In this document: positions 1 to 45,504 of the stretch, in pieces | Layout of the letters: the number at the start of each line of letters is the position of its first letter | Numbering within the stretch: the first letter of the stretch is position 1 | Notes under the pieces: model-generated | What the model was told of the DNA's origin: nothing | What the model saw: the letters and a program-made list of their open reading frames with translations, nothing else | Databases searched by the model: none | Position numbers and translations under genes: made by a program | Assembly (NCBI GenBank): GCA_017459845.1 | Contig: JAFUCF010000031.1 | Location: forward strand, 1 to 45,504 | Source: Candidatus Saccharimonadota bacterium | GTDB taxonomy: Bacteria > Patescibacteriota > Saccharimonadia > Saccharimonadales > Saccharimonadaceae | Length of the DNA: 45,504 nucleotides | Reading direction: 5' to 3'

Positions 1-2
1 GA

Positions 3-110
3 CGTTTAAAAAGGCATCAAGATAAAACTAACAATCGCCCCATGCGCCCACTAAATTATATGACTCCAAAACAGGTCCTTGAAGCATATAAGAATAAACA
101 CTTAAAATGA
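3..110 (+). CDS. C-terminal fragment of an integrase-core (IS3/IS481-like) transposase, cut by the window edge
   Basis: Reading the frame that ends at TGA 108-110 gives a 35-residue tail containing NNRPMRPLNYMTPKQV. This matches the RPH/RPxxSLNYxTPxEV motif that closes the catalytic core of rve-type transposases of IS3 and IS481 elements. The start lies outside the window. No inverted repeat could be confirmed, although the sequence after the stop (about 120-150) would be the place for the IS end. The family assignment rests on this short motif only. Confidence 0.55.
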   Translation, partial: RLKRHQDKTNNRPMRPLNYMTPKQVLEAYKNKHLK

Positions 111-191
111 AAATTCTCATATGTTCGTTAATCCTACAGTACAAATAACACTAAGTGCAAATAACCACTAGCGTAAAGTTTTAAGATTTGC

Positions 192-206
192 TATAATATA
201 TATAAT
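192..206 (+). promoter_or_regulatory. Extended -10 promoter for the Pro/Ala-rich gene
   Basis: TGC plus TATAAT at 192-197 lies 9 nt before the ATG at 207. A second TATAAT at 201-206 directly abuts the start codon. Transcription from the first box would give a leaderless or nearly leaderless mRNA. No Shine-Dalgarno sequence is present. Confidence 0.6.
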
Positions 207-833
207 ATGGATCCAAATACTAATACACCAAACCCAGGCGCTACGCCTGCTAACACCCCGGAGCCGGCCGCCTCGCCAGCTCCGGCCACACCAACTAACC
301 CGGCTAGTGCGGCTAGTTCTCCTAGCCCAGCCGCAGAGGCTACGCCGTCTATCCCAGATTTGAGCGCTACCGCTGCAGAGCTATCCGCTGCTACCAGCTT
401 TTCTACACCGGCTGCTCCTGCTTCGCCAGTGTCTACTACTCCAGAGCCGGCCGCTCCAGCCGCCCCGACTATGCCAGAAACTCCGGCGGCGTCCTCGGCT
501 ATGCCGGCTAGCCCTGCTACGCCAGAGCCGGCCATGCCGGCCGCTCCGGTTACGCCTACCCCGGCCACTCCGGTGATGTCCGCTCCGGCCGCTCCTTCGG
601 CCTTCACCGCTACGCCAGAGTCTGCCCCGGCCACCCCGGCTTTTAATGCTGGTCCGATGGCCCCGCCGACTATTAATACCGCTCCTGCCTTTGGTGCAGA
701 GCCAGCCGCTAATACTCCGGCTATGGGTGCTCAGCCGCCGAAGAAAAAGGTTAACACTACTACTTTTGTATTACTCGGCATCGTCGTTGCGCTTATCATT
801 GCGATTGTCGTCTTCATGATTATTAATCGATAA
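207..833 (+). CDS. Pro/Ala/Thr-rich protein with C-terminal membrane anchor
   Basis: 208 residues. Residues 1-175 are low-complexity Pro, Ala, Thr and Ser with recurring PATPEPA / PAAP units and no recognisable domain. A KKK patch (about 179-181) precedes a single hydrophobic segment (about 187-206) that ends the protein. There is no N-terminal signal peptide, so it looks tail-anchored. The positive patch suggests the Pro-rich part faces the cytoplasm, though an extended cell-surface or wall-spanning spacer is also possible. It is GC-rich compared with its surroundings because of the GCN/CCN codons. The start is fixed by the -10 just upstream. No function is assigned. Confidence 0.7.
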   Translation: MDPNTNTPNPGATPANTPEPAASPAPATPTNPASAASSPSPAAEATPSIPDLSATAAELSAATSFSTPAAPASPVSTTPEPAAPAAPTMPETPAASSAMPASPATPEPAMPAAPVTPTPATPVMSAPAAPSAFTATPESAPATPAFNAGPMAPPTINTAPAFGAEPAANTPAMGAQPPKKKVNTTTFVLLGIVVALIIAIVVFMIINR

Positions 834-921
834 TTATTGTGGGCGCATGTATGTCCGCTTTTATAGAGGATTTACCTAGCCGCGCAAAGCGCCATTTCTT
901 GCCAAAACTATTTTTGCGTGC

Positions 922-927
922 TAGACT
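922..927 (+). promoter_or_regulatory. Extended -10 of the secreted nuclease gene
   Basis: TGC followed by TAGACT at 922-927, a weaker variant of TATAAT, with exactly 6 nt to the ATG at 934. This fits the leaderless arrangement seen across the window. Confidence 0.5.
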
Positions 928-933
928 AATTTT

Positions 934-1650
934 ATGAAAAGTGGCAGGTACCGTTTGCGCAGAATTATCGGCGGCTTGATTGCGCTCTCCCTTCTTGCGG
1001 CCTGGATTATTATTAACCCCGCTAGTTACCAGCCAGAGCCATCTTCTGCCACGGCCGAGCCCACCGCCCTTAATACTCCAGGCAAAACTCTGGCCGCCGA
1101 CGTTTTAGAAACACTCCCTATTAAAGGCCGCGCCCCCAAGACTGGTTACCAGCGCACCGAATTTTATACTACTTGGCCTAGTATAGATGGCTGTAATCTC
1201 CGCCAGAGAATTATCAAGCGCGAAGTGGGCGATTCTGCCAAACTAGACGGTTGCGATGTTATTGCTGGCACCTTTGTAGAGCCTTACACGGGCGAGACTA
1301 AAACTTTTACCACCAAGGCAGAGTTTTCTAAAAACATCCAAATAGATCATATCGTGGCTCTTTCTGATGCTTGGCAAAAAGGCGCTCAGCAGCTTTCAAG
1401 CGAGCAACGTTATGCGCTCGCCACCGATCCGCTTAATCTTATCGCGGCCGATGCTTCTGCTAACCAACAAAAATCTGATGGCGATGCCGCCACTTGGCTC
1501 CCCAAGAACAAGGCCTTCCGCTGCCAATACGTTGCCCGCCAAGTCTCGGTAAAAAGCAAATACTCTCTTTGGGTTACCCAAGCCGAGCATGATGCAATAA
1601 AAAATATCTTGTCCGCCTGCCCATCAGAGCCCGCGATTGGGCTGGATTAG
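934..1650 (+). CDS. Secreted or membrane-anchored HNH-type nuclease (DUF1524/GmrSD C-terminal family)
   Basis: 238 residues. A basic N-terminus and hydrophobic stretch (about 11-29) form a signal peptide or anchor. Residues 65-235 fit the secreted DUF1524 nucleases common in Actinobacteria: a Cys pair (about 87 and 107), then IQIDHIVALSDAW with the catalytic Asp-His pair at 138-139, then DPLNL (Asn168) and ANQQKSDGDAATWLP, which supply the metal-binding Asn and downstream residues of the His-Me fold. It probably degrades extracellular DNA or RNA. Saccharibacteria generally cannot make nucleotides de novo, so salvage of host or environmental nucleic acid is the likely role (inference). It is a single gene followed by the recA promoter. 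Confidence 0.8.
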   Translation: MKSGRYRLRRIIGGLIALSLLAAWIIINPASYQPEPSSATAEPTALNTPGKTLAADVLETLPIKGRAPKTGYQRTEFYTTWPSIDGCNLRQRIIKREVGDSAKLDGCDVIAGTFVEPYTGETKTFTTKAEFSKNIQIDHIVALSDAWQKGAQQLSSEQRYALATDPLNLIAADASANQQKSDGDAATWLPKNKAFRCQYVARQVSVKSKYSLWVTQAEHDAIKNILSACPSEPAIGLD

Positions 1651-1754
1651 GCCTGCGCATACTGCCTAACCTGGCCACGTTAAGTCCTGTTTACCCACTC
1701 CAGCAATTACAGCTTCTAGAGTTGTCCGCCCTCCTCCGTGGTAAAAATAACACC

Positions 1755-1783
1755 TTGAAGTGGCCTTTTTATTTTGGTATCAT
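1755..1783 (+). promoter_or_regulatory. recA promoter with -35 and -10
   Basis: TTGAAG at 1755-1760, a 17-nt spacer and TATCAT at 1778-1783 form a standard sigma-70 promoter. It leaves a leader of about 60 nt that holds the AAAGGAG ribosome binding site (1834-1840). No LexA-type palindrome was noticed. Confidence 0.6.
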
Positions 1784-1851
1784 TATATTAAGCCGAATTC
1801 TGTCCATGAGGCTTAGAGTTAAACTAATAGAGTAAAGGAGTTAAGTCTGTC

Positions 1852-2916
1852 ATGGTCAAAAAATCTTCAGACGAAAATAAATCAAACGAATCTGGCAAAA
1901 GCGAGGCTCTAAATCTTGCGATTGCCCAAATTACTAAAAACTTTGGTGATGGCGCCATCATGAAATTGGGCGACACCAAGAAAATTGATGTAGAATTGTT
2001 GCCTTCTGGCTCGCTCAGCCTAGATTTAGCGCTAGGTGGCGGTTACCCAAAAGGCCGGATTATCGAGATTTACGGTCCGGAGTCTTCTGGTAAAACTACT
2101 TTGGCCCTCCATGCCATCGCAGAGATGCAAAAGCAAAATGGCCAGTGTGCCTTCATAGATGCAGAACATGCTCTAGATCCGGCTTATGCTAAGAAAATCG
2201 GTGTAGATACGGCCAATCTCTTGATTTCCCAGCCAGATAATGGCGAGCAAGCCCTAGAAATTTGCGAGACGCTCGTCCGCTCTGGCGCCGTAGATTTAAT
2301 CGTGGTAGACTCTGTTGCTGCTCTCGTCCCGCAGGCCGAGATAGACGGCGATATGGGCGATGCCCAGATGGGCCTTCAGGCCCGCCTGATGTCCCAGGCT
2401 ATGCGTAAGCTTACTGGCATCATCTCTAAGTCTAAGGCTACAGTTATCTTTATTAACCAAATCCGCATGAAAATCGGCGTGATGTTTGGCAATCCAGAGA
2501 CTACTACCGGCGGTAACGCGCTTAAGTTCTATGCTTCCGTCCGTATCGATATCCGTCGTATCGGCCAGATTAAAGATGGTGATAACGTTTCTGGCAACCG
2601 CACCAAGATTAAAGTTGTCAAAAACAAAATTGCCGCCCCATTCCGCACGGCGGAGTTTGATATTATGTACAACGAGGGCATTTCTAAAACTGGCGATATT
2701 CTAGATCTCGCCGTCCAAAACGGCGTAATAGAAAAATCCGGCGCCTTCTTAAAGTATAACGGCGAGACGCTCGGCCAAGGCCGCGAGAACGTCAAGCGCC
2801 TCTTTAAAGAAAAGCCAGAGTTGATGGCAGAGATTGAGCAAAAGGTGCGCGCAAAGGCCCTCCCTCAGGATGAGGCCGCCGCTACAAAGCCTTCAGCGGG
2901 GAAAAATAATGCATAA
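1852..2916 (+). CDS. recA: RecA recombinase
   Basis: 354 residues, normal family length. It forms ATP-dependent filaments on single-stranded DNA for homologous recombination and SOS signalling. The Walker A box GPESSGKT is at 75-82, followed by [13 protein letters not shown], the Walker B-like [12 protein letters not shown], loop L1 and loop L2 around [21 protein letters not shown]. The C-terminus is Lys/Ala-rich. The ATG at 1852 follows AAAGGAG by 11 nt. The stop overlaps the start of the NUDIX gene (ATGCATAA), so the two are probably translationally coupled, with recX following. Confidence 0.98.
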
Positions 2917-3454
2917 AAACGAGCTGTGGCAGCGAATTTCCAGAAACGGTGAGCTGATTATGGACGGCGGATTTCCTGCTACTACGGGCGAGATTTCTGA
3001 CGATATTGTTTTATGTACAACCGTTGTATGGCTTTATCGCCACACGGAAAAGGGGATTGAACTACTATGGCAAAAACGCTCCCCAAAGGTAGACCGCAAT
3101 GCTAATATGTGGGATATATCTGCCGGTGGTCATATGAACTATGGTGAAACTTTTATTGAAGCCGCCATTAGGGAATCTAGAGAAGAAATTGGCATAGAAG
3201 TCTCCCCGCAGGATTTAGAATTTGTAGTAGCTTCGCCTATTCGCGGCCATAGTATTTATTGGTGCTACGCTATAGATTGGACAGGTAAGCCAGACAGCTT
3301 TTCGTTCAACGATGATGAGGTCTCGGAGGTAAAATGGGTGCCACTATCTGAAACAGATAACTTCCGTGCCACTTATGCAAAAAAGCCTCTTGCCAAGGAT
3401 GATACGCATTTTGCCATGCTAAAAGATTGGTTTGCCCATCATGGAAATCATTAG
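2909..3454 (+). CDS. NUDIX hydrolase
   Basis: 181 residues from the ATG at 2909, which overlaps the recA stop codon. A longer in-frame reading exists from 2834 but runs through recA and is not needed. The NUDIX box (about 74-96) reads GGHMNYGE, then RESREEIGI, and supplies the Mg2+-binding Glu residues. The N-terminal part ([14 protein letters not shown], then an [23 protein letters not shown] segment) resembles the YfcD / isopentenyl-diphosphate-isomerase-like branch. It cleaves a nucleoside diphosphate linked to some moiety, but the substrate cannot be read from sequence. It sits between recA and recX, so a nucleotide-pool sanitising role during DNA repair is possible (inference). Confidence 0.88.
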
Positions 3455-3551
3455 CCTCAAAAGCGATAGCAATGAGGCTCCATGTGAGCTGGGCTCTTTC
3501 AAGCGAGCTTGTTCTAATAGGCCCGTAAAAACGCACGGCATAGCAACCAGT

Positions 3552-4160
3552 ATGGTCACTAGTATAAAACCCGCAGCTAAATCTGAAAATCGTGTCAATA
3601 TCTTTATAAACGATAAATTTGCCTTTTCCCTAGACATCTCCCAAGTCGTAGACTACAAATTAAAAGTTGGTAAAGCCCTAAACCCGACAGAATATGAAAA
3701 GCTCAAAAAAGCCTCGAACTTCGGCAAGCTTTATCAACGCAGTTTAGAGTGGGTATTGTCTCGCCCACATTCTGTCCGCGAAACAAAAGATTATCTAAAA
3801 AACAAGCAATTCAAAAAACCAGAATACGGCATTACCGACGAAGACATCAACCGCGTCATAGAAACGCTTTTAGAGAAAAAGTATTTAGACGACGTAAAAT
3901 TTGCTGAATATTACATAGAAAACCGCTTCCAGAAAAAGGGGATTAGTAAAAAGCGCCTCGTCCTCGAGCTTCAAAAGAAAGGTATTAGCCCCGAAATTAT
4001 CTCTACCGCCCTCGAGAGCAATCCTCGTGATGAAGAGTCGGAAATCAAGAAAATCATCAATAAAAAACGTGCTCGCTACGATGATGAAAAACTTCTAGCC
4101 TATCTTGTTAGACAAGGTTTTAGTTATGATTTGTCTAAACAAATAATTAGCCAAAGCTAA
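3552..4160 (+). CDS. recX: RecX, regulator of RecA
   Basis: 202 residues from ATG 3552. The frame is open upstream, and ATG 3441 or TTG 3432 would add about 37-40 residues while overlapping the NUDIX end. The protein from MVTSIKPAAK aligns with where RecX proteins usually begin, so the shorter form is preferred. Neither start has a clear ribosome binding site. The three-helix RecX repeats are visible: YQRSLEWVLSRPHSVRETKDYL, then VIETLLEKKYLDDVKFAEYYIENR, then KKRLVLELQKKGIS and the C-terminal LLAYLVRQGFSYDLSKQII. RecX binds RecA filaments and limits their growth, and the recA-NUDIX-recX order supports the call. Confidence 0.85.
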   Translation: MVTSIKPAAKSENRVNIFINDKFAFSLDISQVVDYKLKVGKALNPTEYEKLKKASNFGKLYQRSLEWVLSRPHSVRETKDYLKNKQFKKPEYGITDEDINRVIETLLEKKYLDDVKFAEYYIENRFQKKGISKKRLVLELQKKGISPEIISTALESNPRDEESEIKKIINKKRARYDDEKLLAYLVRQGFSYDLSKQIISQS

Positions 4161-4166
4161 GCCAGG
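4150..4166 (+). terminator. Weak intrinsic terminator after recX
   Basis: AAGC-CAG-GCTT followed by six Ts lies between the convergent recX and PRC-barrel genes. The stem is only 4 bp, so efficiency is doubtful. Confidence 0.3.
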
Positions 4167-4176
4167 CTTTTTTAGG

Positions 4177-4818
4177 TTAGTCTTCTTTAGCCGCCTCTTG
4201 GGATGCGGAAGGAGCGTCAGCGTCTGCAGCTTGGGATCTTTCATTTTCAAAAGAAAATGCGCCATTTGCCCTAAATGGGTTTACAAAATTCGGTACGAAG
4301 TCCTCTTTCATTGCCCGTTTTCTGATTTTATCTTCCTCGTCTTTTACTGTCACTTTATAATCATCTACCTCTACAATCTCATTTCGCGATATTACCAGCT
4401 CTGGATCTATAAAGGCTTTGAGCGCAGGCCGCTGTACAATTATCTGCATAATCTCAAAATTCGTTGGCTCTACGGTATATCCAATAATTTTGCCGAGCTT
4501 CGTGCCTTTCTTTGTGACGCATTTTAGCCCAATAAGTTTAAATTCGAGCGCCATTATTTCATCAATCTTTAGCACGTCCGCTCGCGATACAAAGACATCC
4601 TCAGAATCCACAATCATTCCAATATCAGAATACTCCCGCACAGACTCCGCCCGCAGGATATTGCCAATTTCCCCACCAACTACTCCGCCGCCCACTAAAA
4701 AAGCGATAATTTTTAAGTCATTTGGATCAATTATCGGCTCGTAAGTCTCCGCAATCGGCTGCCCTACGTGTAGGCTAAGCACCGGGCATCTAGTCAGCTG
4801 AGAACTATCTACTAACAT
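4177..4818 (-). CDS. PRC-barrel domain protein
   Basis: 213 residues. Two PRC-barrel-like halves can be seen: residues about 1-85 (VLSLHVGQPIAETYEPIID, then VVGGEIGNIL and GMIVDSEDVFV) and 85-165 (FKLIGLKCVTKKGTKLGKIIGY, then ISRNEIVEVDDYKV). The C-terminus (about 180-213) is Ala/Asp/Glu-rich and probably disordered. PRC barrels occur in RimM and photosynthetic reaction-centre H subunits, and stand-alone versions have no settled function. It has no membrane segment. It is divergently transcribed from tilS out of a shared palindromic -10 region, with the ATG 8 nt from its own -10. Confidence 0.75.
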   Translation of the reverse strand: MLVDSSQLTRCPVLSLHVGQPIAETYEPIIDPNDLKIIAFLVGGGVVGGEIGNILRAESVREYSDIGMIVDSEDVFVSRADVLKIDEIMALEFKLIGLKCVTKKGTKLGKIIGYTVEPTNFEIMQIIVQRPALKAFIDPELVISRNEIVEVDDYKVTVKDEEDKIRKRAMKEDFVPNFVNPFRANGAFSFENERSQAADADAPSASQEAAKED

Positions 4819-4822
4819 ATGG

Positions 4823-4832
4823 TATAATTATA
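4823..4832. promoter_or_regulatory. Shared, symmetric bidirectional -10 for the PRC-barrel gene and tilS
   Basis: TATAATTATA is a perfect 10-bp palindrome that contains a TATAAT on each strand (plus 4823-4828, minus 4832-4827). Each has an extended TGn element (TGG on plus, TGA on minus). The tilS ATG is 9 nt downstream on plus, and the PRC-barrel ATG is 8 nt downstream on minus. Confidence 0.65.
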
Positions 4833-4837
4833 TCACC

Positions 4838-5671
4838 ATGTGGAAAATTTTGGCAATTTCTGGCGGGCTAGACTCGGCCTGTTTACTTTATATGTATAAA
4901 GATGATCCAGAGGTCATCGTCGCTCATTTTAATCATGGCACCCGCCCCTCGGCTAATGATGATGAGAAATTCGTTGAAAACCTTGCCAGAAAATATAATA
5001 AAAAAATTGTAATTGGCCATGCCAATCTTGGCGAAGGCGTGTCGGAAGAAAAAGCCAGAAAAGCCCGCTACGATTTTCTTTATGGTATAGCATCCGAATA
5101 TGGCCATGCTAGTATCTTTACGGCCCACCATCTTGATGATTTGATTGAAACCATCGTGATTAATCTTCTTCGCGGCACCGGTTGGCGCGGTCTTGTACCG
5201 CTAGATGCGCCAAATATCATCCGCCCATTTATAGACCAAAATCTCACCAAGGCCGATTTGTTAAAATATGCCGCCGCAAATAATCTCACCTTCCGTGAAG
5301 ATCCCACTAACCACGAGGATAAATATTTAAGAAATCGCCTAAGAGACAATATCAAAAGCCTTCCGCCCGAAACTAAGCATAAACTAGTTGATTTATACCA
5401 TAAGCAAAAAACTATCAAAGCACAAGCAGAACAAATCCTTGTCTCACTGCTTCCACCAGACCGGGTTTACCAGCGTGCTTGGTTTAATAATATGGGAGAC
5501 GACGTGGCTCTAGAACTTCTCCGCACCGCTACCAAATCGCACCATATCTCCCTTACTCGCCCGCAGCTACAAGACTTTCTAAACGCCATCCAAACTTATG
5601 CGCCCGGTAAATCATTTAACCTGCCGGGTGGCGAGCTGGTGAAAATCCATAAAACTTATTTCGTGCTATAA
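4838..5671 (+). CDS. tilS: tRNA(Ile)-lysidine synthetase
   Basis: 277 residues. It modifies C34 of tRNA-Ile(CAU) to lysidine, which is needed to read AUA codons. The PP-loop ATPase motif SGGLDS is at residues 8-13, followed by HFNHGTRPSANDDEKFVENLA, TAHHLDDLIETIVINLLRGTG and REDPTN, all characteristic of TilS. The C-terminal domains of the long form are reduced, so this is a compact version. There is no Shine-Dalgarno; the -10 lies 9 nt before ATG. The stop codon overlaps the -10 of the next gene. Confidence 0.93.
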   Translation: MWKILAISGGLDSACLLYMYKDDPEVIVAHFNHGTRPSANDDEKFVENLARKYNKKIVIGHANLGEGVSEEKARKARYDFLYGIASEYGHASIFTAHHLDDLIETIVINLLRGTGWRGLVPLDAPNIIRPFIDQNLTKADLLKYAAANNLTFREDPTNHEDKYLRNRLRDNIKSLPPETKHKLVDLYHKQKTIKAQAEQILVSLLPPDRVYQRAWFNNMGDDVALELLRTATKSHHISLTRPQLQDFLNAIQTYAPGKSFNLPGGELVKIHKTYFVL

Positions 5672-5672
5672 T
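5667..5672 (+). promoter_or_regulatory. Extended -10 of the DUF3152 gene, overlapping the tilS stop
   Basis: TGC-TATAAT at 5667-5672, 7 nt before the ATG at 5680. The last codon and the stop of tilS (CTA TAA) are part of the -10 box. Confidence 0.6.
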
Positions 5673-5679
5673 AGATGTA

Positions 5680-6450
5680 ATGAGAAATGGGTTAAAAAGC
5701 TTTATAAAATATGTTTCGGCTTTCTTAGGTGTAATTTCTTGTAGTGTTTTTATAGCGCAAGCCGTTTCTGCTGGGCCGTTAGATATACCTAACAGGGCCG
5801 AGTTAAACCTAGAACTGACTTCTGAAAAGGTAGAATTAAAATCCCCAGAAAGCATTAAGCTTTGGCCAGAAAGGGTGGCAGCGGCGCCAGAGCAAACAGA
5901 CGATTGTAACTACGCCGGCTTTAACGAGGGCAACACCAGTACAACAAAAGCCCGCATTATTAATTGTGTAAAGACTGTTTACTACCAAATTGTAGTTTGG
6001 GGCGACGTAGAGGCAGACGTAGATGATTTCCGGGCCAAAGTGGCCGAGACTTTACGGGACGCTCGTGGCTGGTCGAAGATTGCTACCTTTAAAGAAGTAG
6101 AATCCGGCGCCGATGTTTATGTCATTATTAGCGATGCCGCTCACCTTGATGCTACCTCTGGCTGCTCTGGCGATCTTTCTTGTACCACCTTTGCCAACCA
6201 AGTCATCATTAACGACCTACGCTGGCGCGAGGGCACGGAGGCTTCTAGAAATGCCGGTATGTCTACGCGCGATTACCAGCATATGGTCGTCAATCACGAG
6301 ATGGGCCATTGGCTCGGCCATTACAGTCATATTGAGTCTTGCGAAAACGGTGGCCCAGCGCCGATTATGTTACAGCAATCTACTGGCCTTCGTGGCTGTG
6401 ACAGCTTTAATGCTTGGCCACTAGAATCAGAATTATGGACATTAAGGTAA
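5680..6450 (+). CDS. Secreted zinc metalloprotease-like protein, DUF3152 family
   Basis: 256 residues with a signal peptide (hydrophobic about 9-28, cleavage near AVSA/G). The C-terminal two thirds match DUF3152, an actinobacterial secreted family: YYQIVVWGDVEADVDDF, ETLRDARGW, SCTTFANQVIINDLRW, DYQHMVVNHEMGHWLGH, CENGGPAPIMLQQST and CDSFNAWP. The HEMGH motif (206-210), with Gly213 and His214 or His217 as a third ligand, makes a Zn-peptidase plausible, and the spacing differs slightly from the metzincin HExxHxxGxxH. Cys pairs suggest disulfides outside the cell. The substrate is unknown; attack on host or extracellular protein is inference. It is followed closely by a small membrane-protein gene with its own ribosome binding site. 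Confidence 0.82.
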   Translation: MRNGLKSFIKYVSAFLGVISCSVFIAQAVSAGPLDIPNRAELNLELTSEKVELKSPESIKLWPERVAAAPEQTDDCNYAGFNEGNTSTTKARIINCVKTVYYQIVVWGDVEADVDDFRAKVAETLRDARGWSKIATFKEVESGADVYVIISDAAHLDATSGCSGDLSCTTFANQVIINDLRWREGTEASRNAGMSTRDYQHMVVNHEMGHWLGHYSHIESCENGGPAPIMLQQSTGLRGCDSFNAWPLESELWTLR

Positions 6451-6464
6451 TAAAAAGGAGGAAT

Positions 6465-6956
6465 ATGGAGAAGCGGAGTAGAAAATCAAACCTATCAAAA
6501 GTAATCTTAGGTTTTGTAGTTATAGCTTTCATCGCATCCGGCGGCGTATTTTTATACAAAACCGCCTATGAAAACGGCAAGGCGGAAGGCCGCAAAAATT
6601 ACGAGTCAGAAACTATCAGTCTAGTCCAAAATCTAGCTAAAGCCGTCTCAGAAAAATCGCACGACGTGGCCGAGCTTCAGGCGGGCTTATCTAGCCTCCC
6701 AACAGAGGTAAACGAGGATTCTATTAACGCTTATTTAGATGCGCTTGCTAAGATTAATCTCCAAAATAACGAGGCTAGTGACATTCTTAAATCCTATGCA
6801 AATTCTTGGCAGGCTATGAAAACTACCTACGCCACGCAAGACAACGAAAAAATCAAGGCAGAATTTGAGACTTTAAAAACCTCTGCTGAAGAAACCAAGA
6901 TTAAGCTGCAAAACCTTTACGACCAAAATATCACATCTGCCCTAGAGCGACTATAA
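6465..6956 (+). CDS. Single-pass membrane protein with helical extracytoplasmic domain
   Basis: 163 residues from ATG 6465, which has AAGGAGG 5 nt upstream. A longer frame from 6414 would overlap the previous gene and lacks such a site. Residues 1-13 are basic, about 14-34 are hydrophobic (VILGFVVIAFIASGGVFLY), and the rest is charged and helical (repeating Glu/Lys/Leu), probably coiled coil outside the membrane. It is co-transcribed with the DUF3152 gene, so the two may work together at the envelope. I do not recognise the family. Confidence 0.75.
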   Translation: MEKRSRKSNLSKVILGFVVIAFIASGGVFLYKTAYENGKAEGRKNYESETISLVQNLAKAVSEKSHDVAELQAGLSSLPTEVNEDSINAYLDALAKINLQNNEASDILKSYANSWQAMKTTYATQDNEKIKAEFETLKTSAEETKIKLQNLYDQNITSALERL

Positions 6957-6973
6957 TGTTTCGCCGCCGGGTT

Positions 6974-7002
6974 TTGCTATTTTTGCTCAAATAGGGTATA
7001 AT
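6974..7002 (+). promoter_or_regulatory. lepA promoter
   Basis: TTGCTA (6974-6979), a 17-nt spacer and TATAAT (6997-7002), with 8 nt to the ATG. This is a full -35/-10 promoter with almost no leader. Confidence 0.65.
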
Positions 7003-7010
7003 TACCCCTA

Positions 7011-8942
7011 ATGAACACCGATAAAATCCGTAATTTTTGTATCATCGCCCACATCGACCACGGCAAATCCACCCTTGCCGACCGCATGATGGAGATAACC
7101 GGCACCGTAGCAAAGCGCGAAATGAAAGCGCAGCTTTTAGATAGTATGGAACTAGAGCGCGAAAAGGGCATCACCATCAAGCTCACACCAGTTCAGATGA
7201 ATTACAAAGGTTATGAGCTAAACTTGATTGACACCCCCGGCCATGTGGATTTTTCTTACGAAGTGTCGCGTAGCCTCCAAGCGGTAGAATCTGCCATTTT
7301 AGTAGTTGATGCCACGCAGGGTATTCAGGCCCAGACGCTCGCCAACGTTTATCTCGCGATTGAACAAGATTTATATATCGTACCAGTTATTAATAAAATA
7401 GACCTCCCCGCCGCTGATGTTGAAAAGGTGCAAAATCAGATTATTAATCTTCTTGGTTGCAAAAAAGAAGATATTATCGGCGTGTCTGCCAAGACAGGCC
7501 TAAACGTAGAAAAAGTCTTAGACGCGATTATTGAAAAATGCCCCAGCCCCAAGCGGGATAGTGTGATAGGCTCTGCTCTGAACAATAAAGAGATTTTTCC
7601 CCGGGAAACTACAACATCTGCGGACCTGAATGCGCGAAAGTCCGCGCTGAAGGTCCGCCCAGATGTTGTAGTTTCTAATGGGCGAAAAATCTCCCGTTCA
7701 GAACAGAGCCTATCACCTATCCCGCTTAGAGCCTTAATCTTTGACAGCTATTTTGATGACTACCGCGGCGTCGTACTCTACGTCCGCATAATGGACGGGG
7801 AATTACCAAAGAACGCCAATATCAAAATGATGGCCACGGATACTAACGGCATCGCCCTTGAAGTTGGCAAATTAAAACCGGCCATGCAGCCACAAGACAA
7901 ACTCTCAGAAGGTGAAATCGGGTACATCGTAACCAACCTAAAAACCACTCGCGAGGCAAAAGTGGGCGATACGGTAACGCTTGCTAAAAACCCCGCCAAG
8001 ACACCACTACCTGGCTACAAAAATGTCTTGCCTTTTGTTTATGCGGGCTTTTTCCCAGTCTCAAACGACCAGTACAAAGATTTGAAAGAGGCAATAGAAA
8101 AACTCGCCCTCTCGGATTCGGCCCTTCAATACGAGCCGGAGAACTCCCCGGTTTTAGGCTTTGGTCTTAGAATTGGGTTCTTAGGGTTACTCCATATGGA
8201 TATTATTAAAGAGCGTTTAGAGCGCGAGTTTAAACTAGACCTTGTCGTCACTAACCCTAGTACTAATTACGAGGTAACTTTGGCTGATGGTAGCAACATA
8301 GAAATCAAATCCGCCGCCGATCTCCCAGACCAATCCCAAATCTTAGAAATACGCGAGCCATGGGTAAAGGGCGAAATCATTGTCCCAAAAAGTATGATTG
8401 GTAACGTCTTAAATCTCATCGTAGAAAAGCGTGGCCGCCAGACTAATTTGTCTTACATTGAAGACCGCGCTGTAATTGATTTCGAGGCGCCAATGGCAAA
8501 TCTTCTAACGGATTTTTACGACCAACTAAAATCCACCACTTCTGGCTATGCTAGCTTTAATTACGAGTTGTCTGACTATCGCGCCGAAGATTTGGTGCGT
8601 GTAGATTTTCTCGTGGCTGGCCAGAAAATTGATGCGCTCGCCATCATGTGCCATCGCCAAGAGGCGGATAGTATCGGCCGGGAAGTTACCAAAAAGCTTA
8701 AAGAAGTCATCCCGCGCCAGAGCTTTGAAGTGGCTCTGCAGGCGGCAATTGGCGCCCGCATCATCGCCCGCGAGACGATTGGCGCTTACCGCAAAGACGT
8801 GCTTGTTAAAATCCACACCGGCGACCGTGATAGAAAGGCCAAGCTTCTAGAAAAACAAAAGCGCGGCAAAGCCCGTATGAAACGCTTTGGCAAGGTAGAC
8901 ATCCCATCTGAGGCTTTCACGGTTATGCTAAAGCGTGACTAG
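7011..8942 (+). CDS. lepA: Elongation factor 4 (LepA) with in-frame repeat insertion
   Basis: 643 residues; the family is about 600. EF4 is a ribosome-bound GTPase that acts on stalled or mis-translocated ribosomes. The G1 motif AHIDHGKST is at 13-21, DTPGHVDF and NKID follow, then domain II (from ALIFDSYFDDYRGVV), the EF-G-like domains III/V and the LepA C-terminal domain ending KRFGKVDIPSEAF. The extra length is residues about 181-239, encoded by palindromic repeat A1, precisely between the G domain and domain II. Family members there read straight from PPKGD to PLxALIF. The frame is intact on both sides, so the protein is probably made with the insert. Confidence 0.96.
   Translation: MNTDKIRNFCIIAHIDHGKSTLADRMMEITGTVAKREMKAQLLDSMELEREKGITIKLTPVQMNYKGYELNLIDTPGHVDFSYEVSRSLQAVESAILVVDATQGIQAQTLANVYLAIEQDLYIVPVINKIDLPAADVEKVQNQIINLLGCKKEDIIGVSAKTGLNVEKVLDAIIEKCPSPKRDSVIGSALNNKEIFPRETTTSADLNARKSALKVRPDVVVSNGRKISRSEQSLSPIPLRALIFDSYFDDYRGVVLYVRIMDGELPKNANIKMMATDTNGIALEVGKLKPAMQPQDKLSEGEIGYIVTNLKTTREAKVGDTVTLAKNPAKTPLPGYKNVLPFVYAGFFPVSNDQYKDLKEAIEKLALSDSALQYEPENSPVLGFGLRIGFLGLLHMDIIKERLEREFKLDLVVTNPSTNYEVTLADGSNIEIKSAADLPDQSQILEIREPWVKGEIIVPKSMIGNVLNLIVEKRGRQTNLSYIEDRAVIDFEAPMANLLTDFYDQLKSTTSGYASFNYELSDYRAEDLVRVDFLVAGQKIDALAIMCHRQEADSIGREVTKKLKEVIPRQSFEVALQAAIGARIIARETIGAYRKDVLVKIHTGDRDRKAKLLEKQKRGKARMKRFGKVDIPSEAFTVMLKRD
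7551..7727 (+). repeat. Palindromic repeat A1, in frame inside lepA
   Basis: A 177-bp near-perfect palindrome centred at about 7639. The outer arms pair AAGCGGGATA with TATCCCGCTT, then TGATAGGCTCTG with its complement. The inner arms pair GAGATTTTTC and GAAACTACAACATCTG with copies on the right. The apex is GCGC-GAAAGTCC-GCGC. Its translation contains NKEIFPRETTTSADLNAR and KVRPDVVVSNGRKISRSE. The same core occurs in pheT (19888-20056) and after tRNA-Leu (32690-32820). It resembles Rickettsia palindromic elements in behaviour, not in sequence. Confidence 0.9.
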
Positions 8943-9005
8943 ATACCGTAATTTTAACATGGGTGACTTTCATGGAAGGGCCTGTGTTGAAATTACTCGC
9001 GGCAT

Positions 9006-9118
9006 GGCGAACAAATGCCTTTTTCGAAGGGGGTGCGGAGTTACGACGAGCATTAGCGCCGCGCCCCCGCAACGGCGGGCGGCGCGGACGCGCCCCGAGA
9101 AAAACGGCATTGTTCGCC
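9006..9118 (+). repeat. Palindromic repeat B1
   Basis: A 113-bp palindromic unit between lepA and the kinase-like gene. GGCGAACAAATGCC...TTTTTCG on the left pairs with CGAGAAAAACGGCATTGTTCGCC-type sequence on the right. The centre is a GC-rich hairpin (GCGCCGC against GCGGCGC, about 9056-9085). It differs from copy B2 (11665-11777) at one base. No gene is encoded. Confidence 0.9.
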
Positions 9119-9151
9119 GGGTAGGCCATAAAATTGCCATCCTAGGTGTGC

Positions 9152-9157
9152 TATAAT
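9152..9157 (+). promoter_or_regulatory. Extended -10 of the kinase-like gene
   Basis: TGTGC-TATAAT with TATAAT at 9152-9157, 6 nt before ATG 9164. This placement selects MNDKLAAIK as the start rather than the GTG at 9146. Confidence 0.65.
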
Positions 9158-9163
9158 ATACTC

Positions 9164-9787
9164 ATGAATGACAAATTAGCAGCAATTAAAACTTGGCTCG
9201 GCACGGGCAGTATTAATATTTTTGGTTTACCGATGAGCGGTAAAGATACGGTGGGCGTAAAACTAGCAGAGGAGCTTGGTGCTCGGTTCTTATCTTCGGG
9301 GATGATTATCCGCGCGATGGAGGAAGAAACCAAAAACCCTATGACGAGTAACGGCGAGCTTATCCCAACCGACTTGTTTTATGAATGGATTTTACCATAC
9401 TTTGCACGTGACGATTTAAAAGAAAACGCTCTAGTCTTGTCTTCTGTTGGCCGCTGGTCTGGCGAAGAAAACGAGGTTATGGAATCGGCTAAGAATGCCG
9501 GTCACGAAATTAAAGCCGTAGTATTATTAGATGTCTCTGAAGACGAAGTAATGCATCGTTGGGAAATTGTGAATAGTCTCGGCGACGAAGCAAGAACTGT
9601 CCGCGAGGACGACAAAAACCCAGAAACATTTAAAGTCCGCATCGCAGAGTTTAATGAGAAAACCAAGCCCGTCATAGACCATTATGAAGATTTAGGCTTG
9701 CTAATCCGTGTAGATGGCAATAAAGACCGTGAGACGGTTTATCAAGAGACGGTAGATGCTCTTTATGCCTTTGCTACCAAAGCTTAG
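9164..9787 (+). CDS. Adenylate-kinase-like nucleoside monophosphate kinase
   Basis: 207 residues. The P-loop GLPMSGKDT (about 21-29) is followed by LAEELGARFLSSGMIIRA, which corresponds to the NMP-binding segment of adenylate kinases (the usual Gly-Asp-hydrophobic-Arg is SSGMIIRA here), and later FNEKTKPVIDHYEDLGLLIRVDG, a typical adk C-terminus. It probably transfers phosphate from ATP to an NMP. Whether it is the cell's main adenylate kinase or a paralogue cannot be told, since the LID region (WEIVNSLGDEARTVREDDKNPETFKVRI) is divergent. The start is chosen by the -10 six bases upstream. Confidence 0.75.
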   Translation: MNDKLAAIKTWLGTGSINIFGLPMSGKDTVGVKLAEELGARFLSSGMIIRAMEEETKNPMTSNGELIPTDLFYEWILPYFARDDLKENALVLSSVGRWSGEENEVMESAKNAGHEIKAVVLLDVSEDEVMHRWEIVNSLGDEARTVREDDKNPETFKVRIAEFNEKTKPVIDHYEDLGLLIRVDGNKDRETVYQETVDALYAFATKA

Positions 9788-9838
9788 GCACCTCCAAAAA
9801 CTTGTGGAAAACTCCGCTAAAAATCTGCAAAATCCCTC

Positions 9839-9867
9839 TTGTAAACTGTGGAAAACTCATCTATAAT
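9839..9867 (+). promoter_or_regulatory. Promoter of the 33-residue membrane peptide
   Basis: TTGTAA (9839-9844), a 17-nt spacer and TATAAT (9862-9867). The leader of about 25 nt carries GAGGAGG (9885-9891). Two TGTGGAAAA motifs, DnaA-box-like, lie at about 9803 and 9847. Confidence 0.55.
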
Positions 9868-9895
9868 GAAATTACAGGATAATAGAGGAGGAAGT

Positions 9896-9997
9896 ATGGA
9901 GGATCTATACGTTATCAACCTACTAGCATTTCTCTTATTGGCTTGTGGCGCGACAATATATATTATTGTCCGTTCCTACCGCAAGTCTCTTAAATAA
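9896..9997 (+). CDS. Small single-pass membrane peptide (33 aa)
   Basis: ATG 9896 lies 4 nt after a strong GAGGAGG and has its own promoter, and a strong intrinsic terminator follows. The 33 residues read MEDLYVINLLAFLLLACGAT, then IYIIVRSYRKSLK: an acidic N-terminus, one membrane helix (about 6-25) and a basic tail, predicted N-out/C-in. The complete transcription unit makes it a convincing small gene despite its size. It has no recognisable family. Confidence 0.65.
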   Translation: MEDLYVINLLAFLLLACGATIYIIVRSYRKSLK

Positions 9998-10016
9998 CTG
10001 TGAGACTGTCCTGCCC

Positions 10017-10050
10017 AAAACACCCCCCCCAAAAAAAAGGGGGTGTTTTT
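10017..10050 (+). terminator. Strong intrinsic terminator
   Basis: AAAACACCCCC (10017-10027) pairs with GGGGGTGTTTT (10039-10049) around a CCC-plus-A8 loop, followed by T residues. It closes the small-peptide unit. An A-tract on the other side could let it act in both directions. Confidence 0.85.
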
Positions 10051-10139
10051 TACTGGTTTTATAAAAAATGGCAAATATTTGCTGTTTTACCCCTGTTAGG
10101 CTATCTTGTAATTTTAAGGTTTGTTTTAGGTTCGGGCGA

Positions 10140-10145
10140 TATAAT
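10140..10145 (+). promoter_or_regulatory. -10 of the polyphosphate cluster
   Basis: TATAAT at 10140-10145, about 30 nt before ATG 10176. The leader holds AGAAAGGAG (10161-10169). No good -35 is seen at 16-18 nt. Confidence 0.5.
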
Positions 10146-10175
10146 AAAAACATAAAATTAAGAAAGGAGCAAATC

Positions 10176-10988
10176 ATGACTACTATTGCTACTACTAAAA
10201 AAGCCCAGGAAGTCTTTCGCCGCGTAGAGACGAAATATATTTTGACTCCAGCAGAGTTTAAAGCACTCCTTGAAATAATTGCTCCGTATATTGAGAAGGA
10301 TCGTTATTTCAAAGCCACGAACTGCAGCGTTTATTACGATACGGACAGCCGGTATCTTGCTATTCACTCTATGGAAAAGCCTCTCTACAAAGAGAAAATC
10401 CGCATCCGTAGCTACAACGTGCCAAAATCTCTTGACGATGAAATCTTCATTGAAATCAAGAAGAAATACAATGGCATTGGTAGTAAACGCCGCATTACTA
10501 CTACGCTCAAAGATTTTTATCACTACGAGAAAACCGGTGAGCTCAAAACTGAGAACGCCCAAATTAAGGCCGAGCTAGACCACTGCTTTAACTTTTACCA
10601 CTTAAAGCCTGCGCTCTACGTCGCCTACGACCGCCTCTCATTCTCTGGCAAAAACGATGATAATTTCCGCCTCACCTTTGACCAAAACGTTAGAAGCCGC
10701 GAGGATAATCTTCAGTTAGAATATGGCGATGCTGGCGACCATTATTTTAAAAATCACGAAATCGTGATGGAAGTAAAAGTTTTAGACGCTTATCCGATTT
10801 GGTTTACCCGCGCTCTGTCGCATCTACATATTTACCCAGCCTCTTTCAGTAAATACGGCCGTATTTACGAGCAACGTCTAAACGCACGCGAAGAAAAACC
10901 TATCGTGCGTAGGGTTTATCAAAACTTAGAAATACCAGCAGAAGAAAATATATTATTAAATAGGCTTAGCCTAGAAAGGAGCAATTAA
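10176..10988 (+). CDS. VTC-domain polyphosphate polymerase
   Basis: 270 residues from ATG 10176, with AAAGGAG 7 nt upstream. An upstream extension to 10068 has no initiation signal. The VTC domain belongs to the triphosphate tunnel metalloenzyme fold and makes polyphosphate from ATP. Visible conserved parts are FRRVETKYIL, YYDTDSRYL, YKEKIRIRSY, EIFIEIKKKYNGIGSKRR, LYVAYDRLSF, LRLTFDQNV-like and IVMEVKV, giving the alternating Lys/Arg/Glu tunnel lining. Downstream are a DUF4956 membrane protein and a carbohydrate-binding surface protein, a gene grouping also known from Firmicutes and Actinobacteria. The likely job is polyphosphate synthesis at or across the membrane (inference from context). 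Confidence 0.87.
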   Translation: MTTIATTKKAQEVFRRVETKYILTPAEFKALLEIIAPYIEKDRYFKATNCSVYYDTDSRYLAIHSMEKPLYKEKIRIRSYNVPKSLDDEIFIEIKKKYNGIGSKRRITTTLKDFYHYEKTGELKTENAQIKAELDHCFNFYHLKPALYVAYDRLSFSGKNDDNFRLTFDQNVRSREDNLQLEYGDAGDHYFKNHEIVMEVKVLDAYPIWFTRALSHLHIYPASFSKYGRIYEQRLNAREEKPIVRRVYQNLEIPAEENILLNRLSLERSN

Positions 10989-11651
10989 ATGTTCAATTCA
11001 ATTTTAACGGGGGAACTAACTTTAGTAAATTTTCTGGCCTGCCTCGGCACAGCCTTCGTGCTCGGCTTGATTGTTGCGCTGGTTCACCAAAAAACGGCGC
11101 GCGCTTCCAGCCACTTTATTACGACTTTAGCTATTCTGCCTGTGCTTGTTTGTATGGCGATTATGCTAGTCAACGGCAACCTCGGCGCTGGCGTTGCGAC
11201 AGTCGGCGTATTCTCGTTGGTACGCTTCCGTAGTATCGCCGGCAATTCCCGCTCTATCATGGCTATATTCTTTGCCATGGCGATAGGTTTGGCTACCGGC
11301 GTTGGCTATCTCGGTTTTGCCGCCGTCTTTACGGTTATCGTCTCGCTCTTAATATTCATTCTCTCGTCATTCAATTTCGGCGAGTCTAAGACAGACGAGC
11401 ACAAGCTTGTCATCCTCGTACCAGAAGATTTAGATTATACTTCTGCCTTTGATAAGATTTTTGAAAAATACCTAAACCGCTATTCTCTAGAAAAATCCAA
11501 AACCACCAACATGGGCAGCCTCTTTGAGCTTACTTACTTCGTGAATATGAAACCAAGTACCAACGAAAAGGAGTTTATTGATAAAATCAGAATTAAGAAC
11601 GGCAACCTCAAGGTGGCTCTGTCGCACCAGCTTGATGATGAGGCATTGTAA
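10989..11651 (+). CDS. DUF4956 membrane protein, partner of the VTC polymerase
   Basis: 220 residues. The ATG directly follows the upstream stop, and AAAGGAG lies at its usual spacing. Residues 1-130 contain about four membrane helices (around 12-33, 42-62, 85-120 as a pair), with the conserved VGVFSLVRFRSIAGNSRSIMAIFFAMAIGLATGVGY of DUF4956. Residues 135-220 form a soluble cytosolic domain (LVILVPEDLDYTSAFDKIFEKYL). DUF4956 genes are recurrently adjacent to VTC-domain and CotH/carbohydrate-binding genes, and their biochemical role is unknown. Confidence 0.87.
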   Translation: MFNSILTGELTLVNFLACLGTAFVLGLIVALVHQKTARASSHFITTLAILPVLVCMAIMLVNGNLGAGVATVGVFSLVRFRSIAGNSRSIMAIFFAMAIGLATGVGYLGFAAVFTVIVSLLIFILSSFNFGESKTDEHKLVILVPEDLDYTSAFDKIFEKYLNRYSLEKSKTTNMGSLFELTYFVNMKPSTNEKEFIDKIRIKNGNLKVALSHQLDDEAL

Positions 11652-11664
11652 TTAATTACGACAT

Positions 11665-11777
11665 GGCGAACAAATGCCTTTTTCGAAGGGGGTGCGGAGT
11701 TACGACGAGCATTAGCGCCGCGCCCCCGCAACGGCGGGCGGCGCGGACGCGCCCCGAGAAAAATGGCATTGTTCGCC
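11665..11777 (+). repeat. Palindromic repeat B2
   Basis: 113 bp, identical to B1 (9006-9118) except one C-to-T change in the right arm. It sits between the DUF4956 gene and the carbohydrate-binding gene, inside what looks like one operon. The hairpin could weaken transcription or protect RNA ends. Confidence 0.9.
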
Positions 11778-11808
11778 AGCATAAAGATAATTATTAGAAA
11801 GGAATAAT

Positions 11809-13317
11809 ATGAATAATACAAATGAACCAGTAAAACCTGAAATCGTTTCAGAAACACCAGAAAAAAGCTCAAAGCTCGGCTGGCAGAAAATTACTGCCAT
11901 CATCTTGGCGGCAGCGCTCGCCATCGGGCTTGGCACCTTCGCCATTATAGAAATACTAAATCATACCAACCAAGGCAACACCACGTCATCGGTTGACTCA
12001 ACCATTGAGGCCTCTAATGCCAATGACCAATCCGCCGAGGACTACTTCGCCTCCGCACCAACCTACACCCTGGAGTTGAAGGATGGTGAAAACTTAGTCG
12101 CTAAGCCTGGCGTTTATACCGTGACGGGCAGCACATCCAATGGCTATATTCATATTAATACGGACGAGAATAAAGTTAAGCTCATCTTAAATAACGTCAC
12201 CATTAAGAATTCTTCCGGGGCTGCGATTTACGTAGAATCGAACGAGAACGTACATATTGAAACTGTTGGTACTAACACGCTAGACGCCACAGCCACAGAA
12301 GACGTAGACGCCGCAATTTACTCCATGGCCGACTTAATCTTGAAGGGCGATGGTATTCTAAACATCACTAGCACCATAGATGGCATCCATGGCAAAGATG
12401 ATGTTAAGATCAAGTCTGGTACCATCAACGTCACAGCGACAGAAGATGGCATCAAGGGCAAAGATAGTCTTACCATCTTAGACGGTAATATCACCGTTTC
12501 CGCAGGCGATGATGGTCTCAAGGCTTCAAACGATGAAGACCAAACCAAGGGTGTCTTAACCATTTCCGGTGGTAACGTTACGGTCAAAAAATCTAATGAA
12601 GCCATTGAGGCTGCGCAAATTAATATCAGTGGCGGCAATATTGACGTTACGGCCTCAGACGATGGCGTTAACGCTGCGGCAGATTTCTGCTCGCAAGCAG
12701 CGATGTCGCCTACCGGTAATGCCAACATTACGGTATGTAAGGCTAACATATCAGGTGGCACGCTCAAAATTAATGCCGGCGGCGACGGCCTAGATTCCAA
12801 CGGTAGTATCTATCTGTCTGGGGGAGCAGTTTACATAGACGGCCCAGCTAATTCTGGCAATGCCGCGCTAGATTATGATGGCGTCTTTGAAATCACTGGC
12901 GGCACCATCATCGCTACGGGTATGTCTGGCATGGCTATTAATGCTTCTTCTGCTACCCAAGGCTCTGCGCTTATTAATCTCTCCCAAACTTATTCCGCTG
13001 GCTCTACTATTACGATTGGCGATGTTACTTTCACTCCATCAAAGAGCTTTAATAGCATAATGGTCTCTAGCCCAAGCTTGGCTAAAGGTAACAGCTACGA
13101 GCTTAAAGTAAATGGGACTACCGCCCAAACCGTAGAGTTTACCGATTATCTCGTCGGTTCTGGCCAGGGCGGTGGCATGATGGGCGGCCGTGGCCAAATG
13201 CAAGAAAGCGGCCAGCCCCAAGAGGGCAGCCAGCCTCAAGGTGCCCAACCCCAAGATGGTACGCAGCCACAAGCTGGTACCCAGCCTCAAGCTGGCCGTG
13301 AAGCCTATCGCCGATAA
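11809..13317 (+). CDS. Membrane-anchored carbohydrate-binding beta-helix protein
   Basis: 502 residues with GAAAGGA 6 nt upstream. A cytosolic N-terminus of about 25 residues, a membrane anchor (about 27-49) and a linker precede a long repetitive beta-solenoid (about 85-420). Its degenerate units are of the type GDGILNITSTIDGIHGKDDV / SGTINVTATEDGIKGKDSL, with recurring DGI/DGV/DGL turns and Asn/Thr ladders. This matches the carbohydrate-binding (DUF4353-like) family encoded beside VTC/DUF4956 genes. The tail (about 455-502) is Gly-Met then Gln/Pro-rich with QPQ repeats, and probably disordered. The ligand is unknown. Confidence 0.78.
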   Translation: MNNTNEPVKPEIVSETPEKSSKLGWQKITAIILAAALAIGLGTFAIIEILNHTNQGNTTSSVDSTIEASNANDQSAEDYFASAPTYTLELKDGENLVAKPGVYTVTGSTSNGYIHINTDENKVKLILNNVTIKNSSGAAIYVESNENVHIETVGTNTLDATATEDVDAAIYSMADLILKGDGILNITSTIDGIHGKDDVKIKSGTINVTATEDGIKGKDSLTILDGNITVSAGDDGLKASNDEDQTKGVLTISGGNVTVKKSNEAIEAAQINISGGNIDVTASDDGVNAAADFCSQAAMSPTGNANITVCKANISGGTLKINAGGDGLDSNGSIYLSGGAVYIDGPANSGNAALDYDGVFEITGGTIIATGMSGMAINASSATQGSALINLSQTYSAGSTITIGDVTFTPSKSFNSIMVSSPSLAKGNSYELKVNGTTAQTVEFTDYLVGSGQGGGMMGGRGQMQESGQPQEGSQPQGAQPQDGTQPQAGTQPQAGREAYRR

Positions 13318-13325
13318 ATCCCCGC

Positions 13326-13390
13326 GCCACTAAAATTACAGCATCTGGCTAGATTTAATAGAAACCTGGCCAGATGCTGTTTTTAGTGGC
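13326..13390. terminator. Long hairpin terminator after the polyphosphate cluster
   Basis: Arms of about 22 bp, GCCACTAAAA...CAGCATCTGGC at 13326-13348 and its complement at 13369-13390, with a 2-nt bulge and a loop of about 20 nt. T- and A-rich stretches lie inside the stem rather than after it, so it may be a stabilising hairpin as much as a terminator. Confidence 0.6.
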
Positions 13391-13439
13391 ATTTCCCACC
13401 CATTGTACTAAACTACTTACTTTTTATTAACTTTTATGG

Positions 13440-13445
13440 TAAAAT
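13440..13445 (+). promoter_or_regulatory. Extended -10 of the Rpf-like gene
   Basis: TGG-TAAAAT at 13440-13445, 7 nt before ATG 13453. There is no ribosome binding site. Confidence 0.5.
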
Positions 13446-13452
13446 AAGAGAT

Positions 13453-14559
13453 ATGAGATTGCGTAAAAACAAGCTCAGGCTAATGATGTATGCGTGTGGA
13501 GCAGCGCTTGTAACGCTGTCTTTAAGCCTGGCTGTGAATATGATCCCAAAAGCCTTCGCTAGCGAAGAGACTTTTGTGGATATTGATACTGCCGCGCCAG
13601 ATGACAACCCAACCGGCTCTTATGAAGAAGAGGCGGAGCATTTTGTTACTATCCACGATCAGGGTAATAGCCTCCAGATTAAAACTAGCGCTATTACCGT
13701 CCGCGAGGTACTAGAGCGGGCCGAGATAGAGTATGCCGAGTCTGACAAAGTAGAGCCATCTCTCACCTCCCGGATTGATACAGATGATTATCATATTAAT
13801 ATTTACCGTTCTCGCCCAGTTATGATTATTGATGGCATTGTTAAAAAACGTTTAATGACAGCGAGCTATGATCCCAAGACAATCGCGGGCGATGCTAATC
13901 TTACCGTCTATGATGGCGACACCATTGAACGTGTAGATAATAGCAACTTCTTAGAGGTGGGCGATCTCACTACTTATAAGATTACTAGAAATGGTGGTCG
14001 CACCATTACTCTGGAAGACACTATCCCATATTCAGAAGAAACTGTTCAAGATAGTTCGCTGGCTTCTGGCGAGAAAGAGGTTCGCACCGCCGGCGAAGAT
14101 GGCCGTAAAGAGATTAAATATCGGGTTAATTTTGTAGACGGCGTAGAAGTATCTCGCGAGCTAATATCAGAAACCGTTGTACGTGAGCCGGTAAATCGCG
14201 TTGTGGCAGTTGGTTCCAAGAAATCCATTGCCCCGGAATGGGCGCAGTGCGAAAAGTACGCTCGCGCCGCTGGTGTTTCGGATAATGATATGTACGATGC
14301 TCTTACCTTAATCTATCACGAGTCTGGTTGCCGTGTAGACGCAACCAATGCTTATTCCGGTGCCTATGGCATCCCGCAGGCTCTCCCTGGTGAGAAGATG
14401 GCTGCCTTTGGCTCAGACTGGAAGACTAACCCTGTCACCCAAATTAAATGGATGATTGATTATGTTAATCGCCGTTATGGCGGTTGGAAACAAGCTCTAG
14501 AATTCTGGTATTGTACTGGTACTTGCAAGGGGATTACAAAGAATTCAACATGGTACTAA
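13453..14559 (+). CDS. Resuscitation-promoting-factor-like protein (DUF348, G5, lytic transglycosylase)
   Basis: 368 residues. There is a signal peptide/anchor (about 12-36, ending AFAS). DUF348 ubiquitin-like units lie at about 65-110 (VTIHDQGNSLQIKTSAITVREVLERAEI) and 110-165. A G5 domain follows at about 170-245 (TIPYSEETVQDSSLASGEKEVRTAGEDGRKEIKYRV). The C-terminal 110 residues form a lysozyme-like fold with catalytic Glu in IYHESGC and a conserved YSGAYGIPQALPGEKM segment. This is the RpfB order, and it should cut peptidoglycan for growth or to remodel the cell-host contact. Cys residues suggest disulfides. The end overlaps rsmA by 10 nt. Confidence 0.87.
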   Translation: MRLRKNKLRLMMYACGAALVTLSLSLAVNMIPKAFASEETFVDIDTAAPDDNPTGSYEEEAEHFVTIHDQGNSLQIKTSAITVREVLERAEIEYAESDKVEPSLTSRIDTDDYHINIYRSRPVMIIDGIVKKRLMTASYDPKTIAGDANLTVYDGDTIERVDNSNFLEVGDLTTYKITRNGGRTITLEDTIPYSEETVQDSSLASGEKEVRTAGEDGRKEIKYRVNFVDGVEVSRELISETVVREPVNRVVAVGSKKSIAPEWAQCEKYARAAGVSDNDMYDALTLIYHESGCRVDATNAYSGAYGIPQALPGEKMAAFGSDWKTNPVTQIKWMIDYVNRRYGGWKQALEFWYCTGTCKGITKNSTWY

Positions 14560-15329
14560 AAAATAATAAGTCTCTTGGCCAACATTGGCTCAAAGACCGC
14601 GAAATCCTAGACGACATCGCTGCTTGCGCTGCCAGCCCGCAAACTCGGGATTCACGTGAGGCTCCTGATAATGTAACGGCTCTAGAAATCGGCCCGGGCC
14701 TAGGTACTCTTACCAGCTCGCTCTTAAAACATTTTGATAAAGTTATTGCCGTAGAATATGATAAGCGCCTAGCCGATAATTTACCCAAATCGTTCCCAGG
14801 TAAAAACCTAGAAGTTATAAACGCAGATTTTCTAGCGTATGATTTAAATCAAGTTGCATCGCCATATGTAGTAGCCGGCAATATCCCATATTATATTACT
14901 TCGCCAATCATTATGAAACTCCTAGAAACAGATAACCGCCCAGAGCGTATCGTCTTACTTATCCAAAAAGAAGTTGCCGAACGTATCGCGGCGGAAGACG
15001 GCAAAGAATCGGTCTTGTCCCTCAGCGTAAAGAACCGGGCCTTCGTAGAGCTTGGGCCAGTCGTACCAAAAGAATTCTTTACTCCCCCGCCAAAAGTTGA
15101 TAGCCAAATAATTATCTTAGAGCCACACCAGCCACTCGTTTCAGATAGCGTTATTAAATTAATTAAACTTGGATTTACGTCTCCTCGCAAAAAGCTCTCA
15201 CATAACCTTAATTACGAAAGGGAGAAGCTCTTAAAAGTTTATGACGAGCTAGGTATTTCTCACGATGCTCGCCCGGCTGACCTCAGCCTAGAAGCCTGGC
15301 AAGATTTAGCAGTAAAGTTAGCTGCCTAA
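14550..15329 (+). CDS. rsmA: 16S rRNA (adenine1518-N6/adenine1519-N6)-dimethyltransferase
   Basis: 259 residues from ATG 14550, inside the end of the Rpf-like gene. The upstream extension to 14484 duplicates that gene's coding sequence in another frame. KNNKSLGQHWLKD matches the family start, the SAM motif is LEIGPGLGTLT, and NIPYYITSPI is the NxPY catalytic motif. PKVDSQIIIL and SPRKKLSHNL near the end are typical. It dimethylates two adjacent adenines in helix 45 of 16S rRNA. A short extra segment (about 30-38, SPQTRDSREAPD) precedes the SAM-binding strand. Translation is probably coupled to the upstream gene. Confidence 0.94.
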   Translation: MVLKNNKSLGQHWLKDREILDDIAACAASPQTRDSREAPDNVTALEIGPGLGTLTSSLLKHFDKVIAVEYDKRLADNLPKSFPGKNLEVINADFLAYDLNQVASPYVVAGNIPYYITSPIIMKLLETDNRPERIVLLIQKEVAERIAAEDGKESVLSLSVKNRAFVELGPVVPKEFFTPPPKVDSQIIILEPHQPLVSDSVIKLIKLGFTSPRKKLSHNLNYEREKLLKVYDELGISHDARPADLSLEAWQDLAVKLAA

Positions 15330-15332
15330 AAT

Positions 15333-15361
15333 TTGCCAAGCCACCCTTCCTGTTGTATAAT
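15333..15361 (+). promoter_or_regulatory. metG promoter
   Basis: TTGCCA (15333-15338), a 17-nt spacer and TATAAT (15356-15361), with exactly 6 nt to ATG 15368. The layout is the same as at hrcA. Confidence 0.75.
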
Positions 15362-15367
15362 ATAAAT

Positions 15368-16792
15368 ATGTCAAAGAATATTTATCTTACTACTGCTATT
15401 CCGTATGTTAATGGAGCTCCGCATATTGGCCACACCTTAGATTATTTACTGGCTGATACCTATTCACGCTATCAGAAACAAAAAGGAAGTAGTGTCCGCT
15501 TTCAGGCCGGCACGGATGAGCATGGCAACAAAATTTATAAGAAAGCTACTGAAAATGGCGTAAAAGTAGAAGAATACGTTGCTGAAAACTCTCAGAAATT
15601 CCGTGATTTTATTCAGAGGCTTGGCGTAGAGTATACGGATTTTATCCGTACCACCGATCAAGACCATGAGCGTCGTGTCCAAGAAATCTGGCAAAAACTA
15701 GCGCCGCATATTTACAAAGATAGCTACGAAGGCTGGTATTGCGAGGGCTGCGAGCGTTTTGTTACTGAAAACGAGTATGAAGAAAACGAAGGTGTTTGCC
15801 CAGACCACCAAAAACCTTACGAGAAGCTAGAAGAAGAAAACTATTACCTAAGAATTGCTGATTTTAAAGACCAAATTAAGGCCGCCATAGAAAAAGACGA
15901 GATAAAAATCTTGCCAGAATTTCGCAAGAAAGAGATGCTCAAGCTCTTAGAGGACACTCCAGATGTTTCTATCTCCCGCCCTAAAAAGCAACTGACTTGG
16001 GGCGTGCCAGTGCCAGGCGATGATACTCAGGTGATGTATGTCTGGATGGATGCGCTCGCAAATTATATCACGGTACTTGGCTACCCCGACAATGACATCA
16101 GCGATTTTTGGCCAGCTAGCGTCCAGATTGTTGGTAAAGACATCTTGCGCTTTCATTCTATCATCTGGCCAGCTATGCTTTTGGGCTTGGGCCTCCCGCT
16201 GCCGAAGGTTTTACTCTCGCATGGCTTTGTTTTAACTAACGGCGCTAAAATGAGTAAGTCTCTTGGCAACGTAGTAGAGCCAAACGAGGTCTTAGATAAG
16301 TATGGTCTCCCAGCCTTCCGCTATTACTTCCTCCGCCATGCGGATACTTTTGCGGATGCAGATTTTACCTGGGAAAAATATGATGCTGCTTACAACAACG
16401 AGCTTGCTAATGACTTGGGTAATCTCGTCCAGCGCCTGGCTACGCTTTGCAAGAAAAGCAACATTGTGGGGCTATATGATTACGTCTCGCCAGATGATTC
16501 TACATATGACGCCATTATGTCTGATCTTTACTTTAGTAAAGCCTTTGATTATGTTTGGGGAAACATCCAAGCTCTAAACAAACGTATCGACGACGAAAAA
16601 CCTTGGGTACTTGTGAAAGAAGGAAAATCCGAGCAAGCCGTAAAAGTCTTAACCGGCCTCGTAAAATCCCTTCTTGATATTGCTACTATGCTGGCGCCAT
16701 TCCTCCCCGATACTGCCGAAAAAATCAAAGCTATCTTTACCGCCGAAGCTATCGCCCCGCCTAAGTCCCCACTATTCCCAAAAAACAAATAA
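15368..16792 (+). CDS. metG: Methionyl-tRNA synthetase
   Basis: 474 residues from ATG 15368; the in-frame TTG at 15353 is inside the promoter. It charges tRNA-Met. Class I signatures PHIGHTL (about 16-22) and KMSKS (in GAKMSKSLGNVVEP) are present, and a CEGCERF / CPDHQKP insertion could hold zinc. The anticodon-binding helical domain follows (about 350-465). There is no C-terminal EMAP/tRNA-binding domain, so this is the short form. A single-gene transcription unit with a strong terminator. Confidence 0.96.
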   Translation: MSKNIYLTTAIPYVNGAPHIGHTLDYLLADTYSRYQKQKGSSVRFQAGTDEHGNKIYKKATENGVKVEEYVAENSQKFRDFIQRLGVEYTDFIRTTDQDHERRVQEIWQKLAPHIYKDSYEGWYCEGCERFVTENEYEENEGVCPDHQKPYEKLEEENYYLRIADFKDQIKAAIEKDEIKILPEFRKKEMLKLLEDTPDVSISRPKKQLTWGVPVPGDDTQVMYVWMDALANYITVLGYPDNDISDFWPASVQIVGKDILRFHSIIWPAMLLGLGLPLPKVLLSHGFVLTNGAKMSKSLGNVVEPNEVLDKYGLPAFRYYFLRHADTFADADFTWEKYDAAYNNELANDLGNLVQRLATLCKKSNIVGLYDYVSPDDSTYDAIMSDLYFSKAFDYVWGNIQALNKRIDDEKPWVLVKEGKSEQAVKVLTGLVKSLLDIATMLAPFLPDTAEKIKAIFTAEAIAPPKSPLFPKNK

Positions 16793-16825
16793 AAAAGTAT
16801 CCGCATTAAATGCGGATACTTTTTT
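16791..16825. terminator. Bidirectional intrinsic terminator between metG and the aquaporin gene
   Basis: A 16-bp perfect stem (16791-16806 with 16810-16825), a TAA loop, and A6/T6 on the two sides. It can stop transcription from both directions. Confidence 0.92.
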
Positions 16826-16830
16826 ACGAT

Positions 16831-17853
16831 TTACTCGTCTTTGTGGCAAGGGCAATCGTGATGGCACTCACCATTAGAGAAGTAACCCTTTAGATATTTA
16901 CCTTTCTCACCTGAAAGACGGCTAGTAAACTCAGCAATATAGAAACCGAGCACGCCACCAATCATTGGGAATACAGCGTAAATAGCTAAGGCTTGGCAAA
17001 TCCCGCCCATAATCTCGCCGAAGTTTTCGCCAGAAGATGGGAGAATATTATACATGAGAGCCATTGCTGGGTTCATGATGAAGTTGCTAGACAAGCCAAA
17101 GTAGCTTTGTGAAACAATGTAAACATAGATGATGGTAACAGCAAGACCGGTACCAACGACGAGACCGAAGGTAAGCGGACTCCTGCGATAAGCCCAAGCA
17201 CGAGCGAAGAAGAATGCTAAGATAATAGCACCAACGAGCTCGATAATTGCGACTTTCCAGAAATCACCATCTGCAACGCTTGCCATTGAAGGCATCTCGA
17301 CTGTGCTTTCGCTCCAGTTCTTAAAGCCGGTAGTAATGAACATACCAAGCCATGCGCCGACGATCTGCGCAAGGATGTAAAGCACACCACGGATTGCAGA
17401 CATACGGCGAGAAGCCATCATACCTACAGTGATTAGTGGGTTAAGGTTTGCGCCGGAAAGACCAAAGACGGCAATGGTGATTGCGGTCATCGCAAACCAA
17501 ATGTATAGTGGGTTAGTCATTCCAAGGCAGATGATAGTCATCATGAGAAGCATCGTACCGATAATCTCACCTAAGATTGCCCCGTAGATTTGCGGGCGGG
17601 AGAAAATCGTGAGGATAGTCTCGGATGTATCGTACTTCTTAGAGAAGAAACCCTTCATTAGGCTCTTAAACGTGGCCTTTTCCGTTTTTTCTGCGCTATT
17701 ATCAGCCTTATTATCGGCCTTCACTTCCTTTTCCTCGCGCACGGAAGCTTCAGTTTTTACCTCCTTAGCCTCGACTTTTTCAGTCTTGGCAGAAACTGCC
17801 TTCTCATCTTTTGACTTGTTGGCAGCGGTTTTCTTGGACTTTGATTTAGCCAT
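16831..17853 (-). CDS. Aquaporin/MIP-family channel with unusual ends
   Basis: 340 residues. Residues 1-75 are Lys/Glu/Ala-rich and probably a disordered cytosolic tail. The MIP core (about 85-312) has six membrane helices and two half-helices. The first NPA box is NPL (138-140) and the second is NPA (261-263). The residue after the second box is Met instead of the usual selectivity-filter Arg, suggesting a pore wider than water-specific aquaporins. The tail ends GECHHDCPCHKDE, a Cys/His cluster that could bind metal. AAGGAGG lies 3 nt before ATG, with an extended -10 about 30 nt upstream on the minus strand. The transported solute is unknown. Confidence 0.85.
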   Translation of the reverse strand: MAKSKSKKTAANKSKDEKAVSAKTEKVEAKEVKTEASVREEKEVKADNKADNSAEKTEKATFKSLMKGFFSKKYDTSETILTIFSRPQIYGAILGEIIGTMLLMMTIICLGMTNPLYIWFAMTAITIAVFGLSGANLNPLITVGMMASRRMSAIRGVLYILAQIVGAWLGMFITTGFKNWSESTVEMPSMASVADGDFWKVAIIELVGAIILAFFFARAWAYRRSPLTFGLVVGTGLAVTIIYVYIVSQSYFGLSSNFIMNPAMALMYNILPSSGENFGEIMGGICQALAIYAVFPMIGGVLGFYIAEFTSRLSGEKGKYLKGYFSNGECHHDCPCHKDE

Positions 17854-17883
17854 AAACCTCCTTAAATTGATAATCTATATAAA

Positions 17884-17907
17884 ATTATAGCACACATGTG
17901 ATATAAT
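17884..17907. promoter_or_regulatory. Divergent mirror-image -10 elements (aquaporin and small membrane gene)
   Basis: Minus-strand TATAAT (17889-17884, preceded by TGC) and plus-strand TATAAT (17902-17907, preceded by TGA) face away from each other, 12 bp apart. The sequence between them is nearly symmetric (GCACACATGTGA). Unlike most units here, both transcripts have leaders with ribosome binding sites. Confidence 0.65.
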
Positions 17908-17941
17908 TGTAAGTAGCAATTTTACGGAAGGTAATACAATT

Positions 17942-18163
17942 ATGGGAATTATGGTCCAAAAAAACGACGATAAGTCAAAATTAAACGAGCAAATCAATGC
18001 AGATTTACGCGAGCGAGCGATGCGCGCCTCGGGCGATTCTGATCCAGATTATGTAGAAGATAGTGAATATGCGAAGAACCTCAAGAAAACTGGCCGCTTT
18101 TCATGGATATGGGCCATCTTGATTATCCTTGCCATCATCTCTCTGATTATTATCTTCATCTAA
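17942..18163 (+). CDS. Small membrane protein (73 aa)
   Basis: 73 residues with GGAAGGT 9 nt before ATG 17942; ATG 17951 is an alternative. A charged N-terminal half (DKSKLNEQINADLRERAMRA) is followed by one C-terminal membrane helix (about 53-73, WIWAILIILAIISLIIIFI), so it is tail-anchored with the body in the cytoplasm. No family recognised. Confidence 0.7.
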   Translation: MGIMVQKNDDKSKLNEQINADLRERAMRASGDSDPDYVEDSEYAKNLKKTGRFSWIWAILIILAIISLIIIFI

Positions 18164-18175
18164 CCCAACTTGTGC

Positions 18176-18181
18176 TATAAT
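18176..18181 (+). promoter_or_regulatory. Extended -10 of pheST
   Basis: TGTGC-TATAAT at 18176-18181, 10 nt before ATG 18192, so the leader is at most a few bases. Confidence 0.6.
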
Positions 18182-18191
18182 AATATATAGT

Positions 18192-19139
18192 ATGTTGAGT
18201 GTAGAGAAAATTAAATCAAGTATCAAGGCTTTAAATGCCGAATATGCCAAAATTAAAGAGCTCCCACCAGAGGAGCGTGCCGCTTTTGGGCAAGAAATGA
18301 ATGCTCGCCGTGCCGAGCTGAACAGGCAGCTCCAAGAGGCGACGGACGCCGCAGAAGATGCAGAGGTTGCGCCGATTGATAAGACTGCTCCTTCTGCCCC
18401 AAACCAGGCCATCCCACGCTTTAACCTTGGCTCCAAACACCCACTAATGGCCGAGCTAAATAAAGTTTTGTCTATCTATTCTCACATGGGCTTTGATATT
18501 ATGGAGGCCCGCCAGCTCGATAATGAATATAATATGTTCGATACGCTCAACTTCCCAAAGGGCCACCCAGCCCGTGATGGCTATGATACTTTTCGCACTT
18601 CAGAGAATTTCATTCCGCCTGCACACACCTCTACCATGCAAAATCGTGCGCTCCGGCGTTACCGTGAGCGGCTAGAGAACGGCGGCCAAATCGCCGTTGT
18701 TATCCCGGGCAGAGTATTCAGAAACGAGGATGCCGATGCTACTCATGAGCATACTTTCTACCAATGCGAGGGCGTCTTTGTTTCAAAGGATGCCACGATG
18801 GGCCAAATGTTAGGCGTCCTAAAAAACCTTTTTGAAACCTACTACGGCCAAAAGTTAAACACGAAAACCCAGCCGGGCTACTTCCCATTTACCGAGCCAT
18901 CTCTAGAGTTTTTAATTGAAAAGCCAAAATCGCTTGGCGGTAAGGGCGACGGTTGGCTGGAGATGATGGGCTGCGGGATGATTCATCCAAACGTTCTGAA
19001 GAACGCCGGTATCAACCCGGATGAATACAAAGGCTTCGCCTGGGGAGGTGGTATAGACCGGCTTGTGATGCTAAAATATGGCCTTACTGACATCCGTTAT
19101 TTTGAATCTGGCAGCTTAAAGTTCTTGGAGGAGTTTTAA
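18192..19139 (+). CDS. pheS: Phenylalanyl-tRNA synthetase alpha subunit
   Basis: 315 residues. An N-terminal helical arm (about 1-60) is shorter than usual. The class II core has motif 2 (GRVFRNEDADATHEHTFYQCEG), the Phe-pocket segment QPGYFPFTEPSLEF and motif 3 (GFAWGGGIDRLVMLKYGLTDIRYF). With PheT it forms an (alpha-beta)2 enzyme that charges tRNA-Phe. pheT starts on the next base after the stop. Confidence 0.96.
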   Translation: MLSVEKIKSSIKALNAEYAKIKELPPEERAAFGQEMNARRAELNRQLQEATDAAEDAEVAPIDKTAPSAPNQAIPRFNLGSKHPLMAELNKVLSIYSHMGFDIMEARQLDNEYNMFDTLNFPKGHPARDGYDTFRTSENFIPPAHTSTMQNRALRRYRERLENGGQIAVVIPGRVFRNEDADATHEHTFYQCEGVFVSKDATMGQMLGVLKNLFETYYGQKLNTKTQPGYFPFTEPSLEFLIEKPKSLGGKGDGWLEMMGCGMIHPNVLKNAGINPDEYKGFAWGGGIDRLVMLKYGLTDIRYFESGSLKFLEEF

Positions 19140-21902
19140 ATGAAAATTAGTCTAAACGAAATTAAAAAATTAGTACAAGTCCCAAAAGATATTGATGATA
19201 AAGAGCTTATCCGTCTTATCGGCGCACGTCTCGTAGAAGTAGAGGAGGTAGATGATTGGTCCCCTAAATGGGCATTTATCAATATTGTCCGGGTAGAATC
19301 TTGCGAGCCAATCCCAGATACTCATCTCCATCTTTGTATGGTTGATGGTGGCCCACAACAAGGCGGGCTAGTACAGGTAGTCTGTGGTGCGCCAAACGTT
19401 CATGCTGGCATGCTTGCTGTTTGGATTGCCCCTGGCGCCATTATCCCAGCTACCTATGGTAATGAGAATATTAAAATCGACAAACGTAAACTCCGCGGCT
19501 ACGAGTCTTCCGGTATGCTTGCTGCTGCAGATGAGCTGGGCCTAGGCGAAGACCACGGTGGTATTATAGAAATTAACCCAGAGATGGAAATTGTAGACGA
19601 GGGGAAGATACGTAAAATTCGCCCAGGCGACAGCTTCGCAGATGCCTTTGATCTTTGGGATGTAATCCTAGACATTGAAAACAAATCCCTTACTCACCGC
19701 CCAGATTGTTTTGGTCTTGTGGGCTTTGCCCGTGAAGTAGCCGGAATTCTCGGCGTAAAATTTGATGAGCAATCCGCAATAGACTACATCCTTACAAGCC
19801 CAGAACATAACGCTCGAGGCCTAAAGAGTTCTCCGAGCAATAAAGAGCAAGCTGTTGCCAATCATCTGCTTGCGGACGCGACAGATAACGCTCAAGGGCC
19901 AAAGAATTCTCTGAGCAATAAAGAGATTTCTCCCCGGGAAACTACAACTTCTGCGGGCCTGAGTGCGCGACGGTCCGCGCCGAAGGTCCGCCCAGATGTT
20001 GTAGTTTCTAATGGGCGAGAAATCTCCCGCTCGGAGAACCCTTTGGCCTTGAGCGTGGAAATTGAGGATGTAGAAATCTGCCCACGTTATTCTGCCGCTG
20101 TAGTCGATTTTACTGACGCCCCGCGCTCAGAATACTTCACGAGAGACGATATCTTCTTAATTAAAGCGGGTATGCGCCCAATTTCGCCAATTGTCGATAT
20201 GACTAATCGCATTATGCTTATGACCGGCCAGCCACTCCATGCTTTTGACTACGATAAATTTGTGGCTGTAGGCGGCTCAGATGCGCCAAAGATTGTTATT
20301 CGTACTGCAAAGGCAGGCGAGAAACTAGAGCTTTTAGACGGTAAAGAAATTGAATGTGATGAAAACGATATTTTAATTACATCAAACAATATACCAGTGG
20401 CGCTTGCTGGCGCCATGGGCGGCAAAAATACGGATATAGACGAAAAGACTAACCGTATTATTTTAGAATCCGCTACCTTCTCGCTTTATCATCTCCGCAA
20501 AACCCAAATGAAGCACGGGATTTTCTCTGAGGCGATTACTAGATTTACCAAAGGCCAGCCAGCCGGCCAAACTTTAGGCGTATTAGAAGCAGCCGTTTAT
20601 TCTCTCGGCGTAGAGCCACAAGAGGTTATAGATTGCTACCCAAGCCCAGCAGAACCTACGCAGATAGAAGTCTCTTGTAGCGACATCAACGCCTTACTCG
20701 GTACTGATTACTCCAAAGACCTCATCATAAAAACCCTTGAAAACGTCGGCCTGGTAGTTGAGCAGGCTAGTCAGGCTGGGAGTCGTGCGCATGAGCAAGC
20801 TGTTGCTAGCCATCTGCTTGCGGACTATGCGCAGGTTACGACCGAGCATAAGCGCCGCACCCCCGCGACGGCGGGCGGTGCGGACGCGTGTCCGCAAGAG
20901 ATGGCTAGCCAGCTTGCTACCCTAAATGTAATAGTACCATACTGGCGCACCGATTTACACATCAAAGAAGACATCATTGAGGAAGTTGGCCGTTTACTTG
21001 GCTTTGATAACATCCCAATAGACTACCCTATCCGGCCATTCATCGGAGCCACCGAAGATCCAATGTTAGCCCTGAAAAACCGCATCCGCGATATTCTGTC
21101 AGACCGTCTAAACGCCCACGAAGTCTTGACCTACTCTTTTGTGTCTAAAGCGCTTCAAGAAAAAGCCGGAGAAGATTCTAAAGATTCTTACGAAATCGTC
21201 AATTCCATCTCCCCAGAGCTTCAGTGCTTCCGCCAGTCTATTACTCCAAGCCTATTAGAAAAGGTTTACGAAAACCAAAAGGCCGGCTACAAAGATTTTG
21301 CGCTTTACGAGATTAACCAGGTTTCCAAAAAATCCTACGGTCTCACCAATGAGGAGGTGCCTGTCATGAAAACCAATCTAGCGCTCGTCGTCACGGGCGA
21401 TTACTACCACGCAAAGGCTTACTTTTCTGAGCTTTTCAACCAGTTAGGTATTTCTATAGATATCGTGAGCAACGAGGAAAGCCAGCCTGTAGAGTTAGCG
21501 CCAAGTATGCTCAAGAAATTTAAGTTACAAGGCCCGGTATCTTACTTTGAGTTTGCGCTGGATGATATTGTTGACGTTTCCCTAGAACACGCGGCGAAGA
21601 ACCTTCGCTTCTCGCGTTTCCCATCTGTTAGCCGTGATGTCACGTTTAAGGTAAAAGAGAGCACGCAGTATGCCGATGTCTACCAGCCACTGGACCAAGC
21701 TTTAGCTAAGACTGGGTTGATTTACAAATTAGAGCCAGTCTCCATTTATGAACCTAAAGAAAACCTTGAAAAAACCAAGAATCTCAGCTTCCACATTACC
21801 TTATGTAGCGAGGACAAGACCTTGAATGGCTCAGAAATCTCTGATATAATGGACAAAGTTACTAATAAGACCTGTCAGGCCGCCGGTGGGGAATTAATCT
21901 AA
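19140..21902 (+). CDS. pheT: Phenylalanyl-tRNA synthetase beta subunit with two in-frame repeat insertions
   Basis: 920 residues against about 790-800 in the family. Visible domains: N-terminal, the tRNA-binding OB-fold (about 40-150), B3/B4 (about 300-480, RPISPIVDMTNRIMLMTGQPLHAFD), B5 (about 505-640, VPYWRTDLHIKEDIIEEVGRLLGFDNIP), the catalytic-like fold, and the C-terminal ferredoxin-like anticodon domain (FSRFPSVSRDVTFKV). Insertion 1 (about 223-305) is repeat A2 with fragments of A and B. Insertion 2 (about 552-593) is repeat B3, inside the B5 domain between GLVVE and LNVIVPYWR. Removing both gives normal length, and the frame is kept throughout. GGAGGAG at the end of pheS is the ribosome binding site. 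Confidence 0.95.
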   Translation: MKISLNEIKKLVQVPKDIDDKELIRLIGARLVEVEEVDDWSPKWAFINIVRVESCEPIPDTHLHLCMVDGGPQQGGLVQVVCGAPNVHAGMLAVWIAPGAIIPATYGNENIKIDKRKLRGYESSGMLAAADELGLGEDHGGIIEINPEMEIVDEGKIRKIRPGDSFADAFDLWDVILDIENKSLTHRPDCFGLVGFAREVAGILGVKFDEQSAIDYILTSPEHNARGLKSSPSNKEQAVANHLLADATDNAQGPKNSLSNKEISPRETTTSAGLSARRSAPKVRPDVVVSNGREISRSENPLALSVEIEDVEICPRYSAAVVDFTDAPRSEYFTRDDIFLIKAGMRPISPIVDMTNRIMLMTGQPLHAFDYDKFVAVGGSDAPKIVIRTAKAGEKLELLDGKEIECDENDILITSNNIPVALAGAMGGKNTDIDEKTNRIILESATFSLYHLRKTQMKHGIFSEAITRFTKGQPAGQTLGVLEAAVYSLGVEPQEVIDCYPSPAEPTQIEVSCSDINALLGTDYSKDLIIKTLENVGLVVEQASQAGSRAHEQAVASHLLADYAQVTTEHKRRTPATAGGADACPQEMASQLATLNVIVPYWRTDLHIKEDIIEEVGRLLGFDNIPIDYPIRPFIGATEDPMLALKNRIRDILSDRLNAHEVLTYSFVSKALQEKAGEDSKDSYEIVNSISPELQCFRQSITPSLLEKVYENQKAGYKDFALYEINQVSKKSYGLTNEEVPVMKTNLALVVTGDYYHAKAYFSELFNQLGISIDIVSNEESQPVELAPSMLKKFKLQGPVSYFEFALDDIVDVSLEHAAKNLRFSRFPSVSRDVTFKVKESTQYADVYQPLDQALAKTGLIYKLEPVSIYEPKENLEKTKNLSFHITLCSEDKTLNGSEISDIMDKVTNKTCQAAGGELI
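19809..19880 (+). repeat. Fragments of repeats A and B next to A2 (in pheT)
   Basis: 19809-19847 (AACGCTCGAGGCC... to AATAAAGAG) copies the left arm of A2. It is followed at 19845-19877 by GAGCAAGCTGTTGCC...CTGCTTGCGGAC, which copies the left arm of B3 (20794 on). Then A2 starts again. This records nested insertion or arm duplication, still in frame. Confidence 0.75.
19888..20056 (+). repeat. Palindromic repeat A2, in frame inside pheT
   Basis: A 169-bp palindrome. The core is closely similar to A1 (GAGATTTCTCCCC, GAAACTACAACTTCTG, apex GCGC-GACGGTCC-GCGC). The outer arms ACGCTCAAGGGCC and GGCCTTGAGCGT are unrelated to the A1 arms yet complementary to each other. Encodes NKEISPRETTTSAGLSAR and KVRPDVVVSNGREISRSE. 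Confidence 0.9.
20794..20918 (+). repeat. Palindromic repeat B3, in frame inside pheT
   Basis: 125 bp. The outer arms AGCAAGCTGTTGCTAGCCAT and ATGGCTAGCCAGCTTGCT are complementary. The core (20836-20887) matches B1/B2 (GTTACGA, GAGCAT, AGCGCCGC, CCCCCGC, ACGGCGGGCGG, GCGGACGCG). The arms differ from those of B1/B2. It encodes HKRRTPATAGGADAC. Confidence 0.85.
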
Positions 21903-21910
21903 GGAGGAAT

Positions 21911-22615
21911 ATGGACCAAAACTTACTAAAAACCAGTTGGAAGCAACGCGCCGTTATTATTATCATTGCATTGCTTATGATTTTCTCATTTGTCGCCACT
22001 TATATCGCAATTATTCTTTCTAATAAGTCTTCAGACAGTACCAGTAGTACAGATAATGCTGAGTTCCAGGCTATTCAAGAAGAATACCAGGCCAAATCGG
22101 ATGAAATCAACGAATATGCTACTACGCTCTCGTCTAAATATTATGATACTCTGAATAGCTTTAAATCTCGTGTTAAATCTTACAACGCTACCACCGCCAA
22201 CTCAGAAGGCTTAAAGACTACAGATTTGAAAGAGGGTGATGGCCGTGAGCTAAAAGCGGATGACAAAGATTACCTTGCTTATTACATTGGTTGGTGCGCC
22301 GACGAAACCATCTTCGATTCCTCCTTTGACAACAAAGATAACCCTACTTCCCTTATAGCGCCAATTTCTGCCAGCGCAGGGCTAATTGAAGGCTGGAACC
22401 AAGGCGTTATTGGTATGAAGTTAAATGGCGTCCGTGAAATCACCATCCCGGGCGAATTAGCGTACGGCGAGACGCAAGAAATCTGTGGTGGCAAGAATTC
22501 GCCAATTAAATTCGTTGTTTTGGCATTCACAGATGACAAAATGAAGAAGCTAGCTGATGAAGCAGACGAAATCATGAGCCGCCTCTACACTGCCTATTAC
22601 GGCTCGGGTAACTAA
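21911..22615 (+). CDS. Membrane-anchored FKBP-type peptidyl-prolyl isomerase
   Basis: 234 residues with AAGGAGG 5 nt upstream, directly after pheT. One membrane helix (about 14-38) is followed by a coiled-coil linker (about 45-85) and an FKBP domain (about 95-215): VHYxG-like YLAYYIGWCADETIFDSS, LIEGWNQGVIGMKLNGVREITIPGELAYGE and PIKFVVLAF. It should catalyse prolyl cis-trans isomerisation of exported proteins at the outer face of the membrane. Two Cys (CADE and EICGG) in the domain may be disulfide-bonded. Confidence 0.9.
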   Translation: MDQNLLKTSWKQRAVIIIIALLMIFSFVATYIAIILSNKSSDSTSSTDNAEFQAIQEEYQAKSDEINEYATTLSSKYYDTLNSFKSRVKSYNATTANSEGLKTTDLKEGDGRELKADDKDYLAYYIGWCADETIFDSSFDNKDNPTSLIAPISASAGLIEGWNQGVIGMKLNGVREITIPGELAYGETQEICGGKNSPIKFVVLAFTDDKMKKLADEADEIMSRLYTAYYGSGN

Positions 22616-22649
22616 CCATAAAGGTATTGCATTTTTAGCCAATGTGTGG

Positions 22650-22655
22650 TATAAT
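22650..22655 (+). promoter_or_regulatory. Extended -10 upstream of a leader mini-ORF
   Basis: TGTGG-TATAAT at 22650-22655, exactly 6 nt before ATG 22662 of a 5-codon ORF. The first AUG at the RNA 5' end is therefore the mini-ORF, not the membrane-protein gene 61 nt further on. Confidence 0.6.
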
Positions 22656-22661
22656 ATAAGC

Positions 22662-22679
22662 ATGTTTCAAAGGAGGTAA
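22662..22679 (+). CDS. Leader mini-ORF MFQRR
   Basis: ATG TTT CAA AGG AGG TAA, placed at the leaderless position. The two AGG Arg codons are themselves a perfect Shine-Dalgarno core (AAAGGAGGT at 22669-22677). Ribosomes starting at the 5' end would cover the site used for re-initiation downstream. A second mini-ORF, MHVIKGVKI, runs 22697-22726 and ends in an ATGA overlap with the next gene. This suggests translational coupling or attenuation (inference). Confidence 0.4.
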   Translation: MFQRR

Positions 22680-22696
22680 TAGGGCCTCTACAGAAC

Positions 22697-22726
22697 ATGC
22701 ACGTCATAAAGGGGGTAAAAATATGA
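22697..22726 (+). CDS. Leader mini-ORF MHVIKGVKI
   Basis: Nine codons whose TGA stop overlaps the ATG at 22723 (ATGA). It lies 20 nt after AAAGGAGGT, and it contains the AAGGGGG that serves the next gene. Translation would deliver ribosomes straight to that start. Confidence 0.35.
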   Translation: MHVIKGVKI

Positions 22727-23142
22727 CAGCAAAAGAAACGACAATGTACATTATAAATCTGTGTCTCTTCGGAGACTTATGGGCGGCTGAAATAGTTGCC
22801 TATGGTATCGTGTTGTGGTTTTCGTACCGCAACTGGTACATTTCCGGCTGCCGTTCGCTGCGGCATTATTACGGAAAGGGGTTTTTCGTAATAATATCCG
22901 CGGCCGCGAGTCTGGTCCATTTAGCGGACCTGGCTTGGATGACCTATGTGGGGGATTTTCCCCTATTAGCAGTAGGGGTAGATAGCCACTATGAAGGTAT
23001 TATCCTCGTCATTTTCGGGCTGGTAGTACCGGCAATCATACTATACTACACTAGTATGGCTATCCAGGTGGCCAAGGCGAGAATAATAGACGACCGTGAG
23101 CTTTATCGTAAACTCCGGAGCCTGAGCTTCCGCCGCTTCTAA
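22723..23142 (+). CDS. Polytopic membrane protein of unknown function
   Basis: 139 residues. Three or four hydrophobic segments lie at about 8-32, 54-76 and 93-117. A Trp/Tyr-rich stretch (WFSYRNWYISGCRSLRHYYGKG) lies between the first two, and the C-terminus is basic and cytosolic (KARIIDDRELYRKLRSLSFRRF). AAAGGGGG lies 7 nt before ATG. The upstream mini-ORFs indicate regulated translation. No family recognised; a strong terminator follows. Confidence 0.7.
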   Translation: MTAKETTMYIINLCLFGDLWAAEIVAYGIVLWFSYRNWYISGCRSLRHYYGKGFFVIISAAASLVHLADLAWMTYVGDFPLLAVGVDSHYEGIILVIFGLVVPAIILYYTSMAIQVAKARIIDDRELYRKLRSLSFRRF

Positions 23143-23148
23143 AAAATA

Positions 23149-23175
23149 AAAGCTCCCAGCAATGGGGGCTTTTAA
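23149..23175 (+). terminator. Intrinsic terminator
   Basis: AAAAGCTCCCA-GCAA-TGGGGGCTTTT, one G-U pair in an 11-bp stem, with a T-run inside the right arm. It separates the membrane-protein gene from sbcB. Confidence 0.8.
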
Positions 23176-23190
23176 CTTGCTAGAATTTGA

Positions 23191-23196
23191 TATAAT
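23191..23196 (+). promoter_or_regulatory. Extended -10 of sbcB
   Basis: TTTGA-TATAAT at 23191-23196, 6 nt before ATG 23203. Confidence 0.65.
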
Positions 23197-23202
23197 AAAT
23201 GT

Positions 23203-24624
23203 ATGAACGACGAGACGACAAATTTCTTCTTTTACGATTTAGAGACTTCTGGCCTAGACGCGCGTGAAGACCGCATTATGCAGTTTGCCGGCCAGCGCAC
23301 AGATTTAGAGCTAAACCCTATTGGGGAGCCAGTTAATCTCTTAATTAAATTACCGGATGACACTCTGCCGTCCCCTGGCGCTATCGCCGTGACTAAAATT
23401 ACTCCCCAAAGCACTCAAGAAGGCCAGACGGAGGCCGAGTTTTGCCGCTACGTTACAGACGAAATCTTCACTCGTGGTACTTGTGTACTGGGGTATAATT
23501 CTGTTCGCTTTGATGATGAGTTTATGCGCCACCTTTTCTGGCGCAATTTTTATGATCCTTATGAGTGGCAATGGAAAGATGGCCGCAGCCGCTGGGATTT
23601 GTTAGATGTCGTGCGGCTTACAAGGGCTCTCCGGCCAGAAGGTATCAATTGGCCTACTCAGGAAAAGGAGATAGAAAGAGCTGGCAAGAAACAAACTATA
23701 GAGGTTAAAACCAATCGTTTAGAGTTAATCACAAAGCTAAACAATATAGAACATAAGCACGCTCACGATGCCTTGGCTGATGTCTGTGCCACTATCGCCG
23801 TGGCTAGGCTAATCAAAGAAAAGCAGCCACAGCTTTTTGAATATCTTTTCAAGATGCGCGATAAAAAGCTCGTCGCGAAGCTAGTCAATCTAGAAAACCC
23901 TGTCCCGTTCGTCTATGCCTGCGGCCGCTATTCTAGCGAATATGATAAAACTACCGTTGCCTTCCCAGTTGCCCCTGCTAAAAACGGCAATGTCCTCGTT
24001 TGGGATTTAAGATACGACATTAGTGAATTTGCGGGCGCTAAAAAAGGCGATGCAGAACAAGGCCAAAAATCGCTTTACCCTAGGCTAAAAGAGCTCCGCT
24101 TTAATCATTGCCCAGCCGTCGCCCCGCTTAGTGTTTTAGACAAAGATAATGGCTGGGAGAAAATCGGGCTGTCTAAAGAAATCATAGACCAAAACCTAAA
24201 GTCCCTGTTGCAACATCAAGACATCATTACTATGGCCTGTGCAGAAATCGAAAACCGCCCAGAGTTCCCGCCGGCGATAGACGCAGAGTCTGCGCTCTAT
24301 GACGGCTTCTTAAACGATGTGGATCGCCGCTATTGTGGTATTATCCGCAGTGCCGATAAAAACCAGCTCGCTGATTACCATCCAGATTTCACCGACGCGC
24401 GGTTAGAGCCTCTGCTCTTACATTACAAGGGCCGGAATTTCCCAGATACCTTAAGCGAGCAAGAGCAGGCCGAGTGGGAAAAATATCGCTTAGAGCGGCT
24501 CAAGCGCCAGTCTATATCCTTTGAAAAGGGGCTCCAAGCTATCAGTCAGCGCCCAGATGTCGACCAATTCATCACCGAAGAATTATTACTCTGGTACCAA
24601 TCGCTTGCTGGCACAGATTACTAA
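23203..24624 (+). CDS. sbcB: Exodeoxyribonuclease I
   Basis: 473 residues, the same length class as E. coli ExoI. It degrades single-stranded DNA 3' to 5', cleaning up recombination and repair ends. The DEDDh nuclease motifs are visible: FYDLETSG (Asp12, Glu14), GYNSVRFDDEF, SRWDLLDV and HDALADVCATIAVA. ALRPEGINWP, IGEPVNLLIKLPDD, NFYDPYEW and the ExoI C-terminal domain also match the family closely. It is an independent leaderless unit. ExoI is best known from Gammaproteobacteria, so its presence beside recA/recX and uvrD genes in this lineage is notable. Confidence 0.93.
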   Translation: MNDETTNFFFYDLETSGLDAREDRIMQFAGQRTDLELNPIGEPVNLLIKLPDDTLPSPGAIAVTKITPQSTQEGQTEAEFCRYVTDEIFTRGTCVLGYNSVRFDDEFMRHLFWRNFYDPYEWQWKDGRSRWDLLDVVRLTRALRPEGINWPTQEKEIERAGKKQTIEVKTNRLELITKLNNIEHKHAHDALADVCATIAVARLIKEKQPQLFEYLFKMRDKKLVAKLVNLENPVPFVYACGRYSSEYDKTTVAFPVAPAKNGNVLVWDLRYDISEFAGAKKGDAEQGQKSLYPRLKELRFNHCPAVAPLSVLDKDNGWEKIGLSKEIIDQNLKSLLQHQDIITMACAEIENRPEFPPAIDAESALYDGFLNDVDRRYCGIIRSADKNQLADYHPDFTDARLEPLLLHYKGRNFPDTLSEQEQAEWEKYRLERLKRQSISFEKGLQAISQRPDVDQFITEELLLWYQSLAGTDY

Positions 24625-24670
24625 GAAGCTTATGCTATAAAATAGTATTGAAATAATAGCAAACTTATGC

Positions 24671-24676
24671 TATAAT
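24671..24676 (+). promoter_or_regulatory. Extended -10 of the 74-residue membrane protein
   Basis: TATGC-TATAAT at 24671-24676, 6 nt before ATG 24683. A near copy (TATGC-TATAAA at about 24629-24640) lies 40 bp upstream. Confidence 0.6.
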
Positions 24677-24682
24677 ATCAGC

Positions 24683-24907
24683 ATGAGTACAAAGAAGGGA
24701 AAAGAGAAGACTATCCGCCAAAACCGTGCTCTTACGGCTATTATATTTGGCTTCGTAATCGCTGCGATGCCAGTTTTTATCTTGCTGTCTTTTTATGCCT
24801 ACAGTCTAGTTTTCATTGGTAATGACAGCGCATCGGTAGCAGGCGGCATCGCCATTCTCGTTGCGATGGTAGCTTCTCTAGGATTTGTTATTTTTAACCG
24901 CCATTAA
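24683..24907 (+). CDS. Small two-helix membrane protein (74 aa)
   Basis: 74 residues: a basic N-terminus (STKKGKEKTIRQNR), then two hydrophobic helices (about 17-43 and 48-70) joined by a short acidic loop, predicted with both ends in the cytoplasm. A leaderless single-gene unit, convergent with the cation transporter gene. No family recognised. Confidence 0.72.
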   Translation: MSTKKGKEKTIRQNRALTAIIFGFVIAAMPVFILLSFYAYSLVFIGNDSASVAGGIAILVAMVASLGFVIFNRH

Positions 24908-24941
24908 AAAGCAGTTAAATCCTCTCCTCTTTTTCTATGTC

Positions 24942-26054
24942 TTAATCTGAAATATCTGCATCTAAAATAATATTAAAGGCAAACCCCGGGTTGGCTGCCT
25001 CTAGCTCGCTAATCAGCTTGCGGCTAAGCTCTTCTGGGTTTTGGCAGATAAAATCTATTACTAAATCAAAATAAACATTCTGTGCTTCATCCACGTAAAA
25101 GCCATGTACCTGTAAAATTTCAGGGTATTCTTTTGCAAGCCCGAAGACCTGCTCGCGCAATGTCCGGTATTTGCGTTGGTCGTTGGCCGCGTAAATACCT
25201 ATTGTAATAATTACACCATATTTTTCAAAACAAGCGTATGCCATCTCGCGGGTAAGTTTATGGATTGTATCGGCGGTCATCTTATCTGGTACTTGGATGT
25301 GCGCCGTAGCAATAATTTTAGACGGCCCGTAATTATGTAACGATAAATCATACACGCCTTGTACATCCGGAAATTCTTTTAGCGTTTTACGGATTTTGTT
25401 GATAATATCCGCGTCTGCGCGTTTGCCGATAATTAAATCCAAAGTTTCAAGCAACATCTCTACACCAGTTTTCATGATGAAAATCGCAATTAAAACACCA
25501 AGATACCCCTCTAACTTCAGTCCAAACAACACATTCAAAATCGCACCTATGAGAGTGGCGAAAGATAGGATGCTATCCATCATAGAATCCTTACCACTTG
25601 CGACTAAACTACCAGAATCTACTTTCTTTCCCACCTTCTGGAGATAGAACCCAAGCACTAATTTTACTGCTACTGCCGCCGCAATGATAATTAAAGAAGA
25701 AATAGAATAGTCTGCATCGCCAGGTTCTAAAATTTTTACAAAAGATTCGCGGCCTGCCGTTACGCCAGCTACCAAGACTAGCGCCGCCACTACGATCGTG
25801 GAAAAATATTCAATCCGCCCATAACCATAAGGGTGTTTTTTATCTGGCCGTTTATTTGCAAGCTTCGCACCAACGATCGTAACCACTGAAGAAATCGCAT
25901 CAGTTAAGTTGTTGAGCGCATCAAGCACAATCGCGATAGAATTTGATACTAATCCCACAAATACTTTAAACCCAACAAGTAGAGTGTTGGTAATAATTGC
26001 GATAAAAGAGGTTTTTACAATGATTCCCGCCCTAGATTTTTCACGCTTTGACAT
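24942..26054 (-). CDS. Cation diffusion facilitator (CDF) transporter
   Basis: 370 residues from ATG 26054; a longer frame to 26114 would cross the divergent promoter. Six membrane helices (about 12-205) are followed by a cytosolic CDF dimerisation domain (about 210-290) and an additional C-terminal domain (about 290-370). Helix II has DALNNLTDAISS where many zinc CDFs have His in the HxxxD motif, so the metal may not be zinc. KHPYGYGRIEYF follows, and helix V has SGKDSMMDSILSFATLIG. It exports divalent metal by proton exchange. Divergent from murJ. Confidence 0.88.
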   Translation of the reverse strand: MSKREKSRAGIIVKTSFIAIITNTLLVGFKVFVGLVSNSIAIVLDALNNLTDAISSVVTIVGAKLANKRPDKKHPYGYGRIEYFSTIVVAALVLVAGVTAGRESFVKILEPGDADYSISSLIIIAAAVAVKLVLGFYLQKVGKKVDSGSLVASGKDSMMDSILSFATLIGAILNVLFGLKLEGYLGVLIAIFIMKTGVEMLLETLDLIIGKRADADIINKIRKTLKEFPDVQGVYDLSLHNYGPSKIIATAHIQVPDKMTADTIHKLTREMAYACFEKYGVIITIGIYAANDQRKYRTLREQVFGLAKEYPEILQVHGFYVDEAQNVYFDLVIDFICQNPEELSRKLISELEAANPGFAFNIILDADISD

Positions 26055-26056
26055 AG

Positions 26057-26087
26057 AATAATTATAGCATGCTGTGATATAATTATT
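26057..26087. promoter_or_regulatory. Inverted-repeat divergent promoters of the CDF gene and murJ
   Basis: AATAATTATA at 26057-26066 and TATAATTATT at 26078-26087 are exact inverted repeats, 11 bp apart. Minus TATAAT (26066-26061, TGC-extended) is 6 nt from the CDF ATG. Plus TATAAT (26078-26083, TGA-extended) is 7 nt from the murJ ATG. Confidence 0.7.
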
Positions 26088-26090
26088 GTA

Positions 26091-27767
26091 ATGAATAAAA
26101 ATAAAGTTGAGCAAGAGCTTCCTAAGGGCGTTTCTAAAAAACGCAAGTCTTCTAAGTTTAAGTCCGTTGTAGCCCTTGCCAACTCTAAGCTTTCTATCAA
26201 GGTAGCCGCAGTTATCCTGAGCTCCAGCACGCTGGTTTCGGCATTGCTTGGCATCTTCCGCGATCGGCTCCTAAACTCTTATTATTTGGATACTTATCCT
26301 ACTGGCATTGATGCCTACACCGCCGCTTTTACCATCCCAGATTTCATGTTTTTCATTTTAACTTCTGGTGCTCTTGCCGTCTCCTTTATCCCAGTCTTTA
26401 ACGAGCGCCTAGTAAAGGGCAACAAGAAATCCGCCTGGGAGTTAAGCTCTAGTTTGATTAACCTCTTTGCTATCATCACTTTTATCGCCAGTATCTTGAT
26501 GATGATTTTTGCTGAGCCGCTCGTGCGTTACGTCGTTGGCCCGGGCTTAGATGAGCCAGGTACGATTCTTGCGATTAACATGATGCGCGTAATTGCGATT
26601 AACCCATTCCTCATGTCTATTGCTACGGTGCTTGCGTCTATCCAGCAGGCAGTTGGGCGGTTTGTCTTTTACGCGCTTGCGCCAGCGGTTTACAACATTG
26701 GTATCTTAATCGGTATTACTTGGTTTACCAGCGGCATTAATATTTTTGGTATTCAAATCTTTGACGGCGGCATCATGGGCGTTGCGCTCGGCGTCGTCTT
26801 TGGCGCCATTTTACAAGTGATAATCTCTCTGGTCGGCCTCATTGGGCTTGGCTTTGACTATCGCTTTAAGATTTACTGGAAGAACCGCGGCTTTAAAGAC
26901 GTTCTAAAGCTCCTCCCGGCCCGCTCTATGGACCAGGGGATCGATTATGTCAACGGCATTGTCAACACCAACCTCTCCTCTCGTATGGGCGCCGGTGCCC
27001 TTCGCTGCTATCAGCAGGCTTCGTCACTCCATCAGATGCCGGTAAATCTCATCGGCGTGGCTCTTTCTACGGCGTATTTCCCACAGCTCACAGAGGATGT
27101 TGTAGATGGCAAGGAGAGCAAGTTTTATGATACTTTCAGAAAAGCCCTTCGCATGATTGTCTGGATTTCATTGCCGGTATCGGTTATCGCCTACTTTGCC
27201 CGTGGTTATGTCGTTTCCTTCATTAAAAATGGTGGTGATGCGCTTATTGCTAATGTACTTGGTACACTCGTGCTTGCCATTTTTGCGCGGTCGGTCTTTC
27301 ATATTGCCTCGCGTGGGTTTTACGCGCGCCAAGATACTAAAACTCCGTTCATTGTTTCTATCATTGCTGTCGGCCTGTCTACGCTCCTAGCGGTACTGTT
27401 TTCCATCTGGGGTTTTGGGCCAGAAGGCCTCGGCTGGGCGCAGTCCATCGGCGCCGTCTTAGAGATTGCAATTTTGTTGGGGCTTTTAGATATTAAATCT
27501 TCGCACCAGCTTTTCAATCGTAGCTTCTGGCGTGCTTTCGGTAAAATGCTCTTTGCATCGGCTATTACAGGTTGTGTAGCTTATAGCTTTACGAAGTTCT
27601 TCCCGCTCCGCTCGACGGATACGTCCGTCTTTATTACTTTGCCAAAATTCGCCCTCATTTGTCTGGCTTCTGGCCTAACCTATCTAATCTCCTGTTCGTT
27701 CCTAGGTCTTGCAGAGGCTACGCCAATTGTGGAAAAAGTTAAAAAACTTTTATTCAAAAATGTCTAA
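26091..27767 (+). CDS. murJ: Lipid II flippase MurJ
   Basis: 558 residues. A basic N-terminus (KNKVEQELPKGVSKKRKSSKFK) is longer than in E. coli, then about 14 membrane helices of the MOP superfamily follow. Typical pieces: RDRLLNSYY, YTAAFTIPDFMFFILTSGALAVSFIPVF, LLPARSMDQGIDYVNGIVNTNLSSRMGAGAL, ALSTAYFPQLTED and ASRGFYARQDTKTPF. It moves lipid II across the membrane for peptidoglycan synthesis. Leaderless start. Confidence 0.93.
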   Translation: MNKNKVEQELPKGVSKKRKSSKFKSVVALANSKLSIKVAAVILSSSTLVSALLGIFRDRLLNSYYLDTYPTGIDAYTAAFTIPDFMFFILTSGALAVSFIPVFNERLVKGNKKSAWELSSSLINLFAIITFIASILMMIFAEPLVRYVVGPGLDEPGTILAINMMRVIAINPFLMSIATVLASIQQAVGRFVFYALAPAVYNIGILIGITWFTSGINIFGIQIFDGGIMGVALGVVFGAILQVIISLVGLIGLGFDYRFKIYWKNRGFKDVLKLLPARSMDQGIDYVNGIVNTNLSSRMGAGALRCYQQASSLHQMPVNLIGVALSTAYFPQLTEDVVDGKESKFYDTFRKALRMIVWISLPVSVIAYFARGYVVSFIKNGGDALIANVLGTLVLAIFARSVFHIASRGFYARQDTKTPFIVSIIAVGLSTLLAVLFSIWGFGPEGLGWAQSIGAVLEIAILLGLLDIKSSHQLFNRSFWRAFGKMLFASAITGCVAYSFTKFFPLRSTDTSVFITLPKFALICLASGLTYLISCSFLGLAEATPIVEKVKKLLFKNV

Positions 27768-27775
27768 TTTTGTAC

Positions 27776-27804
27776 TTGCAATTATTTAGCATAAGGTTTA
27801 TAAT
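27776..27804 (+). promoter_or_regulatory. Promoter of the secreted surface protein
   Basis: TTGCAA (27776-27781), a 17-nt spacer and TATAAT (27799-27804). An A-rich leader of about 50 nt has two near-identical ACAAAA(A)GGTCA motifs (27811 and 27841), the second acting as ribosome binding site. Confidence 0.7.
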
Positions 27805-27859
27805 AAGAGCACAAAAGGTCATATAAAACAAAAATAAAAAACAAAAAGGTCACATTAAA

Positions 27860-28525
27860 ATGTTAAACAAAAAACTAAAAAATTTTGGGCTCATGTCTTG
27901 CCTTGGGATTGGAATGGGGTTCATGGGCTTTCTATCATTCGAGGTGTTGTTCCCGGCAACGCCAAGTAATGCAGCCAGTACCGCTGCTGCCGAAATTAGC
28001 GTGGACGTAGAGCCAATTCTTGAGATGGCTCTAGATAGTAATAGCGTATCGCTAACCGCAGGCGGCGAGGATGAAATATTGCCAAACTCCGATGGCGTTT
28101 TAGCAACTGGAGATGTCAACGTTTATGTTACGAGCAACAGCAGCGCTTATAAGCTAACAGTTTATTCTGCTAGTGACACTAACTCTATGAAGCATGTTAA
28201 CACCAACGTTAATGCTAGTATTCTTCCAACCTCTGGTGGAGTAAGCGAACTCAGCACTGATACCTGGGGATTTAAATATGGTAGTGCTTCTAGCTGGACA
28301 GCCGTAGGGCAAGGAGAGAGCAATGCCTCTCGTGTTGCAACCGGTAACGCTACTACCTCGATTTGCGAAGATTTAGAAACAAACTATGCTGCTTGCGAGG
28401 CGGAAGGAAGTGTAAACAAACATACTGTCACCTTTGGTGCTAATGTGACCGACGCGCTTCCATCTGGGCAGTATACCAACAATGTTGTATTCTCCGTAGT
28501 CGCAACTGGTGGTACTGGTAATTAA
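27860..28525 (+). CDS. Secreted surface protein, shorter paralogue of the 43750 gene
   Basis: 221 residues. Signal peptide about 8-40 (LMSCLGIGMGFMGFLSFEV, then SNAA). The mature part is Ser/Thr/Asn-rich and beta-predicted. It is clearly homologous to residues about 50-250 of the protein at 43750: ATGDVNVYVTSNSSAYKLTVYS, ELSTDTWGF, WTAVGQGESN and HTVTFGANVTDALPSGQYTNNVVFSVVA each have close counterparts there. Two Cys (CEDLETNYAAC) probably form a disulfide. It may be a pilin-like, adhesin or S-layer subunit; nothing decides. It has a leader, in contrast to most first genes here. Confidence 0.75.
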   Translation: MLNKKLKNFGLMSCLGIGMGFMGFLSFEVLFPATPSNAASTAAAEISVDVEPILEMALDSNSVSLTAGGEDEILPNSDGVLATGDVNVYVTSNSSAYKLTVYSASDTNSMKHVNTNVNASILPTSGGVSELSTDTWGFKYGSASSWTAVGQGESNASRVATGNATTSICEDLETNYAACEAEGSVNKHTVTFGANVTDALPSGQYTNNVVFSVVATGGTGN

Positions 28526-28532
28526 ACTAGAA

Positions 28533-28578
28533 CCCACAAAAAAATATACAGGCAAAAGCCTGTATATTTTTGTTGTGG
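28533..28578. terminator. Bidirectional terminator between the surface gene and pilB
   Basis: A long stem of CCACAAAAA...ATATACAGGC (28534-28553) with GCCTGTATAT...TTGTGG (28558-28578), AAAA loop, A- and T-tracts on the two sides. Confidence 0.9.
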
Positions 28579-30207
28579 CTAAATAACTCTTGCTACTTCT
28601 TCTAAGGTAGTTTCACCCCTAAGAGCTGCCAATACTCCCTTTTGTTCGAGCGTAAGCAGCCCGGCTTTCTTGGCGACATCCTCAATCGTCTTAGTATTAA
28701 TGTCTTTCACGTCTCCACGGATGAATGATGCGATTTCATCCGTCACTACTAGCTGCTCCATAATCACCGTACGGCCCTTGTAGCCAAATGGATATTCTTC
28801 GGACACCACCGGCCTATAAAGGGTGATATTAGATAAATCAATCTTGTGGTCGCTCATTACCTTTTCTGGTACGCCGGCAAAAACTCGCTCGATATAACGC
28901 CGAGTAGTATCATCAGGGCTATAAGCTTCTTTATTGTCTGCTAGCTTCCGCACCAACCTCTGTGCCACTACCAGTCTAATAGAACTTGAGAAAATCGGGT
29001 TTTGCCCTATCATGTCAATCATACGCGAGAAGGCCGCAGAAGTAGAATTAGCGTGAAAAGAGCTTAACACTAGATGCCCAGTAATGGATGCCTGGATTGC
29101 CGTCCGGGCCGTATCCGCGTCACGGATTTCACCCACCATTACTACGTCTGGATCTAGGCGTAATACAGAACGCAAACCATCCGCAAAAGAGCCGCCAGCT
29201 GTGGTATCAATCGGGATTTGGGAGATGCCAGTAATGCCGTATTCAATCGGATCCTCGAGGGTAATGATTTTGCGGTCTGTGGTATTTAAGGCATTTAGCA
29301 TAGAATAAAGCGTAGTAGATTTACCAGAACCCGTTGGGCCCACCATCAGTACTAACCCTCTCGGGTGAGAAATCACCTCGTCTATCTCCGCTCGTTCATC
29401 TTCCGACAATCCTAATAAATCAAGGTTAAGTAGTGCCTCGTCAAAGTTAAATAAGCGCAGTACGGCATCTTGCCCGTACATCGTTGGTACGGTTTCTACA
29501 CGGATATTGAGAAGATGCGTTTTTCCGTCTCGCTCCACGTCTTTTTGCATATGCCCAGATTGAGAAGCTTTAGACGCCGTAGAAATCCCCGCTCTTGATG
29601 AAAGCTCCCCCATAAAAATCCGGTAACGGTCGCGGTTAATATCGGCTACTGGGTGTAAAATGCCATCTACGCGCATCCTAATCCGGATTTTATCGCGCAT
29701 ATTTTCAATGTGGATATCTGATGCCCCCAATTTATCGGCTTGGTCTATTAAGTAGTCGAAGACTTTGTCCGTCCCCACCTCATTTAAAGTTTTAGATACG
29801 GACTCTATCGTCTCAGAATCGCCTTCTTTCGCAATCTCGATGTCGTCATAAACTACTTCTGTTGGTGGATCATAGCGCAACATAAAAACTTTGTAGGCCG
29901 AGCCAGAAATCAAGAAGAAATCCGCCCTCTCCCCCTGCTCCTCATAACTTCTGCGGATATCTTGAATTACCGAACGTGGCGTCTGAGCAGTAATCATGAA
30001 CTGATAATGCTCCGCGCCGCCGCCCTTTTGTAGTGGCAGGATGTAGTCTTTATGCATCTGTGCCACACTAAGCAGCTCATCTACCAGAGGAATGTCCTTT
30101 TCAAAGCTTCGTGTGTCTAGATAAGGAAACCCAAGTATCCGCGCTCTGGTGCGGGTAGATTCCTCCTCGTTATTTCTTCTGCTCTCTTGTATTTGCGATT
30201 CATCCAT
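28579..30207 (-). CDS. pilB: Type IV pilus assembly ATPase (PilB/GspE family)
   Basis: 542 residues from ATG 30207, 6 nt after its -10; the 9-residue extension to 30234 lies in promoter DNA. The N-terminal domain (1-150) is divergent. The ATPase core has Walker A GPTGSGKSTTLYSML, the Asp box EDPIEYGITGISQIPID, Walker B MVGEIRDADTA and the His box TGHLVLSSFHANS. It powers pilus extension, and type IV pili are used by Saccharibacteria for host contact and motility. The zinc-binding tetracysteine (two CxxC) common in PilB/GspE is missing: the region after AQRLVRKL has no Cys. Confidence 0.92.
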   Translation of the reverse strand: MDESQIQESRRNNEEESTRTRARILGFPYLDTRSFEKDIPLVDELLSVAQMHKDYILPLQKGGGAEHYQFMITAQTPRSVIQDIRRSYEEQGERADFFLISGSAYKVFMLRYDPPTEVVYDDIEIAKEGDSETIESVSKTLNEVGTDKVFDYLIDQADKLGASDIHIENMRDKIRIRMRVDGILHPVADINRDRYRIFMGELSSRAGISTASKASQSGHMQKDVERDGKTHLLNIRVETVPTMYGQDAVLRLFNFDEALLNLDLLGLSEDERAEIDEVISHPRGLVLMVGPTGSGKSTTLYSMLNALNTTDRKIITLEDPIEYGITGISQIPIDTTAGGSFADGLRSVLRLDPDVVMVGEIRDADTARTAIQASITGHLVLSSFHANSTSAAFSRMIDMIGQNPIFSSSIRLVVAQRLVRKLADNKEAYSPDDTTRRYIERVFAGVPEKVMSDHKIDLSNITLYRPVVSEEYPFGYKGRTVIMEQLVVTDEIASFIRGDVKDINTKTIEDVAKKAGLLTLEQKGVLAALRGETTLEEVARVI

Positions 30208-30213
30208 ACCATT

Positions 30214-30219
30214 ATTATA
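30214..30219 (-). promoter_or_regulatory. -10 of pilB
   Basis: Minus-strand TATAAT, 30219 to 30214, 6 nt before ATG 30207. Lies just after the rnj terminator. Confidence 0.6.
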
Positions 30220-30230
30220 TAACAAACTAA

Positions 30231-30264
30231 GCAAAAACGAAATCAGGTATACCTGATTTCGTTT
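30231..30264 (-). terminator. Perfect palindrome terminating rnj
   Basis: 30235-30264 is a perfect 30-bp palindrome (AAACGAAATCAGGTA and its complement). On the minus strand it is followed by GTTTTTGC. It separates rnj from the pilB promoter 12 bp further on. Confidence 0.85.
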
Positions 30265-30270
30265 AACGAG

Positions 30271-32394
30271 TTAGACTTTATTAATTACCGGAATAACAAT
30301 TGGTGTGTGGCCGGTCGCGTCAAAGAGAATGTGCGTAACATCTTCTTTTATCTCGTCTTTTAAAGTTTTGAGCTCTGGATCTACGGCGACGGATTTATCA
30401 ATCTTCATCCTTAGATAATGGCGGATTTTGCCAATTAGCTCTTCTGAATTATCCAGATAAATAAATGCGCGAGAGATAATATCTGGCGTTTTTACTAGCC
30501 GCCCAGTTTTCTTACTCATGGTTAACACAATCACGAAGATGCCCTCGCGTGAAATATGGATACGGTCTTTTACTACTGCCTCGTGTACCTGTTGGTCAGC
30601 ATCATCGTAGAGCAAATTGCCAGCGTGTACCCGGCCATTCTTGCGGACGTGCTTATCTTTAGTAAGTTCTACAACGTCACCATCATCCATCACGAGAATT
30701 CTATCGCGCGGGATACCGAGCACGTTATCCGCCATCTCGGCGTTATGTTCAAGCATATAAAACTCGCCGTGGTATGGGATATAATTCATTGGATGTAACC
30801 TCTCCACAAATTCTACGTGGTCTTCATAGTAAGCGTGCCCAGAAAGATGGAGCGGCCCGATAGAATTAAGATGGGTTTTGCCATTTTGAATTACTTGCGA
30901 GCCTTCGCGTAGCAACCCATCTACGGTAGAAACTACGTGTGGCTCATTACCTGGGATTGGGTTAGAAGAAAATACTACGACATCCGTTGGTTTAATCTTA
31001 ATGTATTTGTGTGCGCCAGTCACCATCCGGTTTAAGACAGCGTTTAGCTCGCCCTGAGAGCCAGTGCAGATAATGGTAATCTTATCATCTGGCAACTTTA
31101 CAATATCTTCCATCTTCACGATGGTATCTTTTGGCACTTTAATACACTTAGTTCTAAGGGCTACCTCTACGTTGTTAATCATAGAAAAGCCGGCAAAAGC
31201 CACCTTCCGCCCACGCTTGGCGGCCTCTTGCAGGGCTAGCTCAATACGAGAAATTTGAGAAGAGAAGCAGGAGATAATTATCCGGCCTTGGCCATAATAA
31301 TCCATCACCTTACCAAAGTTTTCACCAATATCAAATTCTGTGTGTGGGTGATGGCCCGGAGAATCGATGTTGGTAGATTCATTTACCATTAAGGTAATGC
31401 CTTCGTTTTTAACAATCTCATCAACCCGCTCATAATCAGCCTGCCGGCCTAGTGGTTTACTCTCCGCGCGCCAGTCGCCGGAGAAGTAAATCACCCCGTT
31501 TGGCGTCCGCACGACGATTGCCGTGTTGCCAGGAATGGAGTGGAGCATATGGATAAACTCTACAGAAAAATGCTCAGAGACTTTAATAATTTCGTGTTTG
31601 AATGGATCTACTGGGCAATAATTCATCTCCGGAACATCCTCTAGCTCGGACATCTGTTTCTTTATCATTCCAAGAGTAAAATCCGTACCATAAATTGGCG
31701 TCGTAGGGTTAAACTGCGGCAACAGATGGCGGCACGCCCCGATATGGTCTAGGTGGGCGTGGGTGAAACAAATCGCCTTTACCTTGTCGCGGTTATCCTG
31801 GAGGTATTTAATATCTGGGATTAAGTAGTTTACGCCCGGATAATCATCGCCAGCAAATAGTACGCCCATATCGATAATAATCATCTCTGATTTGTATTCT
31901 ACAATCGTCATATTTTTGCCGATGCCAAACTCGCCCACGCCGCCCATCGGGATAATACGCACGGCTTCTGGATCGGGCCGAGCTTTTTTAAGCATAGCGT
32001 TAGTTACTTGTTGCCCGTCGTAGCCATTATACTTAGATTTATTTACCGGGATACCGATGATATGCTGTGTAGCCTGCGCATTAACATCTTGAGACAGCAT
32101 CCGCTGATGGTGCACCATCTCGCCCTTGCGAGTGGATACAGAAAGATTAACTTTCAGTTTGGCAGCTTCTTCGGCCTTCTGTGCCTTAGCGGATTCTGCT
32201 TTTGCGGTGCCAGTCTTCTTTTTAGGCTTCTTAGCTTTCTTACCGCCTACAAGCTTGGCGTCTTTGCCGCCAGGCGCAAAATTACTGTTAAAATTACGTT
32301 TTTGAGACTCCTCAAAGCGCTTTCTAATATCAGGGAGACGCTCCGCGCTCATTTGCATCAAGCGTTCTCGTCTTTTCTGTTCTTGTTCGTTCAT
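30271..32394 (-). CDS. rnj: Ribonuclease J
   Basis: 707 residues, longer than the usual 555-600 because of a Lys/Ala/Gln-rich N-terminal extension of about 145 residues. The metallo-beta-lactamase core starts at VRIIPMGGVGEFGIGKNMTIVE, has FTHAHLDHIGA (Zn ligands) and the beta-CASP segment with GSQGELNAVLNRMVTG, HLSGHAYYEDHVEF and YIPYHGEFYMLEHNAEMA. It is a 5'-3' exonuclease and endonuclease of mRNA turnover and rRNA maturation. Because many mRNAs here seem to lack leaders, their 5' ends would present AUG directly to this enzyme (inference). AAGGAG lies 6 nt before ATG. Confidence 0.94.
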   Translation of the reverse strand: MNEQEQKRRERLMQMSAERLPDIRKRFEESQKRNFNSNFAPGGKDAKLVGGKKAKKPKKKTGTAKAESAKAQKAEEAAKLKVNLSVSTRKGEMVHHQRMLSQDVNAQATQHIIGIPVNKSKYNGYDGQQVTNAMLKKARPDPEAVRIIPMGGVGEFGIGKNMTIVEYKSEMIIIDMGVLFAGDDYPGVNYLIPDIKYLQDNRDKVKAICFTHAHLDHIGACRHLLPQFNPTTPIYGTDFTLGMIKKQMSELEDVPEMNYCPVDPFKHEIIKVSEHFSVEFIHMLHSIPGNTAIVVRTPNGVIYFSGDWRAESKPLGRQADYERVDEIVKNEGITLMVNESTNIDSPGHHPHTEFDIGENFGKVMDYYGQGRIIISCFSSQISRIELALQEAAKRGRKVAFAGFSMINNVEVALRTKCIKVPKDTIVKMEDIVKLPDDKITIICTGSQGELNAVLNRMVTGAHKYIKIKPTDVVVFSSNPIPGNEPHVVSTVDGLLREGSQVIQNGKTHLNSIGPLHLSGHAYYEDHVEFVERLHPMNYIPYHGEFYMLEHNAEMADNVLGIPRDRILVMDDGDVVELTKDKHVRKNGRVHAGNLLYDDADQQVHEAVVKDRIHISREGIFVIVLTMSKKTGRLVKTPDIISRAFIYLDNSEELIGKIRHYLRMKIDKSVAVDPELKTLKDEIKEDVTHILFDATGHTPIVIPVINKV

Positions 32395-32555
32395 TTATAA
32401 CTCCTTTTTTTGTAATTCAGACTGCCAAGCCACACAAGAATTTTTGACTGCAGCCCACTGACAACACAAGTGAAATTAGTATTTTCATTATATCAAAAAA
32501 CTTTCCGCTTGTAAAGCATTGCAAAAAATCGTGTTTAGGTTATAATTAGTTTAAT

Positions 32556-32642
32556 CCCCGAGTGGCGGAATTGGTAGACGCGCTAGCTTCAGGTGCTAGT
32601 GTCCGCAAGGACGTGCTGGTTCAAATCCAGTCCCGGGGACCA
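32556..32642 (+). tRNA. tRNA-Leu (anticodon CAG), CCA encoded
   Basis: A class II tRNA of 87 nt. Acceptor CCCCGAG/CCCGGGG has one A-C mismatch. D-arm TGGCGGAATTGGTAGACGC; anticodon stem CTAGC/GCTAG with loop TTCAGGT (CAG); variable arm GTGTCCGCAAGGACGT; T-loop TTCAAAT. The 3' end is GGGGACCA. TATAAT at 32540-32545 (TTATAAT context) is the likely promoter. Repeat A3 begins inside its 3' terminus. Confidence 0.95.
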
Positions 32643-32881
32643 TTGGCTTTAGACGTTTCCTATATGGTAGTAGCTATATGCTTTAGGTATTTTCTAGATA
32701 ATAAAGAGATTTTTCCCCGAAAAAATACAACGCTTACGGGCCTGAAGCGCGAAAGTCCGCGCTGAAGGACCGACTAAGTGTTGTATTTTTGAATGGGCGA
32801 AAAATTTCCCATCTAGAAAATATCTAAAGCATATAGCCACAGGCGGCTAGCGCCCGCAAAGTATCTAAAGCTAATGGTCCC
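32636..32881 (+). repeat. Palindromic repeat A3, abutting tRNA-Leu
   Basis: The core at about 32690-32820 matches A1 (AATAAAGAGATTTTTCCCC, apex GCGC-GAAAGTCC-GCGC at 32747-32762, GGGCGAAAAAT). The outer arms pair GGGACCATTGGCTTTAG (32636-32652, starting in the tRNA) with CTAAAGCTAATGGTCCC (32865-32881), plus AGCTATATGCTTTAG with its complement. The right side has an unpaired GGCGGCTAGCGCCCGC stretch. No gene is encoded here; this is the main content of the 400-bp gap before pgi. Confidence 0.88.
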
Positions 32882-33005
32882 TCGTTTTGAATGGGCGAAA
32901 ACCTCCCATCTAGAAAATATAGCCACAGGCGGCTAGCGCCCGCAAAGTATCTAAAGCTAATGGTCCCTCGTTTTGAATGGGCGAAAAATCTCCCATCTAG
33001 AAAAT
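32833..33005 (+). repeat. Two tandem 86-87 bp units derived from the right arm of A3
   Basis: 32833-32918 and 32919-33005 differ by one inserted base and a few substitutions. Each holds ATAGCCACAGGCGGCTAGCG, CTAAAGCTAATGGTCCCTCG and GAATGGGCGAAAA...CATCTAGAAAAT. They are partial copies of the A3 right half, and the array ends at the pgi promoter. Confidence 0.9.
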
Positions 33006-33032
33006 ACCCAAAGCTCCACTATTTCACCGTGG

Positions 33033-33038
33033 TATAAT
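33033..33038 (+). promoter_or_regulatory. Extended -10 of pgi
   Basis: CGTGG-TATAAT at 33033-33038, 6 nt before ATG 33045. It selects MIKFMATG as the start over the in-frame upstream ATG at 32973, which lies in the repeat. Confidence 0.7.
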
Positions 33039-33044
33039 AGAATT

Positions 33045-34286
33045 ATGATAAAGTTTATGGCAACAGGCCCAGATGGGCAAGACGATACACAATCTATTGA
33101 TTTGAAATTAGCCAAGGCCGCGGCAGAAGAACTAAGAAACGAGCCTATGGCCGGCTGGCTTACTGTCCCAGTTGATAGGGCGGAGATAGCAAAAATTAAA
33201 GAGGCTGCCGCCGCCATTAATGAGAACTCAGAGTATCTTGTTTGTATTGGCATTGGCGGCTCATATCTTGGCCACAAGGCGATTATTGATGCTCTTATGC
33301 CTAAGTCCCAGACAAAGATTCTCTATGCTGGTAATTCTCTTAGTAGCTATAGCCTCCAGAAGGTACTAGAGGAGATAGAGGGGAAGGATTTTTCTATCAA
33401 CGTCATTTCTAAGTCTGGCACCACCTTAGAACCGTCACTTGCCTTTAATATCTTAAAGCAAAAACTAAAAGAGCGTTATAAGTATGAAGACCGCGTAAGT
33501 AGCCGTATTTATGCCACCACCGATGCTCGCTTTGGCGCTCTCCATGAGGAGGCGGTAGATAATCATTATCACACTTTCGTTGTGCCAGATAATATTGGCG
33601 GGCGCTATTCTGTCTTGACAGCCGTGGGGCTTTTGCCACTTGCGGTCGCCGGGGTAAATATAGAGGCGATTTTAGACGGCGCTCGGAAGGAAAAGATCGA
33701 AATCCACGAAAACCTTGCTAAAAGTTCCAATGCCCCAGCCGAGCTTGCGCCACTTACCTATGCCACTCTCCGCCAGAAATATCATGGAATGTACCATGAT
33801 GTAGAGGTTTTAGCTACCTTCGAGCCAGAGCTTCAGACTTTTGAGGAGTGGTGGAAACAGCTCTTTGGTGAATCGGAAGGTAAAGGCGGTAAAGGAATTT
33901 TTCCAGCCAGTGTAGTTTATACAACAGACCTCCATTCCTTAGGCCAGTATCTACAGCAAGGTCGCCGCAACATTATGGAGACTTTCTTAAAAATTGAATC
34001 GCTTTATACTAGAACAAGCAACCTCTCTACCCAGGAGAAAGCTGAGCTCTCTCAGCTTCGCGATTACAACGCCGTTGCCTATCAGGCTACCGTTGCGGCG
34101 CATCGTTCTGGCGGTATCCCAGTTTTTGAAATTTCCATCCCAGATATTTCCGCCGAGTCGCTCGGCCGTTTGATTTACTTTTATGAGCTAGCCTGCGCAG
34201 TCTCTGCTAAACTCCAGGGCGCCAATCCATTTGATCAACCAGGCGTAGAAGCTTATAAACAAAATATGAAAAATATGCTACAATAA
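33045..34286 (+). CDS. pgi: Glucose-6-phosphate isomerase
   Basis: 413 residues, a compact bacterial form. It interconverts glucose-6-P and fructose-6-P. The first SIS domain has CIGIGGSYLGHKAI and VISKSGTTLEPSLAF; the second has NIGGRYSVLTAVGLLPLAVAG. Further conserved parts are FEEWWKQLFGESEGKGGKGIFPASVVYTTDLHSLGQYLQQG and the C-terminal NPFDQPGVEAYKQNM. It is followed by gpmI with only a 20-nt gap and its own ribosome binding site, forming a glycolytic operon. Confidence 0.96.
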   Translation: MIKFMATGPDGQDDTQSIDLKLAKAAAEELRNEPMAGWLTVPVDRAEIAKIKEAAAAINENSEYLVCIGIGGSYLGHKAIIDALMPKSQTKILYAGNSLSSYSLQKVLEEIEGKDFSINVISKSGTTLEPSLAFNILKQKLKERYKYEDRVSSRIYATTDARFGALHEEAVDNHYHTFVVPDNIGGRYSVLTAVGLLPLAVAGVNIEAILDGARKEKIEIHENLAKSSNAPAELAPLTYATLRQKYHGMYHDVEVLATFEPELQTFEEWWKQLFGESEGKGGKGIFPASVVYTTDLHSLGQYLQQGRRNIMETFLKIESLYTRTSNLSTQEKAELSQLRDYNAVAYQATVAAHRSGGIPVFEISIPDISAESLGRLIYFYELACAVSAKLQGANPFDQPGVEAYKQNMKNMLQ

Positions 34287-34306
34287 TAAGCATAAAAGGA
34301 GTGGGA

Positions 34307-35932
34307 ATGAAATTAGAATACAAAGGTCCAGTCGTGCTCGCCATATTGGATGGTGTAGGTCTTCGCCGCGAGCTCCCTGGTAATGCTGTTAAACTAGCAC
34401 ATACTGAGTTTTTAAACCAAGCCGTTAAAAACCATCCTTCTATCGGGCTGCTTGCCTCTGGCGAGGCAGTCGGGGTGTTGAAGGGTGATATGGGCAATTC
34501 AGAGGTTGGCCATAATGCTATTGGCTCTGGCCAGATTATTAAGCAGGGTATTGCCCGCGTAGAAGACGCTTTTGAAACTGGCGAGATTTGGCAGTCCGAG
34601 GCTTGGCGTAGCATCGTCAATCGCATCCACGAAAACCCAGAGAGTACCCTACATTTTTCTGGCATTTTTTCAGATGGTAAAGTCCATTCATCGATAGACC
34701 ATCTCAAGAAGCTTACCGAGCGCGCCTATTCAGAGGGCTTTAAACACGTCCGTGTCCACGTGGTTTTAGATGGCCGCGATGTCCCGCCGCAGTCTGCGGA
34801 TGTTTACATCAAAGAATACGAGGATTTCATCAGCAGCCTAGAGGAGGGCTCGTTAAGCGGCGAGAGATTAGACTATCGCATTGCCTCTGGTGGCGGCCGG
34901 ATGGTTTATGTAGCAGACCGCTATGAGTCGGATTGGGAGGTAGTAAAACGCGGTTGGGATGCCATTGTTTGGGGGAGGGCAGATTATAAGTTTATGTCTG
35001 CCAGCGAGGCGATAGACTATTTCCGCGCCGATAACCCAGAAATCCAAGACCAATACATCCCGCCATTTGTTATTGTAGACGAGAATAACCAGCCCGTGGG
35101 CCAGGTAAAAAACGGTGATTCTTTCATCTACATTGATTTTCGCGCAGACCGTGCCATAGAAATCGCCCAGGCCTTCACCTACGAAGATTTTCCATTCTTT
35201 AACCGCGGCACGGATAATAACTCGCGCCTAGACGTTTACTTTGCCGGCATGACCGAATATAATTCAGACACTCACGTCCCGGCTCATCGCCTAGTAGAGC
35301 CAATAGAGATTAAGGACACCCTAAACGTCTTTCTTGGAAACAAAAATCTTACTCAACTTGCCATCTCAGAGACGGTAAAATTTGGTCATATTACTTATTA
35401 CTTTAATGGGAATAGCTATGAAAAGGCGCCCGGCGAGGAACATATTGAAATCCCGTCTAGCACTCTGCCTTTTAATACGCGCCCATGGATGAAATCAGCA
35501 GAAATTACAGACCGCATCTTAGAGCTTGCTGATGAATACAATTTCATTCGTCTTAATTTCCCAGGTGGCGACATGGTTGGGCACTTTGCCGAGCTAGAGC
35601 CAACAATCACCGCTATGGAGGCGATAGACATTCAGCTTGCTCGCCTAGTCAAAAAGGTCGATGAGCTTGGTGGTGTCCTCGTGATTACCGCGGACCATGG
35701 CAACGCCGAGGAATTAATGGACGAAAATGGTGTGCCAAAGACTTCTCACTCCACCAATCCGGTGCCATTTATTATTTACGATAACACCGAAAATGCAATC
35801 AAATACGAGCTAGCGAGAGTAGAAAATGCCGGTCTCTCTAATATCGCCGCCACACTCGCGCTTCTTTTGGGCGCAGATTCGTATCCAGAGGTTTGGCGTG
35901 AGCCACTAATAAGGCTAAAAGAGGACCGCTAA
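34307..35932 (+). CDS. gpmI: 2,3-bisphosphoglycerate-independent phosphoglycerate mutase
   Basis: 541 residues from ATG 34307 (AAAGGAG 4 nt upstream; the in-frame GTG 34301 overlaps that site). It interconverts 3- and 2-phosphoglycerate with two Mn2+ ions. ILDGVGLR carries the first metal Asp. KGDMGNSEVGHNAIGSGQII has the phosphorylated Ser in GNSEVGH. HVVLDGRDVPPQSA, FRADRAIEIAQAF, NFPGGDMVGH and ITADHGNAEEL follow in the expected order. Confidence 0.96.
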   Translation: MKLEYKGPVVLAILDGVGLRRELPGNAVKLAHTEFLNQAVKNHPSIGLLASGEAVGVLKGDMGNSEVGHNAIGSGQIIKQGIARVEDAFETGEIWQSEAWRSIVNRIHENPESTLHFSGIFSDGKVHSSIDHLKKLTERAYSEGFKHVRVHVVLDGRDVPPQSADVYIKEYEDFISSLEEGSLSGERLDYRIASGGGRMVYVADRYESDWEVVKRGWDAIVWGRADYKFMSASEAIDYFRADNPEIQDQYIPPFVIVDENNQPVGQVKNGDSFIYIDFRADRAIEIAQAFTYEDFPFFNRGTDNNSRLDVYFAGMTEYNSDTHVPAHRLVEPIEIKDTLNVFLGNKNLTQLAISETVKFGHITYYFNGNSYEKAPGEEHIEIPSSTLPFNTRPWMKSAEITDRILELADEYNFIRLNFPGGDMVGHFAELEPTITAMEAIDIQLARLVKKVDELGGVLVITADHGNAEELMDENGVPKTSHSTNPVPFIIYDNTENAIKYELARVENAGLSNIAATLALLLGADSYPEVWREPLIRLKEDR

Positions 35933-35984
35933 AACATCTTTCTACCCCAGTAAAAATACACTAGTAAAAATCGCCCATCGGTGG

Positions 35985-35990
35985 TATTAT
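35985..35990 (+). promoter_or_regulatory. Extended -10 of galU
   Basis: GGTGG-TATTAT at 35985-35990, 6 nt before ATG 35997. Confidence 0.6.
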
Positions 35991-35996
35991 TACGAT

Positions 35997-36830
35997 ATGG
36001 AAAAGATTACGAAGGCTATCATCCCTGTTGCCGGTTGGGGCACCAGGCGCTTGCCAATTACCAAGATTATTGAAAAGTCAATGTTACCAGTGGGGAATCG
36101 CCCGCTCGTGGATTATTCTGTCCAAGAGCTAATTGAGGCTGGCGTTAAAGACATATATATGATTGTCTCCAACGTAGAGCCTTGTCAGGTGCGTGCCTAC
36201 TATAATGATAACCTGGCGCTTAATCTCTACCTAAAAGAACGCGGCAAAGAGGACCGCTTAGAGAAGGCCAAGACCATCCCAGATGATGTGAAGATTCACT
36301 ATATTGCCCAAGATCCGTCCCAAAAATACGGCACGGCCATCCCAGTTGCCCTAGCAGCAGAAGAATACAACCTAGATGAGCCAGTCTTCGTCTTTATGGG
36401 TGATGATTTTATCTGGAACCCAGGCGGTGAGTCTAGCGTCGAGACACTGCTAAAATCCGTTAAAAGCGCTTCGGAATCTGCACTTATTGGTATTACCTCC
36501 CCTAAAGAGGCTCTCTTAAACGGCGGTGCTCTCACAATTGAAGATGAGAAGATTGTCAAAATTACTGAAAAGCCAAGCCCAGAACAGGTTACTGGCATCG
36601 CCAGCGTTAGTAAATACATCATCTCGCCATCCCTCATGAAAGAAATTGTAGAGTATGTCCACGCCAATGATTTTGGCCCGCTAGATCAAGAGTACATGAT
36701 TACCGATCCGTTCTTGACTTACATTGAAAAAGGCGGCGTCTTTCGCGCGGCCAAGACCAGTGGCCAGTACCTAGATGGCGGCACGCTAGAAGGTTGGGTA
36801 CACGCCAATAACGTCGTCTGCGGCAAGTAG
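35997..36830 (+). CDS. galU: UTP-glucose-1-phosphate uridylyltransferase
   Basis: 277 residues. It makes UDP-glucose from UTP and glucose-1-P for surface sugars. The nucleotide-binding signature is IIPVAGWGTRRLPITKIIEKSMLPVGNRPLVDYSV. YGTAIPVALAA, FVFMGDDFI, ITEKPSPEQVTGIASVSKYI and GQYLDGGTLEGWVHAN follow GalU order. A leaderless single gene. Other sugar-1-P nucleotidylyltransferases look similar, so the exact sugar is less certain than the family. Confidence 0.88.
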   Translation: MEKITKAIIPVAGWGTRRLPITKIIEKSMLPVGNRPLVDYSVQELIEAGVKDIYMIVSNVEPCQVRAYYNDNLALNLYLKERGKEDRLEKAKTIPDDVKIHYIAQDPSQKYGTAIPVALAAEEYNLDEPVFVFMGDDFIWNPGGESSVETLLKSVKSASESALIGITSPKEALLNGGALTIEDEKIVKITEKPSPEQVTGIASVSKYIISPSLMKEIVEYVHANDFGPLDQEYMITDPFLTYIEKGGVFRAAKTSGQYLDGGTLEGWVHANNVVCGK

Positions 36831-36880
36831 CCCAAGATAGCTAAGGCCTTTAAACTCTTGCCATATTATTCATGGCGTGA

Positions 36881-36886
36881 TATAAT
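36881..36886 (+). promoter_or_regulatory. Extended -10 of the HTH-murA gene
   Basis: GCGTGA-TATAAT at 36881-36886, 7 nt before ATG 36894. It excludes the upstream in-frame start at 36858. Confidence 0.65.
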
Positions 36887-36893
36887 TCATACT

Positions 36894-38438
36894 ATGAAAA
36901 AGCAACAGACTTATCAAGAGGCCATCGGCGCGGTCATTTCTCAGATGCGCCAAGAAAAGGGCCTTACTCAGACAGAGCTAGCTAAGGCTATTGGCACTTC
37001 TCAATCTGCCATTCACCGTATTGAAAAGGGTGGCCAAAACATTTCTCTAGAAATGATTAACAAGCTCTCTAGCTATTTTGGTTCTTCTATTCTTTCTATT
37101 AACACCTCTACTACTCAATCACTCCGTATCAATGGTGGCAAAGAGCTTTCAGGTGAAATCACCACTTACACCTCTAAGAACGCCGCTGTGGGGTTGCTTT
37201 GCGCCTCTCTTGTTAATTCTGGCAAAACAGTTTTTCGCCACCTCGCCCGGATAGAGGAGGTATTCCGTATTATAGAAGTCTTAGAGAGTATCGGCGTTAA
37301 ATGTCGCTGGATTAACCGCAAACGCGACCTAGAAATTATATCACCGCGTGAATTGAAACTGGATGAAATGAACATAGAGGCCGCCCGCAAAACCCGCTCA
37401 ATCATTATGTTTATGGGGCCGTTACTCCACCGCTACGAGAAGTTCCGTTTACCGTATGCTGGCGGCTGCTCGCTTGGCACTCGCACGGTAGAGCCACACT
37501 TAAAAGCTCTGGATACTTTTGGGCTTAATGTGGACGCCGAGAAAAATAGCGGTTTCTATGAAATTACCGTCCGCAAGCTGTCTGGCACCCCAGACCGTAA
37601 AATCGTTTTAACCGAGCGCGGCGATACCGTCACGGAAAATATCCTGATGGCTGCTGCCCTTTATCCCGGCCGCACTACCATTGTGGGCGCCTCGCCTAAC
37701 TACATGGTACAAGACGTTTGTTTTTACCTCAAGAAACTAGGCGTAAAAATCTCTGGTATTGGCACTACTACTCTCCGCATAGAGGGCAAGGCCGAGATTG
37801 ATGAGGACGTAGACTATTCTCCATCTGAGGATCCAATTGAGGCGATGTCTTTCATCGCGGCTGCTCTTGCCACCCATTCAGAAATCACTATCGCTCGCGC
37901 GCCGATTGAGTTTTTGGAATACGAGATAGAGGTTTTGCGCGATATGCACGCTAAAATTGAAGTTTCTAAAGAATATCTTTCGCACAATGGTTATACCAGG
38001 CTAGTGGATATCACCGTCAAGAAATCCGCACTCGTAGCTCCAGTTGATAAAATCCATCCACTTCCATTCCCAGGCTTAAATATTGACAACTTGCCATTCT
38101 TTTCTGTCATTGCCGCCACGGCGGAAGGCCGCACACTTATCCACGATTGGGTTTTTGAAAACCGTGCTGTTTATAGTACTGAACTAAACAATCTTAACGC
38201 CAAAGTAGAGCTTTTAGATGCCCACCGTATTTATGTAGAAGGCCCTACTAATTGGCGCCCGGCCGAGCTTGTTGCGCCGCCGGCTCTCCGCCCGAGCGTA
38301 GTGATTTTAATTGCGATGCTCGCTGCGCCAGGCACTTCAGTCTTACGCAATGTCTATCCAATCAATCGCGGTTACCAAGATTTTGCAGCTAGACTCCGCC
38401 ACCTTGGCGCCGATGTCCACCCACTCACCGGTATTTAA
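36894..38438 (+). CDS. murA: UDP-GlcNAc 1-carboxyvinyltransferase (MurA-like) fused to an XRE-type HTH domain
   Basis: 514 residues. Residues about 8-68 are a Cro/C1-type helix-turn-helix (ISQMRQEKGLTQTELAKAIG, then SQSAIHRIEKGGQNISLEMI). Residues about 76-514 are an EPSP-synthase fold of MurA type: LRINGGKELSGEI, SKNAAV (Lys95/Asn96), and the loop GGCSLGTRTV with the PEP-reacting Cys192. ERGDTVTENILMAAAL and RPAELVAPPALRPSVVILIAML are also present. MurA proteins normally start at the second part (about 420 residues), so this is a real fusion with an uninterrupted frame. The HTH may let it sense UDP-GlcNAc and regulate transcription, possibly its own (inference). Confidence 0.88.
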   Translation: MKKQQTYQEAIGAVISQMRQEKGLTQTELAKAIGTSQSAIHRIEKGGQNISLEMINKLSSYFGSSILSINTSTTQSLRINGGKELSGEITTYTSKNAAVGLLCASLVNSGKTVFRHLARIEEVFRIIEVLESIGVKCRWINRKRDLEIISPRELKLDEMNIEAARKTRSIIMFMGPLLHRYEKFRLPYAGGCSLGTRTVEPHLKALDTFGLNVDAEKNSGFYEITVRKLSGTPDRKIVLTERGDTVTENILMAAALYPGRTTIVGASPNYMVQDVCFYLKKLGVKISGIGTTTLRIEGKAEIDEDVDYSPSEDPIEAMSFIAAALATHSEITIARAPIEFLEYEIEVLRDMHAKIEVSKEYLSHNGYTRLVDITVKKSALVAPVDKIHPLPFPGLNIDNLPFFSVIAATAEGRTLIHDWVFENRAVYSTELNNLNAKVELLDAHRIYVEGPTNWRPAELVAPPALRPSVVILIAMLAAPGTSVLRNVYPINRGYQDFAARLRHLGADVHPLTGI

Positions 38439-40465
38439 TAGTCCCAGACCGGTACATCATCCGGGAAGGGATCTGTATCCCAACCGTCATCAAAATCGTC
38501 GGCAGCGTCAGTAAAATCATTTGAGCCATAAGGGTTGTACCCTAGCTCTAGTAAGAACCTAGACGGCTCTGAATAATTCCTCGAACCAAAAGTGAACCGT
38601 GATTTTGCGTAGGTTAAGAACAGCCGCTCCCTGGCCCGTGTCATCCCTACGTAGGCTAGCCGCCGCTCCTCCTCTAGGCCGCCCTCATCTTCTATGCATC
38701 GTGAGCTTGGGAAAAGCCCTTCCTCCATCCCCACTAAGAATACTACCGGGAACTCCAACCCTTTTGCCGCGTGTAAAGTCATTAGTGTTACAGAGTTTTT
38801 AGAGCTCTCTTCATCGGCGGAGGACATTAAAGTCGCATCCGCCAAAAATTCTTCTAGGCTCTCGTATGGTGCCGCATTGGACGCTAAGACAGATAAGTTT
38901 TCTATTCTATCCGCGCCGCTTGGCGTGCCGTCCTCTAGGAGCTCCGCAAAATGGAAGTATTCTACCGCTCGGTTGATAATCTCCACCGGCGTGGTTTCTA
39001 AAAGATTAGTGGTTTGGATGAAGTTTTGGAGCCTTGAGAAAGAATTGCGCGCCTTTGCCGTTAGCCCGTCTAAAATTTCTGGCCGTGTCAAAGGGTTAGC
39101 CGCCAAAGCCGCATCCGTCATCATTTCGTTTAGCTCTATCTCCCCTAGCGCAGCGATAATTTTGTTCAGGCTTGCCGCGCCAATACCCGGCAAGACGTTA
39201 GCAATTACTCTCTCTAGAGACACTCTATCCGCAGGGTTTACCAAGATTCTCAAAATTGCCAATACATCTTTTACCTCTTTGCGATCGTAAAAGCGCACGC
39301 CGCCCACAATTTTATAAGGTATTTTCGCGCTAATGAAGGCCTTTTCAAAGTTGTAAGATTGGGCGTTCGTCCGGTAAAGTACCGCAAAATCTGAGAAGTC
39401 ACGCCGCATCTCCCGGATTTTCATCGCCACAAAGTTTGCCTCTTGCATCTCGTCGGCCAGGCTCTCAATGTCTACCGGCTCGCCGTCGCCAGCATCCGTA
39501 AATAGCTCTTTGTCTGTGCGGGTTTTATTTTGGGTGATGATTTTTTGCGATGCCTTCAGGATGTTGCCCGTAGAACGGTAATTCTGCTCTAGTTTTACCA
39601 CCTTTGCTCCCGGGAAATCTTTTTCAAAATTCAGAATATTGGTGAAATCTGCGCCCCGCCAAGAATAAATCGATTGCCAATCGTCGCCCACTACGCAGAT
39701 GTTCCGCTGCTCATTTACGAGCGATTTGATTAGTTGATATTGAATATGGTTGGTGTCTTGATACTCATCAATCAAAATATGTAAAAACTTGTCTTGCCAT
39801 TTTTTACGCACGGCCTTATTCTTGCGGAATAATTTGGCAGTCTCTAAAAGCAAATCGTCAAAATCTAATGCGTTGGCCTTTCGCTTCTCCTTTTCGTAGT
39901 GGGCATAAATTTTCGCGGCGTTTCTCTGGTTGGGATAATAACAAGTCGCCTCATAATCGGAAGGGGACATACCAGCATTTTTAGATTGCGAGATGATAGA
40001 CTGAACCATCTTGGGCTTTAGCATCTTGTTATCAATATGAAGCTCTTTTTGAATACGCTTGATGAGCGATAGCTGGTCGTCAGTATCATAAATAGTGAAA
40101 TTCTTATCTAAGTTCGCTGCCTCATGCTCCATATGTAAAATTCGCACGCAGATACCATGGAAGGTGCCCATATAAGGCATAAAGCTGCGCGGCGCTGAAA
40201 ACCCGCTTGTATCCTCTGGGTTTAAGATTTTCCAGAGGCGGTTGCGCATTTCTTTGGCCGCCTTATTAGTAAACGTCACCGCAAGAATGCTCTGTGCCGG
40301 CACGCCGTGAGCAATGAGATTGGCAATCCGATGTGTGAGCGTCTTGGTCTTACCAGAGCCCGCGCCCGCCAAAATCAAAATTGGCCCGCTCAGCGTATTC
40401 ACCGCATCCGCCTGCGCCGGGTTTAAGCCATTCAAAATCGGGTTTTCATCTCCACTTTGCTTCAC
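38435..40465 (-). CDS. UvrD/PcrA-family DNA helicase
   Basis: 676 residues, starting at GTG 40465, 6 nt from its -10 (GTG 40468 directly before is the alternative). A 3'-5' SF1A helicase for repair and replication. Motif I AGAGSGKTKTL, Ia AVTFTNKAAKEM, II DEYQDTNHIQ, III VVGDDWQSIYSWRGAD, IV EQNYRST, V MTLHAAKGLEFPVVFLVGMEEG and VI RRLAYVGMTRARERL are all present. The C-terminus is short and Asp-rich. Its stop codon overlaps the HTH-murA stop on the other strand. Confidence 0.93.
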   Translation of the reverse strand: MKQSGDENPILNGLNPAQADAVNTLSGPILILAGAGSGKTKTLTHRIANLIAHGVPAQSILAVTFTNKAAKEMRNRLWKILNPEDTSGFSAPRSFMPYMGTFHGICVRILHMEHEAANLDKNFTIYDTDDQLSLIKRIQKELHIDNKMLKPKMVQSIISQSKNAGMSPSDYEATCYYPNQRNAAKIYAHYEKEKRKANALDFDDLLLETAKLFRKNKAVRKKWQDKFLHILIDEYQDTNHIQYQLIKSLVNEQRNICVVGDDWQSIYSWRGADFTNILNFEKDFPGAKVVKLEQNYRSTGNILKASQKIITQNKTRTDKELFTDAGDGEPVDIESLADEMQEANFVAMKIREMRRDFSDFAVLYRTNAQSYNFEKAFISAKIPYKIVGGVRFYDRKEVKDVLAILRILVNPADRVSLERVIANVLPGIGAASLNKIIAALGEIELNEMMTDAALAANPLTRPEILDGLTAKARNSFSRLQNFIQTTNLLETTPVEIINRAVEYFHFAELLEDGTPSGADRIENLSVLASNAAPYESLEEFLADATLMSSADEESSKNSVTLMTLHAAKGLEFPVVFLVGMEEGLFPSSRCIEDEGGLEEERRLAYVGMTRARERLFLTYAKSRFTFGSRNYSEPSRFLLELGYNPYGSNDFTDAADDFDDGWDTDPFPDDVPVWDY

Positions 40466-40471
40466 CACTCT

Positions 40472-40477
40472 ATTCTA
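40472..40477 (-). promoter_or_regulatory. Extended -10 of the UvrD/PcrA gene (leaderless GTG start)
   Basis: Minus-strand TGTGG-TAGAAT, 40477 to 40472, 6 nt before GTG 40465. Confidence 0.55.
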
Positions 40478-40512
40478 CCACAAAAATACCTTCTATAGTA
40501 ACCAACATGTGG

Positions 40513-40518
40513 TATTAT
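40513..40518 (+). promoter_or_regulatory. Extended -10 of the serpin gene
   Basis: TGTGG-TATTAT at 40513-40518, about 28 nt before ATG 40547. The short leader carries AAAAGG (40532-40537) as a modest ribosome binding site. Confidence 0.55.
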
Positions 40519-40546
40519 ATAAACATAAGTTAAAAGGTTATATTAT

Positions 40547-42319
40547 ATGAATGAGGATAATGACAAAATAAAGATTAAACCCCCGGAAGATTTTACGATA
40601 GACGAGAAAACATATCCACAAGCCGCACAAGCGAATAATCAGGCTGGCATGAACAATGATGTAAACCCAGAACCACCTGTCCAGCCTATGACTACCATAT
40701 CGCAGCCACTAAACCAGTCCGTGCCAAAGAAAGACCATAAGGCCAGAAATATCTTTATCGCAGTAGTGGCATTCGCCTTAATATCAGTTGGCGTGGCTAC
40801 AGGCGCAGCTATTATCAGTTCCAAAGAAAAAGAACAAGACAATACACCGCAGACATCTGAAAAACAATCAGAAAATACGGCGCCAATTTCCGAATTGAAA
40901 ATCGCTGGGAATTCTATGAGTGATTTTGATTTAGAGTTCCTAAAAATTGAGAATGAGCCTTTAAACAAAATCTATAGTCCATTGTCTATCAAGTACACTC
41001 TTGCCATGCTTAGAGATGGGGCTGCTAACGAAACTAAGGCTCAAATTGAAAACTTAATTGGCGACTATCAACCAAAACTGTACCTAAACAACGAAAATCG
41101 TTCTCTGGCAAATGGTCTATTCGTGCGTGACAGCTTCCAAGAAAGTATTTTAAGTTCATATACTGATGACATCAAAACCAAATATGCTGCTGAGGTTATT
41201 GCCGATCCATTCGTCAACGCGAATGGTATTAATTCTTGGATAAATGAAAAAACATTTGGCATTATCCCAAAGCTAGTAATGGATGATGTGGTACAAGGTT
41301 CAGACTTCATACTAGCAAATGCTCTAGCCATAGACATGAACTGGAATAACCAAATTCAATGCGCAATGAATAACGAAGACATACCATGTATAAAATACTC
41401 CATATCCTACAATCATGAAAAGTACAGCGACTCAATAAATACATTAGGGGCAGATCGTATTACGGGTAAAGTTAATTACGAAACAATAAATTTCAACGGT
41501 TCTGAAAACAACGTCATTACTGCCCGCATTGGTGCAAGTATCAACAACTATGACATTATCAAAGAGTTAGGAGAGGAATATATTAGAGATACCGTTAAAA
41601 AAGCGTATGCAGAATGGCTTGCTGAAGCTGACGTAAAGGCTAAGGATGGCATAGAACAAAATGTTGATGTATATGTAGAAGGATACATGAAAGAACTTGC
41701 AGAAAACTACGGTAAGGTAGGGTACTCAACTGATTTCACATTACTTGATAATGAAGAAGTTAAAGTATTTGCAAAAGATCTAAAGGAATATGATGGCGAC
41801 ACTCTTCAATATGTTGGTATCATGCCTAAAAAGGCCTCTCTGGCCGATTACACTAAGGGCCTATCTGCTGAAGAAATAACGAAGATTATTAATAATCTTA
41901 AGCCTATAGAAGCGTCAAACTTCAAGCAGGGAGTCGTTACGAGAATTAAGGGGAATATTCCATTTTATGATTTTACTTATGAGCTCCAACTCAAAAAGGA
42001 TCTGCAGAGTCTAGGTGTTGAGGATGTCTTTGACCGAGAGAAGGCAGACTTATCTAATTTAACTTCGGAAAAGAGCAACATATTAGATGCTATCCATGTT
42101 GCGAACATAGACTTTAGCAACAATGGTATTAGGGCTGCGGCTGTAACAGCATTAGCTGGTCTTGGTGGGGCCGGTGCTGGCTTTAGATATGATTGGGATG
42201 TTCCAATAGAGGAGATAGATATGACTTTTGATAAGCCTTTCCTATTTCTCATCCGAGACAAGAGTTCTGGGGAAGTATGGTTCACTGGAACAGTCTATGA
42301 GCCTTCAGTAAATGCCTAG
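40547..42319 (+). CDS. Membrane-anchored serpin (serine protease inhibitor family)
   Basis: 590 residues. A 65-residue cytosolic Pro/Asn/Gln-rich part, one membrane helix (about 69-91) and a polar linker precede a serpin domain (about 115-590). Serpin landmarks: NKIYSPLSIKYTLAMLRDGAANETKAQI (helix A-C start), NSWINEKTFGIIPKLV, ILANALAIDMNW, VGIMPKK, LPFYDF-like IPFYDFTYELQLKKDLQSLGVEDVF, SEKSNILDAIHVANIDFSNNG and FDKPFLFLIRDKSSGEVWFTGTV. The reactive-centre loop is about 522-560. Its hinge reads NNGIRAAAVTALAGLGGAGAG, close to the small-residue hinge of inhibitory serpins. It is likely displayed outside the cell and may block host or competitor proteases (inference). Confidence 0.88.
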   Translation: MNEDNDKIKIKPPEDFTIDEKTYPQAAQANNQAGMNNDVNPEPPVQPMTTISQPLNQSVPKKDHKARNIFIAVVAFALISVGVATGAAIISSKEKEQDNTPQTSEKQSENTAPISELKIAGNSMSDFDLEFLKIENEPLNKIYSPLSIKYTLAMLRDGAANETKAQIENLIGDYQPKLYLNNENRSLANGLFVRDSFQESILSSYTDDIKTKYAAEVIADPFVNANGINSWINEKTFGIIPKLVMDDVVQGSDFILANALAIDMNWNNQIQCAMNNEDIPCIKYSISYNHEKYSDSINTLGADRITGKVNYETINFNGSENNVITARIGASINNYDIIKELGEEYIRDTVKKAYAEWLAEADVKAKDGIEQNVDVYVEGYMKELAENYGKVGYSTDFTLLDNEEVKVFAKDLKEYDGDTLQYVGIMPKKASLADYTKGLSAEEITKIINNLKPIEASNFKQGVVTRIKGNIPFYDFTYELQLKKDLQSLGVEDVFDREKADLSNLTSEKSNILDAIHVANIDFSNNGIRAAAVTALAGLGGAGAGFRYDWDVPIEEIDMTFDKPFLFLIRDKSSGEVWFTGTVYEPSVNA

Positions 42320-42324
42320 CAGTC

Positions 42325-42353
42325 TTGCCATTAGTCTGCCAAAGTAGTATAAT
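42325..42353 (+). promoter_or_regulatory. hrcA-grpE promoter
   Basis: TTGCCA (42325-42330), a 17-nt spacer and TATAAT (42348-42353), 6 nt to ATG 42360. No CIRCE-type inverted repeat is visible around it. Confidence 0.75.
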
Positions 42354-42359
42354 AGAGTT

Positions 42360-43124
42360 ATGAATTTAACAGAACGCCAGAAAGAAATACTTTTTGCCAT
42401 CATCGAGGAGTATTCGGAGATGGCCGCGCCAGTGGGCAGCGTTACTCTAGCCAAGCTTTTTGATGTCTCTAGTGCTACCATCCGCGCAGAGATGTCAAAA
42501 TTAGAGAGTATGGGCTTAATCGCACAGCCGCACACTTCTGCTGGCCGTATCCCAACGGACGCTGGCTACCGCCTTTATGTCAACTCCATGACGGAAGAAG
42601 TAGACAAAGAGCTAGATAGCGAGCCGGATTTTTATGCGTCTCCCCTACAGCTTAACATCCCAAAGCCGGGTTCTTTAGGCCGCTCGGCGCACGCCCTAGA
42701 AATCCGCGTATCTTCCCAAACGCGCGCAGATTACGCCATCCGTGGCGCCGTAGATTCTTTGGTGGAGCTCACGGGTAATCTCGGCCTTGCTACTATCGGG
42801 GAGCAGCTCTATCTTTCTGGTATCTCGCGTCTCTTTACCCAGCCAGAGTTTTCTGACAATGCCCGCGTTCAGGCTGTCGCAAAATTGCTAGACAATCTAG
42901 AGCCATGGCTCCGCGAGGCGGCGCCCGGTGATCCGCTTAACATCTTTATCGGCCAGGAGAACCCGATTGGTAAAAGCTCTGGAGTATCTCTTATTATCAG
43001 CAAGTTCCGCTCGCCATATTCAGATAATAGTTATATTGGCGTGCTTGGCCCCACCCGCCAGAATTACAGCCGGGTGATGTCGCTTGTCCGCCACGCCGGC
43101 AATAAATTGGAGGAAATATTATGA
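42360..43124 (+). CDS. hrcA: HrcA-like heat-shock repressor, short form
   Basis: 254 residues against about 340 in typical HrcA. The N-terminal winged helix is well conserved: LTERQKEILFAIIEEYSEMAAPVGSVTLAKLF, SSATIRAEMSKLESMGLIAQPHTSAGRIPTDAGYRLYV. The middle dimerisation domain is reduced, and the C-terminus keeps IGVLGPTRQNYSRVMSLV, a typical HrcA end. It should repress chaperone genes and respond to unfolded protein or GroEL. The stop overlaps the grpE start (ATGA). Confidence 0.9.
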   Translation: MNLTERQKEILFAIIEEYSEMAAPVGSVTLAKLFDVSSATIRAEMSKLESMGLIAQPHTSAGRIPTDAGYRLYVNSMTEEVDKELDSEPDFYASPLQLNIPKPGSLGRSAHALEIRVSSQTRADYAIRGAVDSLVELTGNLGLATIGEQLYLSGISRLFTQPEFSDNARVQAVAKLLDNLEPWLREAAPGDPLNIFIGQENPIGKSSGVSLIISKFRSPYSDNSYIGVLGPTRQNYSRVMSLVRHAGNKLEEIL

Positions 43125-43585
43125 AAAAAGCATCAACCAAAACTAATGACGAAAAAGCGTCTAGCTCCACCACAGATGTTCAGGCCGCCCAAATTGCAGA
43201 GTTAACTAATGATCTCCAGCGCACGCGCGCCGATTTTGAAAACTACCGCAAGCAGATGGATGCCCAGAAGGCTAGTGCCATTAATCTCGCTAAGCTAGAT
43301 ACCGTAGCTAAAGTTTTGCCGCTTTTAGACGATATAGACCGCGCCATCAGCTCTACCAAAGAGCTTGCGCCGCTTGCAAAAACTCTGGAGAAAACCTTAA
43401 AAGAGCTTGGCCTAGAAAAGATTAATTCGGCCCCAGGCACCGAGTTTAACCCAGATTTTCACGACGCCATTTCAATGGAAGATGGTGATGGAGAAAAAGA
43501 GGTCATCGCCGAGACTCTCCGGCCGGGCTATCTATACGGCGGCGAAGTCCTCCGCGCCGCGATGGTAAAGGTAAAGGCAGTTTAG
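43121..43585 (+). CDS. grpE: GrpE nucleotide exchange factor
   Basis: 154 residues. GGAGG lies 8 nt before ATG, and the start overlaps hrcA by 4 nt. A coiled-coil N-terminal half (about 25-75, LTNDLQRTRADFENYRKQMDAQK) is followed by a C-terminal beta domain (GTEFNPDFHDAISMEDGDGEKEVIAETLRPGYLYGGEVLRAAMVKV). It releases ADP from DnaK. dnaK and dnaJ do not follow here, so the usual hrcA-grpE-dnaK-dnaJ operon is split. Confidence 0.95.
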   Translation: MKKASTKTNDEKASSSTTDVQAAQIAELTNDLQRTRADFENYRKQMDAQKASAINLAKLDTVAKVLPLLDDIDRAISSTKELAPLAKTLEKTLKELGLEKINSAPGTEFNPDFHDAISMEDGDGEKEVIAETLRPGYLYGGEVLRAAMVKVKAV

Positions 43586-43678
43586 CGCCGCCTAGTTGCT
43601 AGCGGGCTGGGGGTTATTTCGTGGAAGACACTTTGGCTAGTTATCATATTATGTCATATTTTTTATAACTTTCAACCC

Positions 43679-43707
43679 TTGTTTTTCAGAACCATATGCA
43701 TTATAAT
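43679..43707 (+). promoter_or_regulatory. Promoter of the large surface protein
   Basis: TTGTTT (43679-43684), a 17-nt spacer and TATAAT (43702-43707). The leader of about 37 nt carries AGGAAGGAG (43733-43741). Confidence 0.7.
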
Positions 43708-43749
43708 GATTTCTAACGTAAGGCCAATTAATAGGAAGGAGAAACTATA

Positions 43750-45249
43750 ATGCTAAATATCCACATGGGGGGGGGTACACTATTAAATAAGAGAACCCCA
43801 AAAGTCTCTATTTTTGCCGTTATGGCATTTTTTGTGTCTCTAACCCTTGGTTTAGGATATGCTGCACACCAGTTTCTTTTTCCAGCTTCTTCCACTTCTG
43901 CTACCACAGTATCCGGTGCAGAAGTTGGCCTTACGATTAAAGACTTTATTAAACTAGCCGTAGATACTAATAACTTAGTACTAGTAGATAGCAGTGGTAA
44001 TACTATTATTTCCCCCTCCTCTACTGGTACCATGATTACTGGAGACGTTAATGTAGCCGTTACTACTAATACTGCCCAAGGTTATTCTCTATCGGTCTAT
44101 ACAGAAGATAATAGCACTAGTATGGTACATAGTAACAGTACAGTAACGGATGAGATTAGCTCCATTGATACTATTTCTGGCTATAATGCTGAAACTGGCG
44201 CATCTGAACTATCCGCTAATACCTGGGGCTTTAGAAATAGAACAACATCTGGGCTTTCTAACTGGTTTGCCGTAGGGGAAAACGAGAGTAATGGTACTGT
44301 CATTGCCAATACTAATACTGGCAACTCTTTGTATTGCGAAGCTCTATCTTATCCACTAGAAAGCACCAATTGTGATGCCGGTTCTTACGATACTCACAGT
44401 GTAAACTTTGGTGCTAAAGTAACTGATGCTATTGCCGCTGGTACTTATACTAATAACGTCGTCTTTTCTGCTGTAGCTAAATCTGAAGGTACTAGATATA
44501 CTTTGCAGTTTAATCCTAATGGCGGCAATAACACCATGGGCCCAAGGACGGTAGTAAAAGGCTCTACCCTGACACTCCCGACAAAAGGCTTTATAAAGGA
44601 AGGTTACGTTATTAAAGGCTGGGCTCTAACTCAAGCCGATGCCGAGGCTAAAACCGAGAACCCTAGTGCCACTACTACAAACCCTACTTATTCTGCTGGC
44701 CAAACGTTAGAAGTAACCAACCTCCTCCTTGCCGCTACTGAAGCCGGCCAAGCTGTAGAGCAAAATGCTTTAATAAACCTTTATGCGATTTGGGAAGATG
44801 ATGGTCTAGTCTATGCTGGAGACTGTTCAGACACCGTCCATCCGACCGCTACTCAGAGCTGCAAGATGGCGGACGGACGGACTTGGGTACTCGGCAACTC
44901 CGGAAATACTACTACCTTCAACGCCATCTGTACCAACCAAACTGACACTAATAACCATAACGCCACCTGCTCTAGCTGTCCTAGCGGGTATAACTTCCCG
45001 AAAATTACAGACTATGATACCCTAGTACAAGCCTATGGCGGTACTTCGTACAGCTACACTCGTTCCGGGTATCGAGAGACTGCCGGCGCTTTGTATAAAG
45101 TGTTAGGTCCCTCGAGCGGTCGCGTCTATTGGTCCTCTACGGAGAGCAGCAGCGTCTACGCGTACTACTTGAGCGTCTACAGCGGCGGCTCGCACTCAGC
45201 GGACTACAACTATAAGACTGGAAGCTACTATGTATTGTGCTACAAGTAG
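43750..45249 (+). CDS. Large secreted surface protein: paralogue domain, InlB-type repeat, FISUMP-like C-terminus
   Basis: 499 residues, with AAGGAG 9 nt before ATG. The first codons are followed by a run of nine Gs (43767-43775, encoding Met-Gly-Gly-Gly). Signal peptide about 18-42 (VSIFAVMAFFVSLTLGLGYAA). Residues about 50-255 are homologous to the protein at 27860. About 258-355 resemble a Listeria/Bacteroides InlB-type repeat (YTLQFNPNGGNNTMG, then EGYVIKGWAL, ending NLYAIWEDDG). About 358-499 resemble the Fibrobacter major paralogous (FISUMP) domain (CKMADGRTWVLGN, NFPKITDY, YWSSTESSSVYAYYLSVYSG, ending LCYK). The last domain is richer in C-ending codons than the rest. It is probably an exposed adhesin, and expression may switch through the G tract. 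Confidence 0.82.
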   Translation: MLNIHMGGGTLLNKRTPKVSIFAVMAFFVSLTLGLGYAAHQFLFPASSTSATTVSGAEVGLTIKDFIKLAVDTNNLVLVDSSGNTIISPSSTGTMITGDVNVAVTTNTAQGYSLSVYTEDNSTSMVHSNSTVTDEISSIDTISGYNAETGASELSANTWGFRNRTTSGLSNWFAVGENESNGTVIANTNTGNSLYCEALSYPLESTNCDAGSYDTHSVNFGAKVTDAIAAGTYTNNVVFSAVAKSEGTRYTLQFNPNGGNNTMGPRTVVKGSTLTLPTKGFIKEGYVIKGWALTQADAEAKTENPSATTTNPTYSAGQTLEVTNLLLAATEAGQAVEQNALINLYAIWEDDGLVYAGDCSDTVHPTATQSCKMADGRTWVLGNSGNTTTFNAICTNQTDTNNHNATCSSCPSGYNFPKITDYDTLVQAYGGTSYSYTRSGYRETAGALYKVLGPSSGRVYWSSTESSSVYAYYLSVYSGGSHSADYNYKTGSYYVLCYK

Positions 45250-45346
45250 TATGCCAAATTTAAGCATATCCACCTTGAACGTGTATTATTTACAATTATA
45301 CTATCTGTAATCTTGGACATTTTTCACTAAAACAACAAGGTTGTGG

Positions 45347-45376
45347 TTGTAAGTTTTAAAAATTTTGTTCTATACT
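45347..45376 (+). promoter_or_regulatory. Promoter of the right-edge RNA
   Basis: TTGTAA (45347-45352), an 18-nt spacer and TATACT (45371-45376). Transcription would start at about 45382. Between the surface-protein stop at 45249 and this promoter I see nothing else. Confidence 0.55.
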
Positions 45377-45380
45377 AAAA

Positions 45381-45504
45381 AGCGTGGAGTTAAACTGATT
45401 TTGGCTCTAAGTTGGCTCATCCTTGGGTGGGCCACAGGAACGCTAATGCGAGGGATATATACTAGGCTCCTATCCGGTGGTTTCTGCCGAAAAGACAGAA
45501 AGGA
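45381..45504 (+). ncRNA. Candidate structured RNA or long 5' leader, cut by the window end
   Basis: Downstream of a -35/-10 promoter the sequence folds well by eye. AGCGT (45381-45385) pairs with ACGCT (45440-45444), enclosing a hairpin GGCTCAT/GTGGGCC-type (45414-45433). GGATA pairs with TATCC (45453-45474), and TTTCTG (45481-45486) pairs with CAGAAA (45496-45501). No convincing ORF with a start signal covers it; ATG 45447 stays open to the edge but has no ribosome binding site. It lacks the tmRNA start, the SRP core and the RNase P GAGGAAAGTCC motif, so the family is unknown. Confidence 0.4.

Follow-up and report, generated by a model that had tools for sequence, protein, structure and literature searches.

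The palindromic element at the 3′ end of tRNA-Leu

The window, the whole stretch of DNA analysed here, is 45,504 nucleotides long and is contig C20 of a 737-kb Saccharibacteria genome. The host genus includes Ca. Nanosyncoccus alces, and its named relatives are mostly from ruminant guts. All features described below are on the forward strand. A tRNA-Leu gene with anticodon CAG lies at 32556–32642 (ARAGORN; Rfam RF00005). It overlaps the palindromic element A3, which consists of a left arm (32636–32699), a family A hairpin core (32700–32810) and a right arm (32811–32881). The core matches that of element A1 at 84% (E 2.5e-28). The outermost 7 nt of the left arm, GGGACCA (32636–32642), are the native 3′ end of the tRNA by the ARAGORN placement. 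The outer end of the right arm (32865–32881) reads CTAAAGCTAATGGTCCC; its reverse complement GGGACCATTAGCTTTAG matches 32636–32652 (GGGACCATTGGCTTTAG) at 16 of 17 positions. In the repeat search the arms run inward up to the core for 30 nt with 93% complementarity, and the whole element folds at -134 kcal/mol. The same search detects a tandem duplication of the right half of A3 at 32822–32987, with a period of 86 and 96% identity. Among tRNA-Leu relatives that share the downstream gene, the nearest is in genome G141. There the right arm is absent, and the best match to it (10 of 17 positions) equals that of shuffled sequences. The coordinates of the two arms in the preliminary description, including the 7 bases inside the tRNA, prove exact, and its claim that the right arm copies the left flank agrees with the G141 site.

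Family A elements

Five copies of the family A core are present in the genome, in lepA, pheT, dnaX and rsmD and 3′ of tRNA-Leu, and the frame stays open in the four genic copies. In lepA (7011–8942) the A1 core is in frame at 7584–7695. Its arms are at 7551–7583 and 7696–7727. In pheT (19140–21902) the A2 core is in frame at 19917–20028 and is preceded by the left arm at 19891–19916. The outer part of the A2 right arm (20029–20055), CTTTGGCCTTGAGCG, is homologous to native pheT of genome G090. This G090 gene is empty. It has a native 7-bp repeat, CTCGAGG/CCTTGAG, at the position of A2, and its right flank matches the A2 right arm. A second, outer copy of the A2 left arm lies at 19812–19838; its sequence CGCTCGAGGCCTAAAGAG resembles the reverse complement of the G090 native right flank. 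The left arm is thus found twice in 19812–19916, and the intervening stretch resembles the left arm of element B3 (19845–19877 and 20793–20825 are 91% identical). In the dnaX copy of this genome (L002), the right half likewise recurs in frame several times, in units of SRSENPPSPASQ. In rsmD there is perhaps a native seed of 5–9 bp.

When the A copies are aligned, the core is conserved and the arms are unrelated. Arm–arm duplexes at all five loci have energies of -44 to -71 kcal/mol for arms of the same locus and -14 to -29 kcal/mol for arms of different loci. Outside this genome, no family A element was found among 60 genomes of the genus.

Family B elements

Family B is unrelated to family A. 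Its aligned cores form a covarying three-way junction, with double changes in 15 of 24 pairs, and the covariance model of the family (R1) finds matches in 38 of 40 genomes, with 1–26 copies each. In the window, B1 (9006–9118, arms GGCGAACAAATGCC/GGCATTGTTCGCC) is intergenic after lepA and B2 lies at 11665–11777. B3 (20793–20918) is in frame inside pheT, with the B core at 20821–20894. B1 and B2 are 99% identical over 115 nt (9004–9118 and 11663–11777) and have their arms in common, so arms can also travel along with the element. The preliminary description held that B1/B2 versus B3 shows the same rule as family A. The arms of B3 do differ and are self-complementary, while the arms shared by B1 and B2 depart from the rule.

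At 64 B loci the two arms pair at -28.1 kcal/mol with each other and at -8.6 kcal/mol with arms of other loci, and the own partner is the best in 56 of the 64. Arm length at these loci has a median of 19 bp and a narrow 10–90% range of 13–22, so arms of about 20 bp are the rule. Two sets of loci, L266/L267/L268 and L277/L278/L279, each within one genome, have identical 76-bp cores and unrelated arms (self -24 to -32, cross -5 to -14 kcal/mol). In genome G004, the arms of three identical-core loci are ggcggatgatgatgcc/ggcatcgccatccgcc, atagaatttttgctc/gagcaaaaattctat and gaaacgccatcgcttgattc/gaattaagtgatggtgtttc, and G026 has another triplet of identical cores with differing arms. At identical-core loci the arms are already 16–21 bp long and have 2–3 mismatches. 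On inspection, no arms are shared between the listed loci within G004, G026, G007 or G048. The locus-specific, self-complementary arms first noted in the window are therefore real and far beyond chance, as confirmed by the duplex energies of the five A and 64 B loci. The self/cross tests on lepA linkers, A loci and B loci exclude chance as the source of arm pairing. An assembly artefact is unlikely because the frames are open and the elements recur in many independent assemblies, although most of the genomes are metagenome-assembled.

In relatives, inspection of the proteins identifies leuS, truB, tlyA, dnaX, obgE, der, tgt and a diacylglycerol-kinase-like gene as hosts. One leucyl-tRNA synthetase gene of G004 holds two separate in-frame insertions with identical cores (L266 and L267). 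In G151 (C1 73076–73278) a B element has a further hairpin in its P3 loop, a nested insertion. Further families, provisionally named C, D and E, are found at similar sites. Sister species can have other core families (B, C, D, E) and other arms at one genomic site (L307, L258, L315, L309, L304 and orthologues).

Filled and empty sites

The tlyA gene is empty in G161 (L458), where it reads ..TCAGTAAGACTA GAATTATCTTGTATC CCTGAC.., and filled in G048 (L302), where it reads ..TCAGTG GGAACACAAGATAGTTCC (core) GGAACTATCTTGTGTT CCAGAC... The G048 right arm GAACTATCTTGTGTT, which precedes CCAGAC, is homologous to the empty G161 allele (ELSC), with 12 of 15 positions matching in register, and the left arm is an inverted copy of this right arm. 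The net gain of G048 over G161 is 96 nt, that is 76 of core plus 20. The flanks of the two genes are only 72–77% identical, and the G161 allele may instead have arisen by deletion. L311 and L326, two further filled alleles of tlyA, likewise end in ELxCA, and the left arm of each follows its own right arm.

Three sister species, 91–93% identical over their aligned regions, provide clean filled/empty pairs at four sites, and none of these four empty sites has the inverted repeat. One of the four is tlyA of G151, whose outer left arm is a mirror of native sequence in the right flank (CGGAAG/CTCCCG). At the other three, G156_C8 24832, G156_C2 57612 and G156_C2 60085, neither arm is recognizable in the empty relative. 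The preliminary description had named empty sites with neither pattern as evidence against its reading; these three sites are of that kind, while tlyA (G161/G048 and G151) is not. A repeat of 15–20 bp is absent from most empty lepA and tlyA alleles, from the G141 tRNA-Leu site and from the four clean empty sites. The empty truB alleles have a native repeat of 5–9 bp where the outer arms of filled L286 and L298 lie (in L436, CAGATTCAA/TTGAATCTG). With pheT and truB on one side and the sites without repeats on the other, repeats that pre-date the element occur in some places, as short seeds and not as 15–20 bp arms. Insertion into pre-existing inverted repeats, the second proposal of the preliminary description, thus survives as native seeds of 5–9 bp in truB, pheT and perhaps rsmD, and fails at most empty sites. 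No direct target-site duplication is seen in the filled/empty comparisons, in which the arms blur the boundaries.

Near-perfect coding palindromes with no core occur at element sites of relatives (L454 in tlyA of G061; L128 and L051 in lepA). They could be precursors or excision remnants. By a crude score there is no excess of such palindromes among short linkers, L454 alone exceeding all shuffles.

The lepA linker

The lepA gene was recovered from 166 of 174 genomes of the genus. The linker between the GTPase domain and RALIFDS occurs in 102 distinct forms, of which 51 contain a long hairpin insert, 41 are short and 10 fall in between. The inserts come from different families and lie in either orientation and in several frames; all preserve the reading frame of lepA. 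In the tree of lepA flanks, filled alleles, empty alleles and different inserts are interleaved, so insert turnover would be fast or alleles would be exchanged. Closely similar inserts in distant branches of this tree (e.g. L030, L033 and L044) suggest allele transfer between species.

The first 15 nt of the linker, which are the codons of E-x-x-P-x, pair with the right end of the same linker at a mean of -15.2 kcal/mol and with right ends of other species at -8.0 kcal/mol. For self versus cross pairing in 21-nt windows, the permutation p is < 1e-4. This pairing bears out the earlier remark that the outer arm in lepA includes native-looking codons. The ends of the arms are concentrated a few nt or less from the conserved borders. 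The native P at codon 4 is retained in 37 of 41 empty and 34 of 51 filled alleles. Both ends have drifted from the empty alleles (left 0.45, right 0.28), and the empty alleles are themselves slightly self-complementary (-8.9 versus -7.5, p 3e-4). For a link between element orientation and the flank that stays native, retention of the proline gives p 0.04; other measures are not significant, and we claim no such link.

In G004 the core in lepA does not differ from other cores of that genome, but it has 4 differences in 76 positions from the orthologous G037 insert, whose arms are the same. Among more distant lepA inserts, both sides have changed in 21 pairs and one side in 45. The same element is found in opposite orientations at one lepA site, with different outer arms, in L063/L143 and L043/L040. 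Both orientations at one site are as expected from the spacer inversion outlined for template switching in PMC8604942. L226 in lepA and L423 in truB of G004 are short remnants resembling decayed elements.

Mismatches and decay of the arms

On the element strand of 37 oriented loci, the arm mismatches are 28 G·T and 3 A·C. The G·T:A·C ratio is 14:3 where the element runs with the host gene, 9:0 where it runs against it and 5:0 where it is intergenic or no long frame was found. In lepA the element strand has 24 G·T and 9 A·C, the gene strand 51 G·T and 59 A·C, and on the gene strand the bias reverses with the orientation of the element. There is no bias (11:10) in a third set, which comprises 26 oriented loci of other genomes, and the G·T excess on the element strand is present in two of the three data sets. 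Since the bias tracks the element strand and not the gene strand, it does not come from host mRNA structure. The bias is compatible with misincorporation, or with tolerance of wobble pairs, on a single folded strand of DNA (or RNA). Selection on the structure of the host transcript, which would keep the arms paired, can be set aside as very improbable: the coding strand folds strongly and the mismatches on one strand are rich in G·T, but the bias follows the element strand (24:9 against 51:59 in lepA), new changes are unbiased, and empty alleles are common and apparently viable.

Between close sister species, 453 arm pairs show 43 one-sided changes and no compensated change, and ongoing homogenization of the arms is not observed in these pairs. 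In a smaller recount, the new arm changes are 4 G·T and 4 A·C. As the new changes are one-sided and unbiased, the G·T bias seems to date from the birth of the arms, which then seem simply to decay. Growth of the palindrome after insertion, one of the two proposals of the preliminary description, loses support here, because identical cores already carry arms of 16–21 bp and the 43 one-sided changes have no compensated counterpart. Full arms on identical cores together with one-sided changes point to copying of the arm at insertion or soon after it.

A proposed model of insertion with fold-back copying

In the reading that we prefer, a mobile core would insert and, in a step coupled to insertion, about 20 nt of one flank would be copied by single-strand fold-back; we regard this reading as about evenly poised between right and wrong. 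Families A and B would be small non-autonomous mobile hairpin cores of about 112 and 76 nt, which would settle in spacers and tolerant gene loops. At or soon after insertion, the element strand would fold on its own hairpin and a DNA polymerase would extend it, copying about 15–22 nt of one flank before rejoining the other flank. Such fold-back, or intra-strand template switching, would have the core as its primer. The product would be a core between inverted, locus-specific copies, an inverted flank duplication replacing the direct target-site duplication. Native inverted repeats of 5–9 bp could act as the switch-back point. Purifying selection would retain only in-frame, stop-free products and would limit the reach of the arms into conserved codons. 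Later, arms would decay by point mutation, cores would be lost, inverted or swapped, and sites would be re-used.

The repeated cores, the locus-specific arms, the lack of the repeat at several empty sites, the G·T bias in two of three data sets and the one-sided decay are observed; copying by fold-back, the tie between this step and insertion, and the enzyme are what we infer from them. Insertion-coupled fold-back would explain why arms are locus-specific and nearly constant in length, why one of them is native, and why mismatches show a strand bias and decay is one-sided. Template switching is known to produce a perfect stem in a single event (PMC8794818), which speaks for the model. That one arm is native and the other its inverted copy is supported at two genes and by statistics, the cases being tlyA (L302/L458), A3 at tRNA-Leu and the lepA pairing; the three empty sites lacking both arms show neither. 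Those three sites, the movement of B1 and B2 with their arms and the unbiased third mismatch set count against fold-back copying. The drift of both lepA ends and the low identity of the tlyA flanks (72–77%) also count against it, as do the 2–3 mismatches in the arms of identical-core loci.

Pre-existing arms are an unlikely alternative to fold-back copying. Here the element would insert only into the loop of an older hairpin or inverted repeat, perhaps recognized on single-stranded DNA. This would explain the strand bias, since tolerance of G·T on the element strand fits hairpin recognition, and it would explain the seeds, which lie exactly at the outer arms of L286/L298 in empty truB and as CTCGAGG/CCTTGAG in G090 pheT. 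The slight self-complementarity of empty lepA alleles and the coreless palindromes L454, L128 and L051 also agree with it, although the latter may be excision remnants. It would not explain most empty sites: most lepA and tlyA empty alleles, the G141 site and the four clean sites have no 15–20 bp repeat.

Repeated quasi-palindrome correction by template switching could instead convert the flank slowly outward from the core until selection stops it at conserved codons. The clustering of arm ends a few nt from the conserved lepA borders, the 21 distant lepA pairs changed on both sides against 45 changed on one, and outer stems that fade into imperfect pairing with the native flank are what such growth would leave. 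It is nevertheless decidedly unlikely, as armless copies are rare, identical-core copies already have full-length arms and close species show no compensated change among 453 arm pairs.

A whole mobile hairpin could also come with its arms from a donor site, with cores later homogenized or swapped between loci. The shared arms of B1 and B2, the G004 lepA core that equals other G004 cores and differs at 4 of 76 positions from the G037 insert with the same arms, the different core families at one site in sister species and the three empty sites with neither arm are in its favor. As a general account it is improbable, because native codons recur in the outer arms in lepA, tlyA and tRNA-Leu and the inspected loci of G004, G026, G007 and G048 share no arms. 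Carried-in arms with core exchange may operate in addition to fold-back copying.

If fold-back copying is right, it would be a new mode of insertion, in which a structured single strand integrates and self-primed fold-back writes an inverted flank copy of about 20 nt ("inverted target duplication"). We put this forward tentatively and consider it less probable than not to hold in full. Under it, with the same reserve, each copy would make its terminal repeats from its target, in frame in essential genes of ultrasmall bacteria.

Comparison with known elements

REP/REPIN elements are short, dispersed, non-autonomous palindromes mobilized by Y1 (RAYT) transposases, and the elements described here are also short, dispersed, palindromic and non-autonomous. 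Mobilization by REP/RAYT or IS200/IS605 was rejected: Y1_Tnp is found in only 8 of 170 genomes and not in this one, whereas family B is in 38 of 40. MITEs are small and non-autonomous, with inverted ends, and their terminal repeats are common to all copies. The elements here resemble them in size, lack of autonomy and inverted ends; unlike in MITEs, the outer arms differ by locus, and no terminal repeat common to all copies is found, identical cores having unrelated arms. At gathering score, the Rfam covariance models detect only tRNA in the window. No description of such elements in Saccharibacteria turned up in a literature search limited to openly readable papers.

Rickettsia palindromic elements (RPEs) are palindromes of about 100–150 bp, in frame in unrelated and often essential genes, with several families per genome, and they encode a conserved peptide (PMC10969869). 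The likeness to RPEs is one of behavior, as small in-frame palindromic repeats in unrelated ORFs (lepA, pheT, dnaX and rsmD; LeuRS, truB, der, obgE, tgt and tlyA in relatives). Here, in contrast, both core orientations and different peptides occur at one site, the arms lie outside the repeat family and the B core is a three-way junction. A conserved peptide or single reading frame is not seen in the lepA inserts, which are in both orientations and several frames. In nematomorph mitochondria, inverted repeats lie in coding genes with both arms coding, and template switching has been proposed (PMC6649704). Those palindromes stay perfect and lack a mobile core that is repeated, whereas here imperfect arms of about 19 bp surround a repeated core. 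In quasi-palindrome or intra-strand template switching, as outlined in PMC8604942 and PMC8794818, an arm is turned into the inverted copy of its partner, and the spacer can be inverted. This is a mutation process and not a mobile element, and alone it does not explain dispersed cores. On this comparison RPEs are the nearest kind by behavior, nematomorph palindromes the nearest by proposed mechanism and template-switch mutation the nearest process.

The usual mobile elements are defined by the ends that they carry. Here the core is carried and the ends are apparently made from each target. Target-made ends would be a new signature for recognizing insertion and would offer a natural experiment in fold-back DNA synthesis. 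Within one genus of more than 100 species, identical codon positions are filled in some alleles, empty in others and swapped in others again. How coding palindromes arise and decay, a matter of long debate for Rickettsia and nematomorph mitochondria, can thereby be tested directly. Judged from these alleles, LepA, LeuRS, TruB, TlyA and others apparently tolerate 25–50 extra residues in specific linkers.
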